Shown in pieces: positions 1 to 64,000 of a stretch of 64,000 nucleotides of DNA. A program made the position numbers and the translations under genes. The notes under the pieces are model-generated. The model did not search any database. It had not been told where the DNA came from and saw only the letters and a program-made list of their open reading frames with translations. The DNA lies in NCBI RefSeq assembly GCF_024281235.1, contig NZ_JAHWXY010000006.1, positions 1-64,000 of the forward strand. The letters are read 5' to 3'. The first letter of the stretch is position 1; each line of letters opens with the position of its first letter. The DNA comes from Shinella daejeonensis. GTDB taxonomy: Bacteria > Pseudomonadota > Alphaproteobacteria > Rhizobiales > Rhizobiaceae.

Positions 1-1326
1 GGCATCCTGACCGGTCAGCGCATCGGCAGCAGCGTCGGGCGCACGGGCAACCGCCGAAACGGCGGACCGCGCAGACGACTGGCCGCCGTTGCCGCCCGGC
101 TGCGGGGCGCGGCCGCCCGGACCGTCGCCCTCGCCGTTCGAAAGCTCCAGCAGGCGGCGGGCGGCATCCTCCGGAGACGGAAGGTTTGCGGCATGCGCCA
201 GACGGATGATGACCATCTCAGCGGCCCCGGCCGGCCGGCTGGACGCTTCCGTTTCCGGAATGCCCTTCAGCAGCATCTGCCACATGCGCGACAGCGCCGT
301 GACGGCCACGGAGCCGGCGAACTCCGCTCCCCGCGTCCGCTCGATCTCGCTCAGCGACTGGTCGCCGGCCGCATCGGGCACATATTTCATACGCGTGACG
401 AGATGGGTGAAATCGGCAAGATCCGTCAGAACGACCGGCGGACTCGCCCCCGCCTCGTACTGGCCGGAAAATTCGGCGAGCGCCGCCGCCGCGTCGCCCT
501 TCACGATATGACCGAAAAGATCGACGATACGGGCGCGGTCGGCAAGGCCGAGCATGGAGCGCACGGCATCCGTCTCGACGCGGCCGCTGCCGTGCGCGAT
601 CGCCTGATCGAGCAGCGAGAGACCGTCGCGGGCCGAGCCTTCGGCCGCGCGCGCGATCATGGCGAGCGCGTCGGGCTCGGCCTCCACGCCTTCCTTGCCG
701 AGGATGGTGGTGAAGAGGCCGACCAGATCGGATGCGCCGATGCGGCGGAGGTCGAAGCGCTGGCAGCGCGACAGCACGGTGATCGGAACCTTGCGGATCT
801 CCGTGGTGGCGAAGATGAACTTCACATGTTCCGGCGGCTCCTCGAGCGTCTTCAGCAAGCCGTTGAAGGCCTGCGTCGAGAGCATGTGCACCTCGTCGAT
901 GATATAGACCTTGTAGCGCGCCGAAACCGGGCGGTAGCGCACCTGCTCGATGATCTCGCGGATATCGTCGATGCCGGTATGGGAGGCGGCGTCCATCTCG
1001 ATGACGTCGACATGCCGGCCCTCCATGATGGCCTGGCAGTGCTCGCCGGGAATGCGCAGATCGATCGTCGGGCGATCGATCTCGGGGGTCTTGTAATTGA
1101 GGCCGCGGGCGAGGATGCGGGCCGTCGTCGTCTTGCCGACGCCGCGAACACCGGTCAGCATATAGGCCTGCGCGATGCGCCCGGTCTCGAACGCGTTGGT
1201 GAGCGTACGGACCATCGGTTCCTGACCGACCATCAGGTCGGAGAAATCCTTCGGCCGGTATTTTCGCGCAAGCACCCGGTATGCGGCGGGCTTTTCACTG
1301 GACGGATGTGTGATGTCGTCGCTCAT
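1..1326 (-). CDS. dnaX: DNA polymerase III subunits gamma/tau (3' end beyond window)
   Basis: Clamp-loader ATPase that helps load the beta clamp and tethers the replicative polymerases. The reverse strand is open from an ATG at 1326 to the window edge (442 codons). The N-terminus has the DnaX signature YRVLARKYRPKDFSDLMVGQ. The Walker A motif GVRGVGKTTTARIL follows, then the DEVH-type Walker B (IIDEVHMLSTQAFNGLLKTL) and the sensor region FIFATTEIRKVPITVLSRCQ. The visible C-terminal part becomes Gly/Ala/Pro-rich near base 100, as expected between the ATPase core and the tau domains. The tau C-terminus lies outside the window. The SRP RNA gene lies just upstream on the same strand, a common alphaproteobacterial arrangement. 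The call is firm; only the stop is missing. Confidence 0.97.
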   Translation of the reverse strand, partial: MSDDITHPSSEKPAAYRVLARKYRPKDFSDLMVGQEPMVRTLTNAFETGRIAQAYMLTGVRGVGKTTTARILARGLNYKTPEIDRPTIDLRIPGEHCQAIMEGRHVDVIEMDAASHTGIDDIREIIEQVRYRPVSARYKVYIIDEVHMLSTQAFNGLLKTLEEPPEHVKFIFATTEIRKVPITVLSRCQRFDLRRIGASDLVGLFTTILGKEGVEAEPDALAMIARAAEGSARDGLSLLDQAIAHGSGRVETDAVRSMLGLADRARIVDLFGHIVKGDAAAALAEFSGQYEAGASPPVVLTDLADFTHLVTRMKYVPDAAGDQSLSEIERTRGAEFAGSVAVTALSRMWQMLLKGIPETEASSRPAGAAEMVIIRLAHAANLPSPEDAARRLLELSNGEGDGPGGRAPQPGGNGGQSSARSAVSAVARAPDAAADALTGQDA

Positions 1327-1370
1327 CGACCCTGCCGTTAATCGAACGTCTGCCCCGACAGGACGGTAAG

Positions 1371-1471
1371 GTGGGAGGCTGGCACGATGACCCGTGCCGG
1401 GGCTCGTTAGGGCTGCTTCCTTCCGGACCTGACCCGGTTGGCGAGTGGCTCGTCCACCACCAACCTCCCGC
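1371..1471 (-). ncRNA. ffs: Signal recognition particle RNA, small bacterial type (4.5S)
   Basis: On the reverse strand the conserved SRP RNA apical loop is present: GTCAGGTCCGGAAGGAAGCA (about 1412-1433 on the plus strand), with the GGAA tetraloop bound by Ffh. The flanks can form the long hairpin: GGGAGG at 1373-1378 pairs with CCTCCC at 1464-1469. The size of about 100 nt fits the bacterial 4.5S type. The RNA assembles with Ffh for co-translational targeting of membrane proteins. The ends are estimated from the outer pairing and may be off by a few bases. Confidence 0.93.
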
Positions 1472-1567
1472 GTTCCATATCGGCAATATTCATTCCGAAT
1501 GCAAGGCACGGGGCCGGAAAAAACTGCAAAGGCAAAAAACTGTTGGAGCCCGATCGGGAGCCGTGTC

Positions 1568-2014
1568 ATGAATTATCCGACAGAAGCATCGCGGGAGAAA
1601 ACCTTGAGCGAATTCCAACCGGACGCGCGCCTGGCGCAAGACAGCGACCTGCTGGGAAAGATCGGCCTTTGCGAGTTGCGCCTGATGAAGGACGCCCGCT
1701 GGCCCTGGCTGGTGCTCGTACCGCAGCGGCCGGACGTCAGCGAGATCTTCGAACTGACGCCGCTCGACCAGACCATGCTCACCTTCGAGACGGCGCTCGT
1801 TTGCGAGGCGCTGAAGAAGGTGACGGGCGCCGCCAAGATCAATGTCGGCGCGCTCGGCAATGTCGTGCGCCAGCTCCATGTCCATGTGATCGCGCGCAGC
1901 GAGGGCGACGCCAACTGGCCCGGTCCCGTCTGGGGCCACGGTACGGCGCAACCGCGCACGGCGGAAGAAACGCAGGCGTTTTCGAAACGGATCCTGGATG
2001 CGCTTACGCCATGA
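1568..2014 (+). CDS. HIT family protein (histidine triad nucleotide hydrolase)
   Basis: 148-residue small HIT-domain protein. The histidine-triad motif appears near the C-terminus as QLHVHVIARSEGD, and the KINVGALGNVVRQLH segment is typical of the family. HIT enzymes hydrolyse nucleotide phosphoramidates or dinucleoside polyphosphates; the substrate cannot be read from sequence. The frame is open farther upstream, but the first sensible ATG is at 1568 (MNYPTEASREKT). The stop overlaps the next gene's ATG by ATGA, so the pair is probably translated together. The neighbour is also a nucleotide-phosphate hydrolase. Confidence 0.88.
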   Translation: MNYPTEASREKTLSEFQPDARLAQDSDLLGKIGLCELRLMKDARWPWLVLVPQRPDVSEIFELTPLDQTMLTFETALVCEALKKVTGAAKINVGALGNVVRQLHVHVIARSEGDANWPGPVWGHGTAQPRTAEETQAFSKRILDALTP

Positions 2015-2985
2015 AGCCTTCCCTGTTCGACCTCTATCGCCCGCATCCCGAACCGAGCACGATGGTGGCCTTTTCCGAAAACAGCCTTGACCGGCAGTCG
2101 GAATATCGTGCGCCGGACTGTCTCGAACAGGCTTTCAAGGCCGAGAATGTGCACGCCTTCGCGCTTGCCGGCGGCAAGCTCGTCGTCAAGCACGACGAGA
2201 AGATCGTCGATCCGCTCTTTGCGCCTTACGAACTGGCCGGTCTCGATCCGGTTATCGACGAGGCGGTGCTGCTCGGCTACCTGCGCAACGGGGAACCGCG
2301 CATCGCGGTCCCCGTTCGCGCCGACCCGGAAACGCTGGCCGAACCGCTGAAGGCCGCCGACGGGCGCACGCTCTATCGCCAGCAGATGCTCGACGGCGAG
2401 CTTCTCGGCCAGTTCGCCCAGGCCTCCAGCCTTCTGACCTGGAACGGCAACAACCGTTTCTGCGGTCGCTGCGGCGCGCCGACCCGCGCGGAAATCGGCG
2501 GCTACCGCCGCAGTTGCACGGCCTGCAACCACCCGATTTTCCCGCGCACCGATCCCGTGGCGATCATGCTGGTCATCGACGTGGAACGCGACGTCTGCCT
2601 GCTCGGCCGTTCGCCGCATTTTCCGGAAGGCATGTATTCCTGCCTCGCCGGCTTCGTGGAGCCGGGCGAGACCATTGAACATGCGGTCCGGCGCGAGACG
2701 CTGGAGGAATCGGGCATTCGCGTCGGCCGGGTGCGCTACCATGCCTCGCAGCCCTGGCCCATGCCGCATTCGCTGATGATCGGCTGCTACGGCGAGGCGA
2801 TCTCCTTCGACATCCAGCGCGACGAGCAGGAACTGGAGGATTGCCGCTGGTTCACCCGCGCCGAAACGGCCGCCATGCTGGAGCGCAACGCGCTCACCGG
2901 CACCGCCCCCGGAACGACCGCGCCGCCGCCCAAGGGCGCCATCGCGCACCGGCTGATGCGCGACTGGCTCGACTGGAGCCTCTGA
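2011..2985 (+). CDS. nudC: NADH pyrophosphatase-type Nudix hydrolase
   Basis: 324 residues, start ATG at 2011 overlapping the HIT stop. An N-terminal NudC-like domain is followed by a four-cysteine zinc ribbon (CGRCG about 30 residues before the catalytic domain, then CTAC). Next comes a complete Nudix box, GFVEPGETIEHAVRRETLEE, with the REx2EE metal-binding core. Just after it lies SQPWPMPHSLM, the SQPWPFPxS-type motif that defines the NADH pyrophosphatase/deNADding subgroup. Expected reaction: NAD(H) to NMN(H) plus AMP, and possibly removal of NAD caps from RNA. The C-terminus KGAIAHRLMRDWL is typical of rhizobial members. Confidence 0.93.
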   Translation: MKPSLFDLYRPHPEPSTMVAFSENSLDRQSEYRAPDCLEQAFKAENVHAFALAGGKLVVKHDEKIVDPLFAPYELAGLDPVIDEAVLLGYLRNGEPRIAVPVRADPETLAEPLKAADGRTLYRQQMLDGELLGQFAQASSLLTWNGNNRFCGRCGAPTRAEIGGYRRSCTACNHPIFPRTDPVAIMLVIDVERDVCLLGRSPHFPEGMYSCLAGFVEPGETIEHAVRRETLEESGIRVGRVRYHASQPWPMPHSLMIGCYGEAISFDIQRDEQELEDCRWFTRAETAAMLERNALTGTAPGTTAPPPKGAIAHRLMRDWLDWSL

Positions 2986-2989
2986 CGCC

Positions 2990-3226
2990 TCAGTGCAGCC
3001 CGAAGCGCGGCCGGTCTCCCGGGTGTTCGCGCAGCCGCAGCCGCGGCGCCATGATCCGGCCGATGACGGGACTGACCAGGAAGGTCACGGCAACCCAGGC
3101 GGGCAGCAGGTATTTCGCATGGTCGTTGAGGGCAGGAATGGCGAGGACCGCAACCGCGCCGACGCCGAAGACGACAGCATTGACCACGATCGACACCACC
3201 AGCGTTATATAGGTGACCGTCCGCAT
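2990..3226 (-). CDS. Small two-helix membrane protein, function unknown
   Basis: 78 residues with two hydrophobic segments, roughly residues 5-30 (ITLVVSIVVNAVVFGVGAVA) and 40-57 (LLPAWVAVTFLVSPVIG), and a basic C-terminus (RLRLREHPGDRP). A clear AAGGAG ribosome-binding site lies just upstream of the ATG at 3226, which supports a real gene. It is convergent with the Nudix gene (4 bp apart). No family is recognised beyond being an inner-membrane protein. Confidence 0.75.
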   Translation of the reverse strand: MRTVTYITLVVSIVVNAVVFGVGAVAVLAIPALNDHAKYLLPAWVAVTFLVSPVIGRIMAPRLRLREHPGDRPRFGLH

Positions 3227-3300
3227 GGCGTTCTCCTTTGCCGGGGACCGCGCATGCGGCCCCTCGCTGGAAGAATGCAGCGCCTTGCGGAATGGTTCCG

Positions 3301-4152
3301 TTACAAGGCGCTGCGCATCGGGTGCGCGCGATAGGTGCCGAGGATGCGGACCTTCTCGGAGAAGAACCCAAGCTCCTCCAGCGCACGACGCACGTTGACG
3401 TCGTCGGGATGCCCCTCGATATCGGCGTAGAACTGGGTGGCGTAGAATTTCCCGCCGATCTGGTAGCTCTCGAGCTTCGTCATGTTGATGCCGTTGGTGG
3501 CGAAGCCCCCGAGCGCCTTGTAGAGGGCGGCCGGAATGTTGCGGACATTGAAGATGAAGGTGCTGACGATGGTCTCGTCGCCCTCGCGGGCGATCGGCCG
3601 CGGCTCACGCGAAAGCACGACGAAGCGCGTGACGTTGCTTTCGATATCCTCGACGTTCTCGGCAATGATCGCAAGACCGTAGAGATCGGCGGCGAGCCGG
3701 GGCGCAAGCGCGGCCATGGTGCGATCGCCGGTTTCCGCCACCAGCTTGGCGGCGCCCGCCGTATCGCCGGCGATCACCGGCTTCCAGCCGTTCAGGCGCA
3801 CGATCTTGCGGCACTGGCCGAGCGCGTGGATGTGACTGTGGACGGTGCGGATCTCTTCCTTCGTCACCCCCGGCAGCACCATGAGCTGGAAGCGGATCGG
3901 CATGAAATATTCACCGACGATATGCAGGCGCGATTCGGGCAGCAGGTGATGGATATCGGCGACGCGGCCGGCGATCGTATTCTCGATCGGGATCATCGCA
4001 AGGTCGGCGTCGCCGTTCTCGACGGCGAGGAAGGCGTCCTCGAAGGTCTGGCACGGCAGCGGGACCATATCCGGGAACATGTCGCGGCAGGCCATGTCGG
4101 AATTGGCGCCGGTGTCGCCCTGGAAGGCAATTCTGTTGGCTTCGGTGTTCAT
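3301..4152 (-). CDS. pheA: Prephenate dehydratase
   Basis: 283-residue monofunctional prephenate dehydratase (prephenate to phenylpyruvate, phenylalanine synthesis). The catalytic domain starts with RIAFQGDTGANSDMACRDMF and contains the PIENTIAGRVADIHHLL segment and the NVTRFVVLSR motif with the catalytic Thr. A C-terminal ACT domain follows (ALGGFATNGINMTKLESYQI), the site of Phe feedback control. There is no chorismate mutase domain, so that step must come from another protein; a short mutase lies at 37 kb. ATG at 4152 was chosen because GGAA sits at a good distance and the family N-terminus begins here. An ATG at 4167 overlaps the kdsB stop but has no ribosome-binding site. Confidence 0.96.
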   Translation of the reverse strand: MNTEANRIAFQGDTGANSDMACRDMFPDMVPLPCQTFEDAFLAVENGDADLAMIPIENTIAGRVADIHHLLPESRLHIVGEYFMPIRFQLMVLPGVTKEEIRTVHSHIHALGQCRKIVRLNGWKPVIAGDTAGAAKLVAETGDRTMAALAPRLAADLYGLAIIAENVEDIESNVTRFVVLSREPRPIAREGDETIVSTFIFNVRNIPAALYKALGGFATNGINMTKLESYQIGGKFYATQFYADIEGHPDDVNVRRALEELGFFSEKVRILGTYRAHPMRSAL

Positions 4153-4166
4153 CGCGGTTCCATTCA

Positions 4167-4922
4167 TCAAAGGGGGAAGGCCGAAAGCAGGGCGCGGGCC
4201 TTTTCAAGATCGGCAGGCGTATCCACACCGAGGGGAACCGTGTCGACGATTTCCGCATCGATGCGCATGCCCGCCTCCAGCGCCCGAAGCTGTTCGAGCG
4301 ATTCGCGCCGCTCCAGCGTCGACGGCCGGAGCGAGACGAAGGCTTCGAGCGCCCTGCGGCGGTAGGCATAAAGGCCGATATGGTGATAGAGCGGCCCGGG
4401 CCCGTAAGGCGCGGTGGCGCGGGTGAAATAGAGCGCCCGAAGCCGCGCCTCGCCGGTCGGCGACCCCACCACCTTCACCACGTTCGGATTGGTCTTCTCC
4501 TCCTCGTCGCGGATCTCCGTCGCCAGGGTCGCGATGTCGGTCGCGGCGTTTTCCAGCGGGCGCAGCGCCGCGCGGATCGTCGCGGGGTCGATGGTCGGCA
4601 GGTCGCCCTGCACATTCACGACGATCTCGGCGCGGCCATCCGGGTCGATCGCCGCCAGCGCCTCGTGGATACGGTCCGATCCCGACTGGTGATCGACCCG
4701 GGTCATCACCGCCTCGAAGCCGGCGGCCGTCACCACGTCGTGGATGTCGCGGTGGTCCACCGCCACGACGACGCGGCCCGCGCCTGCCGACAGGGCGCGA
4801 CGCGCCACTTGGACGATCATCGGCTGGCCCGCGATATCGGCAAGCGGCTTGTCCGGCAGGCGGGTGGAAGCCATGCGCGCCGGAATGAGCACAAGCGTCC
4901 TGTCAAAATTGGCGGCGTTCAT
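4167..4922 (-). CDS. kdsB: 3-deoxy-manno-octulosonate cytidylyltransferase
   Basis: 251 residues. Activates Kdo as CMP-Kdo for lipid A/core assembly. The N-terminus [20 protein letters not shown] is the nucleotide-binding signature. [11 protein letters not shown] holds the metal-binding Asp, and [18 protein letters not shown] is characteristic of KdsB. The frame is open farther upstream to about 5150, but the family N-terminus fits ATG 4922 (MNAANFDRT). It precedes pheA with almost no gap, so the two genes probably form an operon. Divergent from the cytochrome c gene. Confidence 0.97.
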
Positions 4923-5074
4923 GGAAAGCCCTTCAAAACCCCCTTGAAAAGTGTCAAAAGGTCTCAGCGCGGGGGCTACAACACTGTTGCAACGAAGCAG
5001 CAAAAGACATAGGTTCCGCGCGATTTCAAGACCGGCTGGCGCATGTGCGCCGGTTCCTAGGGGAGCGTTTGCGG

Positions 5075-5914
5075 ATGAACTCGTATGTGAACATGGGCGT
5101 TGGGGCCCTTCTCGGCACCGTTTTCGTCCTGATGTCCGTGTCGATCGCATCTGAGGGCATATTCCATTCGGGTCTCCCGGAGCAGGAAGGCTTCGCGATC
5201 GCCGCGGAAGAGGACGGTGGCGCGGATTCGGGAGGCGGTGAAGCCGCGGCCGCCGTGCCGATCGCCACGCTGCTCGCCAGCGCCGATGCGAGCGCGGGCG
5301 AAACCGTCTTCAAGAAGTGTGCGAGCTGTCACACCACGGAGAACGGCGGACCGAACAAGGTCGGGCCGAATCTCTGGGATATCGTGAACCGTCCGATCGC
5401 CTCGCACGAGGGCTTCAGCTATTCCGGCGCCATGACCACCTTCTCCGAAGGACATACGGTCGTCTGGGACTTCGACCATCTGAACTACTTCCTGGAAGCG
5501 CCGAAGAAGCACGTTCCCGGCACGGCCATGGGCTTCGTCGGCATCAAGAAGGATGACGAGCGCGCCAATCTGCTCGCCTATCTGCATACGCTCTCCGACA
5601 ATCCGGCTCCGATGCCGACGGCCCCGACCGAGGGCGCCGCAGTGGACGAGGGTGCCACAGTGGATGAGGGGGCGGCTCCGGCCGACAATGGCACTGCCGC
5701 CGCTTCCGGCGAGGAGACGGCTCCGGCCAGCGAGGGCACGGCCGCCGAGCCTCAGCAGGCTGCACCGGCCGAGGAAGCCGCTCCGGCCGAAGGTGGCGCT
5801 GCCGCCGCGCCGGAAGAAGCCGCCCCGACCGAGGGCGACACCCCTGCGGCAGCCGAAGAAGCCGCTCCTGCAGACGAGGGCGCTGCCGCTCCGGAACAGC
5901 CGGAAGCACAGTAA
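5075..5914 (+). CDS. Membrane-anchored c-type cytochrome (CycM-like) with Ala/Pro/Glu-rich tail
   Basis: 279 residues. An uncleaved N-terminal anchor (residues about 5-30) leads to a class I cytochrome c domain. The haem motif is CASCH at 82-86, followed by [10 protein letters not shown] and the methionine-ligand region [14 protein letters not shown]. This layout matches rhizobial CycM, the membrane cytochrome c that carries electrons to aa3 oxidase. About 100 residues follow the fold, composed mainly of A, P, E, G and T with repeated EEAAP/EGAAP units. The tail is low-complexity, acidic and probably disordered. The gene is divergent from kdsB and ends at a strong terminator. Confidence 0.93.
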
Positions 5915-5943
5915 TCTGCGATCCCTCCACGGATCTTCATGCG

Positions 5944-5968
5944 AAACCCGGCAGCCTGCCGGGTTTTT
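5944..5968 (+). terminator. Intrinsic terminator after the cytochrome c gene
   Basis: Perfect 10-bp stem (AAACCCGGCA at 5944-5953 with TGCCGGGTTT at 5957-5966), a 3-nt loop and a T-run on the plus strand. It lies between two convergent genes and may also slow transcription from the AEC permease side. Confidence 0.85.
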
Positions 5969-5985
5969 GCTTTTCAGGCATCCGG

Positions 5986-6930
5986 TCAGCCGAGCAGCCA
6001 GGCCCAGAAGGAAACGGTGAAGACGCCGGCAACCGTCGTCATGGCGATGGTCGAGGACGCCAGCCCGTGGCCGGTGCCGAAATGGTTGGCGAGAAGCCAC
6101 GCGTTGATGCCGGTCGGCACCGAGGCGGTCAGAACCATCGCCGCCGCCCAATCCGGGCCGAGACCGACGAGCCGGCAGGCGACATAGACGAAACCCGGCA
6201 GGACCAGAAGCTTCAGCGCCGCCATCACCGAGGCCAGCCTGGCGTTGCCGCCGATCCGGTACTTGTCGATCGCCATGCCGATGGAAATCAGCGCCGCCGG
6301 CGCGGCGACGGCGGCGAGCTGGTCGACGACGATCTTGACGGGGCCGGCAAGCGGAATACCGGACGCATGGAACAGCGCGCCGGCGACAAGGCCGATCACC
6401 AGCGGGTTGCACGCGAGATTTTTCGCGACACCGACCATCAGGCCGGCCACGCTCTGCGGCGGGCGGGCGCCGCTGCGCCGTTCTGCGCGCTCCATCAGCA
6501 GGCTGCCCGCGATCATCATCACCGGCAGGTGCACCGAGATCAGCAGGGAAATGGCCACCAGCCCCTGCTCACCCACCGAGCGGGCCACCAGCGGCAGGCC
6601 GATGAAGACGGTATTGGCGAAAGCCGCGGAAACCCCGGCCAGCACGCCCATGCGCTCATCCCGCCCGAAGCCGAGAGTGGCGATGACATGCGCCAGCGCC
6701 CAGGTCGCCGCCACGCCGCCGAAATAGGCGATCCAGATGCGCAAGGGCGATTCACCCGAGAAATCCGCCTCCGCGATGGTGCGGAACAGCAGCAGCGGGA
6801 CGGCGACACGGAAGACGAATTCCCCGAGCCCGTCGCCGAGTTCGGCCCGCAGGTAGCCTGTCTTCACCAGCAGCCAGCCGATGAAGATGAGCGCGAAGAC
6901 GGGCAATACGTTAACGGCGACGTCCGACAT
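5986..6930 (-). CDS. AEC family transporter (auxin-efflux-carrier type permease)
   Basis: 314 residues, strongly hydrophobic, with about ten membrane helices in two five-helix halves typical of the AEC/BART fold. N-terminal half: VLPVFALIFIGWLLVKTGYL, then FRVAVPLLLFRTIAEADF. C-terminal half: ILTASVPTG-like segment VLTASVPTGINAWLLANHFG with the helix-breaking residues usual for carriers. Bacterial members export or import organic acids such as malate or malonate; the substrate is not predictable here. The frame runs upstream to 7032, but ATG 6930 (MSDVAVNVLPV) starts at the first helix. Single gene, convergent with the cytochrome c gene. Confidence 0.9.
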   Translation of the reverse strand: MSDVAVNVLPVFALIFIGWLLVKTGYLRAELGDGLGEFVFRVAVPLLLFRTIAEADFSGESPLRIWIAYFGGVAATWALAHVIATLGFGRDERMGVLAGVSAAFANTVFIGLPLVARSVGEQGLVAISLLISVHLPVMMIAGSLLMERAERRSGARPPQSVAGLMVGVAKNLACNPLVIGLVAGALFHASGIPLAGPVKIVVDQLAAVAAPAALISIGMAIDKYRIGGNARLASVMAALKLLVLPGFVYVACRLVGLGPDWAAAMVLTASVPTGINAWLLANHFGTGHGLASSTIAMTTVAGVFTVSFWAWLLG

Positions 6931-7033
6931 CGAAACATTCCGGAAACAGGCTGCGCCCCGGAACCCGGCCATGGCCGGGCTGCCGGCGGCTCGGCCTTCC
7001 GCCCCGGCAGGCGGGACAGGGGCGACGAACATG

Positions 7034-7060
7034 AAAAAAGCGAGGGGCTTGCCCTCGCTT
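7034..7060 (-). terminator. Minus-strand intrinsic terminator with no gene upstream
   Basis: A perfect 9-bp stem (7038-7046 with 7052-7060), a 5-nt loop and six T residues on the minus-strand transcript. It works only leftwards, since the plus strand has no T-run. It lies upstream of the AEC gene start (6930), so it does not belong to that gene. No minus-strand coding gene lies between it and 7387, so it would end an unannotated transcript. Confidence 0.75.
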
Positions 7061-7227
7061 CCTCATCCCGGCCGGGCCGGGTGGTGTTTCGCGCAGTGCC
7101 AGTACATCCGTGGTCAAAGCGATGCGAAACACGATGATCCTGTTCGGCTTCGTTTCTACCGGCTGCCTGCAACAACAGCATGACAGATCGAAAACCGGTT
7201 CATTGCGTTCATCATGCCCGCGTATGG

Positions 7228-7242
7228 TTAACAAAAGGTTAA
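7228..7242. promoter_or_regulatory. Candidate CtrA binding box (TTAA-N7-TTAA)
   Basis: TTAACAAAAGGTTAA is a perfect match to the full CtrA consensus TTAA-N7-TTAA known from Caulobacter and rhizobia. It lies 146 bp before the macroglobulin start and about 170 bp before the orphan leftward terminator, so it could act on either side. Confidence 0.5.
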
Positions 7243-7322
7243 CGCCCGGATTGCCGGGTTTTCCGCCGCCATGCGACATTCTTCCTGCGTGCGCGACCCG
7301 ATCCGACCCGGCCCTTTTCGCA

Positions 7323-7353
7323 TTGACAAGGCCGGCCAGGCCTAGAACAGTAT
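7323..7353 (+). promoter_or_regulatory. Possible sigma-70 promoter for the macroglobulin/pbpC operon
   Basis: TTGACA at 7323-7328, then after 17-19 bp the weak -10-like hexamers AACAGT or CAGTAT (ending at 7353). The -35 is perfect and the -10 is poor. It lies 35 bp before the start codon. Confidence 0.35.
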
Positions 7354-7387
7354 CGCGGGACGTGGGCGGCGGCGCAGGGAGGACAGG

Positions 7388-10300
7388 ATGTCTAGACGCG
7401 CAATCTTCGGTTTCTCGGCACTTCTCCTGACCGCGTTCACCTTCTGCGCGCCGCCGGCGATGGCGCAGGAGAGCCGCAGTATCGTCACGACCGAGAACGC
7501 CGACTATTTCGGCTTCGACCTGCGCACCGTGCAGGAGGTAACGCTGGACCAATGCAAGCGCCAGTGCATCGATGACCTTTCCTGCCGCGCGTTCACCTAT
7601 AACCCGAAGGTGAAATGGTGCTTCCTGAAAAGCGATTTCAACCAGCTCAATCCGTTTGCCGGCGCTGTCGCCGGCAGGATCGTCCTGTCGGACGGCGAAG
7701 CGGATATCGGCGCGCCGCCGGCCCTTCCCTTCCTTTCCGAGCCTCTCTTGCGCGACGCGCGCACGTTCCGCAACGAACTGGCGCGGACGCCGGAACATCA
7801 GGATCAGGGCGTGGAGAGCCTCGCATCGCTCGGCCGGATCGAAACCGAATCCGCGCGCTTCGACCAGGCGCTGATCGCCTATCGCGGCGCGCTCTCGCTT
7901 GCCCCCGACGACCTTCGCCTGTGGATCGAGACGGCGGAAGCGCTGGGCCGCGCCACCAACAACAGCTATCTGGCGGGCCAGGGCGCGCTTGCGGCGATCA
8001 ACGCCTATCAGCTTTCCCGCAGCACGCCGGGCCGCGCACGGGCGCTGGCGGCGCTCGGGCGCACGCTCGAGGTTTCCGGCACCTATCGCGCCGGCATCGA
8101 AGCCTATAAGGCAAGCTTGGCGCTGAAGGAGGACGAGGCCGTACGCTCCGCCTATCTGGATCTTCGCGCCCGGCAGGGCTTCCGCGTGGTCAATCACACC
8201 ATCGATTCCGACAGCGCCACGCCCCGCGCCTGCGTGGAATTCTCCGAGCCGCTCCTCAAGGTCGGGGGCGACTACGAAGCCTTCGTCACGCTCGACGGCG
8301 CAACGCCCCGCGGGATCGAAGCCAAAGACCGCCAGATCTGCATCGAGGGGCTCAACCACGGCCAGCGCTACCGCATCGCGCTGCGCGCCGGCCTGCCCTC
8401 CTCCGTCGACGAACCGCTCGCCGCCCCCGTCGACCTCGACATCTACGTGCAGGACCGCGCGCCGGCCGTGCGCTTCACCGGCGACAGCTTCGTACTGCCC
8501 GGAAGCATGCGCCGCGGCATTCCCATCGTTTCCGTCAATACCGAGAGCGCCGATCTGAAGCTCTACCGCATCGGCGACCGGGCCATCGCGCCGCTTCTCG
8601 CCGACAGCCAGTTCCTCACCCAGCTCGACGGCTATTCCGCAGGCCGCATCGAAAGCCAGAGCGGCGAACTCGTCTGGCAGGGCGAAATCGGGATATCACC
8701 GGAACTGAACAAGGACGTCGTCACCAGCTTCCCGGTCGATGAAGCGCTGCCGGAACGCAAGCCCGGCGTCTACGTTCTGACGGCCGCCGCAGCCAACGCC
8801 GGCGGCAACGACTGGGATACCAAGGCGACGCAATGGTTCGTCGTCTCCGACGTCGGCCTTTCGACCTATGCCGGCACGGACGGGCTGAATGTCTTCGCAC
8901 GCTCGCTCGACAGCGCCGCCCCGCTCGAAGGGGTGACGTTGCAACTGATCGCCCGCAACAACGAGGTGCTCGGCACCGCGACGACCGACGCAAACGGGCG
9001 GGCCACCTTCACCGCCGGTCTCATCCGCGGCACGGCGGCGCTGACACCCGCCGTCATCCTCGCCCGCAAGGGGCCTGACGACTTCGTTTTCCTCGACATG
9101 ACAAGGGCCGGTTTCGACCTTTCCGACCGGGGCGTCACAGGACGGCCGGCGCCCGGCGCCATCGATGTGCTCGCCTTCACGGAACGCGGCATCTACCGTG
9201 CCGGCGAGACGGTGCATGCGACGGCGCTTGCCCGCGACATCGAGGCGGCCGCGATAGAGAAGCTGCCGCTCACCTTCCTCTTCAACCGTCCGGACGGCGT
9301 GGAGGACCGGCGCATGGTCAGCGACGGCGCCGCGCTCGGCGGACATGCGGTCGACCTGGCGCTGCAACCCAACAGCATGCGCGGCACCTGGACGATGCAG
9401 GTCTTCGCCGACCCGAAGGGCCAGCCGCTCGCCGAAAAACAGTTTCTCGTGGATGATTTCGTCCCCGACCGGATCGAATTCACCATGACGAGCGCCACCG
9501 GCGAAATTGCGCCCGGCGAACCGACCCCGATAACCGTCGAAGGGCGCTATCTCTACGGCGCGCCCGGCGCGGGACTCGCAATCGAGGGCGACGTCGCCCT
9601 CAAGCCGACCCGGCAGAATGCCGCATTCCCGGATTATCTCTTCGGCCTCGCCGACGAGGAAGCGATGGCGGAGAATCGCGTGCCGCTCGAAGGGCTGGCG
9701 GTGCTGGACGACGAGGGCAGGACGTCCTTCGACGTCACCCTGGACACGCTTCCGTCCACCACCCAGCGGCTCGAAGCGATCGTGACGCTTCGAATGCGGG
9801 AGGCGGGGGGAAGGGCCGTGGAGCGCGCCCTCACCCTTCCGGTCGAGGCGAGCGGACCGATGATCGGCGTGAAGCCGGAATTTTCCGGCGATCTCTCCGA
9901 AAACAGCCTCGCCGGTTTCCATGTCGTGGCGGTTTCGCCCGATGGCGCGAAAGAGGCCATGGCCGGCGTCACCTGGAAGCTTCTCTCCGTCGAACGGAAT
10001 TATCAATGGTATCGCGAAGGCAGCAGCTGGCGCTATGAACCGGTGCTGTCGACGAAGCAGATCGCCGACGGCACGGTCGATCTCTCCGCCGGCGACGGAC
10101 GTATTTCCGTTCCCGTCTCCTGGGGCCGCTACCGGCTGGAAGTCGAAAGTGCCGAGGCGGACGGTGCGGCGACGAGCGTCGAATTCGACGCCGGCTGGTA
10201 TGTCGCCGCAACCTCGACCGAAACGCCGGATGCACTCGAAATCTCGCTCGACAAGGCGCGTTACACGGCGGGCGAAACGGCACGCCTCAAGGTCTCCCCC

Positions 10301-12841
10301 CGCCATGCCGGCGAGCTTCTGGTCACCGTCGGGACCGAAAGCCTGATCGCCACGCAGACCGCGACGATCGGCGAAGACGGGGGCGAGGTGGAAATTCCCG
10401 TCACCGGGGACTGGGGAGCAGGCGCCTATGTCACCGCGACGCTGTTCCGTCCGGGCGCGGCGCAGCAGAGCCGCATGCCGATGCGCGCCATCGGCATCAC
10501 CTGGCTTGCGGTCGATCCGGGAGAGCGCAAGCTCGCCGTAGCACTCGACGCCCCCGAAAAGACGCTGCCGCGCCAGCCGCTCGATATCGCCCTTACGGTG
10601 ACCGGCGCAGGCGCGCAGGAAGACGCCTATGTGACGGTCGCCGCCGTCGACGTCGGCATCCTCAATCTCACCCGCTACGAGACGCCGGACCCCGAAGGCT
10701 GGTATTTCGGCCAGCGGCGTCTCGGCATGGAAATCCGTGATCTCTACGGCCGGCTGATCGACGGCTCGCTCGGCGCGACAGGCCGGCTGCGCACCGGCGG
10801 CGACGGCGGCCAGGGCGCACTCGAAGGCAGCCCGCCGACGGAAAAGCTCGTCGCCTTCTTCTCCGGTCCGGTGAAGCTCGACGCGGACGGAAAGGCGAAG
10901 GTCTCCTTCGACATTCCGCAGTTCAACGGCACGGCGCGGATCATGGCGGTCGCCTGGACGAAGACCGGCGTCGGCCATGCCGAAAAGGACGTGGTCATCC
11001 GCGATCCGGTCGTGGTCACGGCAAGCCTGCCGAAATTCCTCGCACCCGGGGATCAGGCGGAGCTTCGGCTCGACATCGCCAATACCGGCGCGCCGGCCGG
11101 CGATTACACCGTCACGCTGGCGCACAATGCTTCCGTCATGGCCGGCCAGACCGGCGACGGCGATACCGTGCGGCTCGAACCCGGCGGCAAGGCGGCGCTC
11201 ACGCTGCCGCTGACCGGCGGCGAGGCGGGAGACGGCAAGGTCACCGTCACGCTCTCCAACGGCGAGGGCCTGTCGCTCGAACAGGTTCTCGACCTGCCGG
11301 TACGCCCGGCCGCGCTGCCGATCACCAAACGCCGGCCGATCGAGATCGCCGCCAACGGCAGCCTGACCATCGACGACCAGTTGCTGGCCGACAGCCAGCT
11401 GTCCGGGGCCTCGGTCAGCCTCAATGTCTCGCGCGCTTCAGCCTTTGACATTCCGGCGCTGCTGATGTCGCTCGATCGCTATCCCTATGGCTGCACGGAG
11501 CAGACGGCGAGCCGCGCGCTGCCACTTCTCTATCTGAGCGAACTGTCGAAACAATCCGGCCTCGCGGAGGATACGGACACCGAAAAGCGCGTGCAGGAGG
11601 CGATCTACCGCGTGCTCGCCAATCAATCGTCGACCGGCAGCTTCGGCCTGTGGGGTCCCGGCTACGGCGACCTCTGGCTCGACGCCTTCATCACCGATTT
11701 CCTGACGCGGGCGCGCGAACAGAAATTCGAAGTGCCGGAGCAGGCCATGGTGCAGGCGCTCGCAAACCTCCAGAACGCGCTGTCCTACACCAACAACGTG
11801 GCGGAACAGGGCGAGGAGATCGCCTATACGCTCTATGTGCTCGCCCGCAATCGCAAGGCGGCGATCAGCGATCTTCGCTATTATGCCGACACGAAGCTGG
11901 CGGAGTTCAGGACGCCGCTGGCACGCGCGCATCTGGCCGCAGCCCTCAGCCTCTACGGCGACGCCCAGCGCTCGGGGAGCCTCTTTTCCAATGCCCTCGA
12001 CGTGGCGCGCGACGTCACCCGGGTCAGCCTGTCGCGCAACGACTACGGCTCTTCGCTGCGCGACGGGGCGGCGGTGCTGGCGCTTGCAACCGAAACCCGG
12101 CCGGTGCCGCGGATCATTCCGGATCTCGTCCGCACCGTCGCAAACGAATGGGACGCCAGGTCCCGGACCAGCACGCAGGAGCAAACCTGGATGCTGCTCG
12201 CCGCCCGCGGCGTGAAGGATGCCGACAAGGGGCTGATGCTGGAGATCAACGGCGTATCGCACGAGGGCGGCTATGCCGCGCAGATGTCCGGCAATGCGCT
12301 CATGCAACATCCGCTCACCGTCGCCAATCACACCGGCGAACCGGTCTCCGCCATGCTGACGACGGTGGCCGCCCCCAGCCAGCCGCCGCCGGCCGGCGGC
12401 GAGGGTTTCAGCATCGAGCGGCGCTACTACACGCTCGACGGCGAGGAGGCGAATATCACCGAGGCGACGCAGAACGAACGCTATGTCGCGGTGCTGACGC
12501 TGACGGAGGAAAACGACTGGCCGTCGCGCATCCTCGTCACCGATCTCCTGCCCGCAGGCTTCGAGATCGACAATCCGAGCCTCGTCGACAGCGCGAAGCT
12601 TTCGAATTTCGACTGGCTCACCGAAGTCGAGCCGGCGCATACGGAATTCCGCTACGACCGCTTCGTCGCCGCCTTCAACCGCAGCGCCGGCGACGACCGC
12701 AACATCACGCTCGCCTATGTGGTGCGTGCCGTGACGCCGGGAACCTACGATCATCCGGCGGCCCAGGTGGAGGACATGTACCGGCCGCAATATTCCGCCC
12801 GCACGGCGACCGGACGCATGCAGGTCCGGGCGGCGCATTAG
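7388..12841 (+). CDS. Periplasmic alpha-2-macroglobulin family protein with Apple/PAN domain
   Basis: 1817 residues. Signal peptide with an AMA-Q cleavage site near residue 26; there is no lipobox, unlike E. coli YfhM. A PAN/Apple-like module follows at about 30-95 with four cysteines (QCKRQCIDDLSCRAF, WCFLK), then a TPR-like stretch (about 115-260) and MG domains. The thioester motif CTEQ lies at 1369-1372 inside YPYGCTEQTASRA, so the protease-trapping thioester should be active. The alpha-alpha toroid and receptor-binding-like domain follow. The family traps foreign proteases in the periplasm after cell-wall damage. Pairing with pbpC immediately downstream is the classic arrangement, coupling protease defence to wall repair. 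Confidence 0.93.
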   Translation: MSRRAIFGFSALLLTAFTFCAPPAMAQESRSIVTTENADYFGFDLRTVQEVTLDQCKRQCIDDLSCRAFTYNPKVKWCFLKSDFNQLNPFAGAVAGRIVLSDGEADIGAPPALPFLSEPLLRDARTFRNELARTPEHQDQGVESLASLGRIETESARFDQALIAYRGALSLAPDDLRLWIETAEALGRATNNSYLAGQGALAAINAYQLSRSTPGRARALAALGRTLEVSGTYRAGIEAYKASLALKEDEAVRSAYLDLRARQGFRVVNHTIDSDSATPRACVEFSEPLLKVGGDYEAFVTLDGATPRGIEAKDRQICIEGLNHGQRYRIALRAGLPSSVDEPLAAPVDLDIYVQDRAPAVRFTGDSFVLPGSMRRGIPIVSVNTESADLKLYRIGDRAIAPLLADSQFLTQLDGYSAGRIESQSGELVWQGEIGISPELNKDVVTSFPVDEALPERKPGVYVLTAAAANAGGNDWDTKATQWFVVSDVGLSTYAGTDGLNVFARSLDSAAPLEGVTLQLIARNNEVLGTATTDANGRATFTAGLIRGTAALTPAVILARKGPDDFVFLDMTRAGFDLSDRGVTGRPAPGAIDVLAFTERGIYRAGETVHATALARDIEAAAIEKLPLTFLFNRPDGVEDRRMVSDGAALGGHAVDLALQPNSMRGTWTMQVFADPKGQPLAEKQFLVDDFVPDRIEFTMTSATGEIAPGEPTPITVEGRYLYGAPGAGLAIEGDVALKPTRQNAAFPDYLFGLADEEAMAENRVPLEGLAVLDDEGRTSFDVTLDTLPSTTQRLEAIVTLRMREAGGRAVERALTLPVEASGPMIGVKPEFSGDLSENSLAGFHVVAVSPDGAKEAMAGVTWKLLSVERNYQWYREGSSWRYEPVLSTKQIADGTVDLSAGDGRISVPVSWGRYRLEVESAEADGAATSVEFDAGWYVAATSTETPDALEISLDKARYTAGETARLKVSPRHAGELLVTVGTESLIATQTATIGEDGGEVEIPVTGDWGAGAYVTATLFRPGAAQQSRMPMRAIGITWLAVDPGERKLAVALDAPEKTLPRQPLDIALTVTGAGAQEDAYVTVAAVDVGILNLTRYETPDPEGWYFGQRRLGMEIRDLYGRLIDGSLGATGRLRTGGDGGQGALEGSPPTEKLVAFFSGPVKLDADGKAKVSFDIPQFNGTARIMAVAWTKTGVGHAEKDVVIRDPVVVTASLPKFLAPGDQAELRLDIANTGAPAGDYTVTLAHNASVMAGQTGDGDTVRLEPGGKAALTLPLTGGEAGDGKVTVTLSNGEGLSLEQVLDLPVRPAALPITKRRPIEIAANGSLTIDDQLLADSQLSGASVSLNVSRASAFDIPALLMSLDRYPYGCTEQTASRALPLLYLSELSKQSGLAEDTDTEKRVQEAIYRVLANQSSTGSFGLWGPGYGDLWLDAFITDFLTRAREQKFEVPEQAMVQALANLQNALSYTNNVAEQGEEIAYTLYVLARNRKAAISDLRYYADTKLAEFRTPLARAHLAAALSLYGDAQRSGSLFSNALDVARDVTRVSLSRNDYGSSLRDGAAVLALATETRPVPRIIPDLVRTVANEWDARSRTSTQEQTWMLLAARGVKDADKGLMLEINGVSHEGGYAAQMSGNALMQHPLTVANHTGEPVSAMLTTVAAPSQPPPAGGEGFSIERRYYTLDGEEANITEATQNERYVAVLTLTEENDWPSRILVTDLLPAGFEIDNPSLVDSAKLSNFDWLTEVEPAHTEFRYDRFVAAFNRSAGDDRNITLAYVVRAVTPGTYDHPAAQVEDMYRPQYSARTATGRMQVRAAH

Positions 12842-12852
12842 GAGCCGGTGCG

Positions 12853-14937
12853 ATGACGCGCTGGCGCAGGTTCGCCATCGGAGCGCTTGCCGGGGCGGCG
12901 GTGCTGGCCGCCCTTGCCTACGGTCTCGACCGAGCCGACCACGCCTTTCCGCCACCCGTCGAGGTGGCGGAAACCGTCTCGCGCACGGTACTCGACCGCA
13001 ACGGGCGGCTGCTGCGCGCCTTCTCGACACCGGATGGATACTGGCGGCTGAAGACGACGTCGGCGGATGTCGATCCGCAGTTCCTGCGCATGCTCGTCGC
13101 CTATGAGGACCGTCGCTTCCACGCGCATCACGGCATCGATCCGCTGGCGCTTCTGCGCGCCGCCGGGCAGTTCGCAACGCACGGACGCATCGTGTCGGGG
13201 GCCTCGACGCTCTCCATGCAGGTGGCGCGGCTGATCGAGCCGCGCGAAAGCCGGTCGATCCTCGCCAAGCTGCGCCAGATGGCGCGGGCGGTACAGATCG
13301 AGCGGCGGTATTCCAAGACGGAAATCCTCGACCTCTACCTGACGCTCGCGCCCTACGGCGGCAATATCGAAGGCGTGCGCGCGGCAAGTCTGGCCTGGTT
13401 CGGCAAGGAGCCCAAACGGCTGACGGTGGCCGAGGCGGCGCTGCTCGTCGCCCTGCCCCAACTGCCCGAAAAACGCCGGCCGGACCGGCACCGCGAGGCG
13501 GCCGAAAAGGCGCGCGACCGCGTCCTTGCGCGCCTTTCGGTCTCCGCCGTCATCGGCGACGGCGAGGCGGAACGCGCCGCCAGCGAGCCCGTGCCCGCAT
13601 ACCGGCGCCAGCTTCCGGCCTTCGCGCCGCATCTTTCCGAACTGGCGCTGCGCAAGGATCCGGGAGCCGCCGAGCACCCCACGACGCTCGACCGCAACGT
13701 GCAGGAAGCGCTGGAAACCGTGGCGCGCGAGGCGGCCGTGCGGATCGGGCCGAAGGTGTCCATCGCCATGATCATGGCCGACGCCCGCACGGGTGAGATC
13801 CTCGGCGAGGTCGGCTCCGCCGATTATTTCGATTCGCGCCGGGCCGGCTGGATCGACATGACACGGGTGCGCCGCTCGCCGGGCTCGGCGCTCAAGCCCT
13901 TCATCTACGGCCTCGCCTTCGAAGAGGGACTGGTGGCGCAGGAAACCATCGTCGAGGATCGACCCTCCGACTTTTCCGGCTACCGGCCGCGTAATTTCGA
14001 CATGCGCTACCAGGGCGACGTCAGCGTGCGCAAGGCGCTGCAAATGTCCCTGAACGTACCGGCCGTGCAGCTTCTGGAAGCGGTCGGGCCGACGCGGCTG
14101 ATGGTGCGCTTCCGGCGCGCGCAGGTCCGGCCCGACCTGCCGAAGGGCGAGACGCCGGGCCTTGCCATCGGGCTTGGCGGCGTCGGCATCACGCTGCACG
14201 ACCTGACGCAGCTCTATGCAGCGCTTTCCAATCGCGGCCGGCCGCTGCGGCTCGGGAACGGTATCGCCGAACAGCCGGGGCCGATCGAGGGCGAGCCGCT
14301 GCTCGATCCGGTGGCGGTATGGAACGTCTCGGACGTGCTGTCCGCAGTCGTGCCGCCGCGGGGAAGCCGCCGCCTCGGCATCGCCTACAAGACCGGCACC
14401 AGCTACGGCTATCGCGACGCGTGGTCGGTCGGCTACGACGGGCGGCATGTGCTCGGCGTCTGGGTGGGCCGCGCCGACAACGGCGCAGTGCCCGGCCTCA
14501 CCGGCTACGACACGGCCGCGCCGATCCTGTTCGAGGCTTTCGCGCAGGCCGGCGTCGCCATCACACCCTTTCCGCGCGCGCCGGCGGGTGCGCTGCGCAT
14601 CGCCCAATCGGAACTGCCGGCCAGCCTTCGCCGCTTCTCCACCACCGCAAGCGGCCTCGTCGCCACGCGCGCCCGCGAACCCGCGCCGCAGATCGTCTAT
14701 CCGCCGGAAGGCGCGCATGTGGAACTGAGCGGCGCAAGAGACGCGGACATCATGCCGCTGTCATTGAAGCTGCAAGGCGGCCGCGCGCCCTTCCGCTGGC
14801 TCGCCAACGGCAAGGTCCTGCCGGAGACCGTGCGGCGGCGCACGACGCAATGGACGCCGGAAGGCACGGGGTTCTCGACGCTGACCGTCATCGACGCCGC
14901 CGGGCGGGCGGCAAGCGTTCGCGTCTTCATCGAATAG
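12853..14937 (+). CDS. pbpC: Penicillin-binding protein 1C (peptidoglycan glycosyltransferase/transpeptidase)
   Basis: 694 residues. One N-terminal membrane helix (FAIGALAGAAVLAALAYGL). GT51 domain with catalytic VAYEDRRFHAHHGIDPLAL (Glu85) and GASTLSMQVARL. Transpeptidase domain with SALK near 345-348 (active Ser345), SLN in MSLNVPAVQ and KTGTS at 513-517. A C-terminal biPBP (PBP1C) domain follows (about 600-694). It polymerises and cross-links wall material; PBP1C enzymes are usually dispensable and poorly bound by penicillin. ATG 12853 starts 11 bp after the macroglobulin stop. The two genes form an operon. Confidence 0.96.
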   Translation: MTRWRRFAIGALAGAAVLAALAYGLDRADHAFPPPVEVAETVSRTVLDRNGRLLRAFSTPDGYWRLKTTSADVDPQFLRMLVAYEDRRFHAHHGIDPLALLRAAGQFATHGRIVSGASTLSMQVARLIEPRESRSILAKLRQMARAVQIERRYSKTEILDLYLTLAPYGGNIEGVRAASLAWFGKEPKRLTVAEAALLVALPQLPEKRRPDRHREAAEKARDRVLARLSVSAVIGDGEAERAASEPVPAYRRQLPAFAPHLSELALRKDPGAAEHPTTLDRNVQEALETVAREAAVRIGPKVSIAMIMADARTGEILGEVGSADYFDSRRAGWIDMTRVRRSPGSALKPFIYGLAFEEGLVAQETIVEDRPSDFSGYRPRNFDMRYQGDVSVRKALQMSLNVPAVQLLEAVGPTRLMVRFRRAQVRPDLPKGETPGLAIGLGGVGITLHDLTQLYAALSNRGRPLRLGNGIAEQPGPIEGEPLLDPVAVWNVSDVLSAVVPPRGSRRLGIAYKTGTSYGYRDAWSVGYDGRHVLGVWVGRADNGAVPGLTGYDTAAPILFEAFAQAGVAITPFPRAPAGALRIAQSELPASLRRFSTTASGLVATRAREPAPQIVYPPEGAHVELSGARDADIMPLSLKLQGGRAPFRWLANGKVLPETVRRRTTQWTPEGTGFSTLTVIDAAGRAASVRVFIE

Positions 14938-14961
14938 ACGCGTCCGCAAGCCCCGGCGGGG

Positions 14962-16116
14962 TCAGAGAAGGCCGCGCGCGGCGAGATTGCGCATCAAAGC
15001 CGCGACACCGAACGTCCACGGCGGGCATTCGGTGGACAGCCGCACCGTATTGACCAGAGACCCGAGGTCGCCATTGGCGATCGTCACCCGGTCGCCGATC
15101 TTGTGGGTGAAGCCTTCGCCGGGCGTATCCCGATCCTCGACCGGCGCAAAAAGCGTGCCCATGAAGAGCATGAAGCCGTCCGGATACTGATGATGCCGGC
15201 CGACGGTCTGGGCCACGAGGTCCAGAGGATCGCGGCTGATCTCGCGCATCGTGCTGCGGCCGTCGAGCACGAAGCCATCCTCGCCCTCGATCTTCAAGGT
15301 GAGATCGGCGGCGCGCACGTCGTCGAGCGAATAGGTCTCGTCGAACAGGCGGATGAAGGGGCCGATGGCGGCGGAGGCATTGTTGTCCTTCGCCTTGCCG
15401 AGCAGCAACGCCGAGCGTCCCTCCACATCGCGCAGATTGACGTCGTTGCCGAGTGTCGCGCCCTTGACGCGGCCGCGGCTGTCGACGGCGAGCACGACTT
15501 CGGGCTCCGGATTGTTCCATTTGGAAATCGGATGCAGGCCGACCGCCGCCCCCAAGCCCACGGCCGAAAGGACCGGGGCCTTGGTGAAGACCTCCGCATC
15601 CGGCCCGATGCCGACTTCGAGATATTGCGACCAGACGCCCTCCTCGATCAGCGCCGCCTTGACGCCGGCGGCCTCGGGCGAACCGGCCTTCAGATCACGC
15701 AGGCTGTCGCCGATGATGGCCGAGACCCGGCCCCTCACCTTCTCCGCCAGCGCCGGATTACCGGCCGCCTTCTCCTCGATCACGCGCTCGATCATCGAGC
15801 GGGCGAACGTGACGCCGCAGGCCTTGATCACCTGGAGATCGCAAGGGGCGAGAAGATGAAGGCGCTCGGGGTCCCCCGAAGCCTGCGCCGAGGCGGCGAG
15901 AACCGTATCGAGGCTTTCGAGCGCCTCGCCTTCGGCCGCGCGGACGAAGGCGAGCGGATCGTCCATTTCCAGGAGCGCGCTCATGGTGGGCGCCCTGGCG
16001 GAGGTGATGTCGAAAAGCCGGCCGTCCCGCAAAACCACGACCGCCGGTCCGCCGACCTGCGGCCGCCAGACCCGCCCGACAAAGGTTCCCCGCGCAAAAT
16101 CCGCCGCAACCGCCAT
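14962..16116 (-). CDS. Fumarylacetoacetate hydrolase family protein
   Basis: 384 residues, larger than simple FAH-domain proteins and close to the COG3970 group often linked to sugar-acid breakdown. The C-terminal FAH core shows GLHPISKWNNPEPEVVLAVD with the metal-binding Glu pair, GNDVNLRDVEGRSALLLGKA, and the late segment RHHQYPDGFMLFMGTLFAP. Members include fumarylacetoacetases, decarboxylases and 2-keto-3-deoxy-sugar-acid dehydratases, so the substrate is open. No neighbouring pathway genes help: it is convergent with pbpC and divergent from cydD. Confidence 0.85.
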   Translation of the reverse strand: MAVAADFARGTFVGRVWRPQVGGPAVVVLRDGRLFDITSARAPTMSALLEMDDPLAFVRAAEGEALESLDTVLAASAQASGDPERLHLLAPCDLQVIKACGVTFARSMIERVIEEKAAGNPALAEKVRGRVSAIIGDSLRDLKAGSPEAAGVKAALIEEGVWSQYLEVGIGPDAEVFTKAPVLSAVGLGAAVGLHPISKWNNPEPEVVLAVDSRGRVKGATLGNDVNLRDVEGRSALLLGKAKDNNASAAIGPFIRLFDETYSLDDVRAADLTLKIEGEDGFVLDGRSTMREISRDPLDLVAQTVGRHHQYPDGFMLFMGTLFAPVEDRDTPGEGFTHKIGDRVTIANGDLGSLVNTVRLSTECPPWTFGVAALMRNLAARGLL

Positions 16117-16447
16117 GATCGTCCATGCTCCCTTTCGATGATCCGCCCCTTCTAGAGCATTTCCGCCGGAAGGGGAATCGCCTCGCGACCAGCAGGTGAG
16201 AATGGCTGGGGATGGCCTGCCTCATCAGGCCGCAACCGCACCGGAAAAGCGCGCCGTTTCGCCGCAGACCCCTGCCGCCTCTTGCGCGTCATCCTTCTTT
16301 TCCTGGCCCGCAAGACTTGACGGCCGGCGCAAGCGGGCAATCTCAAGGGGGAGACAACGCCAGAAAATGGAGTACTCTTCGCGGCTGAGAGGGTCCGGCC
16401 CGACGGGCTGGAAAGGATCGTAACGCCGACAAGGCAGGACGCATGCG
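16117..16447. other. Intergenic region upstream of the cyd operon
   Basis: 331 bp between the divergent FAH gene and cydD. No convincing ORF. It should carry the cyd promoter, but no good -35/-10 pair and no 14-bp FNR/FixK box (TTGAY-N4-RTCAA) were found. A TCTAGAGCATTTCCG stretch at about 16150 resembles a motif scattered in rhizobial spacers. Confidence 0.5.
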
Positions 16448-18109
16448 ATGAACCGCAAGCAGCCATCCGACGGTGAAAGAGGATCGCCGGACACATATGC
16501 CCGGCTTGACGCCGCCACCGGCTGCTCGATCCTTGCCGCGGTTCTCTGGGTGCCGCAGGCGTTCCTGATCGCCGACTGTCTCGCCGCGCTGATCAGCGCC
16601 GCCGGCCAGCCGGACCTGCCGGTGACAGCCCTTGCCGTCGCCGGCCTCGGCCTGTTGCGCGCCCTTTTCGACGCGGCCGCCGTGCGCCTTTCCTTTCGCC
16701 GCGCAAGACCGACGCTGAGCATGCGGCGTGAGGCCGCGCTCGGCGGGCTTTCGGCACGTCCGGCCGTCGGCCCCGGCCGAATGGCCTCGGGCGAGGCCGC
16801 CAGCATTCTCGCCGAACAGGCGGATCTTGCCCTTCCCTATCTGACACGCTACCGGCCGGCGCGGGTGAAGGCGGTGGCCGTACCGCTCGTGATGGTGCTT
16901 GCCGTGCTTTTCCATTCCTGGGTCGCGGCCGTCATCCTTCTCGTCTCGGCGCCGCTGATCCCGCTCTTCATGGCGCTTGTCGGCTGGCAGGCCCGGGCGG
17001 CAAGCGAGCGCCAGCTGGCGGCAACCGGCAGCCTCAACGGCTTCCTGCTCGATCGCCTGCGCGGCATGACCACCCTTCGCTCGCTCGGCGCCGTCGATCG
17101 AACGGCCGGGCGATTGCGGCAGAATGCCGAGGACCTGCGCGAACGCACCATGCGGGTGCTGGCGATCGCTTTCCTGTCCTCCGCCGTGCTGGAGCTTTTC
17201 GCAGCCATCGGCATCGCCATGGTGGCGGTCTATGTCGGCTTCAGCCTGCTCGGCAGCATCGATCTCAGCGCCTGGGGCGCGCCGATCGACTTCCGCAGCG
17301 GACTTTTCGTTCTCCTGCTGGCGCCCGCCTTCTTCGAGCCGCTGCGCGATCTTTCCGCCGTCTGGCACGACAAGGCCGCCGGGCAGGCGGCCTTGGCGGC
17401 GCTGGATCGATTGGCCGCGCCCCGGCCACAAACGCACTTTCGGGCCGCAAGACCCGCCCCTGCGGTTTCCGAAACCATGGAGCCTGCCGTGCGCCTCAGC
17501 GGCGTGACCTTCGGTTATGGCGATGGACCCTATGTGCTGGAAGGGTTCGATCTTTCCGTTTCACACGGGCAGAGCATCGCATTCGTCGGCCCAAGCGGCA
17601 GCGGAAAGTCCACCCTGCTCGCGCTTATTGCCGGCCTGCTGGTTCCAGACGCCGGCGAGATCCGGCCTGCACAAGACCGGCAGACGCGGATCGGCTGGAT
17701 CGGCCCCTCGCCGCATGTCTTCACCGGCACCATCCGCAGCAACATACGGCTCGGCCGCAACCTGCCCGCCGAAGCCGTCGATGCGGCGATCCGCACCGCC
17801 CGTCTCGAGCGTGCGGCCGCCGCCTACGGGCCGCGCCTGCTTGCGGAAGGAGGGCGGGGGCTTTCCGGCGGCGAGGTGATGCGGCTCGCCATCGCGCGGG
17901 CCGCCGCGGACCCGGCCTGCATCCTCCTCCTGGCCGACGAACCGACCGCGCATCTCGATGACGAAACGGCGCGGGATATCGCCCGCAGCCTGACAACGCT
18001 TGCCAAAGGCCGCACGCTGATCGTCGCGACCCACGACATGGAGCTTGCGGCCCGAATGGATCGCATCATCATGCTCGAGCCGAAAATCCTGGCGGAGGCA
18101 GCCGAATGA
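16448..18109 (+). CDS. cydD: Thiol reductant ABC exporter subunit CydD
   Basis: 553 residues. A six-helix ABC exporter domain is followed by an ATPase domain: Walker A GPSGSGKST, signature LSGGEVMRLA, Walker B ILLLADEPTAHLD and switch His in VATHDME. With CydC it exports cysteine/glutathione to the periplasm, which is needed for cytochrome bd maturation. First gene of the cydDCABX operon; its stop overlaps the cydC start by ATGA. Upstream SD is weak (GACAAGGCAGGACGC), but the start fits the family N-terminus. Confidence 0.95.
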   Translation: MNRKQPSDGERGSPDTYARLDAATGCSILAAVLWVPQAFLIADCLAALISAAGQPDLPVTALAVAGLGLLRALFDAAAVRLSFRRARPTLSMRREAALGGLSARPAVGPGRMASGEAASILAEQADLALPYLTRYRPARVKAVAVPLVMVLAVLFHSWVAAVILLVSAPLIPLFMALVGWQARAASERQLAATGSLNGFLLDRLRGMTTLRSLGAVDRTAGRLRQNAEDLRERTMRVLAIAFLSSAVLELFAAIGIAMVAVYVGFSLLGSIDLSAWGAPIDFRSGLFVLLLAPAFFEPLRDLSAVWHDKAAGQAALAALDRLAAPRPQTHFRAARPAPAVSETMEPAVRLSGVTFGYGDGPYVLEGFDLSVSHGQSIAFVGPSGSGKSTLLALIAGLLVPDAGEIRPAQDRQTRIGWIGPSPHVFTGTIRSNIRLGRNLPAEAVDAAIRTARLERAAAAYGPRLLAEGGRGLSGGEVMRLAIARAAADPACILLLADEPTAHLDDETARDIARSLTTLAKGRTLIVATHDMELAARMDRIIMLEPKILAEAAE

Positions 18110-19869
18110 AACGCGACGTCACCCGCCTCGCCGCGGTTGCGCGGCTTCTTCCCGCCAAGGGCCGCCGCCGGCTGCTTACCGGTTTTGCGCTTGCCTGCCT
18201 CGCCGTCCTCTCCGGCATCGGCCTGCTTGGCCTTTCGGGCTGGTTCATCACGGCCACGGCGATTGCCGGCCTCACCGTCGCCACCGCCGCCACCTTCGAT
18301 GTCTTCTCACCGGCGGCGGCGATCCGCTTTCTCGCGCTCGCCCGCACAGCGGGGCGATACGGCGAGCGGCTGACGACGCATGACGCCACGCTCCGGGCGC
18401 TTGCCGCGCTGCGCGAACGCCTGTTTGTCGCCTGGTCCGCACCGGTGGCGGCACGCCGGCTTGCGCTGCAACCGCGCCGGCTGCTCTTCCGGCTCACCGC
18501 CGATATCGACGCACTCGATTCCCTCCATCTTCGCCTTCTCCTGCCGATCGGCGTGGCGCTTCTGACCGGCGGCGTCCTCGCCATCGCCCTGGCGCTGATC
18601 GAACCCGCCATCGGGATGATGGCCGCCGGCCTCCTGCTTGCCGCCGGCCTCGCCATTCCATTCGTCCTCACCCGCCTCGGCGTGCGCCCCTCGCGCCGGC
18701 GCGGGGTCGCGCTGGAGGCGATGCGGGCGCGGACCATCGACCTCGTCGCCGGCCAGGCCGAATTGCAACTTGCCGGCCGGCTTCGCGCGCAGGTCGCGGC
18801 GGTGATGGCGGCCGATGCCTATGCGGCAAGACAGGAGGATCGGCTGAACCGGCTGGAAGCCGGCGCGACCTTCGCGTTCGGCCTCGCCTCCACGCTCCTT
18901 CTCGCAGGGCTGCTGCTGGCGCTCGGAGAGGCCGCGCAGAGCGGGCGGATCGGCGCGCCGCTCGCCGCCCTCGGCATCCTGGCGGCCCTCGCCGCCTTCG
19001 AACCTTTCGCGGCGCTCCGGCGCGGCGCGCTGGAGTTCGGCCGCACGCTGCTGGCAAGCCGCCGCATCGCGCCATCACTTGCCGCCGAAGCCGGGGGCCG
19101 CCCCGCCCCGCCGCCCCGCCCCCCGCAAGGCTTCGCCTTCCGTCTCGAAGCGGTGACGGCGCGCCATCCGGGCGCACGCACGCCCGCCTTGCAGGACATC
19201 ACCCTCGCCCTTCCGCAAGGCGAGGTCCTGGCCCTCGTCGGTTCGAGCGGCGCCGGCAAATCGACCATCCTGGCGGTGCTTGCCGGCGAGATCGCCCCGG
19301 AAAGCGGAAGGGCGATGCGCCTTGCCGCCGTTTTGCTGACGCAGCACAGCGAGCTGTTTTCAGACAGCATCGGCGAGAACCTGCGGCTGGCCGATCCCGA
19401 GGCCGACGACGGCCGCCTGCGCCTGGCGCTCGACGGGGCGGGACTTGCCGCCCATGTCGCCTCGCTGTCCGAAGGGATCGACAGCCGGCTTGGCGAGGGT
19501 GGCGCGGGACTTTCCACGGGACAGGCCCGCCGTCTCGCCTTCGCCCGGCTCCTGCTGCACGGCGCGCCGCTCTGGCTGCTGGACGAACCGACGGAAGGGC
19601 TCGACGACGCCACGGCGCGCGATCTCCTTTACCGCATCCGCGACGCTGGCGGAGCGCGCAGCATCGTCATCGCCACCCATCTCCACCGGGAGGCCGCCCT
19701 TGCCGACCGGATCGCACTTGTCGAGGACGGTCGCCTGATGGCCGTCGCCACCCGCGGGCAACCGCATTTCGACGCTCTTCTCGCCCGGCTCCGGACGGGT
19801 CAGCCAGACCGCGCTGTCGCCGCAACGCCGCTTTCCGGTCATCCAACGGAGGCAAGACCATGGAACTAG
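18106..19869 (+). CDS. cydC: Thiol reductant ABC exporter subunit CydC
   Basis: 587 residues, partner of CydD. The N-terminal membrane domain begins with LSGIGLLGLSGWFITATAIA, a hallmark of CydC. ATPase domain: Walker A GSSGAGKST, a slightly degenerate signature LSTGQARRLAFARL (Thr for the usual Gly), Walker B LWLLDEPTEGLD and switch IATHLH. The degenerate signature suggests unequal ATP sites in the CydDC heterodimer. Overlaps cydD by 4 nt and cydA by 10 nt, so the operon is tightly coupled. Confidence 0.95.
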   Translation: MKRDVTRLAAVARLLPAKGRRRLLTGFALACLAVLSGIGLLGLSGWFITATAIAGLTVATAATFDVFSPAAAIRFLALARTAGRYGERLTTHDATLRALAALRERLFVAWSAPVAARRLALQPRRLLFRLTADIDALDSLHLRLLLPIGVALLTGGVLAIALALIEPAIGMMAAGLLLAAGLAIPFVLTRLGVRPSRRRGVALEAMRARTIDLVAGQAELQLAGRLRAQVAAVMAADAYAARQEDRLNRLEAGATFAFGLASTLLLAGLLLALGEAAQSGRIGAPLAALGILAALAAFEPFAALRRGALEFGRTLLASRRIAPSLAAEAGGRPAPPPRPPQGFAFRLEAVTARHPGARTPALQDITLALPQGEVLALVGSSGAGKSTILAVLAGEIAPESGRAMRLAAVLLTQHSELFSDSIGENLRLADPEADDGRLRLALDGAGLAAHVASLSEGIDSRLGEGGAGLSTGQARRLAFARLLLHGAPLWLLDEPTEGLDDATARDLLYRIRDAGGARSIVIATHLHREAALADRIALVEDGRLMAVATRGQPHFDALLARLRTGQPDRAVAATPLSGHPTEARPWN

Positions 19870-21443
19870 ACATCGTCGCCCTCTCCCGCTTCCAGTTCGC
19901 GCTGACGGCGCTCTATCACTTCCTCTTCGTACCGCTGACACTCGGACTTTCGACCCTGCTCGCCATCATGGAAACGACCTATGTCATGACCGGGCGGCAG
20001 ATCTGGCGCCAGATGACGAAATTCTGGGGAACCCTGTTCGGCATCAACTTCGTGCTCGGCGTGGCGACCGGCATCGTCATGGAATTCCAGTTCGGCATGA
20101 ACTGGAGCTATTACAGCTACTACGTCGGCGACATCTTCGGCGCGCCGCTGGCGATGGAGGGCCTGATGGCCTTCTTCCTCGAGGCGACCTTCGTCGGCCT
20201 CTTCTTCTTCGGCTGGGACAAGCTGTCGAAGGTCGGCCATCTCGTCGCCACCTGGTGCGTGGCGCTCGGCTCGAATTTCTCCGCCTTATGGATTCTGATC
20301 GCCAACGGATGGATGCAGAATCCCGTCGGTTCGGCGCTCAACCCGCAGACCATGCGCATGGAGATCACCAGTTTCTTCGACGTGGTGTTCAATCCGGTGG
20401 CCCAGGCCAAATTCGTCCATACGGTCTCGGCGGGCTATGTCTGCGCCTCGGTCTTCGTGCTCGGCATTTCGGCCTGGTATCTGCTGAAGGGACGCCATAT
20501 CGAACTCGCCAAACGCTCGATGACGGTGGCGGCCTCCTTCGGGCTGGCCTCGTCGCTTTCCGTGGTCGTGCTCGGCGACGAGAGCGGCTATCTTTCCACC
20601 GAGCATCAGAAGATGAAGCTCGCGGCGATCGAGGCCATGTGGGAGACCGAGCCCGCGCCGGCCGCCTTCACCGCCTTCGGCTTCCCGGATCAGGAGGCCC
20701 GCGAGACCCATTACGCCGTGCATATTCCCTGGGTCATGGGCCTCATCGGCACCCGCTCGCTGACGACGGAGATCCCCGGCATCAGCGAACTGGAAAAAAT
20801 GGCGGAACAACGCATTCGCAGCGGCATCGAAGCCTATGACGCCCTTGCAAACATCCGCGCGGCAGGCCTTCAGCAACAAACGATAGCACCGGAGGCGCAG
20901 GACACTTTCGCCGAACTCGGCCACGAACTCGGCTATGCGCTCCTGCTCAAGCGCTATGTCGACGACCCGCGCGAGGCGACGGACGAGCAGATCGCGAAGG
21001 CCGCCGCCGATACGATCCCCCATGTGCCGACGCTGTTCTGGTCCTTCCGCATCATGGTCGGCCTCGGGATGTTCTTCATCCTGCTCACGGCGACCTTCTT
21101 CTGGCTGTCCGCCCGGCGACGCCTCGACCGCTATCCCCTGCTGCTGAAACTTTGCGTCCTGGCCATTCCCCTGCCCTGGGTGGCGGCGGAACTCGGCTGG
21201 GTGGTCGCGGAGTTCGGCCGCCAGCCCTGGGTCATCGAGGGCGTGCTGCCGACGGCGGTCGCCGTCTCCAGCCTCGGTGCGGAAACCGTGCTCCTGACGA
21301 TCCTCGGCTTCGCGGCGCTCTATACGGTGCTGATCGTCATCGAGATGACGCTGATGATCAGGGCCATCCGGGAGGGGCCTTCGGACGATGACGATCCGGA
21401 AGCCCCCATCATCTCGAATGCGGTCGTGCCCGCGGCGGAGTGA
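19860..21443 (+). CDS. cydA: Cytochrome bd ubiquinol oxidase subunit I
   Basis: 527 residues, close to the 522 of E. coli CydA. The N-terminus has the haem b595 ligand His20 in SRFQFALTALYHFLFVPLTL. The quinol loop contains GDESGYLSTEHQKMKLAAIE and KMKLAAIEAMWET. The long Q-loop of about 150 residues between ALSVVV and the FWSFRIMVGLGM helix places it in the long-loop (E. coli-like) class. It reduces O2 to water with electrons from ubiquinol and has high oxygen affinity. Starts inside the end of cydC. Confidence 0.97.
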   Translation: MELDIVALSRFQFALTALYHFLFVPLTLGLSTLLAIMETTYVMTGRQIWRQMTKFWGTLFGINFVLGVATGIVMEFQFGMNWSYYSYYVGDIFGAPLAMEGLMAFFLEATFVGLFFFGWDKLSKVGHLVATWCVALGSNFSALWILIANGWMQNPVGSALNPQTMRMEITSFFDVVFNPVAQAKFVHTVSAGYVCASVFVLGISAWYLLKGRHIELAKRSMTVAASFGLASSLSVVVLGDESGYLSTEHQKMKLAAIEAMWETEPAPAAFTAFGFPDQEARETHYAVHIPWVMGLIGTRSLTTEIPGISELEKMAEQRIRSGIEAYDALANIRAAGLQQQTIAPEAQDTFAELGHELGYALLLKRYVDDPREATDEQIAKAAADTIPHVPTLFWSFRIMVGLGMFFILLTATFFWLSARRRLDRYPLLLKLCVLAIPLPWVAAELGWVVAEFGRQPWVIEGVLPTAVAVSSLGAETVLLTILGFAALYTVLIVIEMTLMIRAIREGPSDDDDPEAPIISNAVVPAAE

Positions 21444-21448
21444 AGACG

Positions 21449-22603
21449 ATGATCCTTCATGAATTGCTCGACTACGATACCCTACGCATCATCTGGTGGC
21501 TGCTGCTCGGCATACTGCTGCTCGGCTTCGCCGTTACGGACGGCTTCGATCTCGGCGTCGGCACGCTTTTGCCCTTCGTCGCCCGGACCGACGTGGAGCG
21601 CCGCATCGTCATCAACACGATCGGCCCGATCTGGGAAGGCAATCAGGTCTGGCTGATCCTCGGCGGCGGGGCGATCTTCGCCGCCTGGCCGCCGCTCTAC
21701 GCCGTTTCCTTTTCCGGCTTCTATCTTGCCATGTTCGCCATCCTGATGGCGCTCATCCTGCGGCCGGTCGGCTTCAAGTATCGCTCGAAACGCGAGAGCG
21801 CGCGCTGGCGCAACAACTGGGACCGGGCGCTGTTTATCGGCGGTTTCGTACCTTCGCTGATCTTCGGCGTGGCGGTCGGAAACGTCTTGCAGGGCGTGCC
21901 GTTCCGCTTCGCCGACGACATGCGGATTTTCTATGAGGGGTCGTTCTTCGGCCTGCTCAATCCGTTCGCGCTGGCCTGCGGCCTGCTGTCGCTCGCCATG
22001 TTCGTCATGCATGGCGCCGCCTGGCTGGTTCTCAAGACAAACGGCGAAATCGCCGAACGGGCGCGCCGTTTCGGCGCAACCGCCGCCCTCGCGGTCATCC
22101 TCCTTTTCGCTCTTGCGGGCCTCTGGGTTTCCTTTGGCATGGACGGCTATGTGCTGGTCGGCCCGGCCGTGACGGACGGCCCCGCCAACCCGCTGCTGAA
22201 GGATGCCGCGCCGCAGGCGGGCGCATGGCTCGCCAACTATGCGCTCCATCCCTGGACGGTGATCGCGCCGATCCTCGGCTTTGCCGGGGCGGCGGCAAGC
22301 TGGCTGCTGCTGCGCAGCCGCCGGGAGGTCATCCCGCTCCTGTTCAGCAAGCTTTCGATCATCGGCATCATTTCAACGGTGGGGCTTTCCATGTTTCCCT
22401 TCATCCTGCCGTCGTCCATCGATCCGCGATCGAGCCTGACGGTCTGGGATGCGTCCTCCAGCCACATGACGCTCTTCATCATGCTGGTCGGAACCGGGAT
22501 TTTCCTGCCGCTCATCGTTGCCTATACGGCCTGGGTCTACCGGGTGCTGTGGGGAAAGGTCGACGAGGAAAGCGTCAGCGACAAGAACAAGCACGCTTAC
22601 TAG
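21449..22603 (+). CDS. cydB: Cytochrome bd ubiquinol oxidase subunit II
   Basis: 384 residues, eight to nine membrane helices. Typical CydB signatures: FAVTDGFDLGVGTLLPFVAR and NTIGPIWEGNQVWLILGGGA near the N-terminus, and SMFPFILPSSIDPRSSLTVW near the C-terminus. Two starts are possible: GTG at 21440 overlapping the cydA stop, or ATG at 21449 with GGAG 8 nt upstream. The ATG is preferred. It forms the heterodimer with CydA and is followed by cydX. Confidence 0.96.
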   Translation: MILHELLDYDTLRIIWWLLLGILLLGFAVTDGFDLGVGTLLPFVARTDVERRIVINTIGPIWEGNQVWLILGGGAIFAAWPPLYAVSFSGFYLAMFAILMALILRPVGFKYRSKRESARWRNNWDRALFIGGFVPSLIFGVAVGNVLQGVPFRFADDMRIFYEGSFFGLLNPFALACGLLSLAMFVMHGAAWLVLKTNGEIAERARRFGATAALAVILLFALAGLWVSFGMDGYVLVGPAVTDGPANPLLKDAAPQAGAWLANYALHPWTVIAPILGFAGAAASWLLLRSRREVIPLLFSKLSIIGIISTVGLSMFPFILPSSIDPRSSLTVWDASSSHMTLFIMLVGTGIFLPLIVAYTAWVYRVLWGKVDEESVSDKNKHAY

Positions 22604-22697
22604 AGGGTCCTTCACGCGCCCGGACGCAGGACGCTCTGGAATTCACGGGACCGTTCCGGCCGACCGGCCGGCCCCCGCAGAAAGACGGAGAGACGGA

Positions 22698-22841
22698 ATG
22701 TGGTATTTTTCCTGGTTGCTCGGCCTGCCGCTCGCGGCGGCATTCGCCGTGCTCAACGCCATGTGGTACGAACTCATGGACGACCGCGACAAGGCGCGCT
22801 CCGCCGTGGAGGCCGGCAGGCGGCCAACGCCGGACGATTAA
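22698..22841 (+). CDS. cydX: Cytochrome bd oxidase small subunit CydX (YbgT family)
   Basis: 47 residues, single membrane helix. The start MWYFSWLLGLPLAAAFAVLN and the following AMWYELMDDRD are the CydX/YbgT signature. GACGGAGAGACGG provides a purine-rich SD before ATG 22698. It lies 94 bp after cydB, so it is probably in the same transcript. CydX stabilises the CydAB complex and its haems. Easily missed because of its size. Confidence 0.93.
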   Translation: MWYFSWLLGLPLAAAFAVLNAMWYELMDDRDKARSAVEAGRRPTPDD

Positions 22842-22846
22842 GGGTC

Positions 22847-22918
22847 CCCGGCTCAACGTAAGCCCCGTCCCCCGGCTCAACGTAAGTCCCGTCCCGCGGC
22901 TCAACGCCGGCCCCGTCC
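22847..22918. repeat. Three tandem 24-bp units between cydX and the Lrp-type regulator
   Basis: Units at 22847-22870, 22871-22894 and 22895-22918. The core CGGCTCAACGTAAGCCCCGT is almost the same in units 1 and 2 (one mismatch over 24 bp). Unit 3 is more divergent. The repeat begins 5 bp after the cydX stop and unit 3 covers the last codons and stop of the reverse-strand regulator. Confidence 0.85.
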
Positions 22919-23365
22919 CCGCGTTGCCAGCACGTTGCGGATCGAGAAGCTCGAATGGATGCGGAGCACGCCCGGCAGAGCGGAGAGGATCTCCTTGTGG
23001 ATGCGCTCGAACTCGCCGGCATTGGCGACCTCCACCCGCAGCAGATAATCCGAACCGCCGGTCATCAGGAAACATTCGCGGATTTCGGGATATTTGCGCA
23101 CCGCCGCCTCGAAGCGGTCGAGATGGTCCTCGGTCTGCCGCTCCAGCGTGATATTGATGATCACGGCGATCATCGCCTCGGCGCTGCCCGCATCGACGAT
23201 CGCCGTATAACCGCGGATCGCGCCGGACTTTTCCATGATCCGGATGCGCCGCAGACAGGCGGACGGCGACAGGCCGACCTCGGCCGCAAGCCGGGCGTTG
23301 CTCATGCGCGCATCGAGGCGCAGGAGGCGCAGAAGATTGCGGTCGATCGCGTCCAGGGCCGGCAT
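22901..23365 (-). CDS. Lrp/AsnC family transcriptional regulator (probable regulator of alr-dadA)
   Basis: 154 residues. N-terminal AsnC-type HTH: LDAIDRNLLRLLRLDARMSN then LAAEVGLSPSACLRRIRIME. C-terminal RAM ligand domain: YPEIRECFLMTGGSDYLLRV, ALPGVLRIHSSFSIRNV. Divergent from alr and dadA with a 127-bp spacer carrying an inverted repeat. This is the usual arrangement for a local activator of D-alanine/alanine catabolism (DadR-like). The stop lies inside the third copy of a 24-bp repeat, giving a basic RGRGRR tail. ATG 23365 fits the family; the frame is open farther upstream. Confidence 0.93.
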   Translation of the reverse strand: MPALDAIDRNLLRLLRLDARMSNARLAAEVGLSPSACLRRIRIMEKSGAIRGYTAIVDAGSAEAMIAVIINITLERQTEDHLDRFEAAVRKYPEIRECFLMTGGSDYLLRVEVANAGEFERIHKEILSALPGVLRIHSSFSIRNVLATRGRGRR

Positions 23366-23376
23366 CGCAGAATACT

Positions 23377-23414
23377 CCAAAGAATCTCTTTTTCTTTCAA
23401 CAAATATTCTTTGG
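23377..23414. promoter_or_regulatory. Inverted repeat, candidate operator for the Lrp-type regulator
   Basis: CCAAAGAAT (23377-23385) is repeated in perfect inverted form as ATTCTTTGG (23406-23414), 20 bp apart, in an AT-rich spacer between the divergent regulator and alr. Centre-to-centre spacing of 29 bp is about three helical turns, fitting binding of an Lrp dimer or larger assembly. Confidence 0.5.
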
Positions 23415-23492
23415 CGCAACAATCAATCACGCTTCGAATGGTAATTTCCTCATTCTTTCACTAGGCTTCATAAAAATCGCCGCGAGGAACCC

Positions 23493-24626
23493 ATGACTGC
23501 CGTCGCCCTGCAACGCACCGTCGAAGAACCCGGTCCCGCTCCCGTGGCTTCCGGCTATCTGACCATCGATCTTGCGGCGCTGGCCCGAAACTACCGCGCG
23601 CTCAGCAGCCGCGTCGCCCCGGCGCGCGCCGCCGGCGTGGTCAAGGCGGATGCCTACGGCCTCGGAGCAAAGCTGGTCGCCCCGGTTCTCTACCGGGAAG
23701 GCTGCCGGCATTTCTTCGTCGCCCTCTTCCGCGAGGCGGAGGCGCTCAGATCGATCCTGCCGGACGACGCCCGGATCTTCGTGCTGAACGGGCTCCTGCC
23801 CGGAGACGAAACGGCCTGCGCCGACCTCGGGATCGTGCCGGTCCTCAATTCGCCGGAACAGGTCGAACGCTGGTCGGCCGCCGCCGCGCGACGCGGCGTC
23901 AGGCTTCCGGCCGTGCTGCAAGTCGACACCGGAATGTCGCGCCTCGGCATCGCACCTGCGGAATGGCCGGCGGCGCGCGCGCTTCTCGAGACGACGGACA
24001 CACTGGATCTTCTCTTCGTGATGAGCCATCTCGCCTCGGCGGACGATCCGGAAAGCCCGCAGAACAGCGACCAGCAGGCCGAGATGCGCCGGGCGGTGGC
24101 GGCCTTCCCCGGCATCGACCTCTGCTTCGCCAATTCCGGCGGCATCTTTCTCGGCAGGGATTTCCATGGCGCGCTGGTGCGGCCGGGCATCGCCCTTTAC
24201 GGTGGCGCGCCGACCGCCGGCGCGGCAAACCCGATGGAGCCGGTCGTCCGCCTCGACATCGCCGTGGTGCAGACCCGAACGGTTCCGGCCGGCACCCGCG
24301 TGGGCTATAGCGCCAGCCACGTCACCGACCGCACAACGCGCCTTGCGACGCTTGCCGCCGGCTATGCCGACGGGCTGCCGCGCAGCCTCGGCAATCGCGG
24401 CGCGGTCTATTACGACGGCATCCGCCTTCCCATCGTCGGCCGCGTGTCGATGGACAGCGTGATCGTCGATATTTCCGCTCTTCCGGAGAACGCCCTGCGC
24501 CTCGGCAGTCTCGTCGAGGTGATCGGGCCGCACCAGACGCTGGAAGACATCGCCCGCGACGCGGGCACCATCGCCTATGAGATCCTGACCGGTCTCGGCA
24601 GCCGCTATGAGCGCCGTTACCGCTGA
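23493..24626 (+). CDS. alr: Alanine racemase
   Basis: 377 residues, PLP enzyme interconverting L- and D-alanine. The PLP lysine is Lys51 in [13 protein letters not shown]. The second catalytic residue is Tyr272 in [10 protein letters not shown]. Other family motifs: [36 protein letters not shown] and [13 protein letters not shown]. Adjacent dadA and the divergent Lrp-type regulator suggest this is the catabolic enzyme (DadX role): it makes D-alanine for DadA. Another alr for wall synthesis may exist elsewhere. Confidence 0.95.
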
Positions 24627-24663
24627 CATCGTCCACCATCCGCAATCCGCATCCGGGGTCAAC

Positions 24664-25914
24664 ATGAAAGTCCTAGTTCTCGGCGCCGGCATCATCGGCG
24701 TGACATCCGCGTACCAATTGGCCAAAGCCGGCCATGAGGTCACCGTTCTCGACAGGCAGCCGGGACCGGCGCTCGAAACCAGTTTCGCCAACGCCGGCGA
24801 AGTCTCCTTCGGCTATTGCTCGCCCTGGGCGGCCCCCGGCATTCCGCTGAAAGCGATGAAATGGCTCTTCATGGAGCACGCTCCGCTCATCCTGCGGCCG
24901 AAACTCGACATAGCCATGATCGGCTGGATGGCGCGGATGCTGCGGAACTGCACCTCCGCCCGCTATGCCATCAACAAGAGCCGCATGCTGCGGCTGGCCG
25001 ACTACAGCCGCATCGCGCTGGCCGAACTGCGCTCCGAGACCGGCATCGCCTATGACGAGCGCATGCAGGGCACCCTCCAGCTGTTCCGCACCAGCCAGCA
25101 GCTCGACGCCTCGGCCAAGGACGTCCAGGCATTGGCGGCGGATGGCATCCCCTATGAGGTGCTGGACCCGGCCGGCTGCATCCGCGTCGAACCGGCGCTG
25201 GCTCATGTGCGCGAGAAGATCGTCGGCGGCCTGCTGACGCCGAAGGACGAGACGGGTGACTGCTTCAAGTTCGCCACCGCCCTTGCCGAACAGGCCGAAA
25301 ATCTCGGCGTGCGCTTTGTCTGGGATACGGATATCCGCAGCCTCGACGTGGAAGGCGGGCGGGTGCGCGGCGTCGTCACCGGCCGCCAGACCTATCACGC
25401 CGATGCGGTGGTGGTCGCCCTCGGCAGCTATTCGCCGCTCATCCTCAAGCCGCACGGCATCGCGTTGCCGGTCTATCCGGTCAAGGGCTATTCCCTGACG
25501 ATCCCGATCACCGACGCCGCCCGCGCGCCGGAATCGACCGTCATGGACGAGACCTACAAGATCGCCATCACCCGGCTCGGGGATCGCATCCGGGTGGGCG
25601 GCATGGCCGAGATTTCGGGCTATACCAACGATCTGGGGGCCGCACGGCGGCGAACGCTGGAACATTCGGTGACCGACCTTTTCCCCGGCGGGGACGCATC
25701 GCAGGCCACCTTCTGGTCCGGTTTGCGGCCGATGACGCCGGATGGCACGCCGGTCATCGGGCCGACACGGATCGCCGGGCTCTATCTCAACACCGGCCAC
25801 GGCACGCTCGGCTGGACGATGAGCTGCGGCTCGGCCCGCGTCATCGCGGACCTCGTCTCGGGGCGGAAACCCGAGATCGACGCGACCGACCTCGCCATCA
25901 GCCGCTACGGCTGA
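24664..25914 (+). CDS. dadA: D-amino acid dehydrogenase
   Basis: 416 residues, FAD-dependent. N-terminal dinucleotide-binding motif [20 protein letters not shown], then [20 protein letters not shown] typical of DadA. The FAD-contacting C-terminus is [20 protein letters not shown]. It oxidises D-alanine to pyruvate and ammonia and passes electrons to the respiratory chain. The frame is open from 24607, but ATG 24664 begins directly before the Rossmann strand. It follows alr by 37 bp in one operon. Its downstream spacer has been split by an IS element. Confidence 0.96.
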
Positions 25915-25921
25915 GGCATCC

Positions 25922-25942
25922 TAGGTCGTGGTGACGATTTAA
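25922..25942 (+). repeat. Left terminal inverted repeat of the IS element (with TA target)
   Basis: Exact reverse complement of 26764-26784 over 21 positions. Because the TA ends are palindromic, the border between target duplication and element is ambiguous by 2 bp. Confidence 0.9.
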
Positions 25943-26002
25943 GGTTTTAAGATTCCCATCCGGTCGCAAATCAGATTCAACGCTGATTTTGGGAGATCGG
26001 CG

Positions 26003-26380
26003 ATGGACTGTGACGCACTTCGGGACGACCAGTGGGAACGGATCAAGAGCTTCGTGCCGGGCGGCACCAAAGGCAAACGCGGCCCGCGCACCGACAATCG
26101 GAAGTTCCTCGACGCGCTGTTGTGGATGGCTCGATCTGGTGGGCGTTGGCGCGACCTGCCGGAGCGACTGGGCGACTATCGCTCGGTGAAGCGACGCTAC
26201 TATCGCTGGATCGAGATGGGCGTACTGGATGACATGCTGGAAACGCTGGCCCATGAAGCCGATCTGGAATGGCTGATGATCGACAGTACCATCGTGCGCG
26301 CCCACCAGCACGCCGCTGGCGCGCGCAAGGCTAAAGGGGGGCGGATGCCCAGGGCCTGGGTCGGTCTCGCGGCGGCTTGA
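26003..26380 (+). CDS. IS5-family transposase, N-terminal frame (orfA)
   Basis: 125 codons. Contains the IS5 N-terminal DUF4096-like domain (LRDDQWERIKSFVPG, SGGRWRDLPERLGDYRSVKR) and the first catalytic Asp in WLMIDSTIVRAHQHAAG. The frame after about 26333 (PRAWVGLAAA) is not transposase-like, and the normal continuation RSRGGLSTKIHA lies in the -1 frame. The element therefore uses a -1 slip on AAAGGGGGGC (26333-26342) to make the full enzyme. Confidence 0.88.
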   Translation: MDCDALRDDQWERIKSFVPGGTKGKRGPRTDNRKFLDALLWMARSGGRWRDLPERLGDYRSVKRRYYRWIEMGVLDDMLETLAHEADLEWLMIDSTIVRAHQHAAGARKAKGGRMPRAWVGLAAA

Positions 26381-26763
26381 GCACCAAGATCCATGCCGCT
26401 ACCGAGGCGCTCGGACTTCCCGTCCGACTGATCAGCTCGCCCGGTCAGCGCAACGACATCGCGTTTGCCCATGACCTGATCGACGGTATCGAGGCCGAGG
26501 CGACCCTCGCCGACAAGGGATACGATGCCGACCATCTCGCCAACAGGATTGCTGAAAACGGCACCGCCGTCGTCATCCCGCCCAAGCGCAACCGCAAGCT
26601 CCAGCGCACATACGACACCGATCTCTACAAGGAACGCAACCGCATCGAGCGCTTCTTCAGCAAGCTCAAGCACTTCCGCCGCGTCGCAACCCGCTACGAC
26701 AAGCTGCTCGCCAACTTCATGGGCTTCGTCAAACTCGCCGCAATCGCTATCTGGCTCAGATAG
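26377..26763 (+). CDS. IS5-family transposase, C-terminal frame (orfB, made by -1 frameshift)
   Basis: The frame is open from 26335 to the TAG at 26761-26763; the TTG at 26377 is only the first possible start. It carries the second catalytic Asp in TLADKGYDADH and the R-x3-E-x6-K catalytic Glu region in ERNRIERFFSKLKHFRRVAT. Joined to orfA at the G-run it gives a complete DDE transposase of about 253 residues. A separately made orfB would lack the first Asp and be inactive. Confidence 0.85.
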   Translation: MSTKIHAATEALGLPVRLISSPGQRNDIAFAHDLIDGIEAEATLADKGYDADHLANRIAENGTAVVIPPKRNRKLQRTYDTDLYKERNRIERFFSKLKHFRRVATRYDKLLANFMGFVKLAAIAIWLR

Positions 26764-26784
26764 TTAAATCGTCACCACGACCTA
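26764..26784 (-). repeat. Right terminal inverted repeat of the IS element (with TA target)
   Basis: Exact reverse complement of 25922-25942. Its outermost bases CTA (26782-26784) supply the TAG stop of the reverse-strand hydrolase gene. Confidence 0.9.
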
Positions 26785-28524
26785 AAGCGACGAGAGCGCC
26801 GCGCAGAGCTTCTGCCGCAACGCCGCCTGCGCGGCGAGCGGCGTCATGTTGTGGTCGGCCTGCGCGATGGTCTCGAGCCGCACATGGCGGAAGGCGCGAA
26901 GACCCTGCCGCTTCCGTCCGAAATAAAGAGCGATCTGCTCCAGGCTCTCATCGCCCTCGCTGGACAGCATGAAGACCGGGATCGCGCGGCGATCGAGTTC
27001 CCGGAACATCCGGTGGCACTCCGCGCGGAAACGGGCATATTTGGATATGCCCGGAAAGAAGGGCGCAAGACCATGCGAAACGCGGGTCACGGCGTGCTGG
27101 GCGAAGCCCCGCAGGACCGCCCGGACATTGACCTGGCCCTTCAGCAGACGCCGGAACGTTTCGGCATCCCTGAGGCGGCGGCTGTATTCACCGACGGAGC
27201 GCGGGCCCATACGCGAGACGTCGTCCAGACTTTCCGCCGGATCCCAGATCAAACGAAGCTGGTTGACGAGCGCCACCGCGCGGATACGGGGATCGCGGAC
27301 CGCAGCATGTAACGCGGTATAGGCGCCGCTGCATCGCCCGACGACGACGGGATAGCCGGGGCAGACGACGGCAAGATGGTCGAGCGCCGCCGAAACATCG
27401 CGGATCGGCCCTTCCGTATAGAGAACCTGCTCGGGATCACCGGCGACGGCCGGGCTGTCGCCGATGTTGGAGAAATCGAAGCGCAGCGACGGAATGCCGA
27501 GGCGGGCGAGATCCCGCGCGATCGCGACCCCGCTGCGCGCCCAGCCGCCGTGATGGTCGTAACCGGAATTGAGGAGCAGCGCGACCGACCGGTCGGCGGC
27601 GGCCGCACCGGTGGAGACCGGCCGGCAGAGGATGCCGAAGAGCGGGGCTTCCGGTCTGAAAACGACGCCCTCCTCCTGAAACTCCGCTCCGGTTATCCGC
27701 GTCTCGGGATTACGGACGGCGGGCATCGGGCCATTCATCGTTTCGGGAAAGGCGTCCGTTGCAAAGGCCGCAATGCCCTCGATCACGCTCCGCCGCACCC
27801 GGGAGGCCGTCGGATTCTCCATCAGCTTGTCATAACCATCGAACGGCTGCGTGGTGACCGGATGGCCGGCGGCCGCCCGCTGATCCGCCAGTTCCCGGTC
27901 GGTGGCAACCGCTTCGCGCGCGACGACGAGATGCGGTATGATCCGCCCCGGACCGTTGCCGTCGAGGCGGGCCGTCTTCAGCGCTTCGGCGACATCCGGC
28001 GCAAGCACGAGGCCGCCGATGGTCACCTGCCCCTTCAGGTCGGGATCGTCGGCAAGGCCGAGCCCCGCCAGAACCACCTTCGCCCGGATGCCGGTTTCGC
28101 GCAGGAGTTTGCGCCCGTTCACGACCGGCGCGGCGAGGATCAGTCCGGCCGCATCCTCGCGCCGGGCGGCGAGCGTATCGGCGACCAGCGCGCCGGTCCC
28201 CAGACCGAACAGCGCCACCCGGTCGCATCCGGAAAGCGCCCGCAGGCGATCGCAGGCGGCGTCGGCCGCATCCGTCCAGGCCGCAAGACCGCCCCCGTCC
28301 GGCCCGTCGAGAGAATCCACCGTGCCGGGATAGTCGAAGCGCAGGACCGCAAAGCCCGCTTCCGCCAGCGCCTCGGCCAGCAGGCGCAGGAATTTCCGCG
28401 TGCAAAGCTCGTCGAACCCCCAGCTCCGGCACAGGACGACGCCCGTCGTCCGAGGGGCCTGATCCACAGGCAGCGTCAGGTGGCCGGCGCAGCCACCAAA
28501 GGCGATGGGCAGGGTTTTCGGCAT
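26782..28524 (-). CDS. Two-domain alpha/beta hydrolase of a polysaccharide locus
   Basis: 580 residues made of two alpha/beta-hydrolase domains in tandem. Domain 1 (about 1-250) has an oxyanion region VVLCRSWGFDELCTRKFLRL and an elbow GLGTG at 107-111, where the nucleophile position is Gly. Domain 2 (about 280-580) has LLLNSGYDHHGGWARSGVAI, DFSNIGDSP and an elbow GRCSG at 396-400 with Cys398 in the nucleophile position; a late DHNM may supply the His. Such proteins occur in exopolysaccharide and exosortase clusters with unknown substrates. Last gene of the GT2-flippase-hydrolase operon, 3 bp after the flippase. The IS element abuts its stop but leaves it intact. Confidence 0.75.
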   Translation of the reverse strand: MPKTLPIAFGGCAGHLTLPVDQAPRTTGVVLCRSWGFDELCTRKFLRLLAEALAEAGFAVLRFDYPGTVDSLDGPDGGGLAAWTDAADAACDRLRALSGCDRVALFGLGTGALVADTLAARREDAAGLILAAPVVNGRKLLRETGIRAKVVLAGLGLADDPDLKGQVTIGGLVLAPDVAEALKTARLDGNGPGRIIPHLVVAREAVATDRELADQRAAAGHPVTTQPFDGYDKLMENPTASRVRRSVIEGIAAFATDAFPETMNGPMPAVRNPETRITGAEFQEEGVVFRPEAPLFGILCRPVSTGAAAADRSVALLLNSGYDHHGGWARSGVAIARDLARLGIPSLRFDFSNIGDSPAVAGDPEQVLYTEGPIRDVSAALDHLAVVCPGYPVVVGRCSGAYTALHAAVRDPRIRAVALVNQLRLIWDPAESLDDVSRMGPRSVGEYSRRLRDAETFRRLLKGQVNVRAVLRGFAQHAVTRVSHGLAPFFPGISKYARFRAECHRMFRELDRRAIPVFMLSSEGDESLEQIALYFGRKRQGLRAFRHVRLETIAQADHNMTPLAAQAALRQKLCAALSSL

Positions 28525-28527
28525 CGG

Positions 28528-30168
28528 CTAGCTCTTGCTCCGGGCAGGCGTTGCGACCAGCAGCGTCATCGCGTGATAGATATAATGCGCCAATCGTTCG
28601 GGCATCCGGCCGGGAAGGTTGGAGACCAGCGCTTCCACATCGTCGCGCGGGATCACCCGCAGCACGCGTAACGCCAGCACATAGGTGAGCGCTCCCGCCG
28701 ACACGGCGAGCATGAGGCCGCCAAAGCCGCCGACTTCCACGAGGACCGCATAGGCTGAAAGACTGCACAGGAGAGCGGCGAAGGCGATCAGAAGCAGATC
28801 GACGAGATTGAGCGGAACCGCCAGCTGCCGCCAGCAGAAAACGGCAAGCCAGGCAAGCCAGACACCGTGAACGGCCGCACGCGCCCAGGCCGCCGCAAGC
28901 CCGCCGCCCCAGGGCACCGTAACCGCGAAGATCGCAAGCGAAAGGATCGCGATGACCGGCGATGCGCGGAGGAAGAAATCACTGCGCTCACAGGCTCCGA
29001 TGACGCCCGAGGGAACGCCGCTGAAGGCTGTGAGGCAGGCAAACGCCAACAGCACCTGCGCCATCGGCACCGCCTCGCGGAATTCCTCGCCGAACAGGAG
29101 CGGCAACAGGGTTCCCATGATCGCCGCGCCGCCGAAGCAGATCGGCAGCACGAGAAGGGCGAGCCAGCGCATGATCCGGTGATAGGTGCGCCGCACGCGC
29201 GGCCGGTCGCCATTGTCGTGATGCCGGCCGAGATGCGGTGTCATCGCCCCCAGCATCTGGGCGGGAAGCTGCACGACGAGGCCGGCCAGCGTGAGGCCGG
29301 CGGCATAATGGCCGATTTCGGTCGTCGCGAAATAGAAGCCGAGAAAGAACAGTTCGACCCGTGTCCAGATGAACAGGCCGATAACCGAGGAGATCCAGCT
29401 GTTGCGCCCGAATTCCCGCATCTTGCCGGTAATCACCACCTCCGGCGCAGGTTTGCGGGAGGCATATTGATACAATCTCAGCGCCTGCGGCAGGTGCCGG
29501 CCGACGTGACCGACGAGCGCGCCGGCGACACCGTAGAAATAGCCTCCGATGGCGATCAGCGGGATTTGCAGCAGGCAGCCGAAGAAGATGTATTTCGTCG
29601 TTTCCGCAAAGCGGTTCAGGCCACGCGAGACGGAATCGGTGACGGCGGCCAGCATATAGATCAGGAACAGAACGGCCGTCATCACCCAGGTGGAGGGCAT
29701 ATGGTCGGTCTTCGCACCGCTTGCCTGGAGCCAGGCCGCATAGGCGAGCAGCCCCAGCACGGAAAGCGCCGTCGGCAGCGCGAAATAGGGCGCAAGCCGC
29801 CGCGTGAGACCGCCGCCCGGATTTCCGGGGCGGTCATAGGTCTGTATATAGCGTAGCAGCACGTTCGGAACCCCGAGCGCCGTGACGATCGCGCCGGTCG
29901 TCACCACGAAAAGCGCGAAGGTCACCTCGCCCGTTCCTTCCGGCCCCAGAAGCCGCGCGACGATGATGCTGCTAATGAAGCCGGAAAGCAGTGACATCAG
30001 GCCCGCAATGGTGCTGAACGCCGATGAGCTGATGAAACCCGCCATTGTCTTGTCGCGCCCTATCAAAATCCAGGCAGCCGAGGCCCGGGGACCGTCCTGA
30101 TCCATCGGCGCCGATTGTCTGTCGGCGCCGCCGTTCCTGCCGGGGTCTTTGCGACCGTCGACAGGCAT
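28528..30168 (-). CDS. Polysaccharide flippase (Wzx/MATE-like, oligosaccharide transporter)
   Basis: About 14 hydrophobic helices over up to 546 residues. The membrane part begins at FISSSAFSTIAGLMSLLSGF, with IIVARLLGPEGTGEVTFALF, the usual start of polysaccharide-biosynthesis flippases. It would turn lipid-linked repeat units across the inner membrane. The start is uncertain: ATG at 30168 (longest), 30105 or 30045; none has a strong ribosome-binding site, and the last sits just before helix 1. Encoded between a glycosyltransferase and the hydrolase, all on one strand. Confidence 0.85.
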   Translation of the reverse strand: MPVDGRKDPGRNGGADRQSAPMDQDGPRASAAWILIGRDKTMAGFISSSAFSTIAGLMSLLSGFISSIIVARLLGPEGTGEVTFALFVVTTGAIVTALGVPNVLLRYIQTYDRPGNPGGGLTRRLAPYFALPTALSVLGLLAYAAWLQASGAKTDHMPSTWVMTAVLFLIYMLAAVTDSVSRGLNRFAETTKYIFFGCLLQIPLIAIGGYFYGVAGALVGHVGRHLPQALRLYQYASRKPAPEVVITGKMREFGRNSWISSVIGLFIWTRVELFFLGFYFATTEIGHYAAGLTLAGLVVQLPAQMLGAMTPHLGRHHDNGDRPRVRRTYHRIMRWLALLVLPICFGGAAIMGTLLPLLFGEEFREAVPMAQVLLAFACLTAFSGVPSGVIGACERSDFFLRASPVIAILSLAIFAVTVPWGGGLAAAWARAAVHGVWLAWLAVFCWRQLAVPLNLVDLLLIAFAALLCSLSAYAVLVEVGGFGGLMLAVSAGALTYVLALRVLRVIPRDDVEALVSNLPGRMPERLAHYIYHAMTLLVATPARSKS

Positions 30169-30296
30169 TACGGAAGAAACGGGACAGCTTTAATGCGCCA
30201 TCCCTTTATTTTCATGTAATTTCGAGCATAAAATTACGGCGCATTCGCAAGGAAACAAATCACTGCGTATTCGCAGGGAAGCAGCACTTGCGCGCC

Positions 30297-31220
30297 CTAT
30301 CCGCTTCCAAGCAGCCGCACGATCATCTTGCGGCGCACGACGGGCTCGGTGAGAACGAGCTTCATCAGGCCGAGATAATCACGCTTCGCGCGCGCACGAT
30401 GGAACAGGCCGATCGGCGCCTTGGCGCGCAGATCGGAAAGACGCAGATCGAAGGCCGCCCGCTCCTCCTCGCCGAGACGATCGCCGATCTCGACGCGCAG
30501 TTCCTCAAGCGCCGCGATGAGCGGCCGCATATCGGCCGTGCTGCGTGAATGGGGCGACGCGCCCCGGCTGATCGCGCCGACCGGCGTCACATAGATGTAG
30601 AGCGGCTCGTCGACGTAGAAGGCGCGGCCTCCGGCGGCCAGGACGCGAAGGTTGAACAGGAGGTCTTCTCCCGCCCGGACGTCCTCGCGATAGGAGATGC
30701 CATGGCGGCGGAGAAAATCCGTCCGCACGATCGGCTGGAGATATCCGAAATCATGCCGGTCGGCGGCCTGCGGCAGCATGAAGTCACAGAAGGTCAGATA
30801 GCGGTCGGAAAGGCCGCTATAGACCGCACCGGTCTCGACATCCGCCATCGCATCGAAAGCCATCAGATTGTCGGCGATGAAGTCCGCCCCGCCGGCATGT
30901 TCGAGCAGGCGCGAAAGACGGTTCGGCCGCCAGAAATCATCGGCGTCGAGAAGGGCCACCCATTGCCCGCAAGCGGCGCGGAAGCCCACGTTGCGCGCCG
31001 GCGACGGCCCCTGGTTGCGGGACTGGCGAAAAAGACGCACCCGTGCGTCGCCGGCAAAGGCGCGCTCCACCTCCTCCGGCGTGCCGTCCGTCGATCCGTC
31101 GTCGATTACGAGGACCTCGACCGGAACGGCGTCCTGGGCAAGCGCGCTCTTCACCGAGCCCACAATACAATCCCGGGTGTTGAAACAGGGAACAACCACG
31201 GATACCAGGGGCGTCGTCAT
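30297..31220 (-). CDS. Family 2 glycosyltransferase
   Basis: 307 residues. GT-A fold motifs: PLVSVVVPCFNTRDCIVGSV, VLVIDDGSTDGTPEEV, RNQGPSPARNVGF and the DXD-type metal site VALLDADDFWRPNRL. ED in REDVRAGEDLLFNLRVL is the likely catalytic region of inverting GT2 enzymes. Sugar donor and acceptor cannot be deduced. ATG 31220 is preferred over a TTG 12 bp upstream. First gene of the leftward polysaccharide operon, divergent from a polysaccharide deacetylase. Confidence 0.92.
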   Translation of the reverse strand: MTTPLVSVVVPCFNTRDCIVGSVKSALAQDAVPVEVLVIDDGSTDGTPEEVERAFAGDARVRLFRQSRNQGPSPARNVGFRAACGQWVALLDADDFWRPNRLSRLLEHAGGADFIADNLMAFDAMADVETGAVYSGLSDRYLTFCDFMLPQAADRHDFGYLQPIVRTDFLRRHGISYREDVRAGEDLLFNLRVLAAGGRAFYVDEPLYIYVTPVGAISRGASPHSRSTADMRPLIAALEELRVEIGDRLGEEERAAFDLRLSDLRAKAPIGLFHRARAKRDYLGLMKLVLTEPVVRRKMIVRLLGSG

Positions 31221-31325
31221 GAGGCTATCCAATTACAATGCCCGGACAAATAAGGAATGATTCATTTCTTTTTCGTAAACTGCACCGGCAACCAAAGATT
31301 GCTTCAACCAAAAGCACGTCAACCT

Positions 31326-32441
31326 ATGCCGTATCTTCTGGACAACATCCAGCGTCTGGTCCGCGACCTGAAATCCGAACCGCTCCCGGCCCTGCCCGGC
31401 CGGCTCGCCGCGATCGTCCGGCCGAAACTGATACGGCTGTGGGAGGAAGCCGCGCATCGCAGCCGCCTCGGATCGTTGCTCGCCCGGCCCTATACCGGCA
31501 AGGGCGTCGTGCTAATGTTTCATGAAGTTCATTCGAATGTGGATGCGGAATTGCGCACGGGCTGCGGCATCGGGCAGACCGCGCGGATCATCAGGGCGGT
31601 GCGGGCGGCCGGCCGCGACATCGTGACGATCGATGAAGGGCTGCGCCGGCTTGCCGAACCGGACAGCCGGCCCTTCGCGCTGCTGACATTCGACGACGGC
31701 TATCTCGACAACCGGGATAACGCCCTGCCATTGCTCGAACAGGCGGAAGCCCCCATGACGATCTTCGTGCCGACGGAGATGATCACGCGGGAGATTTACG
31801 CCTGGTGGCTTGCCCTGCGCGAAATGGTCAAGAGCAATGACATGGTGGACGTCTCAGCCATGGAACGCCGCTTCTCCTGCGGCGATTTCGCCAGCAAGGC
31901 GGCCGCCATCCGGCAGGTCACCCTTTGGGTGGGAACCGACCAGGCAAGAGCCGAGGCTCTCGCACCGACCTTCGCGCGCTATCGCATGGATATTCCCGCA
32001 CTCGTCGACCGTTACGTCATGAGCGAAGAACAGCTTCGCGACTTCTCCCGCCATCCGCTGGTCACCGTGGGCGGCCATACGCGCAGCCACCGTTTCCTGA
32101 CGGGACTGGACGAAGCGGACGCGCGCGCGGAACTCCAGTCCAACAAGTCCTATCTGGAACGCCTGCTCGACCGTCCGGTCGACCATGTCGCCTATCCCTA
32201 CGGCAGCGCCGGAGCCTGCGGGGAAAGGGAGGCGGCGCTTGCCGCGGAAGCCGGCTTTCGCACCGGTTTCACCACGCGACCGGGCCATCTCTTCGCCAGC
32301 CATCTGGAGCACCGCCACCTCCTGCCCCGCATCGACATCGGCTATGCGCCGCAAAGCGCCTCGGCGCTGGCAAGCCGGCTCAACGGCCTCCATCGTCTCC
32401 TGTCGGCCGGTTTCGTCCATCCGGTCGCAACGCTTTCCTGA
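31326..32441 (+). CDS. Polysaccharide deacetylase family protein (NodB homology)
   Basis: 371 residues. NodB/CE4 motifs: KGVVLMFHEVH, LLTFDDGYLDN (motif 1 with the two Asp), GGHTRSHRFL (motif 2, metal His) and VAYPYGSAG (motif 3). No signal peptide, so it may act in the cytoplasm on sugars or lipid-linked intermediates. The frame is open from 31257, but that ATG has the SD directly attached. MPYLLDNIQRLV at 31326 is the more natural start. It is divergent from the glycosyltransferase and probably belongs to the same polysaccharide system. Confidence 0.87.
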   Translation: MPYLLDNIQRLVRDLKSEPLPALPGRLAAIVRPKLIRLWEEAAHRSRLGSLLARPYTGKGVVLMFHEVHSNVDAELRTGCGIGQTARIIRAVRAAGRDIVTIDEGLRRLAEPDSRPFALLTFDDGYLDNRDNALPLLEQAEAPMTIFVPTEMITREIYAWWLALREMVKSNDMVDVSAMERRFSCGDFASKAAAIRQVTLWVGTDQARAEALAPTFARYRMDIPALVDRYVMSEEQLRDFSRHPLVTVGGHTRSHRFLTGLDEADARAELQSNKSYLERLLDRPVDHVAYPYGSAGACGEREAALAAEAGFRTGFTTRPGHLFASHLEHRHLLPRIDIGYAPQSASALASRLNGLHRLLSAGFVHPVATLS

Positions 32442-32464
32442 AGGCGGCGTCACCCCGGACGGCA

Positions 32465-33112
32465 TCAATCCGTGACGATCAGGTCCATGGGAATGTCATG
32501 CGGCTGGGGGTAGATGGTGGGCAGCCGGCTTTTCACATAGCCGACACCGATCTTCAGCGGGTCTCCCGGCAGAACAGCAAGCGTGCGATCATAAAAGCCG
32601 CCGCCATAGCCGAGGCGATATCTCTCTTCGTCGAAACCCACCACCGGCGCGACGACGACATGCGGGTGGACGACGGCTCCCTGCGCCGGAACGAGGATAT
32701 CCCACACGCCGCGCTCCAGCGGATCACCGGGAGCCCAGAGGCGGAATTCGAGGGGCTGCTTTTTCTCGATCACCACGGGAAGGGCGATCCGCCCCCCGGC
32801 GCCCATGACGCGGATGGCCCAGTCGCGCAGGTCCGGCTCGCCGCGGAACGGCCAGTAGATACCGAAGATGCGGCCGACCGGCAGCGGGATGACGGCGTCG
32901 AGCCCGGCGGCAATCCGCGCGGCGCTCGCCTGCCGCTCGTCGACCGTCAGATCGAAGCGTTCGTCGATCAGCCGCTTGCGCTCGTCCTTGCGCCAGGGTG
33001 CGACCTCCGCCCAGGGGGCGGTCCTTCGTTCCGCCATGCGGAAATCCGCCGACAGTTCATGCATGAGGCAGGGCGGCGAAGAAAGGCCGGGAAACTCGGG
33101 ATCGTCTGACAT
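32465..33112 (-). CDS. 5-formyltetrahydrofolate cyclo-ligase family protein
   Basis: 215 residues. Converts 5-formyl-THF to 5,10-methenyl-THF with ATP. The family signature RLGYGGGFYDRTLAVL is complete, preceded by APVVGFDEERYR; the N-terminal WRKDERKRLIDER corresponds to the ATP-binding basic segment. Compared with E. coli YgfA there is an extra N-terminal stretch with MHELSADFRMAERRTAPWAE, seen in many rhizobial members. ATG 33112 was chosen, with GAGG close upstream. Divergent from lysR. Confidence 0.9.
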   Translation of the reverse strand: MSDDPEFPGLSSPPCLMHELSADFRMAERRTAPWAEVAPWRKDERKRLIDERFDLTVDERQASAARIAAGLDAVIPLPVGRIFGIYWPFRGEPDLRDWAIRVMGAGGRIALPVVIEKKQPLEFRLWAPGDPLERGVWDILVPAQGAVVHPHVVVAPVVGFDEERYRLGYGGGFYDRTLAVLPGDPLKIGVGYVKSRLPTIYPQPHDIPMDLIVTD

Positions 33113-33163
33113 TTCCTCACTCTGCGCGACGGCAGGTCCCAATGCAAAGAGAATTAAATACGA

Positions 33164-33185
33164 TATAATAACAAAAAAATTGCAC
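33164..33185 (+). promoter_or_regulatory. lysR promoter -10 element and overlapping repeat copy 1
   Basis: A perfect TATAAT at 33164-33169 is followed at once by AACAAAAAAATTGCAC (33170-33185). The latter recurs exactly, inverted, at 34066-34081 after lysR. A regulator bound here would sit on the lysR start region, as expected for autorepression. The -35 is poor. Confidence 0.45.
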
Positions 33186-33207
33186 TCTTCGCGTTGAAAG
33201 GCAGGAC

Positions 33208-34059
33208 ATGGATATCGACCGGGCCCGAACCTTCCTCGAAATCGTCCATACCGGCAGCTTCCTCAAGGCGGCCGAGCGGCTGCATGTCACCCAGACGACG
33301 GTCAGCGCGCGCGTCCGTACGCTGGAGGAAGCGCTGGGGCGACAACTCTTCCACCGCACCCGCAACGGCGCGTCGCTGACCCCGGCCGGCCGGGAATTCG
33401 AGCGTTTCGCGCAATCCTTCGTGCAGGTCTGGGAGCGGGCGCGCCAACAGCTCACCGTCCCGCCCGGGCGCACCAGCATGGTGGCCGCCGGCGGCGAGAT
33501 CAACCTGTGGAATCCCTTGCTGCTCGACTGGCTGGTCTGGATGAAGACGGAGCGTCCGCAGATCGCCATCGACGCCCGGGTCGGCGTGGCGGACCAGTTG
33601 CTGGAGCAATTGCGCACCGGTGTGCTCGACCTTGCCGTTCTCTATGCGCCGAGGCTGATGCCCGGTTTCCGGGTGGAACTGGTCGAGGAGGAGGAACTCG
33701 TGCTGGTGCGCTCGACCGTCGGGCAGGCGGGGGAAACCGATTACGTGCGGGTCGATTGGGGACCGCAGTTTCCCGCCCCGCGCGGGCTTGGGGCAGCGGC
33801 CTTCGGCGAGCCCGCATTGCAGGTCGATCTCGGCCTTCTCGGTCTCCACTATATCCTGCGCGCCGGCGGCATGGGCTATTTCCGCAAGGGGGCCGTCCTG
33901 CCCCATATCGAGGCCGGCGAACTGGAACGGGTGGAGGGCGCACCGGATTTCACCTATCCGGCCTATGCCGTCTATCCGGAAGCCGCCGAGGGACGCGCGG
34001 ACGTGCAGGAGGCGCTGCACGGTCTGAAACAGGTCGCCCGGCCCTTTCCCGTCCGGTGA
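33208..34059 (+). CDS. LysR family transcriptional regulator (probably acts on metB)
   Basis: 283 residues. The HTH is MDIDRARTFLEIVHTGSFLK, AAERLHVTQTTVSARVRTLE, EALGRQLFHRTRN. The ligand domain starts near residue 90. The gene precedes metB on the same strand with a 134-bp spacer that carries a palindrome and a repeat of the lysR promoter sequence. The inducer is unknown; regulation of methionine or sulfur metabolism is an inference from position only. Confidence 0.9.
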   Translation: MDIDRARTFLEIVHTGSFLKAAERLHVTQTTVSARVRTLEEALGRQLFHRTRNGASLTPAGREFERFAQSFVQVWERARQQLTVPPGRTSMVAAGGEINLWNPLLLDWLVWMKTERPQIAIDARVGVADQLLEQLRTGVLDLAVLYAPRLMPGFRVELVEEEELVLVRSTVGQAGETDYVRVDWGPQFPAPRGLGAAAFGEPALQVDLGLLGLHYILRAGGMGYFRKGAVLPHIEAGELERVEGAPDFTYPAYAVYPEAAEGRADVQEALHGLKQVARPFPVR

Positions 34060-34065
34060 AGCCAT

Positions 34066-34093
34066 GTGCAATTTTTTTGTTGTGAGCCAACAA
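34066..34093. promoter_or_regulatory. Repeat copy 2 and palindrome between lysR and metB
   Basis: GTGCAATTTTTTTGTT (34066-34081) is the exact reverse complement of 33170-33185. It overlaps the palindrome TTGTTG-N5-CAACAA at 34077-34093, which fits the T-N11-A type LysR box. Likely operator for metB. Confidence 0.5.
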
Positions 34094-34193
34094 TATCATT
34101 CGTTTGTCTGGCTTCGAAACAACCGTCAATAGTCTCGCCCGACTGAAACATCCGGCCTTTCCGGCCGAAAATGCGGCGCGCGCGGGGCAGGAC

Positions 34194-35354
34194 ATGCAGG
34201 AACGGGATCGCAGGACAATCGCAGCAGCGCACGGCGTCGCCAGCGATGACAGATACGGAACGGTGACGCCGCCTCTCTATCTCAGCAGTACGTTTGCCTT
34301 TTCGGACTATGCGACGCATCGCGGCTACGAATACAGCCGCACCGCCAACCCCAGCCGCGACCTTCTCGGCGAAACGATCGCCAGGCTCGAAGGGGCGGCC
34401 GACGCCATCGTCACGGCCTCCGGCATGGCGGCGGTCAATCTCGTCCTTTCCCTCGCCCGCCCGGGCGATCTCATCGTCGCGCCGCACGACTGCTACGGTG
34501 GAACCTACCGCCTGCTGGCGACCCGGCAGGCCGAGGGGCATTTCGACGTCGTCTTCGTCGACCAGTCGGACCCGGCGGCCCTTGCGGCGGCCCTTGCCCG
34601 CAAGCCGGTTCTGGTGCTGATCGAGACACCCTCCAATCCGCTGATGCGGGTGGTCGACATCGCCGCCATCGCCACACAGGCGAAAGCAGCCGGCGCGAAG
34701 GTCGCCGTCGACAACACCTTCCTGTCCCCGGCCCTGCAACGGCCCATCGCGCTGGGTGCGGATTTCGCCATTCACTCGACGACGAAATATCTGAACGGTC
34801 ATTCCGACATCGTCGGCGGAGCCGTCGCCTGCGCGGCCGCAACCGACGCCGAACGGCTCGGCTTCTGGGCCAATATCACCGGCGTCACCGGTTCGCCCTT
34901 CGATGCCTATCTGACGCTGCGCGGCATCCGGACGCTGTTTGCCCGCATGGAAAGGCAGGAGGCGAATGCGGCGGCGGTCGCGGCGTTCCTGGAGAGCCAT
35001 CCCGCCGTCTCGGCCGTGCATTATCCGGGGCTTTCCAGCCATCCCGGCCACGCGCTGGCCAAACGTCAGCAAGACGGCTTCGGCGCCATGCTGAGCTTCG
35101 ATCTCGCCGGCGGCGTGCCGGCGGTGCAATCCTTCGTGGCCGCCGTCCGCATCTTCACGCTCGCCGAATCGCTCGGCGGCGTGGAAAGCCTCGTCGCCCA
35201 TCCGGCGACCATGACCCACGCCGGCATGGGGGCGGAAGCCCGCCGCGCAGCCGGGATCGGCGATGGCCTGCTCCGGCTTTCGGTGGGCCTCGAGGGTGAA
35301 GGCGACCTGATCGACGATCTCCGTCAGGCGCTCGCGTCCATCGACCGGGACTGA
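34194..35354 (+). CDS. metB: Cystathionine gamma-synthase (PLP-dependent, Cys/Met metabolism)
   Basis: 386 residues. Fold type I transsulfuration family: GTVTPPLYLSSTFAF, YEYSRTANPSRDLLGETIAR, the PLP-stacking Tyr in APHDCYGGTYRLL, and PLP lysine in IHSTTKYLNGHSD. GGVESLVAHPATMTHA is the C-terminal signature. Expected reaction: activated homoserine plus cysteine to cystathionine. Family members also include cystathionine lyases and O-acylhomoserine sulfhydrylases, so the exact step is inferred. ATG 34194 chosen; 34104 is a TTG within the probable operator region. Confidence 0.85.
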   Translation: MQERDRRTIAAAHGVASDDRYGTVTPPLYLSSTFAFSDYATHRGYEYSRTANPSRDLLGETIARLEGAADAIVTASGMAAVNLVLSLARPGDLIVAPHDCYGGTYRLLATRQAEGHFDVVFVDQSDPAALAAALARKPVLVLIETPSNPLMRVVDIAAIATQAKAAGAKVAVDNTFLSPALQRPIALGADFAIHSTTKYLNGHSDIVGGAVACAAATDAERLGFWANITGVTGSPFDAYLTLRGIRTLFARMERQEANAAAVAAFLESHPAVSAVHYPGLSSHPGHALAKRQQDGFGAMLSFDLAGGVPAVQSFVAAVRIFTLAESLGGVESLVAHPATMTHAGMGAEARRAAGIGDGLLRLSVGLEGEGDLIDDLRQALASIDRD

Positions 35355-35396
35355 CCGGCCAGAGCGGGAACCGATTTTCACCGGAAACGCTCTCGC

Positions 35397-35939
35397 TCAG
35401 ACGGCAAGCCGCGAAAGCACGAAATCCGCCCTTTCGCCGACAGGGCATTTCGGCAGCAGGATCGTCTCGTAACCGAGCGCCGGATAGATCGCGGCGAGCC
35501 GCTCGTATTCGGCGACCCCCGCCGCGAAGTCGTGGCGTCTTTCATGGTCGCGGTCCTGGATCTCCGGCCAGGGCGGCGCAAGAAAGACGCGGCGGTGATA
35601 GCGATGCGCGGCAACGGCGGCAAGCGCCGGCTCGCCGGTCGCGGCCTCCAGTGCGGCAGCCGCATCGATCAGGCCGCGATCGAAGAAAACCCAGCCCTCC
35701 TGCCGCGCCGCCGCCCTGCTCGCCCCCACCCTGTCCACCATCGCCATGGCAATGGCCCGCCGGGCAAAGGCCGCAAGATCGACCCACGGCAAGGCGTCCC
35801 CACCGTCCTGCAACTGTTTCCGGACGATCCGGCGACCCGGTTCCTCCACGACGGGGTGTCCGCGCGCCCACAAGGCTGCAAGAAGCGTCGACTTGCCGCC
35901 GCCCGAGCAGCCGGACAATAAGACAAAACGATCGGACAT
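35397..35939 (-). CDS. AAA family ATPase/NTPase (small P-loop protein)
   Basis: 180 residues. P-loop in LLSGCSGGGKSTLLAALWAR, conserved VEEPGRRIVRKQ and FFDRGLIDAAAALEAATGE, resembling the AAA_28 group of small NTPases or kinases. The C-terminal ALGYETILLPKCPVGERADF is also typical. Substrate unknown; the family resembles nucleoside or nicotinamide-riboside kinases. ATG 35939 has GGGA 6 nt upstream; another ATG at 35954 is possible. Convergent with metB, divergent from galE. Confidence 0.82.
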   Translation of the reverse strand: MSDRFVLLSGCSGGGKSTLLAALWARGHPVVEEPGRRIVRKQLQDGGDALPWVDLAAFARRAIAMAMVDRVGASRAAARQEGWVFFDRGLIDAAAALEAATGEPALAAVAAHRYHRRVFLAPPWPEIQDRDHERRHDFAAGVAEYERLAAIYPALGYETILLPKCPVGERADFVLSRLAV

Positions 35940-36034
35940 GCTTTTTCCCGTCATGATAGGCCCTCGGCATCCTTCGAGAACTTTGCTAAGAGCGAAGCCG
36001 ACCTTCGGCCCATGAAACAAGCAGGAGCAACGGC

Positions 36035-37027
36035 ATGGCAGTTCTCGTTACCGGCGGAGCCGGCTATATCGGCAGCCATATGGTGTGGGCGCTGATCGAC
36101 GCCGGAGAGGACGTCGTGGTCATCGACCGGCTGACCACGGGTTTCCGCTGGGCCGTCGCACCCGAGGCGCGCTTCTACGAGGGCGATATCGCCGACCGGG
36201 AGCTGCTGTCGACGATCTTCCGCGAGAACACGATCGATTCGATCATCCATTTCGCCGGCTCCATCGTCGTGCCCGAATCGGTGGCCGACCCGCTGGCCTA
36301 TTACGAGAACAACACGGTCAGGTCGCGCGCCCTGATCGCCGCCGCCGTCGAGGCCGGCATTCCGCATTTCGTCTTTTCCTCCACCGCCGCCGTCTACGGG
36401 ACGCCGGACAGCGCCGATCCGGTCAGGGAAGGCGCGGCGCTGCGCCCCGAATCGCCCTATGGCTCCTCGAAGCTGATGACCGAGATCATGCTGCGCGACA
36501 CCGCGGCCGCCCATGACCTCACCTATTCGGTCCTGCGCTATTTCAACGTCGCCGGCGCCGACCCGCGCGGGCGGACCGGCCAGTCGACGGCCGGCGCGAC
36601 CCATCTCATCAAGGTGGCGAGCGAGGCAGCCCTTGGAAAGCGCGATGGCATGGTGGTCTTCGGAACCGACTACGACACGCGGGACGGCACCTGCATCCGC
36701 GATTACATCCATGTCTCCGATCTGGCGGCCGCCCATCTCAACGCCTTGCAGCGCATGCGCGCCGGCGAAGGCTCCATCGTCGCCAACTGCGGCTATGGCC
36801 GCGGCTTTTCGGTCCTGGAAGTGCTCGATCAGGTGAAAGCGGTTTCCGGCCGTGATTTTGCCGTGCGCATCGCCGGCCGCCGGCCGGGCGACGCGGTCTC
36901 GATCGTCGCCGACCCCTCGGTGGCGAGGAGCGCGCTCGGCTGGACGCCGAAACATGACGACCTCGCCTTCATCGTGCGCACCGCGCTCGACTGGGAGGAT
37001 CACCTCGGCAAGCGCAACATGCGATAG
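36035..37027 (+). CDS. galE: UDP-glucose 4-epimerase
   Basis: 330 residues, short-chain dehydrogenase fold. NAD-binding VLVTGGAGYIGSHMVWALID, catalytic FSSTAAVYG and YGSSK (Tyr-x3-Lys), then LRYFNVAGADPRGRTGQ and RDYIHVSDLAAAHL. Interconverts UDP-glucose and UDP-galactose for lipopolysaccharide and exopolysaccharide. It lies 4-5 kb from the polysaccharide genes but on its own transcript. Convergent with the chorismate mutase gene. Confidence 0.95.
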   Translation: MAVLVTGGAGYIGSHMVWALIDAGEDVVVIDRLTTGFRWAVAPEARFYEGDIADRELLSTIFRENTIDSIIHFAGSIVVPESVADPLAYYENNTVRSRALIAAAVEAGIPHFVFSSTAAVYGTPDSADPVREGAALRPESPYGSSKLMTEIMLRDTAAAHDLTYSVLRYFNVAGADPRGRTGQSTAGATHLIKVASEAALGKRDGMVVFGTDYDTRDGTCIRDYIHVSDLAAAHLNALQRMRAGEGSIVANCGYGRGFSVLEVLDQVKAVSGRDFAVRIAGRRPGDAVSIVADPSVARSALGWTPKHDDLAFIVRTALDWEDHLGKRNMR

Positions 37028-37039
37028 GGCGAAACGGCC

Positions 37040-37339
37040 CTATTCTTCGCCGAGCACCGATTTCTCGTGGTCGATCGCATGCTCGATGAGCCTGCCCCAC
37101 AGCGCGTCGTAGAAATCCCCGTCGAGACCGTGGCGGACGGCGTTCGCCCGCGCGTTGTCGCGAACCTTGCGCACCCGTTCGGGCACGTCGGCGGGGATGC
37201 CGAGCCCGGCCTTGATCTCCGCCGCACGCCCGATATAGCTCCAGCGCTCGGCAAGAAGGGTCATCAGTTCCTGATCGACCCGGTCGATGTTTTCCCGAAT
37301 GTCCGCCATCGTCGTGCATTCAGCCGCAATCTTTGCCAT
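37040..37339 (-). CDS. Chorismate mutase (AroQ class, monofunctional)
   Basis: 99 residues, all-alpha AroQ type. Key features: IRENIDRVDQELMTLLAERW (Arg and the D-E-L pattern of helix 1), then GRAAEIKAGLGIP with the catalytic Lys, and a C-terminal FYDALWGRLIEHAIDHE. It would turn chorismate into prephenate, the substrate for the monofunctional PheA found at 3.3-4.2 kb. Isochorismate-pyruvate lyases share this fold, so a salicylate role is possible but less likely. ATG 37339 has GGAG 6-7 nt upstream; a second in-frame ATG lies at 37309. Confidence 0.9.
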   Translation of the reverse strand: MAKIAAECTTMADIRENIDRVDQELMTLLAERWSYIGRAAEIKAGLGIPADVPERVRKVRDNARANAVRHGLDGDFYDALWGRLIEHAIDHEKSVLGEE

Positions 37340-37408
37340 TCCGGTCTCCCTTCTTGCGGCAGGGGATAGCAGAGGACGTTTTGCGGGGGAAGATGCCGAC
37401 GCGTCGCA

Positions 37409-37456
37409 GGCCGGCAGGAAAGGCCATATGCGGGCCGGCAGGAAAGGCCACATGCA
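37409..37456. repeat. Two tandem 24-bp units in an intergenic spacer
   Basis: Units 37409-37432 and 37433-37456 share GGCCGGCAGGAAAGGCCA and differ at only two positions. They lie in the 264-bp spacer between the chorismate mutase start and the M20 amidohydrolase stop. No gene or other signal was seen in this spacer. Confidence 0.75.
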
Positions 37457-37603
37457 GGCCCGGGGCCTGGCGAAAGGAGGGTGCGGTCCTGTCTTTCACC
37501 ATCGGGCCTGCATGCTGGCCGAGGCAGAACCTAGACGCGCAAGCTGGCGCGAGGCTGGAAGCACCTCGTCAGGAAAAGGCCTGCGAAAACATCGGGTTCC
37601 CGC

Positions 37604-38773
37604 TCAGGCGCCACGCAGGTAATGTTCCGTCAGTTCCGTCCAGAAAGCAGCGCCCACCGGCAGCAGGTCGTCGTTGAAATTATAGCCCGGATGATGGAGC
37701 GGGCGATCGTTTTCGCCGGTCCGTCCGCCGAGGAAGAAATAGGAGCCGGGCCGCTCCTTCAGCATATAGGCGAAATCCTCGCTGCCCATGAAGGGGCGGG
37801 CAAGGTCGACCACCTTGTCCGCACCGGCAAAACGGATGGCAAGGTCGCGCAGGAGATCCGTTTCCGCCTTGTGGTTGATGGTCGCATCGTAACTGCGTTC
37901 GTAGGCGACGGTCGCCGTCATCCCGTAGCTGTCGGCCTGCCGCTCCGCAATGAGGCGGATACGGCGCTCAAGCTCGTCGCGCACCGCCGGATCGAAGGAG
38001 CGGATACCGACGGTGATTTCGGCCCGCTCCGGAATGATGTTGCTCGCCGAGCCGGCATGGAAGGCGCCCACCGTCACCACGGTCGGGTCGAGCGGGTGGA
38101 TATTGCGCGAGACCACGGTCTGGAGCGCCATGACGATCGAGGCGCCCGCCACGACGGGATCGGCGGTCTCCTGCGGTTCCGCCCCATGGCCGCCGCGGCC
38201 GTTCACCGTGATCCTGGCCTCGTCCACCGCCGCCATGATCGGCCCTTCGCGCAAGGCGAACTGGCCAAAAGGCAGGCCCGGCTCGTTATGAAGCGCGAAG
38301 ACCGCGTCGCAGGGAAATTTTTCGAAAAGTCCTTCCTCGACCATCATCCGTGCGCCGCCGACGTTCTCTTCCGCCGGCTGGAAGATCAGATGTACGGTGC
38401 CGTCGAAATTCCGCCTCTCGGCGATGGCCTTCGCCGCTCCGAGCAGCATCGCGGTGTGGCCGTCGTGTCCGCAGGCGTGCATCTTGCCCGGGATCCTGCT
38501 GGCATAGTCGAGCCCCGTCTCCTCCTGGATCGGCAAGGCGTCCATATCGGCGCGAATGCCGATCGACCGCCGGCCGGAGCCATTGGAAAGCGTCGCGACG
38601 ACACCGGTCTTCGCCAGGCCGCGCGTGACCTTGTAGCCGTAGCTTTCCAGCTGCCGCGCTACCAGATCGGAGGTGCGCACCTCTTCGAGTCCCAGTTCGG
38701 GATGGGCGTGGAGATCGCGGCGGATCGCCACCATCCCGGTCATCGCATTGCGGAGATTTTCGTGAATCGTCAT
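37604..38773 (-). CDS. M20 family amidohydrolase (hippurate hydrolase/aminoacylase type)
   Basis: 389 residues. M20D metal-site motifs: IRRDLHAHPELGLEEVRTSD, IRADMDALPI, KMHACGHDGHTAML, IFQPAEENVGGARMM, ALHNEPGLPFG and MGSEDFAYML. The dimerisation domain shows GRGGHGAEPQETADPVV. Such enzymes cut N-acyl amino acids. It is the last gene of the amino-acid ABC importer operon, 1 bp after the permease stop (TGACATG). It probably releases the imported amino acid from an acylated form; the substrate is an inference. Confidence 0.93.
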   Translation of the reverse strand: MTIHENLRNAMTGMVAIRRDLHAHPELGLEEVRTSDLVARQLESYGYKVTRGLAKTGVVATLSNGSGRRSIGIRADMDALPIQEETGLDYASRIPGKMHACGHDGHTAMLLGAAKAIAERRNFDGTVHLIFQPAEENVGGARMMVEEGLFEKFPCDAVFALHNEPGLPFGQFALREGPIMAAVDEARITVNGRGGHGAEPQETADPVVAGASIVMALQTVVSRNIHPLDPTVVTVGAFHAGSASNIIPERAEITVGIRSFDPAVRDELERRIRLIAERQADSYGMTATVAYERSYDATINHKAETDLLRDLAIRFAGADKVVDLARPFMGSEDFAYMLKERPGSYFFLGGRTGENDRPLHHPGYNFNDDLLPVGAAFWTELTEHYLRGA

Positions 38774-38774
38774 G

Positions 38775-39593
38775 TCAGGCACCACGCGTCGGAATCCGGT
38801 TTTCGAACCAGCGGAAAGCCACCACCAGAACGGCGGTGAGGCACAGATAGATGAGCGCCAGCAACAAGAGCGGCTCATAGGTGATATAGGTCTCCTGCCG
38901 CACCTTCGAAATGATCGCATAGACATCGATCACGGTGATGGTCGCGACAAGCGGCGTCGCCTTGAGTTGCAGCACCATCTCGCCGTTCAGGGTCGGCAGC
39001 GCCCGATGCACGGCACGCGGCAGCCAGATGCGGCGAAAGACGGTGAGGCGGCTCATGCCGAAGGCCCGGGCCGCCTCCAGTTCTCCCCGCGGCACGCCGG
39101 CGAAGGCGCCGCGCATCACTTCGCCCTCGTAAGCCGCGAAGGAAATGGTCAGCGCCGCGACGCCGTAGGGCCAGGCTTCCCTCAGGTAGGGCCAGAGGAA
39201 GGAATTGCGGATTTCCGGAAACTGCGGAAACAGCGAGCCGAGCCCGTAATAGAGCAGCCAGAGCTGGAGAAGCAGCGGCGTTCCGCGAATGGTGGTGCAG
39301 AAGCCGCGCGCCAGCATCCTGAGAGGCCAGGGACCCGTCACCTGCACGAGACCGATCGGCAGGGCGAGGAGAAAGCCGAGCACCGATGTGCTGACGAGCA
39401 TCAGCAGGGTGACGCCGACACCATAGGCAAGTCTGCCGGCATAGCGGGGCACCCAGTCCCAGCGCATGAACCAGACAGCGCAGAACACCACCAGAAGGGC
39501 GATGACGATCAGCACGATGCGATGCGGCTTGAAAAACCCCTCCCGTGACGGGAGTTCGGTGATCGCCGTCGCCGAAACGGTCTCGTCGCTCAT
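38775..39593 (-). CDS. Amino acid ABC transporter permease (HisM-like)
   Basis: 272 residues. Cytoplasmic N-terminus of about 25 residues, then five to six helices. The conserved EAA loop is GELEAARAFGMSRLTVFRRI, and TTIRGTPLLLQLWLLYYGL is typical of the polar amino acid uptake family. ATG 39593 overlaps the stop of the upstream permease (ATGA). Pairs with it to form the membrane channel of a basic amino acid-type importer. Confidence 0.92.
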   Translation of the reverse strand: MSDETVSATAITELPSREGFFKPHRIVLIVIALLVVFCAVWFMRWDWVPRYAGRLAYGVGVTLLMLVSTSVLGFLLALPIGLVQVTGPWPLRMLARGFCTTIRGTPLLLQLWLLYYGLGSLFPQFPEIRNSFLWPYLREAWPYGVAALTISFAAYEGEVMRGAFAGVPRGELEAARAFGMSRLTVFRRIWLPRAVHRALPTLNGEMVLQLKATPLVATITVIDVYAIISKVRQETYITYEPLLLLALIYLCLTAVLVVAFRWFENRIPTRGA

Positions 39594-40321
39594 GAGGCGT
39601 GCCCCGCAAGGCCGCGCCGGTAGCGGCGTTCGATCACACCGATCACCATATTGGAAAACAGCGTCAGCAGCAGGTAGAGCACACCCGCCGCGCAGAAGAA
39701 CAGCAGGTAGGACTTCGTCGCGCCCGCCGCCTGCCGCGTCACCAGCGTCAGTTCGCTGAATCCGACGACGGCCAGAAGCGCCGTGTCCTTGGTGGCGATC
39801 AGCCAGAGATTGGAGAGGCCGGGAATGGCATGCGGCAGCATCGCCGGCAGCGTGACGCGGCGCAGGATCTGGCCCGGCGACATGCCGTAGGCGCGCGCCG
39901 CCTCGATCTGGCCGGTGGGAACCGCCCGGATCGCGCCGCGCAGCACCTCCGTCGAATAGGCCCCCTGGACGACGCCGATGACGAAAATGCCGGCCGCAAG
40001 GCCGCTGATATCGACCGATCCGTAGCCAAGGGCGAGGGACAGGCGGTTCAGGAGATCCGTACCGGCGTAATAGAGGATCAGGATCAGCACCAGTTCGGGG
40101 ACCGCGCGCACCACCGTCGTATAGACTTCCAGAAGATCCTTCAGCACCGGGCCGCCATAGAGCTTGCCCAACGCGCCGCCGGTGCCGAGCGTGAGGCCGA
40201 GCGCATAGCCGCCGATGGCGATCTTGATGGAATTGGCGAAGCCCGTCAGAAGCACCCCGCCCCAGCCCGGCGGGTCGAGAGCCAGAAGGCTCCAGTTGAT
40301 CAGCGATCCGGCGTCGGCCAT
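39590..40321 (-). CDS. Amino acid ABC transporter permease (HisQ-like)
   Basis: 243 residues, five helices. EAA loop GQIEAARAYGMSPGQILRRV and VVRAVPELVLILILYYAGTD mark the HisQ/OccQ type. Overlaps the next permease by 4 nt. It is separated from the binding protein gene by a hairpin with a T-run that probably lowers permease expression relative to the binding protein. Confidence 0.92.
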   Translation of the reverse strand: MADAGSLINWSLLALDPPGWGGVLLTGFANSIKIAIGGYALGLTLGTGGALGKLYGGPVLKDLLEVYTTVVRAVPELVLILILYYAGTDLLNRLSLALGYGSVDISGLAAGIFVIGVVQGAYSTEVLRGAIRAVPTGQIEAARAYGMSPGQILRRVTLPAMLPHAIPGLSNLWLIATKDTALLAVVGFSELTLVTRQAAGATKSYLLFFCAAGVLYLLLTLFSNMVIGVIERRYRRGLAGHAS

Positions 40322-40340
40322 GACATTGCGTCCGTTTCAG

Positions 40341-40371
40341 AAAAAGGCCGGCGGCGAACCACGCCGCCGGC
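40341..40371 (-). terminator. Intra-operon hairpin between binding protein and permease genes
   Basis: Perfect 10-bp GC stem (40347-40356 with 40362-40371), 5-nt loop, followed on the minus strand by CTTTTT. It looks like a partial terminator or mRNA-end stabiliser of the kind that lets a binding protein be made in excess over its permeases. Confidence 0.75.
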
Positions 40372-40390
40372 ACCGGGATTGCGGAAGCGA

Positions 40391-41173
40391 TCAGCCGCCG
40401 AAGATGTCGAAATCGAAATACTTCTTGGAGAATTCGTCATAGACGCCGTTTTCGTGGATCGCCTTGATGCCGGCGTTGACCTTCTCCTTGAGTTCGGTAT
40501 CGCCCTTGCGCAGGCCGACGCCGACGCCGGGACCCAGGATTTCCTCATCCTCCTGCACATTGCCCTTATGCTCGCAGCAGGCGGCCCCCTGCTCGCTCTT
40601 CAGGAAGGCGTCAAGCGCGATGGAATCGGCCTGAACCGCATCGATGCGTCCGGCGGCAAGGTCGTTGTTGGCCTCGTCCTGCGTCTGATATTCCTTAACG
40701 GTGGCCCCGTTCGCGCCGAAATACTTGTTGGCATAAACCTGGTGGACGGTGGCGACCTGAACGCCGATCGTCTTGCCGGAGAGCCCTTCGGGCGTCGCCT
40801 CGAAATCCTCGCCCTTCGGACCGATGACGCCGGTCGGCGTGTTGTAATACTTGTCGGAGAAATCGATGGTCTGGAGCCGTTCGGCGGTGATCGACATCGA
40901 ACCGATGATCATGTCGATCTTGCCGGAGGTCAGCGCCGGAATGATGCCGTCCCAGGCGACCGGCGTGATGACGCAATCGAGCTTGGCCTCGGCGCAGAGC
41001 GCCTGCATGAACTCCACTTCCCAGCCCTCCCAGTTGCCGGAGGCGTCGGGCGAGGTAAACGGCGGATAGGGTTCGGCCGCAAAGCCGACCTTCACTTCCG
41101 CAGCACTCGCCCCGGTGGCGGCGGCAAACCCGAGCGCGGCGGCAAGGGCGATTGTCTTCAAGGCAGTCTTCAT
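40391..41173 (-). CDS. Amino acid ABC transporter substrate-binding protein (basic amino acid type)
   Basis: 260 residues. Signal peptide of about 24 residues ending ATGASA-AEV. Family 3 binding-protein motifs: FAAEPYPPFTSPDASGNWEG, DMIIGSMSITAERLQTIDFS and GKTIGVQVATVHQVYANKYF. The pattern WEVEFMQALC and the SMSITAERL loop resemble lysine/arginine/ornithine and octopine binding proteins. The pair CC in GAACCEHKG is unusual and may form a disulfide. The neighbouring arginine-type enzymes support a guanidino or basic amino acid ligand. Confidence 0.92.
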   Translation of the reverse strand: MKTALKTIALAAALGFAAATGASAAEVKVGFAAEPYPPFTSPDASGNWEGWEVEFMQALCAEAKLDCVITPVAWDGIIPALTSGKIDMIIGSMSITAERLQTIDFSDKYYNTPTGVIGPKGEDFEATPEGLSGKTIGVQVATVHQVYANKYFGANGATVKEYQTQDEANNDLAAGRIDAVQADSIALDAFLKSEQGAACCEHKGNVQEDEEILGPGVGVGLRKGDTELKEKVNAGIKAIHENGVYDEFSKKYFDFDIFGG

Positions 41174-41199
41174 GATTTTCCCTCTGTCGGTTTCTGTTT

Positions 41200-41973
41200 C
41201 TAGTGAATGGAGCTGATGAATTTCCGGAGCCGTTCCGACCGCGGCGCGTCGAAGATCGCATCGGGCGGACCTTCCTCCTCGACCATCCCGTCGGCGAGGA
41301 AGACGACATGACTGGCGACATTGCGGGCGAATTTCATCTCATGGGTGACGAGGATCATCGTCCGTTTCTCCTGCGCCAGATCGCCGATCACGCCCAGAAC
41401 CTCGCCCACCAGTTCCGGATCCAGCGCGGAGGTCGGCTCGTCGAACAACATGACATGGGGCTGGATCGCCAGCGCCCGCGCAATCGCCGCGCGCTGCTGC
41501 TGACCGCCGGAAAGAAAGGCCGGATAGGCGTCGCGCTTTTCGAACAGGCCGACGCGGCGCAACAATCCTTCGGCCCGCTCCACCGCCTCGCCCTTCGAAA
41601 GGCCGAGCACATGGACGGGCGCCTCGATCACATTCTGGAGAATGGTCATGTGCTGCCAGAGATTGAAGCTCTGGAACACCATGCCGAGACGGGAGCGGAT
41701 GCGTTGCACCTGCCTGCGATCGGCAGGGGTCTGACCGCCGTGACCGTCCGGTTTCATGGAAATCGTCTCGCCATGGATCGCCACGGAGCCGGCGGATGGC
41801 AGTTCCAGCATGTTGATACAGCGCAGGAACGTCGATTTCCCCGAACCCGAGCCACCGATTATGGCGATCACATCGCCCTCACGCGCCGTCAGCGATACGC
41901 CTTTCAGGACTTCCAGCGGCCCGAAGCGCTTGCGCAGCCCCCGGACGGCGATGGCCTCGGCGCGCTCCGTCAT
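41200..41973 (-). CDS. Amino acid ABC transporter ATP-binding protein (HisP-like)
   Basis: 257 residues. Walker A IIGGSGSGKSTFLRCINMLE, Q-loop VFQSFNLWQHMTILQNV, signature LSGGQQQRAAIARALA, Walker B VMLFDEPTSALDPELV and switch VTHEMKFAR. The NMLELPSAG loop is typical of the HisP/OccP subfamily. First gene of the leftward importer operon; divergent from the DDAH-like gene with a 211-bp shared promoter region. Confidence 0.94.
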   Translation of the reverse strand: MTERAEAIAVRGLRKRFGPLEVLKGVSLTAREGDVIAIIGGSGSGKSTFLRCINMLELPSAGSVAIHGETISMKPDGHGGQTPADRRQVQRIRSRLGMVFQSFNLWQHMTILQNVIEAPVHVLGLSKGEAVERAEGLLRRVGLFEKRDAYPAFLSGGQQQRAAIARALAIQPHVMLFDEPTSALDPELVGEVLGVIGDLAQEKRTMILVTHEMKFARNVASHVVFLADGMVEEEGPPDAIFDAPRSERLRKFISSIH

Positions 41974-42095
41974 CGCCAACGCACCGTGCACGCATGGAAA
42001 AAGGCTGCATGGGCCATGCCAAATCTCCCCTTTTTTTCTTGTCCATGCGGGCATCTTCGGCCCGTCATGTCGTTCCAGCACAGCCATGGTTGCAC

Positions 42096-42123
42096 TTGTG
42101 AAGAAATTATTCAAGCGTATAAT
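42096..42123 (+). promoter_or_regulatory. Probable sigma-70 promoter for the DDAH-like/aru operon
   Basis: Perfect TATAAT at 42118-42123, with TTGTGA at 42096-42101 as the -35 at 16-bp spacing. It lies 61 bp before the DDAH-like ATG in the spacer shared with the importer operon. Confidence 0.5.
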
Positions 42124-42184
42124 AACGGCAGCCGGCGAATTTCCCGCCGCCCTCCTCACACCGCCAATCCACCAGGAGCATCGC

Positions 42185-43063
42185 ATGGCCACCTACGGTT
42201 CACAGGAAATGTCCGCCCCTCTGCTGCGCGTTCTGATGCGTCGTCCGGGCGCAAGCCTCCAGACGGCCGATCCGGCCCGGTGGCACTACGGACCGACGTT
42301 CGACGGCGCGCGGGCCGTCAGCCAATATGCGGCCTTCGCCCGGCTGGTGGAGACGTCAGGGGCGGAAATCCTCTGGCTGGAAGATGGAGGCGACGGTCTT
42401 GCCGATGCGATGTTCACCCATGACCCGTCTTTGATGTCGGACCACGGGGCGATCCTGCTGCGCATGGGCAAGCCCCTGCGCGCGGGAGAGACGGACCTGC
42501 ACGAGAAAGCCTATCGCGAACGCCAGATCCCCATTCTCGGCCGGATCGCCGCGCCGGGCACGGTGGAGGGCGGCGACTGCATCTGGCTCGACGCCAAGAC
42601 GCTGATCGTCGGGCGCGGCGTGCGCACCAACCAGTCGGGCATCGACCAGCTTGCCGCGCTGCTTGCGCCGCATGGGGTGACGGTTCTCGGTTACGACCTG
42701 CCGCTGTGGCAGGGCGAGGAGGCCTGCCTGCATCTGATGAGCGTGATCAGCCCGCTTGCCGACGATCTCGCGCTGGTCTTCGCGCCGCTCCTGCCGGCGG
42801 CGTTCTACCAGTTGCTGAAACAGCGCGGCATCCGGCTGATCGAGGCGCCGGCGGATGAGTTCCACGCCAGCAACGGCCTCTCGCTCAATGTGCTGCCGAC
42901 CCGGCCCCATGAGGTGATCATGGTCGCCGGCTTCCCGAAGACCCGGGCAGCGATGGAAGAGGCCGGCTGCACCGTCGAGACGTTCGAGGCGGATGCGCTG
43001 TGCATCGCCTGCGAGGGCGGCCCGACGTGCCTCACCCGGCCGGTGCTGCGCCGCGCCGCGTAA
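42185..43063 (+). CDS. DDAH/arginine-deiminase-like guanidino hydrolase
   Basis: 292 residues, amidinotransferase (pentein) fold. Catalytic features: EGGDCIWL (Glu128-Asp131), CLHLMSVI with His183, and the nucleophile Cys282 in EGGPTCLTRPV. The length and the E-H-C triad fit dimethylarginine dimethylaminohydrolases and related arginine-modifying hydrolases, not the longer ADI of about 410 residues. It would turn methylarginine (or arginine) to citrulline plus amine. The exact substrate is inferred. It begins an operon with the TetR regulator and the AruH/AruI-like genes; GGAG lies just before ATG 42185. Confidence 0.85.
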   Translation: MATYGSQEMSAPLLRVLMRRPGASLQTADPARWHYGPTFDGARAVSQYAAFARLVETSGAEILWLEDGGDGLADAMFTHDPSLMSDHGAILLRMGKPLRAGETDLHEKAYRERQIPILGRIAAPGTVEGGDCIWLDAKTLIVGRGVRTNQSGIDQLAALLAPHGVTVLGYDLPLWQGEEACLHLMSVISPLADDLALVFAPLLPAAFYQLLKQRGIRLIEAPADEFHASNGLSLNVLPTRPHEVIMVAGFPKTRAAMEEAGCTVETFEADALCIACEGGPTCLTRPVLRRAA

Positions 43064-43098
43064 GCCGGAACCCGCCGCACGAAAGGAGATATCGCGTG

Positions 43099-43722
43099 AT
43101 GCCGCGCCGGACCTTCCATCGCGCCCCCGAGGCCGAACGCCGCCACGATCTGATCGAGGCGACGCTCGACTGCATCGCGGAATCCGGCCTCGAAGGCGCG
43201 ACCGTCCGGCAGATCGCCGACCGCGCCGGCGTCACCCCCGGCCTTATCCGGCATTATTTCCATTCCAAGGAACAGATCCTTCAGGAAGCCTATCGGGTCG
43301 TCATCGCCCGGCTTACCGAAAAGGCCTCGCGGGTGGCCGGCAATCCGGACGAGCGGCTGCGGGAGTTCATCGTCATCAACCTGACGGAGCCCGTCGCCAA
43401 CAGCCGCAGCCTGTCGCTCTGGGCCTCCTTCATCAGCCGGGTCAGCGTCGACCCCGAACTGGCGGCGATCCACCGGGAGGGGTATCTGGGCTTTCGCGAC
43501 GCGCTGGAGGCGCTGCTTGCCGAATTCCTGGCGGCCCGCGGCGAGGACGCCTCGCCCGCACGCTGCCGCAGCCTCTCCATCGCCATCAACGGCCTGCTCG
43601 ACGGCCTCTGGCTGGAGGGCTGCCTTGCCGGTGAGCTTTTCGGGGAAAGCGAACTGGTCTCCATCGCGCTCGCCACCGTGGAAGCGCTTCTCGGTCTCCG
43701 CCTGACGGCGGATTCCGCATAA
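43099..43722 (+). CDS. TetR family transcriptional regulator (BetI-like)
   Basis: 207 residues. N-terminal HTH: RRHDLIEATLDCIAESGLEG, ATVRQIADRAGVTPGLIRHY, FHSKEQILQEAY. The C-terminal domain resembles BetI-type regulators (VNLTEPVA-like VINLTEPVANSRSLSLWASF). Between the DDAH-like gene and the aminotransferase, it probably controls this locus. A strong AAGGAG SD (43083-43088) favours GTG 43096 by spacing; ATG 43099 is one codon later, so the start is uncertain by 3 bp. Confidence 0.9.
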   Translation: MPRRTFHRAPEAERRHDLIEATLDCIAESGLEGATVRQIADRAGVTPGLIRHYFHSKEQILQEAYRVVIARLTEKASRVAGNPDERLREFIVINLTEPVANSRSLSLWASFISRVSVDPELAAIHREGYLGFRDALEALLAEFLAARGEDASPARCRSLSIAINGLLDGLWLEGCLAGELFGESELVSIALATVEALLGLRLTADSA

Positions 43723-43752
43723 ACCACACCTGTCATCTTGCGGAGAAGGACG

Positions 43753-44943
43753 ATGCGCTACGCCTCCATCACAGACCGGCTCGCCAATCTCGGGGCCGAA
43801 AAATGGGCGGTCCACACCGAGGCCCGGCACCGGAAGGACATGGGCCTGCCGATCATCGAGCTGACCATCGGCGAGCCGGACGTGCCGCCGGACGAGAGCC
43901 TTCTCGCCGAAGCCACGCGCGCCATGCATGCCGGCCGCTACCGTTATTCCAACGGTCGCGGCGAGCCTTCCGTCGTCGATGCGCTGGTGCGCAAGTACCG
44001 CACCCGCCGCTCCGACGTGACGGCGGATAACGTGCTGTGCTTTCCCGGAACCCAGACCGCCCTTTTCGCGGCGATGCTGGGGCTGGTCGAGGCCGGCGAC
44101 GCGGTCCTCGTCGGCGATCCCTATTACGCCACCTACGAAGGCGTCATCGCCGCCACCGGCGCGCAACGCATCACCGTGCCGCTGCGGCCGGAGAACGGCT
44201 TCCACATGAAGGCGGCCGATCTGGAAGCGGCGATCACGCCGCAATGCCGCGTCCTGCTTCTCAACACGCCGCACAATCCGACCGGCGCGGTGCTTTCGGC
44301 GGCGGAAATCTCGAAGATCGGCGCGATCTGCCGCAAGCACGACCTCTGGATCGTCTGCGACGAAGTTTACGAACAGCTGGTCTTCGACGGCGTCTTCGCC
44401 TCGCCCTTCGACGACCCCGAACTCGCCGAGCGCACCATCGTCGTCTCCTCCATCTCGAAATCCCACGCCGCACCGGGCTTCCGCAGCGGCTGGGCGATCG
44501 GGCCGGCCGAGTTCTGCACGCGCCTGCTGTCCGTCTCCGAGACGATGCTGTTCGGCGGCCAGCCCTTCATCGCCGATATGACGGCCTATGCGCTCGACAA
44601 CCGGATCCCCACCGCCGCGCATATGCGCGACACCTACAGGCGGCGGGCGCAGCGCTTCGCCGCCGCGCTTGAGCCGGTGCCGGGCCTGTCGCCGCTTCCC
44701 CCGGAGGCCGGGATGTTCATCGTCGTTAACGTCTCCGGCACCGGCATGAACGGCGAGGCCTTCGCCTGGCGGCTGCTGCGCGAGGAGGGCGTGGCGGTGA
44801 TGCCGGGTTCCTCCTTCGGCGAAGGGGCGGAAAACTTCATCCGCCTCAGCCTCACCGTCCCGGACGACCATATCGACGAGGCCTGCCGGCGCATCGCCAG
44901 CCTCGCCACCCGATCCACCCTGCCGCAGGAGCGCCGCGCATGA
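43753..44943 (+). CDS. PLP-dependent aminotransferase, AruH-like (arginine:pyruvate type)
   Basis: 396 residues, class I/II aminotransferase. Signatures: ELTIGEPDVPPDESL, YRYSNGRGEPSVVDALVRKY, LLLNTPHNPTGAVLS, IVCDEVYEQLVFDG and the PLP lysine in SSISKSHAAPGFRSGW. It resembles arginine:pyruvate transaminase AruH more than AspC in the SKSHA loop and the adjacent AruI-like decarboxylase. Expected product: 5-guanidino-2-oxopentanoate. ATG 43753 preferred over TTG 43738; GGAGAAGGA is upstream. Its stop overlaps the next gene by ATGA. Confidence 0.82.
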   Translation: MRYASITDRLANLGAEKWAVHTEARHRKDMGLPIIELTIGEPDVPPDESLLAEATRAMHAGRYRYSNGRGEPSVVDALVRKYRTRRSDVTADNVLCFPGTQTALFAAMLGLVEAGDAVLVGDPYYATYEGVIAATGAQRITVPLRPENGFHMKAADLEAAITPQCRVLLLNTPHNPTGAVLSAAEISKIGAICRKHDLWIVCDEVYEQLVFDGVFASPFDDPELAERTIVVSSISKSHAAPGFRSGWAIGPAEFCTRLLSVSETMLFGGQPFIADMTAYALDNRIPTAAHMRDTYRRRAQRFAAALEPVPGLSPLPPEAGMFIVVNVSGTGMNGEAFAWRLLREEGVAVMPGSSFGEGAENFIRLSLTVPDDHIDEACRRIASLATRSTLPQERRA

Positions 44944-46547
44944 CCGCCAGAACCGTTGGAGAAGTCCTCGTCGACCTGCTGGAGGCCAATGGCGTCGATA
45001 TCGTGTTCGGCATTCCGGGCGTACATACGGTCGAGCTTTATCGCGGGCTCGCCGCCTCGAAGATCCGCCACATCACCCCCCGCCACGAACAGGGCGCGGG
45101 GTTCATGGCCGATGGCTATGCGCGCGTCTCCGGCAAGCCCGGCGTCGCGCTCGTCATCACCGGGCCCGGTCTCACCAACACGATCACCGCGATGGCGCAG
45201 GCCCGGCAGGATTCGGTGCCCATGCTGGTCATTTCCGGCGTCAACCGGCGCTGCTCGCTCGGCCACGGCCACGGGCTGCTGCACGAGCTGCCCGACCAGC
45301 TGGGGATGATGAAGTCGCTCGCCCTCTATGCGCACACGCTGCTCAATCCCACCGACCTGCCGGCGGTGATCGAACGCGCCTTCTCCGTGCTGCTTTCGGG
45401 CCGGCCGGGACCCGTTCATATCGAGATACCGACCGATGTGATGGCCGCCAAGATCGATCCCGGCCCCTTCCGGGCCGCCACCGCCACCCGCCCGCGCGCC
45501 GACGCCGAGACACTCCAGCGCGCCGCCGTCCTCCTCGCCGACGCCCGGCATCCGGTCATTCTTCTCGGCGGCGGCGCGATCACCGCCGAAGACGAAATCC
45601 GCTTGCTTGCCGAGCGGATCGACACGCCGGTCGTGACGACGGTCAATGCCCGCGGCATGTTCGCCGGCCATCCGCTGCGCGTGCCGGCAAGCCCCAGCCT
45701 GAAGGCGGTGCGCCGCCTGCTCGCCGAGGCCGACCGGGTGCTGGCCATCGGCACGGAAATGGGCCCCACCGACTACGACATCAACGTCGACGGCGACTTC
45801 CCTGACCTCCGGTCGCTGATCCGCATCGATATCGACGCGGCACAGCTTGCGCGCGACAGCCGGGCGACGCTCTCGATCCTTTCGAGCGCAAAGGCGGCGG
45901 CCGCCGGCATCTCCGGCTTCCTGGAGGGGCATCGCGCAGCAAGCGACGGCGCGCAACGCGCCGAAACCGCGCGCAAGGCCAGCTGGGCCGAGCTGACCGA
46001 CAAGATGCGCACCGAGATCGGCATCATCGACACCATCTACCGCACGCTGCCGACGGCGATCATCGTCGGCGATTCGACGCAGGCGATCTATGCCGGCAAC
46101 TACTATTGCGATCCACCGCGGCCGCGGAGCTGGTTCAATGCCGCCACCGGCTACGGTGCGCTCGGCTATGCGCCGCCGGCGGCCGTGGGCGCCGCGCTTG
46201 CCGCGCCCGACGCGACGATCGTCTGCCTCGTCGGCGACGGCGGCTTCCAGTTCTCGCTGGCGGAGATCGGGGCGGCGGCGGATGCCGGTGCGCGCGTCGT
46301 CTTCCTCGTCTGGAACAACGACGGCTATCAGGAGATCGAGGCCTATATGCTGGAAGCCGGCATCGTGCCGGAAGGCGTGAAACCCTCCGCGCCGGATTTC
46401 CTCGCCATCGGCGCGGCCTACGGCCTTCCGGCCGAACGGCTCGCCGATGTGGCCGGGCTGCCGGAAGCGCTGGAACGGGCCGCCGCGCTAAACCGCCCCA
46501 GCCTTATCGAGATCCATCAGGAAAAGACCGCCGGCGCAACGGCCTGA
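44940..46547 (+). CDS. Thiamine-diphosphate enzyme, AruI-like 5-guanidino-2-oxopentanoate decarboxylase
   Basis: 535 residues, POX/ALS fold. N-terminal pyrimidine-binding domain: DIVFGIPGVHTVELYRGL and the activating Glu in ITPRHEQGAGFMADGYARVS. GHGHGLLHELPDQLGMMKSL is a feature of the AruI group. ThDP-binding motif: VGDGGFQFSLAEIGAAADAG then WNNDGYQEIE. Acetolactate synthases share the fold, but no small subunit gene is nearby and the genetic partner is an AruH-like transaminase. Expected product: 4-guanidinobutyraldehyde. Last gene of the operon, ended by a strong hairpin. Confidence 0.83.
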   Translation: MTARTVGEVLVDLLEANGVDIVFGIPGVHTVELYRGLAASKIRHITPRHEQGAGFMADGYARVSGKPGVALVITGPGLTNTITAMAQARQDSVPMLVISGVNRRCSLGHGHGLLHELPDQLGMMKSLALYAHTLLNPTDLPAVIERAFSVLLSGRPGPVHIEIPTDVMAAKIDPGPFRAATATRPRADAETLQRAAVLLADARHPVILLGGGAITAEDEIRLLAERIDTPVVTTVNARGMFAGHPLRVPASPSLKAVRRLLAEADRVLAIGTEMGPTDYDINVDGDFPDLRSLIRIDIDAAQLARDSRATLSILSSAKAAAAGISGFLEGHRAASDGAQRAETARKASWAELTDKMRTEIGIIDTIYRTLPTAIIVGDSTQAIYAGNYYCDPPRPRSWFNAATGYGALGYAPPAAVGAALAAPDATIVCLVGDGGFQFSLAEIGAAADAGARVVFLVWNNDGYQEIEAYMLEAGIVPEGVKPSAPDFLAIGAAYGLPAERLADVAGLPEALERAAALNRPSLIEIHQEKTAGATA

Positions 46548-46556
46548 ACGGGAAAG

Positions 46557-46584
46557 GCCCGGGGGGCGCAACGACCCCGGGCCT
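46557..46584. terminator. Bidirectional terminator between aruI-like gene and mscL
   Basis: GGCCCGGGG (46557-46565) pairs perfectly with CCCCGGGCC (46576-46584). Short T-containing tails follow on both strands (TGAGTTTCC on plus, TTTCCC on minus). It separates two convergent genes. Confidence 0.75.
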
Positions 46585-46603
46585 GAGTTTCCGGCCGATG
46601 GCC

Positions 46604-47035
46604 TCAGGCGATCGGACGCGCCTTCAGGAGATCGCGGATTTCGGCGAGAAGCTGCACGTCCTCCGCCGGCGGGGCGGCCTCGACGGCCTTTTCCTTCTCG
46701 AGAGAGGAACGCATGCGATTCACGCCCTTGATCATCAGGAAAATGATCCATGCGAGAATGAGGAAGTTGATGAAGACGGTGATGAAATTGCCGTAAGCGA
46801 AAACCGCGCCCTGCTCGCGGGCGGCCGCAAGCGAGGTCGCCGTCACATTGCTCGAAAGCGCAATGAAGTAGTTCGAGAAATCGAAGCCGCCGCCCGTCAG
46901 CGCGCCGACGATAGGCATGACCAGATCATTGACGACGGAATCGACGATCTTGTTGAAGGCCGCGCCGATAATGACGCCCACCGCCAGGTCCATGACATTG
47001 CCGCGGGCGATAAATTCCTTGAACTCGTTGAGCAT
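46604..47035 (-). CDS. mscL: Large-conductance mechanosensitive channel
   Basis: 143 residues. MscL signature [20 protein letters not shown] followed by [20 protein letters not shown] (TM1 pore helix), TM2 [20 protein letters not shown] and a charged C-terminal helix [15 protein letters not shown]. Opens under membrane tension to release solutes in hypo-osmotic shock. Single gene. Confidence 0.97.
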
Positions 47036-47164
47036 GAGGGTCTCCTGTTGCTGCGAGGCGCCTGCAAAGCTAATCCAGTTTTCCGATCAGGAAAAGCTGG
47101 CAAAAGACAGTCTTTTCAACTTATGCACGATCAAGGGCGAACAAGGGCTCAGGCGTCATTTCCG

Positions 47165-47590
47165 TCAGGTCTTCTGCGGGACCGCATCCTCGCTGGAGGG
47201 CGTGTCGTCCCCGCCGCCCTCGAGGCCCTTCACGATCCCCATGAACGTCCGCATCATTTTCTCCATGATGCTCATGGTGCGGTCGATCTCTTCATCGGTG
47301 GGAAGTCGCGCTTTGGCATCCGCCGAGGCCGCGACGGCCTTTTCCAGCGCCTCGACGCGGTCCGTCAACCGCTCGAGCTCCGCTTCGAAGGCCGCCCTCT
47401 CGTCTGCCGCCATGCGGCAGGCGATCTGCCCGTCCCGTTCGCGGCAAAGCGACATCTCACCGGTCGCCGTATCCAGACGCAGGATACCGTCCCCGGTCTT
47501 CTCCATGCGATAGCGGCCTTCGCCCCCGGCGGCGGCCGGATCCGTCGCGGCGAGGATCAGCATGACAAGCGACAGGGAAAGAATTCGCAT
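47165..47590 (-). CDS. Secreted or periplasmic hypothetical protein with coiled coil
   Basis: 141 residues. Signal peptide MRILSLSLVMLILA... with cleavage near AAA-GGEG. A short region with two cysteines (LCRERDGQIACRMAADERA) precedes a coiled-coil stretch (FEAELERLTDRVEALEKAVA) and an amphipathic segment IDRTMSIMEKMMRTFMGIVK. No family recognised; similar proteins are frequent hypotheticals in rhizobia. ATG 47590 starts the signal peptide; the frame is open farther upstream. Confidence 0.75.
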   Translation of the reverse strand: MRILSLSLVMLILAATDPAAAGGEGRYRMEKTGDGILRLDTATGEMSLCRERDGQIACRMAADERAAFEAELERLTDRVEALEKAVAASADAKARLPTDEEIDRTMSIMEKMMRTFMGIVKGLEGGGDDTPSSEDAVPQKT

Positions 47591-47694
47591 CAAAGTCCTC
47601 CAAAACCCGGCGGTGGCCGGCATCAACGGTAGACATTCGCAGCCCGTTGCGGCAAGCGCTTGCGGTAGAAAGCGCAAGCATCGGGAAGCAGGCC

Positions 47695-48042
47695 ATGTCC
47701 AATGTAGTCTACAAGATCGTTCCGGCCAGTCTGTGGCGGCAGGCGCAACAGGCCGGCTTTTTCGCCGGAGCCCCGGTGGACCTTGCCGACGGCTTCATCC
47801 ACTTCTCGACGGCAATGCAGGTTTCCGAGACCGCCGCCCGTCATTTTGCCGGACAGGAGGATCTGCGGCTCATTGCCGTGGACGCCGGAGCGCTCGGCGA
47901 CGGATTACGGTTCGAGCCATCGCGCGGCGGCGATCTCTTCCCCCACCTCTACGCCACGCTTCCCCTTTCCGCGGTGCTATGGGAAAAGCCGCTGCCGCTC
48001 GGCAAGGACGGCCTCCACCGCTTCCCGGAGATGCCCGCATGA
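47695..48042 (+). CDS. DUF952 family protein
   Basis: 115 residues, complete DUF952 domain: VYKIVPASLWRQAQQAGFFA, DGFIHFSTAMQVSETAARHF and HLYATLPLSAVLWEKPL near the end. The fold is related to ADP-ribosyl-transferase/RNA 2'-phosphotransferase-like domains, but the function is unknown. Its stop overlaps pyrD by ATGA, an arrangement common in rhizobia. ATG 47695 chosen; AGCAGG lies upstream. Confidence 0.88.
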   Translation: MSNVVYKIVPASLWRQAQQAGFFAGAPVDLADGFIHFSTAMQVSETAARHFAGQEDLRLIAVDAGALGDGLRFEPSRGGDLFPHLYATLPLSAVLWEKPLPLGKDGLHRFPEMPA

Positions 48043-49127
48043 TGTCGCTGCTCTCCGCTCTCGGCCGCAAGGGCCTGTTCCTGCTCGATCCGGAAACGGC
48101 GCACGGGCTTTCGATCGCCGCCCTGAAGGCGGGCATCGTTCCGGCCTGCCCGCCGCCGGCCGATCCGCGTCTCGCCCGGACGGTGGCCAATCTCTCCTTT
48201 GCCAATCCGCTCGGCATCGCCGCCGGCTATGACAAGAATGCCGAGGTGCCGGAAGCGCTGATCCGGCTCGGCTTCGGCTTCGCCGAGGTCGGCACGCTGA
48301 CGCCGCTCCCGCAGCCCGGCAATCCGAAGCCCCGTATCTTCCGCCTCGTCGAGGACGAGGCGGTCATCAACCGGCTCGGTTTCAACAACGGCGGCCATGC
48401 GGCGGCGCTCGCGCGCCTTCGCGCCTGCCGGCCCGATGCGCTGATCGGCGTCAACATCGGCGCCAACAAGGACAGCGCCGATCGCATTGCGGATTATGTG
48501 GCGGGCATCCGCGCCTTCTACGGCGTCGCGCGCTATTTCACCGCCAATATCTCCTCTCCCAACACGCCGGGCCTGCGCGATCTTCAGGCTCGCGAAAGCC
48601 TCGACGCGCTGCTTTCCGCCGTTCTTTCAGCGCGCGCCGAAGAAGCCGCGCGGGGCGGCCGGCACGTTCCCGTCTTCCTGAAGATCGCGCCGGATCTCAC
48701 CGAAGAAGGGCTGGACGACATCGCCGACCTGGCGCTTTCGCATCCCCTCGACGGTCTCATCGTCTCCAACACGACGCTGTCCCGCGAAGGCCTTGGCGAC
48801 CGCCGCCTGGCCGGCGAAGCGGGCGGACTTTCCGGCAAGCCGCTGTTTGAAAAATCCACGACCGTGCTGGCGAAAATGCGCCGGCGCGTCGGCGAAACCC
48901 TGCCGATCATCGGGGTCGGCGGCATTTCCTCGGCGGAAACGGCGGCGGAGAAAATCCGCGCCGGGGCCGATCTCGTCCAACTTTATTCCTGCATGGTCTA
49001 TGCGGGGCCGGATCTGCCGGCTAGAATAATTACCGGCCTCGTGCGGCTTTGCGACCGGGATGGGCTATCTTCCATCCGCGATATCCGCGACAGCCGCGTC
49101 GCCCATTGGGCGGACCGGCCGATCTGA
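48039..49127 (+). CDS. pyrD: Dihydroorotate dehydrogenase (quinone)
   Basis: 362 residues, class 2 (membrane-associated) type, with an N-terminal amphipathic helix (LLSALGRKGLFLLDPETAHG). FMN and substrate motifs: NPLGIAAGYDKNAEVPEALI, GFAEVGTLTPLPQPGNPKPR, RLGFNNGGHA, NISSPNTPGLRDLQ with the catalytic Ser, and VGGISSAETAAEKIRAGADL. Oxidises dihydroorotate in pyrimidine synthesis with ubiquinone. ATG 48039 overlaps the DUF952 stop; a second ATG follows directly at 48042. Confidence 0.97.
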   Translation: MMSLLSALGRKGLFLLDPETAHGLSIAALKAGIVPACPPPADPRLARTVANLSFANPLGIAAGYDKNAEVPEALIRLGFGFAEVGTLTPLPQPGNPKPRIFRLVEDEAVINRLGFNNGGHAAALARLRACRPDALIGVNIGANKDSADRIADYVAGIRAFYGVARYFTANISSPNTPGLRDLQARESLDALLSAVLSARAEEAARGGRHVPVFLKIAPDLTEEGLDDIADLALSHPLDGLIVSNTTLSREGLGDRRLAGEAGGLSGKPLFEKSTTVLAKMRRRVGETLPIIGVGGISSAETAAEKIRAGADLVQLYSCMVYAGPDLPARIITGLVRLCDRDGLSSIRDIRDSRVAHWADRPI

Positions 49128-49141
49128 CCCGGGCGGAACCA

Positions 49142-49161
49142 AAAACCCCGCTTCGGGTTTT
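49142..49161 (+). terminator. Intrinsic terminator after pyrD
   Basis: AAAACCC (49142-49148) pairs with GGGTTTT (49155-49161), 6-nt loop, T-run on the plus strand, 14 bp after the pyrD stop. Confidence 0.7.
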
Positions 49162-49260
49162 CCCGATGCGGATGACGTGTCTGGCCTGTGCCGGCACCCT
49201 CGTCGACCAGACCAGCACTGATCCCGTCTAACGGCCAAAAAGGCCAGGAAGGGACTGAAA

Positions 49261-49491
49261 ATGCAAACGAACGAGGAACGTATCCGGCAAAGAGCCTATG
49301 AAATCTGGGAGGCCGAAGGGCGTCCCGAAGGCCGGGAATACAGTCGCTGGCTGCGCGCGCGCAGCGAGATCGCGCAGGCGGACGCCGGTATCGCCGACCG
49401 GGTGCAAGACGCGCCGCCCAGCGACCGGACGGACTGGCTGGACTGGTCCGCCCTTGCCGGCATGCGGCGATGGCGCCCGACGCTCGCCTGA
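49261..49491 (+). CDS. DUF2934 domain protein
   Basis: 76 residues. Begins with the DUF2934 motif EERIRQRAYEIWEAEGRPEG REYSRW (split here for length). The rest is low in conservation (DWLDWSALAGMRRWRPTLA). Small proteins of this type are common in rhizobia, often several per genome; function unknown. AAGGGA is upstream of ATG 49261. Confidence 0.85.
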   Translation: MQTNEERIRQRAYEIWEAEGRPEGREYSRWLRARSEIAQADAGIADRVQDAPPSDRTDWLDWSALAGMRRWRPTLA

Positions 49492-49582
49492 CAGGCAGCG
49501 AAGCAGCCGGGCCGGGCCTGGAGTATTTCCAGCCGGATCACGATCGCTCCGGCGCCGGATAATGCGGCGAGAACAATAGACG

Positions 49583-49622
49583 AGACCAACCCCGGCGAAC
49601 CGGATTTCGCCGGGGTTGGTCT
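49583..49622. terminator. Strong hairpin downstream of the DUF2934 and MATE genes
   Basis: A perfect 17-bp stem: 49583-49599 with 49606-49622, around a 6-nt loop. Inner stem AACCCCGGCGAA/TTCGCCGGGGTT. It lies between convergent genes and is directly followed by the 63-bp tandem repeat. Confidence 0.7.
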
Positions 49623-49746
49623 ATCTCTTCGGTTTTCCGCAATACCGGACGGAAAACCGCTTCGCACTTTTCCTGGAATTGCTCTATCTCTTTGTTTTTC
49701 CGCAATGCCGGACGGAAAACCGCTTCGCACTTTTCCTGGAATTGCT
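49621..49746. repeat. Two tandem 63-bp units, each with an inner hairpin
   Basis: Units 49621-49683 and 49684-49746 differ at only three positions. Each has a palindromic core (GGTTTTCCG...CGGAAAACC in unit 1) and the shared block CCGCTTCGCACTTTTCCTGG. The second unit ends immediately before the MATE stop codon (49747-49749). The length is a multiple of 3, so reverse-strand reading would give a 21-residue repeat if translated, but the stop precedes it. Confidence 0.85.
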
Positions 49747-51105
49747 CTAGCCCCGGCCCGGCGCAAGGATGAAGCGGCGCTCCGCCAGCGCCGGCAGGCG
49801 GGAGAGCAGGAACAGCCCCCGCAGGGCAAGAAACAGGTTCAGCGACAGCCAGAGGCCCTGATTGCCGAAGAGCGGCACCAGCACGGCAAGCGCAATCGCA
49901 TAACCGGCGAAGGCGGCCAGCATCATGTTGCGCATGGCCGACGACCAGGCGGCGCCGATGAAGACCCCGTCCATCTGGAAGGCGAGCGCACCCGTTATGG
50001 CCGTCAATGCCGCCCATGGCAGATGAAGTTCCGCTTCCGCCCGCACGCTTTGCGTCGTCGTCAGCAGGGCGACCACATGGGGTCCGGCCATCAGGAACAA
50101 CAGCGTCGTCACGATACCGAGCCCGAAGGACCAGCCCATGGTCAGCCGGACGGCCCGGTCGAAGGCGGAGCGGTCGTTGGCTCCGAACGCCCGGCCGACG
50201 AGTTGCTCGGCGGCATTGGCGATCCCGTCGAGATAATAGCCCGCGACGAGGAAGAGGTTCATCAGCACCGCATTGGCGGCCAATACGACCGGCCCGAAGG
50301 ACGCACCGATCCGCGTCATCAGGGCGAAGGCCCCGATCAGCACGAAGGTGCGGATCATGATGTCGCGATTGAGCGACAAGAGCGCCCGCAGCCGCTCCCT
50401 TGCCAGGATGTCGGACCGTTTCGGCCGGTCCCCGCCGCGAAACCGCGACAGCACCAGCATGAACCCGGCCAGCATGCCGACCGTCTCTCCCGCCACCGTC
50501 GCCCAGGCGATCCCGGCCACGCCCCAACCGGCCAGAAGCCCGAGCAGAACGGAAAGCGCGATATTGACACCATTGATCGTCGCCTGAAGAGCAAGGCCGG
50601 CGACGGCACGCCCCCGTCCCAGAAGAAAGCCGAGAAGCGTGTAGTTGGTGAGCGCCATCGGCACCGACAGGATACGGATCAGGAAATAGGTGGACGTGAC
50701 CTGCGCCACGCCAGCCGACGGCGCCATGATGAAGAGGCCCGCCACATGCAGCAATGGCGACAGCAGCACGATCGCCAGGCCGCAGGCGACGGCAAGCACC
50801 AGCGAGCGCCAGAAGATCGCCTCCTCCTCCCGCCGGTCGCCGCAGCCGAAAGCCTGCGCCACAAGGCCGGTCGTCGACGCGCGCAGGAAATTGAATGTCC
50901 CCAGCAGGAGATCGAAGAGTACCGCCCCGACGGCAAGCCCCGCCAGCGCATCGGGCGAGCCGAGGCGTCCGGCGACGGCCGTGCCGGTCAGCCCCATCAG
51001 CGGTGTCGTGAGGAAACCCAGCGTCATCGGCACCGAGATCGACAGCACCAGCCGATGCGTCACTTCGAAAGAACCGGCGGCGTCGGAAGAACGCGCCTTC
51101 TTCAC
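49747..51105 (-). CDS. MATE family efflux transporter
   Basis: 452 residues, about twelve helices in two halves. N-terminal half: ISVPMTLGFLTTPLMGLTGT and LAVGAVLFDLLLGTFNFLRA. C-terminal half: AANAVLMNLFLVAGYYLDGI and ALAFQMDGVFIGAAWSSAMR, as in DinF-type members. Exports drugs or metabolites by Na+/H+ antiport; substrate unknown. GTG at 51105 overlaps the stop of the CAP lipoprotein gene (GTGA), making it the best start; a TTG lies at 51126. Confidence 0.9.
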   Translation of the reverse strand: MKKARSSDAAGSFEVTHRLVLSISVPMTLGFLTTPLMGLTGTAVAGRLGSPDALAGLAVGAVLFDLLLGTFNFLRASTTGLVAQAFGCGDRREEEAIFWRSLVLAVACGLAIVLLSPLLHVAGLFIMAPSAGVAQVTSTYFLIRILSVPMALTNYTLLGFLLGRGRAVAGLALQATINGVNIALSVLLGLLAGWGVAGIAWATVAGETVGMLAGFMLVLSRFRGGDRPKRSDILARERLRALLSLNRDIMIRTFVLIGAFALMTRIGASFGPVVLAANAVLMNLFLVAGYYLDGIANAAEQLVGRAFGANDRSAFDRAVRLTMGWSFGLGIVTTLLFLMAGPHVVALLTTTQSVRAEAELHLPWAALTAITGALAFQMDGVFIGAAWSSAMRNMMLAAFAGYAIALAVLVPLFGNQGLWLSLNLFLALRGLFLLSRLPALAERRFILAPGRG

Positions 51106-51608
51106 CCCGCAAGCACCATCGCCCAATAGGGACGATTACCGGACGCGGGATCGGATACCACCGCCACGCCAAGCCCGCGATAATGCGCCCCCAGCATATT
51201 CTCCAGATGTTTCGGCGAGCGATACCAGGCGTCGAAGGCTTTGGCGGCGCTATCCTGCCCGGCGGCGATATTCTCGGCGGCCGGCAGCGTCACCCCCATG
51301 CTCTTCATGCGCGCGGGAAAACTCGCGCCAATCCCGATCACATGCTCCATCCGCCCGCTGGCGGCCATGCGGCGCGCCTGTTCCAGCGCCGCGCGGCGGG
51401 CGGCCGGATCGGCGGAGAGCGCCGGCAGCCCCTTTTCGGCGCGCAGCCGATTGACGAGGGCAAGGGTGGCCGCCGTCTCGTCGCGGCCGGCGCCCGATCC
51501 CGGCCCTCGGGTGTTGCAACCGGCGGCGGCGGCCAGCGCAAGCGCGGCCGAACCGGCGAGAAAGGCGCGCCGTCCGGGACGGGCAGAAGGGAAGCGGCGA
51601 TGCGGCAT
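51102..51608 (-). CDS. CAP (SCP/PR1-like) domain lipoprotein
   Basis: 168 residues. Signal peptide RRAFLAGSAALALAAAAGC with a twin-arginine-like start and a lipobox ending at AAGC, so lipid-modified or Tat-exported. CAP domain: LVNRLRAEKGLPALSADPAA, HVIGIGASFPARM, AENIAAGQDSAAKAFDAWYR, SPKHLENMLGAHYRGLGVAV, close to bacterial CAP_1 members. Function unknown. First gene of a pair with MATE; follows the DUF6460 gene by 2 bp on the same strand. Confidence 0.88.
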   Translation of the reverse strand: MPHRRFPSARPGRRAFLAGSAALALAAAAGCNTRGPGSGAGRDETAATLALVNRLRAEKGLPALSADPAARRAALEQARRMAASGRMEHVIGIGASFPARMKSMGVTLPAAENIAAGQDSAAKAFDAWYRSPKHLENMLGAHYRGLGVAVVSDPASGNRPYWAMVLAG

Positions 51609-51610
51609 GA

Positions 51611-51877
51611 TCAGCGCCTGTAGCTCAAAAGGCGGATCAGCAGGAAGATCGGCACGACGATGACCGCGCCCAGCAACAGATAGTCGCCGACCCGGCCGAG
51701 TGCTGCGAAACCCTTATGCCAGACGTCCAGAACGAAATTGCGCGCCATGTAGAGGATATCGTCCGGATAGAGGCCGAAAACCGACATGAGGAAGCCCGCG
51801 GCCACCGAGAGGATGACGAGCTTGATGAAAATGCGCAGCGGCGTATCGCCGAGAAACCGGTTCACTCCGTCCGACAT
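51611..51877 (-). CDS. Small membrane protein, DUF6460-like
   Basis: 88 residues with two hydrophobic segments: IKLVILSVAAGFLMSVFGLY and LGRVGDYLLLGAVIVVPIFLL-type helix near the C-terminus. The N-terminus MSDGVNRFLGDTPLRIFIKL matches a family of small rhizobial inner-membrane proteins. Function unknown. Start of the leftward DUF6460-CAP-MATE operon. Confidence 0.72.
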   Translation of the reverse strand: MSDGVNRFLGDTPLRIFIKLVILSVAAGFLMSVFGLYPDDILYMARNFVLDVWHKGFAALGRVGDYLLLGAVIVVPIFLLIRLLSYRR

Positions 51878-52047
51878 GCCCTGATTCTCCTGATGATCGT
51901 TTCCCCTCCAGATAAGCCGACGCTTCCCTTCCGGCAAGCCGCCCGACGATGACGGCGATCGCTTGCGCTTTTCCTGAAAAAACCGCTTGCCTTTTGCCGT
52001 AGCCTGGAAAAATATCCGCCAGTTCCACCGCTCCGGCTTCCTCGCCT

Positions 52048-53019
52048 ATGGCACGACACCCATTTTCCTCCGGCGATCCCGTTGCGGACCGTCGGGCCGA
52101 TTACGCCCGCATGCTGGCCGAATCCAAACACCATGCGGAAGCCGCGGAGGTGATGACGCAAGCGCTGGAGCAAGCGCCCGCCTGGGCTGCCGGCTGGTTC
52201 CAGCTTGCCGACTATGCCGAGAAATCCGGCGGCAGGAAGGCGGCGATCGCCGCCCTTTCGACCGTGCTGCGGCTTGATCCGGCGGATATCTTCGGCGCCG
52301 GCCTGAAGCTCGCGCTCCTCGGCGCCACCAGCCCGCCCGCCGTCCCGCCGGCCGGCTATGTCGAGCGGCTTTTCGACGACTATGCCGCCCGCTTCGATAC
52401 CGCTCTCGTCGAGCGCCTCGCCTATACCGTCCCGGAAAAGCTTGCGGCGCTCATCCTCGATCACGCCGGAGCGACGGCCCACTTTCCCGTCGTGACGGAC
52501 CTCGGCTGCGGCACCGGCCTGTTCGGCCAGCGCATCCGCTCCCATGCCGGCACGCTCGAAGGCTTCGACCTTTCAACCAATATGCTTGCGCAAGCGGCGG
52601 AAAAGGCGGTTTACGACCGGCTCGCCAAAGCCGATCTCTCACGTCCGGCGGCCGAAAGCGGTCTTTTCGGGCCCGGTGTGCCGGAAGGACGCTGCGACCT
52701 GGCAACGGCCGCCGATGTCCTGATCTATCTCGGCGACCTGCACGACATTTTCCCGAGCGTCGCGCGGCTGCTCCGGCCCGGCGGGCTTTTCGCGTTTTCC
52801 CTGGAGGACGGCGGCGAGGCTTCCGGCCCGGTGCTTCGGCCCTCGCTGCGTTATGCCCACCCCGCCGCCTTCATCCGCCAACTGGCGGCGGAAAACGGCT
52901 TTGCGATCCTCGCTTGCCGCTGCGAAGTGATCCGCATGGATGCAGGCGCCCCGGTATCCGGCCTTCTCTTCCTCGCCCGCCACGGCGAGGACGTCCTGTC
53001 GGCAGCCTGCGCGGCCTGA
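52048..53019 (+). CDS. TPR-containing class I SAM methyltransferase
   Basis: 323 residues. N-terminal 90 residues form TPR-like helices (ADYARMLAESKHHAEAAEVM, AGWFQLADYAEKSGGRKAAI). A linker GYVERLFDDYAARFDTALVE is typical of predicted TPR methyltransferases. SAM motif I is TDLGCGTGLFGQRIR, then LEGFDLSTNM and CDLATAADVLIYLGDL (motif IV). The C-terminus lies near residue 320. The substrate is unknown. Single gene, convergent with the AhpD-like gene. Confidence 0.88.
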   Translation: MARHPFSSGDPVADRRADYARMLAESKHHAEAAEVMTQALEQAPAWAAGWFQLADYAEKSGGRKAAIAALSTVLRLDPADIFGAGLKLALLGATSPPAVPPAGYVERLFDDYAARFDTALVERLAYTVPEKLAALILDHAGATAHFPVVTDLGCGTGLFGQRIRSHAGTLEGFDLSTNMLAQAAEKAVYDRLAKADLSRPAAESGLFGPGVPEGRCDLATAADVLIYLGDLHDIFPSVARLLRPGGLFAFSLEDGGEASGPVLRPSLRYAHPAAFIRQLAAENGFAILACRCEVIRMDAGAPVSGLLFLARHGEDVLSAACAA

Positions 53020-53051
53020 TCGCCGACGATGGCGATGCGGACCCGTCGAAA

Positions 53052-53504
53052 TCAGGCTGTATCGACCGGATGTTGCGAGCGAAAACTCACGGCCACACGG
53101 TTCCAGACGTTGATCGTGGCGATGGCGACCGTGATGTTGACGATTTCCGCCTCATCGAAATGCGCCTTCAGCGGCTCGTAGGCAGAATCCGGCGCGCCGG
53201 TATCGGCAAGACGGGTCACCGCTTCCGTCCACTCCAGGACGGCGCGTTCGCGGTCGCTATAGACCGGCGATTCGCGCCAGACGGACAGAAGGTTGATCCA
53301 CTGTTCCGACAGCCCGTCGCGGCGCGCTTCCTTGACATGCATATCGACGCAATAGGCGCAGCCGTTGATCTGCGATGCGCGCAGCTTGATGAGATGGATC
53401 AGATGCGGGTCGAGCCCGGAGGATTTCGCGACATAGTTTTCCAATCCAAGCACCGCCTTATAGGCGGCGGGCTGGACGCTGGCGGCGTTCAAGCGTTCTT
53501 TCAT
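53052..53504 (-). CDS. Carboxymuconolactone decarboxylase family protein (AhpD-like)
   Basis: 150 residues. Redox motif CAYC in SQINGCAYCVDMHVKEARRD with the nearby His typical of alkylhydroperoxidase-like AhpD proteins. VVNITVAIATINVWNRVAVS closes the domain. Likely reduces hydroperoxides or acts in thiol redox defence. Second gene of a pair with an Rrf2 regulator (27 bp apart), which suggests control by nitrosative, oxidative or iron-sulfur stress. Confidence 0.9.
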   Translation of the reverse strand: MKERLNAASVQPAAYKAVLGLENYVAKSSGLDPHLIHLIKLRASQINGCAYCVDMHVKEARRDGLSEQWINLLSVWRESPVYSDRERAVLEWTEAVTRLADTGAPDSAYEPLKAHFDEAEIVNITVAIATINVWNRVAVSFRSQHPVDTA

Positions 53505-53531
53505 GGGGTCTTCTCCTCTTTGTGGCGACGG

Positions 53532-54044
53532 TCAGCGAAGCCGACCGGCTTCCTGTTTGCGCTCATGGATGGCGAGGAAGGCGCAGCTGCGGGCCGCGAT
53601 GGCGGACGCATCGGCATCACGCCCCACGTCCGTAAGAATATCGGCGATGGTCACGCGCCGCAGTTCCGCCCGATAGGCCTGTTCGGCGCGCTGCATGGCG
53701 CTGTTGATCGCACAGGGCCGCAGAGGCTTTCCCGGTAGCGGGTTCGGCCCGCGCTGGCGGATTTCCAGACAGCGGAACGCCGGTTCCGGTCCCTCGACGG
53801 CGAGAACGATATCGAGCAGAGAGATATTTCCGACCGGGCGGGCCAGCCGATAGCCGCCTTTCGGCCCCGGCTGGGTCCGCAGGATACCCGCGCCCGACAG
53901 AGCTTGCAGATGCTTCAGCAGATAGCTCGCGCGCACACCGTGAAACTCCGCAAGCGCGGCAGCCGACAAAAGCCCGTCCGGCGAAAGCTGCGCCAGCATC
54001 ACCACGCTGTGGACTGCCTGTTCGACACCCTCGCCCAGTTTCAA
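53532..54044 (-). CDS. Rrf2 family transcriptional regulator
   Basis: 170 residues. Winged HTH: MKLGEGVEQAVHSVVMLAQL, LAEFHGVRASYLLKHLQALS, GAGILRTQPGPKGGYRLARP. Cysteines at FRCLEIRQRG and RPCAINSAMQ may bind an Fe-S cluster or sense thiol oxidants, but the classic three-Cys IscR/NsrR pattern is incomplete (a further Cys lies near ARSCAF). Precedes an AhpD-like gene and probably autoregulates through an inverted repeat upstream. Confidence 0.9.
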   Translation of the reverse strand: MKLGEGVEQAVHSVVMLAQLSPDGLLSAAALAEFHGVRASYLLKHLQALSGAGILRTQPGPKGGYRLARPVGNISLLDIVLAVEGPEPAFRCLEIRQRGPNPLPGKPLRPCAINSAMQRAEQAYRAELRRVTIADILTDVGRDADASAIAARSCAFLAIHERKQEAGRLR

Positions 54045-54062
54045 CGGGGTCTCCTTCCTATC

Positions 54063-54081
54063 ATAGATATATTTTATCCAT
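54063..54081 (-). promoter_or_regulatory. Imperfect inverted repeat upstream of rrf2 gene, candidate operator
   Basis: ATAGATA (54063-54069) and TATCCAT (54075-54081) form a 7-bp inverted repeat (6 of 7 match) with a 5-bp spacer, in an AT-rich stretch 18 bp before the Rrf2 ATG. Size and base composition fit Rrf2-type operators. Confidence 0.4.
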
Positions 54082-54156
54082 GATTATCGATGAAGGTCAA
54101 GCCGCATTTCTCCCCTGTCTTTCCTTTCGGCTCCGATCCGCTAGCTTGCTCGGGCG

Positions 54157-56688
54157 ATGCGCTATTCCGAAACCACCGCCTCCGTCCTGCTGTCGCCGCC
54201 CTTTTCCGGCTGGTTCGCCGAAAAGGGCTGGCAGCCGCGCGTCCATCAGCTTGAACTGCTCGCCCGTGCCGGCCGTGGCGAAAGCCTGCTCTTGATCGCG
54301 CCGACCGGCGCGGGCAAGACGCTCGCCGGCTTTCTGCCCGCGTTGACCGATCTTGCACGGCGCGGGAAGATCCCGCCGGGCTCCCCCTTCACCGGCATTC
54401 ACACGCTCTATATCTCGCCATTGAAGGCGCTCGCCGTCGATATCGAGCGCAACCTGATGAAGCCCGTCTCAGAAATGGACCTGCCCATCACCGTCGAGAC
54501 GCGCACCGGCGACACGCCGCAGGCCAAGCGCCAGCGCCAGCGGCTCGCCCCACCCGATATCCTGCTGACGACGCCGGAACAGGTGGCGCTGCTGATCGCC
54601 AACGCAGAGGCTCCGCGTTTCTTCAAGGATCTGAAATACGTGATCTTCGACGAGTTGCATTCGCTCGTCACATCGAAGCGTGGGCATCTGCTTTCGCTCG
54701 GGCTTTCACGGCTGCGGCAGCTCGCACCGCGCCTTTCGACCATCGGCCTGTCGGCCACCGTCGCCGAACCGATGGAACTGCGCCGCTGGCTCGTCGGACA
54801 AGAGGCCGGCGAAGAGCGCCATGCCGGCCTCGTCATCGCCCCCGGCGGAGCGAAACCGGTCATCACCATTCTGAAAAGCAGGGAACACGTTCCCTGGTCC
54901 GGCCATTCGGCGAAATACGCCATGCCGGAAGTCTACGAAGCGATCCGCGCGCACCGGACGACCCTGCTTTTCGTCAACACGCGCAGCCAGGCGGAAATCC
55001 TGTTCCAGGAACTGTGGAACATCAATGAGGATACGCTGCCGATCGCGCTGCACCACGGTTCGCTCGACGTCGGCCAGCGCCGCAAGGTGGAACAGGCGAT
55101 GGCGGAAAACCGCCTTCGCGCCGTCGTCGCCACATCGACCCTCGACCTCGGCATCGACTGGGGCGACGTCGATCTCGTCATCCATGTCGGCGCGCCGAAA
55201 GGGGCGTCGCGGCTCGCCCAGCGCATCGGCCGCGCCAACCACCGCATGGACGAGCCCAGCCGCGCCATCCTCGTTCCCGCCAACCGGTTCGAGGTGATGG
55301 AATGCCAGGCTGCGCTCGACGCCAACTACATCGGCGCACAGGATACACCGCCCGTCGGCGAAGGAACGCTCGACGTGCTGGCCCAGCATGTCCTCGGCAT
55401 GGCCTGCGCCGCGCCCTTCGACGAGGACGCGCTCTATCGCGAAATCGTCTCGGCCGCGCCCTACAGCGGACTTCCGCGGGAAAAATTCCGCCGCATCGTC
55501 GACTTCGTGGCGACGGGCGGCTATGCGCTGAAGACCTACGAGCGCTACGCCCGCATCCGCCGCACGACGGAAGGACTGTGGCGGATCTCCAATCCGCGGG
55601 TGGCGCAGCAGTACCGGCTCAATCTCGGAACCATCGTCGAAATGCCGATGCTCAACGTGCGCATGGTCAAGCGCGGTTCCAAGGGGGCCGCCAGACGCGG
55701 CGGAGCCTCGCTTGGAAAGGTGGAGGAATATTTCCTCGAAATGCTCGCGCCGGGCGATACGTTCCTGTTTTCCGGCAAGGTGCTGCGCTTCGAGGGCATT
55801 CGCGAGAACGAATGCCTCGTTTCCCAGGCCTTCTCACTCGATCCCAAAGTCCCCTCCTACGCCGGCGGAAAATTCCCGCTGTCGACCTATCTCGCCGCAA
55901 GCGTGCGGGACATGCTGGACGATCCGGCGCGCTGGGGAGCGCTGCCGGAACAGGTGCGCGACTGGCTTGCGCTGCAACGCGACGTCTCCGCGCTTCCCCG
56001 GCGCGACGAATTGCTGATCGAGACCTTTCCGCGCGGCAGCCGGCACTACATGGTGGCCTATCCCTTCGAGGGACGGCTTGCGCATCAGACGCTCGGCATG
56101 CTGCTGACACGACGGCTGGAGCGCGCCGGCCGCCGGCCGCTCGGCTTCGTCGCCACCGACTATTCGCTGGCGGTCTGGGCGCTCGACGACCTCGGCTACG
56201 CCTTTGCCGCCGGGCGGCCCGCCCTTTCCGACCTCTTCGACGAGGACATGCTGGGCGACGATCTCGAAGCCTGGCTCGACGAAAGTTTCATGCTCAAGCG
56301 CACCTTCCGCAATTGCGCCGTGATTGCAGGGCTCATCGAGCAGCGCCACCCGGGCAAGGAAAAGACCGGGCGGCAGGTCACGGTCTCCGCCGACCTCATC
56401 TATGACGTGCTCAGGAGCCACGAGCCGGATCACATCCTGCTGGAGGCCACACGCAACGATGCGGCGGCGGGACTTTTGGATATTCGGCGATTGGGCGATA
56501 TGCTTTTGCGAATCAAGGACCGTATCACGCATCGTCGGCTCGACCGCATCTCGCCGCTCGCCGTGCCGATCATGCTGGAAATCGGCAAGGAACCGGTGGC
56601 CGGCGAGGCGCAGGATTTCCTGCTCGCGGAAGCGGCGGACGAGTTGCTCGCCGAAGCCATCGGCAAGGACCCGACACAGGACAGGTAA
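54157..56688 (+). CDS. Ligase-associated DNA damage response DEXH box helicase
   Basis: 843 residues, Lhr-like superfamily 2 helicase. Motif I: LIAPTGAGKTLAGFLPALTD; Ib: HTLYISPLKALAVDIERNLM; motif II: VIFDELHSLVTSKRGHLLSL (DELH); motif III: IGLSATVAEP; motif V: VATSTLDLGIDWGDVDLVIH; motif VI: AQRIGRANHRMDEPSRAILV. A Lhr-type C-terminal part follows (about 430-843) with winged-helix. Unwinds or remodels DNA in a repair system usually coded with an ATP-dependent ligase, an exonuclease and PdeM. Here only helicase and PdeM are adjacent. ATG 54157. Confidence 0.95.
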   Translation: MRYSETTASVLLSPPFSGWFAEKGWQPRVHQLELLARAGRGESLLLIAPTGAGKTLAGFLPALTDLARRGKIPPGSPFTGIHTLYISPLKALAVDIERNLMKPVSEMDLPITVETRTGDTPQAKRQRQRLAPPDILLTTPEQVALLIANAEAPRFFKDLKYVIFDELHSLVTSKRGHLLSLGLSRLRQLAPRLSTIGLSATVAEPMELRRWLVGQEAGEERHAGLVIAPGGAKPVITILKSREHVPWSGHSAKYAMPEVYEAIRAHRTTLLFVNTRSQAEILFQELWNINEDTLPIALHHGSLDVGQRRKVEQAMAENRLRAVVATSTLDLGIDWGDVDLVIHVGAPKGASRLAQRIGRANHRMDEPSRAILVPANRFEVMECQAALDANYIGAQDTPPVGEGTLDVLAQHVLGMACAAPFDEDALYREIVSAAPYSGLPREKFRRIVDFVATGGYALKTYERYARIRRTTEGLWRISNPRVAQQYRLNLGTIVEMPMLNVRMVKRGSKGAARRGGASLGKVEEYFLEMLAPGDTFLFSGKVLRFEGIRENECLVSQAFSLDPKVPSYAGGKFPLSTYLAASVRDMLDDPARWGALPEQVRDWLALQRDVSALPRRDELLIETFPRGSRHYMVAYPFEGRLAHQTLGMLLTRRLERAGRRPLGFVATDYSLAVWALDDLGYAFAAGRPALSDLFDEDMLGDDLEAWLDESFMLKRTFRNCAVIAGLIEQRHPGKEKTGRQVTVSADLIYDVLRSHEPDHILLEATRNDAAAGLLDIRRLGDMLLRIKDRITHRRLDRISPLAVPIMLEIGKEPVAGEAQDFLLAEAADELLAEAIGKDPTQDR

Positions 56689-57413
56689 TGCAGAGGCTGA
56701 CGCTGGCATCGGCGGACATACAGGACTGCGGCTCCCTCTCCGCTCGCACGGCCGTTGCCGGCGTCGACGCGGTCTGCGATCCGCTCGGCGCGCTCTATCT
56801 GCCGCAGACACGGCTGCTCGTCGTCTCCGACCTGCATCTGGAAAAAGGCGCGGCCTTCGCCCGGCGCGGCATGATGCTGCCGCCCTACGATACGCTGGCG
56901 ACACTGAAGGTTCTCGAAGCCGCCGTCGACCGGTACGATCCGGCGATCGTCGTCAGCCTCGGCGACAATTTCCACGACCGGACGGGCTCGGCCCATCTGC
57001 CGGAAATCTTCCGGGCAAGGCTCACGCAGCTGGCGCGCGGACGCGACTGGATCTGGATCAATGGCAATCATGATCCGGACGGCGTTACCGGCCTGCCGGG
57101 ACAATCGGCCGACGAACTGCACTTTGCCGGGCTCGCTTTCCGCCACGAACCCTCACTGCTTTCCCCTGCCGGGGAGATCGCCGGCCACCTGCATCCGCTC
57201 GCCACCGTCATCCGGCGGGGAAAGGCGGTGCGACGGGCCTGTTTCGCCACCGACGGCCAGCGCCTGCTGATGCCGGCCTTCGGCCTGATGAGCGGCGGGC
57301 TCGATCTGCGCCACAAGGCGATGACGGGACTGTTCGAACGAGCGAGGCTGGTGGCCCATCTGCTCGGTCGCGACCGGATCTATTCGGTCCGTTTCGCCAA
57401 TCTCATCGGCTGA
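56688..57413 (+). CDS. pdeM: Ligase-associated DNA damage response endonuclease PdeM
   Basis: 241 residues. Calcineurin-like metallophosphoesterase motifs: VVSDLHLEKGAAFA, SLGDNFHDRTG, WINGNHDPDG and AGHLHPLATV; all metal ligands are present. PdeM is the nuclease of the ligase-associated repair cluster. Start overlaps the helicase stop (TAATG), so the two are co-translated. The divergent ligase and exonuclease genes of the full cluster are not in this window. Confidence 0.93.
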   Translation: MQRLTLASADIQDCGSLSARTAVAGVDAVCDPLGALYLPQTRLLVVSDLHLEKGAAFARRGMMLPPYDTLATLKVLEAAVDRYDPAIVVSLGDNFHDRTGSAHLPEIFRARLTQLARGRDWIWINGNHDPDGVTGLPGQSADELHFAGLAFRHEPSLLSPAGEIAGHLHPLATVIRRGKAVRRACFATDGQRLLMPAFGLMSGGLDLRHKAMTGLFERARLVAHLLGRDRIYSVRFANLIG

Positions 57414-57479
57414 GGCGACCCTCGCCGCGCGAAGCCCCGGCCGCCTCGGGAGCGCCCGGACATCCTTACCGGATGGCCG

Positions 57480-57908
57480 TCAGGATGCGGCGTCCTGTTC
57501 GACGGCATTGACCGTGAGGCGATGCTCGCGTCCGTCACGCGCCGTCCAGGCGATGGACTGGCCCGGCGACAGCCCGATCAGGGCCGTGCCGATCGGCGTC
57601 AGGATCGAGACCTTGCCGGCGGAGATTTCCGCTTCGCCCGGATAGACCAGGATGACCCGGCGCGTCTGGCCGTCCCCGGTCGCATATTCAACGGCCGAGC
57701 CCATCTGCGCCGTGTCCTTCGGCACCTTCGCGCCCGGTCGCACGGTGGCGCGCTCCAGTTCGCCGATCAGGGCTTCGGCAAGATCGGGGGCGTTGTCGTA
57801 GAGGCTGTCGGCCAGACGCATCAGCCGGGCGTGATCTTCTTCGCTGATTACGATGCGGGGCTTGGCCTGACCGGCGCGCGGACGCGCCGAAGGTGCGGAG
57901 TTCGTCAT
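57480..57908 (-). CDS. rnk: Nucleoside diphosphate kinase regulator (Rnk/GreA-like)
   Basis: 142 residues. N-terminal helical domain (RIVISEEDHARLMRLADSLY, LAEALIGELERATV) and C-terminal GreA/GreB-type FKBP fold (AEISAGKVSILTPIGTALIG, LSPGQSIAWTARDG). The coiled coil is too short for transcript cleavage, which places it with Rnk rather than GreA. Rnk affects nucleotide pools and RNA polymerase. Single gene, convergent with pdeM. Confidence 0.9.
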   Translation of the reverse strand: MTNSAPSARPRAGQAKPRIVISEEDHARLMRLADSLYDNAPDLAEALIGELERATVRPGAKVPKDTAQMGSAVEYATGDGQTRRVILVYPGEAEISAGKVSILTPIGTALIGLSPGQSIAWTARDGREHRLTVNAVEQDAAS

Positions 57909-58248
57909 TTCGAATGCCTTCCGGTATGGCTCCCGGTGGAGCCTCGTCGGGCGGCGCGCTCCTGCGCAAACCGCTCCTGATGTTTTTGAACGATGGAAAG
58001 AACGCGTCCCCCCGCATCCCGACAGATGTCGCGACCCGGGGGCTAGCCTCCTGCGATGGGAGACACCCGGAAAAAGCCCCTCGCGGGCATAGGGTGAAAC
58101 GAACGGTTCATATTAACAACCAAGCGATGACGAGGGCAAATGTCAAGACGATGATATACCGAAGCCCGAATCCGCCGCGGAAAATCGTCCCGCGCAGCCC
58201 TGCGCCGGACACATGAGCGGACATCCGGGTGCGGAAAGGCCGGACCGC
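57909..58248. other. Intergenic region with a possible small membrane peptide gene
   Basis: 340 bp between rnk and the TIGR02186 gene. Apart from the small reverse-strand ORF at 58108-58224, nothing convincing was seen: no terminator with T-run and no RNA gene. Confidence 0.5.
58108..58224 (-). CDS. Possible small single-helix membrane peptide
   Basis: 38-codon ORF: basic, Gly-rich N-terminus (GLRGTIFRGGFGLR) followed by one hydrophobic helix YIIVLTFALVIAWLLI at the C-terminus. It lies 24 bp after the TIGR02186 stop on the same strand, so it could be the last gene of the TauE/SafE-TIGR02186 transcript. No clear ribosome-binding site, hence low confidence. Confidence 0.35.
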   Translation of the reverse strand: MSAHVSGAGLRGTIFRGGFGLRYIIVLTFALVIAWLLI

Positions 58249-59046
58249 CTAATCCTTCCGGAACACGATACTTGCAATCCATCCCGTCACGACGGCGAGG
58301 ATGACGGCGAAGATGCCATAGGCGGTTGCGTTCTCATAGGCGGCATTCGAGATCATCTGTTCGATGCCGGTCTTCATGACCCGCAGGGGCAAAGCCTTTT
58401 CGGAGATGAAGACGCCATCGCGGAAAAGATGGGCGCGCACCATATGGGTGCCGTTGGGCACGCTTGCCGGCAGCCGCACGGTGGCCTTGAACAGGCTGGC
58501 GCTGATGAACTGCACGCCGCCGGGATCACGCTGATAAAAGCCGCCGGCCTCCTTGAGGCGGCGGAAGGCGTCACGGAATTCCGTCAGGTTGCTGCCATCG
58601 CCGAAATAGCCGGTCGGCGACAGACGGATGTGCTGGATGCCGATCCCGAGACTGTTGAGTTCGCCGTCCGGCGCGATGGTCTCCACGTCGCGGGTGCTCG
58701 ACAGCGAATAGGATTCCGGCACCAGTTCGAAGGTCATGGAATGGCGGTTGACCCAGATGCCGAAAAACCGCTCCTTCTTGCGCACGGTGGCGTCGTCCTT
58801 CGGTCCCTCGAGCGCCACCACGACACCGTATTTTCCCTGCGCGAGCAGGTCCGGATCGTAGCCCTCGATCGCTCCGAAGATGGTGAGATCGACGCCGCGG
58901 AAATCGGAGGAGATGGCGATCTCGTCGGTGGAGACGCCGATCTCCAGCTTCTCGGGATGCTCGAAACGGGCGTTTTCCAGCGCGCCGGCGGCGGCAGGCG
59001 CAAGAAGGCCTGCGGCAAGCGTCAGGACAGCGGCGGCCCGCCTCAT
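58249..59046 (-). CDS. TIGR02186 family protein (periplasmic domain with C-terminal membrane anchor)
   Basis: 265 residues. Signal peptide ending AAA-GALEN near residue 21; core EIGVSTDEIAISSDFRGVDL, TIFGAIEGYDPDLLAQGKYG, VVVALEGPKDDATVRKKERF, and a C-terminal helix AYGIFAVILAVVTGWIASIVF. This family is found next to TauE/SafE sulfite exporters in alphaproteobacteria; molecular role unknown. Its ATG overlaps the TauE/SafE stop (ATGA), strong evidence that the two act together. Confidence 0.9.
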   Translation of the reverse strand: MRRAAAVLTLAAGLLAPAAAGALENARFEHPEKLEIGVSTDEIAISSDFRGVDLTIFGAIEGYDPDLLAQGKYGVVVALEGPKDDATVRKKERFFGIWVNRHSMTFELVPESYSLSSTRDVETIAPDGELNSLGIGIQHIRLSPTGYFGDGSNLTEFRDAFRRLKEAGGFYQRDPGGVQFISASLFKATVRLPASVPNGTHMVRAHLFRDGVFISEKALPLRVMKTGIEQMISNAAYENATAYGIFAVILAVVTGWIASIVFRKD

Positions 59047-59969
59047 CGGTAGATCCTTTCGCTGACCACCGAATAGATGTCGCCGGGGGTGGCGACGAGA
59101 TCGACGGCCAGACGCGCGCCGACAGCCAGCACCAGCAGCGCCAGCAGCGCGCGCAACTGTTCCCCGCGCAGCTTCTGGCCGATGCGCACGCCGTATTGCG
59201 CGCCGATCACCCCGGCCACCATCAGGATGAAGGCGAGAACGATGTCGACGGCATGGTTCATCGTGGCCTGCACGACGGTCGTATAGGCGGTGACGAAGAT
59301 GATCTGGAACAACGAGGTGCCGACGACGACGCTGGTGGGGATGCGCAGGAGATAGATCATGGCCGGGACCATGATGAAGCCGCCGCCGACGCCCATGATG
59401 GAGGTCAGAACGCCGATGGCGAAGCCCAGTCCGACCACCGGAATGATGCTGAGATAGATCCTGGACTTCTTGAAGCGCATTTTCAGCGGCAGGCGATGCA
59501 CCCAGTTGTGCTGGCCGGGCCGGCGCAGCGAGACCGGACGGTTCTGCGCGGCGCGGCGCAGGGCCCGCAGGCTCTCAAGCAGCATCAGCGTACCCACGGC
59601 GCCGAGCAGGACGACGTAGAGCAGCGAGATGACCAGATCCAGCTGGCCGATGCGGCGCAGCAGCGAGAACAGCCAGATGCCGGCCGTCGCCCCGGCGAGG
59701 CCGCCAAGGAGCAGCACGACGCCGAGCCTGACATCGAGCGTGCCGCGCCGGAAATGCGACAATGCGCCCGACATGGAGGACGCCACGACCTGATTGGCGC
59801 CCGTCGCCACCGCCACTACCGGCGGGATGTTGTAGAAGATCAGAAGCGGGGTGATCAGAAAGCCGCCGCCGACGCCGAACATCCCCGACAGGAAACCGAC
59901 CGCAGCGCCCATGCCGAGAATGATGAAAACATTCACCGAAAGCTCAGCTATGGGTAGATAAACGGTCAC
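59043..59969 (-). CDS. Sulfite exporter TauE/SafE family protein
   Basis: 308 residues, eight or so helices in two repeated halves, each with a Gly-rich motif: GFLSGMFGVGGGFLITPLLI and GVLTSIMGVGGGFIMVPAMI. Central cytoplasmic loop with basic residues (RRPGQHNWVHRLPLKMRFKK). Transports sulfite, sulfoacetate or related anions. Start is the GTG at 59969 (VTVYLPIAEL); no ATG is well placed. Together with TIGR02186 probably a two-gene system. Confidence 0.88.
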   Translation of the reverse strand: MTVYLPIAELSVNVFIILGMGAAVGFLSGMFGVGGGFLITPLLIFYNIPPVVAVATGANQVVASSMSGALSHFRRGTLDVRLGVVLLLGGLAGATAGIWLFSLLRRIGQLDLVISLLYVVLLGAVGTLMLLESLRALRRAAQNRPVSLRRPGQHNWVHRLPLKMRFKKSRIYLSIIPVVGLGFAIGVLTSIMGVGGGFIMVPAMIYLLRIPTSVVVGTSLFQIIFVTAYTTVVQATMNHAVDIVLAFILMVAGVIGAQYGVRIGQKLRGEQLRALLALLVLAVGARLAVDLVATPGDIYSVVSERIYR

Positions 59970-60292
59970 AATCAAACCCCGAGTGCAAAGGGCCCGCCGC
60001 GGGCCCCGTATCCGGCCGTGCCTTTCGCCCTTTCCGTGCCTGCGGGTCACCGTCAGGGCGCGGCGGATACGGATTGGCGCGCCCCGCCGCGAGAGGATCA
60101 CCCCCGCCGGCTGGTCGCGCCTCGCATCCTGCAAGGTTCGTCGCCAATCATTTCGACCTGTGGACGATGACGTCCTCAAGAACGCGTATCATACTGGGCC
60201 GACATATGGTTTTTCTATGAAGCGTCATGCCCGCGGGCTGTGGATAAGTCAACCGGCGGGCAATATTTTACCCCCCGCCGCCGGCTGCCGCA
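59970..60292. other. Intergenic region between TauE/SafE and podJ-like genes
   Basis: 323 bp. It contains a perfect DnaA box (TGTGGATAA at 60239-60247; TTATCCACA on the other strand), which a single copy leaves of doubtful meaning. A GC-rich imperfect hairpin at about 60255-60290 probably ends the leftward podJ-like transcript. No ORF of note. Confidence 0.45.
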
Positions 60293-63200
60293 TCAATCCT
60301 GCTTGCCATTACGCTTCAGAAGCTCGGTGACCAGCGCATCATCGATCTCGCCGGTTTGCGGTTGTCCCACCGATTTCTGGAACGCCTTGATGGCGGCCTC
60401 GGTCCTGCGGCCCATCCGGCCGTCGGGCGGTCCGGCGTCGAAACCGTCGTTGTTGAGGATCGCCTGGATGTTGCGGATCGCCTTCTCCACGTCGACCGAC
60501 GCGGTCTTGACCGGCGCTCCGACCCAGGCGTCCGGCACATCGGCATCGTTCGCACCGTCGTCCAGCGGCTGCGGCGTCCAGAGATCGACTTTTGCCTTGG
60601 CGTTCGAAAGCTGCTCGGGGCGCATGGCGTTCGCCACCTCGTCGCGCTTCTGCGCGGCGTCGGTGTCGCCATCCCGGGCGGCGATGGCGAACCACTTGTA
60701 GGATTCCTCGAGATCCTGCTTCACGCCGTTGCCGCGCGCATAGAGGATGGCCAGATTGAACTGGCTGTCGCGGACGCCGAGGTCCGAGGCCTGCTGGAAC
60801 CATCTGGCGGCGCCGGTGAAATCCGGGGTGGCATTGCCGATGCCGGTGGCCAGCAGCACGGCGAGGTTGTGCATCGCACTCGCATTGCCCCTCTGCGCCG
60901 CCTTTTCGTAAAGATCGCGGGCGCGGGAAAGGTCGCGTTCGACGCCCTGCCCCTTCTCGTAGAGATTGGCCAGCCGGTATTGCGCCGGCGCGAAATCGCG
61001 GGCAGCCGAAAGTTCGTACCAGCGGGCCGCTTCGGCGAGATCGATTTCCACACCCCGGCCTTCCGTATAGCGCGCGCCCACCTCGAAAAGCGCCAGCGGA
61101 TCGCCATCCGTCGCCGCCAGCGCGAGTTCGGGCGGCGAGATGGCCTGCGGAACGACGATGGGACCACTGGCATCAGCCTCCGCCGGATCGACCGGGATCG
61201 GCTCATAGCCGGCCGTGTCGTCGAGCGCGGCAGCGGCATCCGGGCCGGCATCGGGCACAGCAGCGGCCTGCGCATCGGTTTCCACCCCGCCATCGATGAC
61301 ATTCGTGAAACCATCCGTCATTTCATCGCTTGCGGAAGCCGTCGCCGCACGGGTCGCCGGCTCCGGCTCATCGGCCGGAATTTCCGCAACGGGCGCGGCA
61401 TCCGACGGTGCGGAAGTCCGGGCGGCGACCTCTTCCGTCACAGCCGGCGCAGCGTCGTCCTTCACCAGCGTGCTGACCAGCGGATAGGACATCAGGGCCA
61501 GCAGCACCGCGCCGACGGCCAGCAGGATCGGCCGACGATGGCGGGAGAAGGCGGACACGGACTTGCCAGCCCCGTCCTGCTCGTCCTTCCGCACCGGGGC
61601 GACAGCCGCCGTATCGGTCTCCTCGGCCGCCATGCGGGCGGCGCGGCGAGCGGCGGCGATGAAATCCGCCTTGTCGGCCCCGCCGGCCGTTCCGGCGCGC
61701 GTCCCTGCGGCCTGGTTTGCCCGGACCCGTTCGAGAATGCGACGAACGTCCGGCGCGCCGGAGCCCGGCTCCAGCAGCTGGTTGGCGTCTTCCGGGGCGA
61801 GTTCGTCGGAAGGATCGATGGAAGGCACCGGATCGATCTGCCGGCGCTCGAGGGCGGGCGCAGGCTCGCGTCGGCCCGGAACGAAACGGCGCTTGAGGCC
61901 GGCAAACAGGCCCGGCTTTTCCGGCGGCCCGCCGGCCGCGGCGTCGGCAGGCTCTATCGCCTGCCCGCCGATCAGCGGTTCGGCGAAGACCGTCGCATCG
62001 GCGGCATCCACCGCCGCGCGATGATCGTTGCCGGCCAATGGCGCGGAAATCTCCGCAGCCTCGGCGTCTCCCGCGTGTCTTCCGGCGGCGGCGTCCTCTT
62101 CCTCGAAGGGGTTCTCGTCGTCGCGCAGGTCGACGGCATCTTCACGCAGGGTCGCAAATTCGCCTGCAAATTCCATGACCGGCATTTCAGCGCGCGGCAT
62201 CGTCGCCTCGCGGCGACCGAAATTTTCACGCGGCGCATCGAGCTGCTCCAGCCGTCCGGCGATCTGCACCAGCGTCTCGTGCAGCGCATCGAAAGTGCGG
62301 GCGGTGCGCTCCTCGCTCGACCGCGTGAAACCTTCCAGCGCGCGCAGGTCTTCGGCAAGCGCCGAGATCGCCTCCAGATCGGAGCCCGTCACATTGCCGG
62401 AGGGAGCCGCATGGCGATAGGCGTCCATGACCGTCTCGGCCGCATGGCGGGCGGCCTCGATGATATATTCATCATTGGTCGCCATATAGTCTTCTATGGT
62501 CGCCAGCCGATGGTCCACCTCGGACGGCATGGCCCCCGCCGCGGGCGTGCCGATCAGCGTCGAGAGATTGGCGATCTGCGCTTCGAGGCTGCGCAGCGCC
62601 TCCTGATCGCTGGCCGGCGCGCTGCCGGTCGCGTCGAGTCGGTCGGCGATCGCCGAGAGACGGCCTTCCAGATGCGAAAAACGCTCCTCCGGAAACGGAC
62701 TGCCGAGCGGCGCGTCCAAGGCGTCGATACGGCGGGCGATCCCGTCGAGCCGGTCGGCGAGCTGGTCGTTGACACTGCCCTGATCGAGCGCCTCGATCTT
62801 GCGGGAGATGTCGGACAGGTAATAGGCGAGATCGTCACCGAGCGCCGGGGCCTGACGATTTTCCTCCAGCATGCGCGAGAGATCGTCGATGCGCTCTTCC
62901 AGCCGCTGGGCCGCCCGTTCCCCGGCAAGCTCCTCGATACGGCTCGACAACGCCTCCAGCCGCTGGCCGATCGCCTGATCCGGCGCGGGGCTGCGAACGA
63001 GCGTATCGAGATGGCCGGCGAGATCGGCGATGCGGTTTTCCAGCCGCTGCAACGCGGCCGCATCGGTGGCGCCGGACTGCTGCATACGGAAGCTGGCGGC
63101 GATGGCGCGGGTGATCTCGTCCAGCCGGGCATCCAGTCCCGCAAACTGCGAGACGAAGCGGCCGCTGTCGGGTTCGGCGCGGCGCGCGAGCGTATCGACG

Positions 63201-64000
63201 GCTTCCGCGATCGATTCGATGCGTCCCTCCAGCGCACGGATCGCCGGCGTTGCGCTGACCGCGTTGATCTGCGCCTTCAACTCGTCGAGCCGGTAGGCGA
63301 GCGCGACGAGTTCGTCCTCGCGCCCCTGATCGGAAGCGGAGATCCTTTCTTCCATGCGGCTCCAGCGATCTTCGACGCGGCGAACGGAATCCTCGCGGGC
63401 GAGCCCGTCGAGCACCGATCGTAATTCGTCGAACTCCGTACGCAGGCCATCCGTCTGGGAAGACTGGCGGCCAAGCTGGCTGATGCCGGCCGAGAGGCGA
63501 TGCAGTTCCTCGCGCAGGCCATCGGTATTGCCGCGCCCTTCCGCAAGCTGACGAATGCCGCGGAATTCGTCCCGAAGCGCCTGCATCTCCCGCTCGAGGC
63601 CTTCGGCGATGTCGCTGCGAAGGTCCTGGCGCAACGAAACGAGCGCGTCGGCGATTTCCTTGACCGGCGCTTGCTCATGCCATCCGGCAAGAGCACTCCT
63701 GGCGCTCTGGCTGCTGGCATAATGATCGGACGAGCGCTGGCGCGGCGCCGGGCGCTGCTGGGCGTTGCGGTCGCGCTCGCGGCCACCCTCGATGGCCCGC
63801 TGTCGCTGCACGATCTCCGACACCGGGTCGTTGCCGAGCGGCAGGCTGCGGGCATTCTCGTAGCGGGCGGGCTCGGCAGGCGGCGGGAACCGGTCGTCGT
63901 TGCGCGACCGCATGTCCCGGCTGCCCGCCATCAATCCCTCGATACGGGCTTCCAGCCCCTCGATCGTCCGGTTCAGCGCATCCAGCGAGGACCTTTCACC
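60293..64000 (-). CDS. podJ: PodJ-like polar localisation factor (N-terminus beyond window)
   Basis: At least 1235 codons, open to the right edge. Visible order: cytoplasmic coiled-coil region with many repeated LRxLExRIxxLA units (about 62500-64000), acidic linker, one membrane helix (RRPILLAVGAVLLALMSYPL, about 61470-61540), Ala-rich periplasmic linker, Sel1 repeats (for example ALFEVGARYTEGRGVEIDLA, YRLANLYEKGQGVERDLSRA, FNLAILYARGNGVKQDLEES), and a C-terminal peptidoglycan-binding domain (ILNNDGFDAGPPDGRMGRRT). This architecture is that of PodJ, which marks the cell pole and organises polar growth in Rhizobiales. The edge residues SSLDALNRTIEGLEARIEGL are near the true N-terminus. Confidence 0.88.
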   Translation of the reverse strand, partial: GERSSLDALNRTIEGLEARIEGLMAGSRDMRSRNDDRFPPPAEPARYENARSLPLGNDPVSEIVQRQRAIEGGRERDRNAQQRPAPRQRSSDHYASSQSARSALAGWHEQAPVKEIADALVSLRQDLRSDIAEGLEREMQALRDEFRGIRQLAEGRGNTDGLREELHRLSAGISQLGRQSSQTDGLRTEFDELRSVLDGLAREDSVRRVEDRWSRMEERISASDQGREDELVALAYRLDELKAQINAVSATPAIRALEGRIESIAEAVDTLARRAEPDSGRFVSQFAGLDARLDEITRAIAASFRMQQSGATDAAALQRLENRIADLAGHLDTLVRSPAPDQAIGQRLEALSSRIEELAGERAAQRLEERIDDLSRMLEENRQAPALGDDLAYYLSDISRKIEALDQGSVNDQLADRLDGIARRIDALDAPLGSPFPEERFSHLEGRLSAIADRLDATGSAPASDQEALRSLEAQIANLSTLIGTPAAGAMPSEVDHRLATIEDYMATNDEYIIEAARHAAETVMDAYRHAAPSGNVTGSDLEAISALAEDLRALEGFTRSSEERTARTFDALHETLVQIAGRLEQLDAPRENFGRREATMPRAEMPVMEFAGEFATLREDAVDLRDDENPFEEEDAAAGRHAGDAEAAEISAPLAGNDHRAAVDAADATVFAEPLIGGQAIEPADAAAGGPPEKPGLFAGLKRRFVPGRREPAPALERRQIDPVPSIDPSDELAPEDANQLLEPGSGAPDVRRILERVRANQAAGTRAGTAGGADKADFIAAARRAARMAAEETDTAAVAPVRKDEQDGAGKSVSAFSRHRRPILLAVGAVLLALMSYPLVSTLVKDDAAPAVTEEVAARTSAPSDAAPVAEIPADEPEPATRAATASASDEMTDGFTNVIDGGVETDAQAAAVPDAGPDAAAALDDTAGYEPIPVDPAEADASGPIVVPQAISPPELALAATDGDPLALFEVGARYTEGRGVEIDLAEAARWYELSAARDFAPAQYRLANLYEKGQGVERDLSRARDLYEKAAQRGNASAMHNLAVLLATGIGNATPDFTGAARWFQQASDLGVRDSQFNLAILYARGNGVKQDLEESYKWFAIAARDGDTDAAQKRDEVANAMRPEQLSNAKAKVDLWTPQPLDDGANDADVPDAWVGAPVKTASVDVEKAIRNIQAILNNDGFDAGPPDGRMGRRTEAAIKAFQKSVGQPQTGEIDDALVTELLKRNGKQD

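Follow-up and report, generated by a model that had tools for sequence, protein, structure and literature searches.

In Pseudomonas aeruginosa, the aruH and aruI genes constitute the arginine transaminase pathway. Among enzymes acting on the guanidino group, arginine deiminase (ADI) has an asparagine at the site that binds the alpha-amino group, as well as a helical insert. Its two guanidinium aspartates lie in the motifs FTRD and HLD, and the CtlX citrullinase has asparagine at both substrate-binding aspartate positions (PMC9007349). In Sinorhizobium meliloti, AspC was found by assay to transaminate arginine, ornithine, agmatine and putrescine, and IlvB1 showed a sevenfold preference for 5-amino-2-oxopentanoate (PMC7268258).

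The window analysed here, a stretch of 64,000 nucleotides from Shinella daejeonensis, contains nine genes at 37604-46547 whose open reading frames and families agree with the set listed in an earlier note on this DNA, namely an M20 amidohydrolase and an importer, and divergently from these a DDAH-like hydrolase, a TetR regulator, an aminotransferase and a ThDP enzyme (Table 1). Given that the order and divergence of the genes repeat across related loci, the locus is not a chance assembly, and the view that arginine-family uptake, AruH/AruI-type enzymes and a guanidino-type hydrolase form one unit is supported. A search of 36900-47000 for RNAs, including guanidine riboswitches, gave zero Rfam matches at the gathering threshold.

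Table 1. Features of the locus, with the model or motif that characterizes each
Feature	Position	Strand	Evidence
M20 amidohydrolase, last importer-operon gene	37604-38773	-	TIGR01891 382.8 bits, cut-off 153.75
HisM-type permease	38775-39593	-	PF00528; HisM and ArtM models under curated cut-offs
HisQ-type permease	39590-40321	-	PF00528; HisQ model 170.4 bits, under cut-off 319
LAO/HisJ-like periplasmic binding protein	40391-41173	-	phmmer to LAO structures, E ~1e-47
HisP-type ATPase	41200-41973	-	HisP model 349 bits, under cut-off 466
Promoter-like element, 34 bp	42092-42125	+	CTTGTG, 17 bp, TATAAT; conserved
DDAH/ADI-like guanidino hydrolase, separate clade	42185-43063	+	PF02274 58.7 bits, cut-off 22.8
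TetR regulator, BetI-type C-terminal domain	43099-43722	+	PF00440, PF13977
AruH/AspC-type arginine:pyruvate aminotransferase	43753-44943	+	PF00155
AruI/IlvB1-type ThDP 2-oxo acid decarboxylase	44940-46547	+	NF005712 772.3 bits, cut-off 500

Synteny was evaluated in 76 complete loci, drawn from the best 80 of 203 relatives, with neighbouring genes delineated by rough ORF calling (longest-first, or codon-position G+C). The divergent importer and the TetR gene are each present in 75/76 of these loci, followed by the aminotransferase (71), the ThDP enzyme (60) and the M20 enzyme (51). The HisP-type ATPase, whose start lies at 41973 or upstream at 41979 or 41991, is the divergent neighbour of the DDAH-like gene in 75/76, the exception being the Paracoccus locus L098 where it lies on the other side. 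The comparison across Rhizobiaceae called for in the earlier note likewise revealed a conserved co-occurrence: of 151 genomes, 35 carry both DDAH-like orthologs and AruI-like genes (at least 55% identity), 6 the former only, 10 the latter only and 100 neither (Fisher p 3e-19, a value that ignores relatedness), and a ThDP gene is found within 6 kb of 32 of the 41 DDAH-like genes. Sinorhizobium-like genomes, on the other hand, possess the locus without the DDAH gene, with the order binding protein, ATPase, TetR, aminotransferase and ThDP enzyme in L174-L176, although a database protein named Sinorhizobium sp. BG8 is a DDAH-like ortholog (87%). Conversely, L184 and L188 combine DDAH and importer without the aminotransferase and ThDP enzyme, and M20 is also seen in the DDAH-free loci L174-L177. 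The DDAH, M20, aminotransferase and ThDP genes thus vary separately, suggesting that they are modules rather than parts of an obligatory two-branch pathway; of the two-branch catabolic locus envisaged earlier, what stands is the grouping of the enzymes in one unit.

The closest solved relatives of the binding protein recovered by phmmer are the LAO/HisJ proteins, and it scores 229.4 against TIGR01096, under the cut-off of 256.35. Y14, S70 and R77, along with a glutamate at the position of D30, are found in 80/80 aligned rows and S72 in 79/80; as the LAO row in this alignment is a site mutant, position 161 was judged from a separate alignment with LAO structures.

An imperfect dyad, ACACTTGC-N11-GCAAGTGT, overlaps the promoter-like element, and is proposed as a candidate operator of the TetR protein. 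The element is present in 69/80 of the named DDAH-bearing loci and in 7/10 of the searched loci lacking a DDAH ortholog (L174-L179 and L181), the three in which it was not found being L180, L182 and L183. Genome-wide, the single exact match to the dyad is the window's own. When up to one mismatch is allowed, the dyad yields 15 rows, of which two belong to the window, as against 29 for a reversed-pattern control; hence, no wider regulon is indicated. One of these sites, some 0.35 kb ahead of an agmatinase-type gene, lies inside a reverse-strand ORF (L219:2066-3082) and was counted as chance. This ORF was read by eye as LysR-type. The TetR protein itself scores under both curated BetI cut-offs (100.5 bits against 201.3, and 95.3 against 118).

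The DDAH-like protein, of 292 residues, carries the complete E-H-C triad reported earlier (E128, H183, C282), and its AlphaFold model (pLDDT 92.4) displays the DDAH/ADI fold. Its clade is sharply delimited in the 151 Rhizobiaceae genomes, with members at 58% identity or more and the next matches at 33% or less; current database labels within it are dimethylargininase, arginine deiminase or amidinotransferase. In P. aeruginosa DDAH (PaDDAH) numbering, D60, F63, D66, R85, E114, R132, H162 and C249 are retained in 81/81 close orthologs, of which we take D60 to bind the alpha-amino group and R85 and R132 the carboxylate; three members at 58-65% identity lack the cysteine. The guanidine pocket is distinguished by the motifs FTHD/FTQD and HLM/HLL in 81/81, amounting to changes of E65 to His/Gln and of K164 to Met/Leu relative to PaDDAH. 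Thus, the first guanidinium aspartate is kept, while the second position is occupied by Met (79 orthologs) or Leu (2) which, like the Lys in PaDDAH, fits a substituted guanidine. The label DDAH is accordingly apt as to family resemblance and triad, but the two active-site motifs differ and the dimethylargininase models NF045660 (94.5 of 340 bits) and NF045658 (82.2 of 450 bits) fall far under their cut-offs. The asparagine pair that marks CtlX is not present, D80 being kept in 81/81 orthologs. Among more distant contexts, a 41% relative in L195 adjoins arginase, ornithine aminotransferase and a HisPQM importer, and a 61% relative in L190 adjoins a trimethyllysine-dioxygenase-like protein (248 bits, under the cut-off of 268).

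The AruH/AruI-type assignment of the two remaining enzymes rests on synteny and on the cut-off of NF005712, the '5-guanidino-2-oxopentanoate decarboxylase' model, which has seven further matches in the same genome (best 276.4). Of the 25 top-scoring NCBIfam models listed for the aminotransferase, not one reaches its cut-off. The enzyme is 74% identical to a Sinorhizobium psoraleae protein, to which those of L174-L176 are 84-88% identical, and several close relatives bear the JGI name arginine:pyruvate transaminase. Because the assayed S. meliloti ThDP relative prefers 5-amino-2-oxopentanoate, the window's 'AruI' may be an ornithine-side decarboxylase, and decarboxylation in this branch is not necessarily confined to guanidino substrates. 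The subsequent enzymes are, as had been noted, absent from the locus, but ureohydrolases are encoded elsewhere: the genome has five arginase-family matches, and the three identified are an arginase adjoining ornithine aminotransferase and two agmatinase-type enzymes.

Taken together, these observations are consistent with a locus, controlled by TetR, that imports and transaminates arginine-family amino acids and carries an optional guanidine-hydrolase module, an explanation whose chances we regard as evenly balanced. The LAO-type importer would take up arginine, ornithine or modified arginines, and the M20 enzyme might free those that are N-acylated. Transamination of arginine or ornithine with pyruvate by the AspC/AruH-type enzyme would give the 2-oxo acid, which the IlvB1/AruI-type enzyme would decarboxylate to 4-guanidino- or 4-amino-butyraldehyde, the route being completed by dehydrogenases and ureohydrolases encoded elsewhere. 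The DDAH-like enzyme is predicted to act on free alpha-amino acids whose guanidino group is substituted, forming a thiouronium adduct through Cys282 and giving an amine and citrulline as products, thereby opening the use of arginines that the transaminase route could not handle. Our best guess for its substrate, judging from the residues, is an N-substituted arginine, methylarginine in the first place; the gene neighbourhoods of L195, L190 and the Paracoccus locus L098 are counted in favour of the explanation. Synteny, residues, fold and the conserved promoter and dyad are seen in the sequences; this substrate, the binding of TetR to the dyad and the role of M20 are our inferences, and the transaminase and decarboxylase activities are those of the S. 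meliloti proteins, as determined by others.

Free arginine would be the substrate if the protein were a compact arginine deiminase devoid of the helical insert, producing citrulline and ammonia as a second exit for imported arginine. It does share with the deiminases the FTxD motif and ADI-like N- and C-terminal segments, but the replacement of the HLD aspartate in all 81 orthologs, the DDAH-type Asp at the alpha-amino site and scores of 62.1 and 57.6 bits against ADI models with cut-offs of 414 and 489.1 render this rather unlikely. The conserved changes at E65 and K164 could instead point to another modified arginine that is spared by PaDDAH-like enzymes, such as symmetric dimethylarginine, N-hydroxyarginine, canavanine or homoarginine, and in the Paracoccus locus L098 the ortholog shares its neighbourhood with CtlX and a DDAH-type protein, which is a closer DDAH relative; as the part played by these substitutions is itself presumed, we hold this to be unlikely.

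That the enzyme acts downstream of the transaminase branch, on 4-guanidinobutyrate or 2-oxoarginine, appears very improbable: the aminotransferase and ThDP genes do adjoin it in most complete loci, but the presumed alpha-amino and carboxylate ligands D60, R85 and R132 are invariant, L184 and L188 do without both genes, and ureohydrolases are already available in the genome. A bolder reading, to which we give only tentative credence as somewhat unlikely, places the 292-residue clade next to DDAH and arginine deiminase as a third type of guanidino hydrolase. It would be specific for a modified arginine outside the reach of both known enzymes, e.g. symmetric dimethylarginine, and would serve as an operon plug-in, broadening the range of the arginine-transaminase operon to include modified arginines of host or soil origin. 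In any case, an uncharacterised clade of guanidino hydrolases can now be linked to a defined operon whose pathway is partly proven, and 'AruI' labels in rhizobia may conceal ornithine-side decarboxylases.

Judged by titles and the beginnings of abstracts, none of the papers retrieved reports a DDAH-like gene alongside AruH/AruI. The earlier note, too, could not match the combination to a described system; the AruH/AruI part with its importer, however, matches in order and similarity the S. meliloti aspC-ilvB1 locus (SMc02259-SMc02263, PMC7268258). Given the assayed AspC and IlvB1 and the DDAH-free locus of Sinorhizobium-like genomes, the AruH/AruI half of the locus is not new. To judge from its locus numbers, which fit the order of L174-L176, and from these relatives, the S. 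meliloti locus, in which SMc02259 is given as a LAO-binding protein, has the LAO-type importer, TetR, the transaminase and the AruI-like decarboxylase arranged as in the window, but lacks the DDAH-like gene that here separates promoter and TetR. The P. aeruginosa aruH-aruI system has two enzyme kinds in common with the window, whose ThDP enzyme passes NF005712; unlike it, the window has a linked HisPQM importer, M20, TetR and DDAH-like gene. With P. aeruginosa DDAH (3rhy/1h70) the window protein shares the fold, the triad and the residues binding the alpha-amino acid, at 27% identity by Foldseek, but it has 292 as against 254 residues and FTHD/HLM in place of FVED/HLK. From arginine deiminase it is set apart by length (about 410 residues in the latter), by FTHD/HLM versus FTRD/HLD, and by the aspartate that it shares with DDAH at the alpha-amino site, where arginine deiminase has asparagine.

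The gene list that the earlier note had drawn up for positions 37604–46547 of the window is borne out by the coding content of this region, which comprises a leftward importer operon (HisP-like ATPase, LAO/HisJ-like binding protein, HisQ, HisM and M20) and a rightward enzyme operon (DDAH-like protein, TetR, aminotransferase and ThDP enzyme), in an assembly of 37 contigs and 4.66 Mb. With the DDAH-like protein as query against named genomes, 203 relatives were recovered and the best 80 retained, the nearest of these being from Shinella and Rhizobium. In the 76 of these 80 loci with sufficient flank, genes were called present at an identity of at least 45%, on the expected strand and within 6 kb. 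The ATPase is counted in all 76, the binding protein with both permeases in 75, TetR also in 75, the aminotransferase in 71, the ThDP gene in 60, M20 in 51 and the complete nine-gene set in 49. The divergent arrangement is seen in 75 of the 76, because in the Paracoccus locus L098 the ATPase lies on the opposite side. Co-occurrence across Rhizobiaceae, which had been proposed as a check, is likewise found: in an even draw of 151 genomes, 41 hold a DDAH-like ortholog (at least 58% identity, the matches next below being at 33% or less), with an AruI-like gene within 6 kb in 32 of them, and presence of the two is associated when phylogeny is ignored (both in 35 genomes, DDAH-like only in 6, AruI-like at 55% or more only in 10, neither in 100). 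In a draw of 385 genomes across the class, a match to the DDAH-like query at E 1e-30 or better was obtained in 18, the source genome among them. The locus is a real, conserved and modular one of the arginine family.

The modularity is apparent from loci of other genomes that retain different subsets of genes. Five (L174–L178) lack a DDAH gene while keeping the aminotransferase and ThDP genes, the importer and a TetR-type gene; in L174 the TetR match is present although its frame is uncalled. L184 and L188 retain DDAH and the importer without TetR, aminotransferase and ThDP gene; L185 and L186 retain DDAH and the aminotransferase, and L181 and L182 have neither. The aminotransferase is also missing from three Mesorhizobium loci (L106, L109, L111) and the Rhizobiales isolate L092, in which a malate/lactate-dehydrogenase-family gene takes the M20 place. 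On an importer-protein tree of 89 loci, where 84 of 92 candidates hold DDAH, mostly having been chosen for it, the DDAH label requires 5 changes, or no fewer than 4 judging by starred branches; M20 requires 6, ThDP 5, and aminotransferase and TetR 2 each. Across 58 loci, pairwise distances of DDAH track those of TetR (correlation 0.91), aminotransferase (0.92) and ThDP enzyme (0.86) more than those of the binding protein (0.75); therefore, the DDAH gene mostly moves together with the enzyme operon. In both L188 and L184, the gene after DDAH belongs to the class II aldolase family, and L188 also has a Rieske oxygenase.

Coordinates of features in the window and in loci of other genomes
Feature	Position	Sequence	Remarks
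34-bp element	window 42092-42125	GCACTTGTGAAGAAATTATTCAAGCGTATAATAA	ABC-DDAH gap; CTTGTG, 17 bp, TATAAT
Dyad	overlapping 42092-42125	ACACTTGC-N11-GCAAGTGT	best forms
Short direct repeat	window 37404-37460	GCCGGCAGGAAAGGCC	upstream of M20 gene's end; noted by eye
Other DDAH-family protein	L179:14654-15481		importer operon end, M20 place
Class II aldolase-family gene	L188:6437-8309 (with Rieske oxygenase)		after DDAH
Class II aldolase-family gene	L184:7798-8628		after DDAH

We infer that TetR binds the 34-bp element or its dyad, whose arms pair at a mean of 5.1 of 8 positions, compared with 2.2 when the same sites are shuffled. Allowing up to 10 substitutions, the element occurs in 69 of the best 80 of the 203 loci and in 7 of 10 lacking a DDAH ortholog (L174–L179 and L181; not found in L180, L182 and L183), and it was not found in L184–L188, of which L184 and L188 lack TetR. 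Two observations speak against a simple operator reading: the 11 named loci in which the element was not found (L098, the four without aminotransferase, and six belonging to Ancylobacter and a related genome) each keep a TetR ortholog, and L077, counted as TetR-less, carries the element with 7 substitutions.

In the binding protein, the LAO residues Y14, S70 and R77 are kept in all 80 rows (best 80 of 203 loci) and S72 in 79, D30 is replaced by Glu in all 80, D11 is lost, and D161 is kept in the phmmer alignment to LAO structures. Such a pattern is compatible with a basic-side-chain alpha-amino acid as ligand, without pointing to a particular one.

The added hydrolase belongs to an uncharacterised clade, and its substrate is a testable question. 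Some relatives (identities to the window protein in brackets) have suggestive neighbours: in L195 (41%) a HisPQM-type importer, ornithine aminotransferase and arginase; in L190 (61%) an isochorismatase-family protein and a trimethyllysine-dioxygenase-like protein (248 bits, below the cut-off of 268); in L098 (72%) two M20-family proteins and an importer, with a DDAH-type protein at 201.7 bits, below the cut-off of 450, and CtlX at 409.8 bits, above that of 334. Against a simple story, relatives at 36–46% in other families have neighbours that show no tie to arginine, for example formate-tetrahydrofolate ligase, DMSP lyase and dihydroxy-acid dehydratase. Gly stands at the position of the catalytic Cys in the clade members of L185 (60%), L186 (58%) and L187 (65%), and a Cys follows three positions on (GGLGGLVC, GGPTGLVC); these are possibly inactive or altered enzymes. 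L179, without a DDAH-like ortholog, encodes another DDAH-family protein, 28% identical to the window's and bearing the FVED motif of P. aeruginosa DDAH.

The ThDP protein passes the model for 5-guanidino-2-oxopentanoate decarboxylase (772.3 bits, cut-off 500). The view that the usual next enzymes are absent holds at the locus but not genome-wide for ureohydrolases: the source genome has five arginase-family matches, the three identified being an arginase adjoining ornithine aminotransferase and two agmatinase-type enzymes, along with two ornithine-cyclodeaminase-family matches. By analogy, the transaminase half would have a function known from its Sinorhizobium meliloti relatives. There, AspC (SMc02262), which shares 40% identity with AruH, is reported to use arginine, agmatine, ornithine and putrescine as amino donors to pyruvate; IlvB1 (SMc02263), encoded next to it, is sevenfold more active on 5-amino-oxopentanoate (PMC7268258). 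SMc02259 is listed as a lysine-arginine-ornithine-binding protein (PMC4941405) and as an amino-acid transporter component (PMC2848018). SMc02259–63 are probably orthologous to the genes of the locus, their numbering being exactly that which the gene order of the DDAH-free L174–L176 would give.
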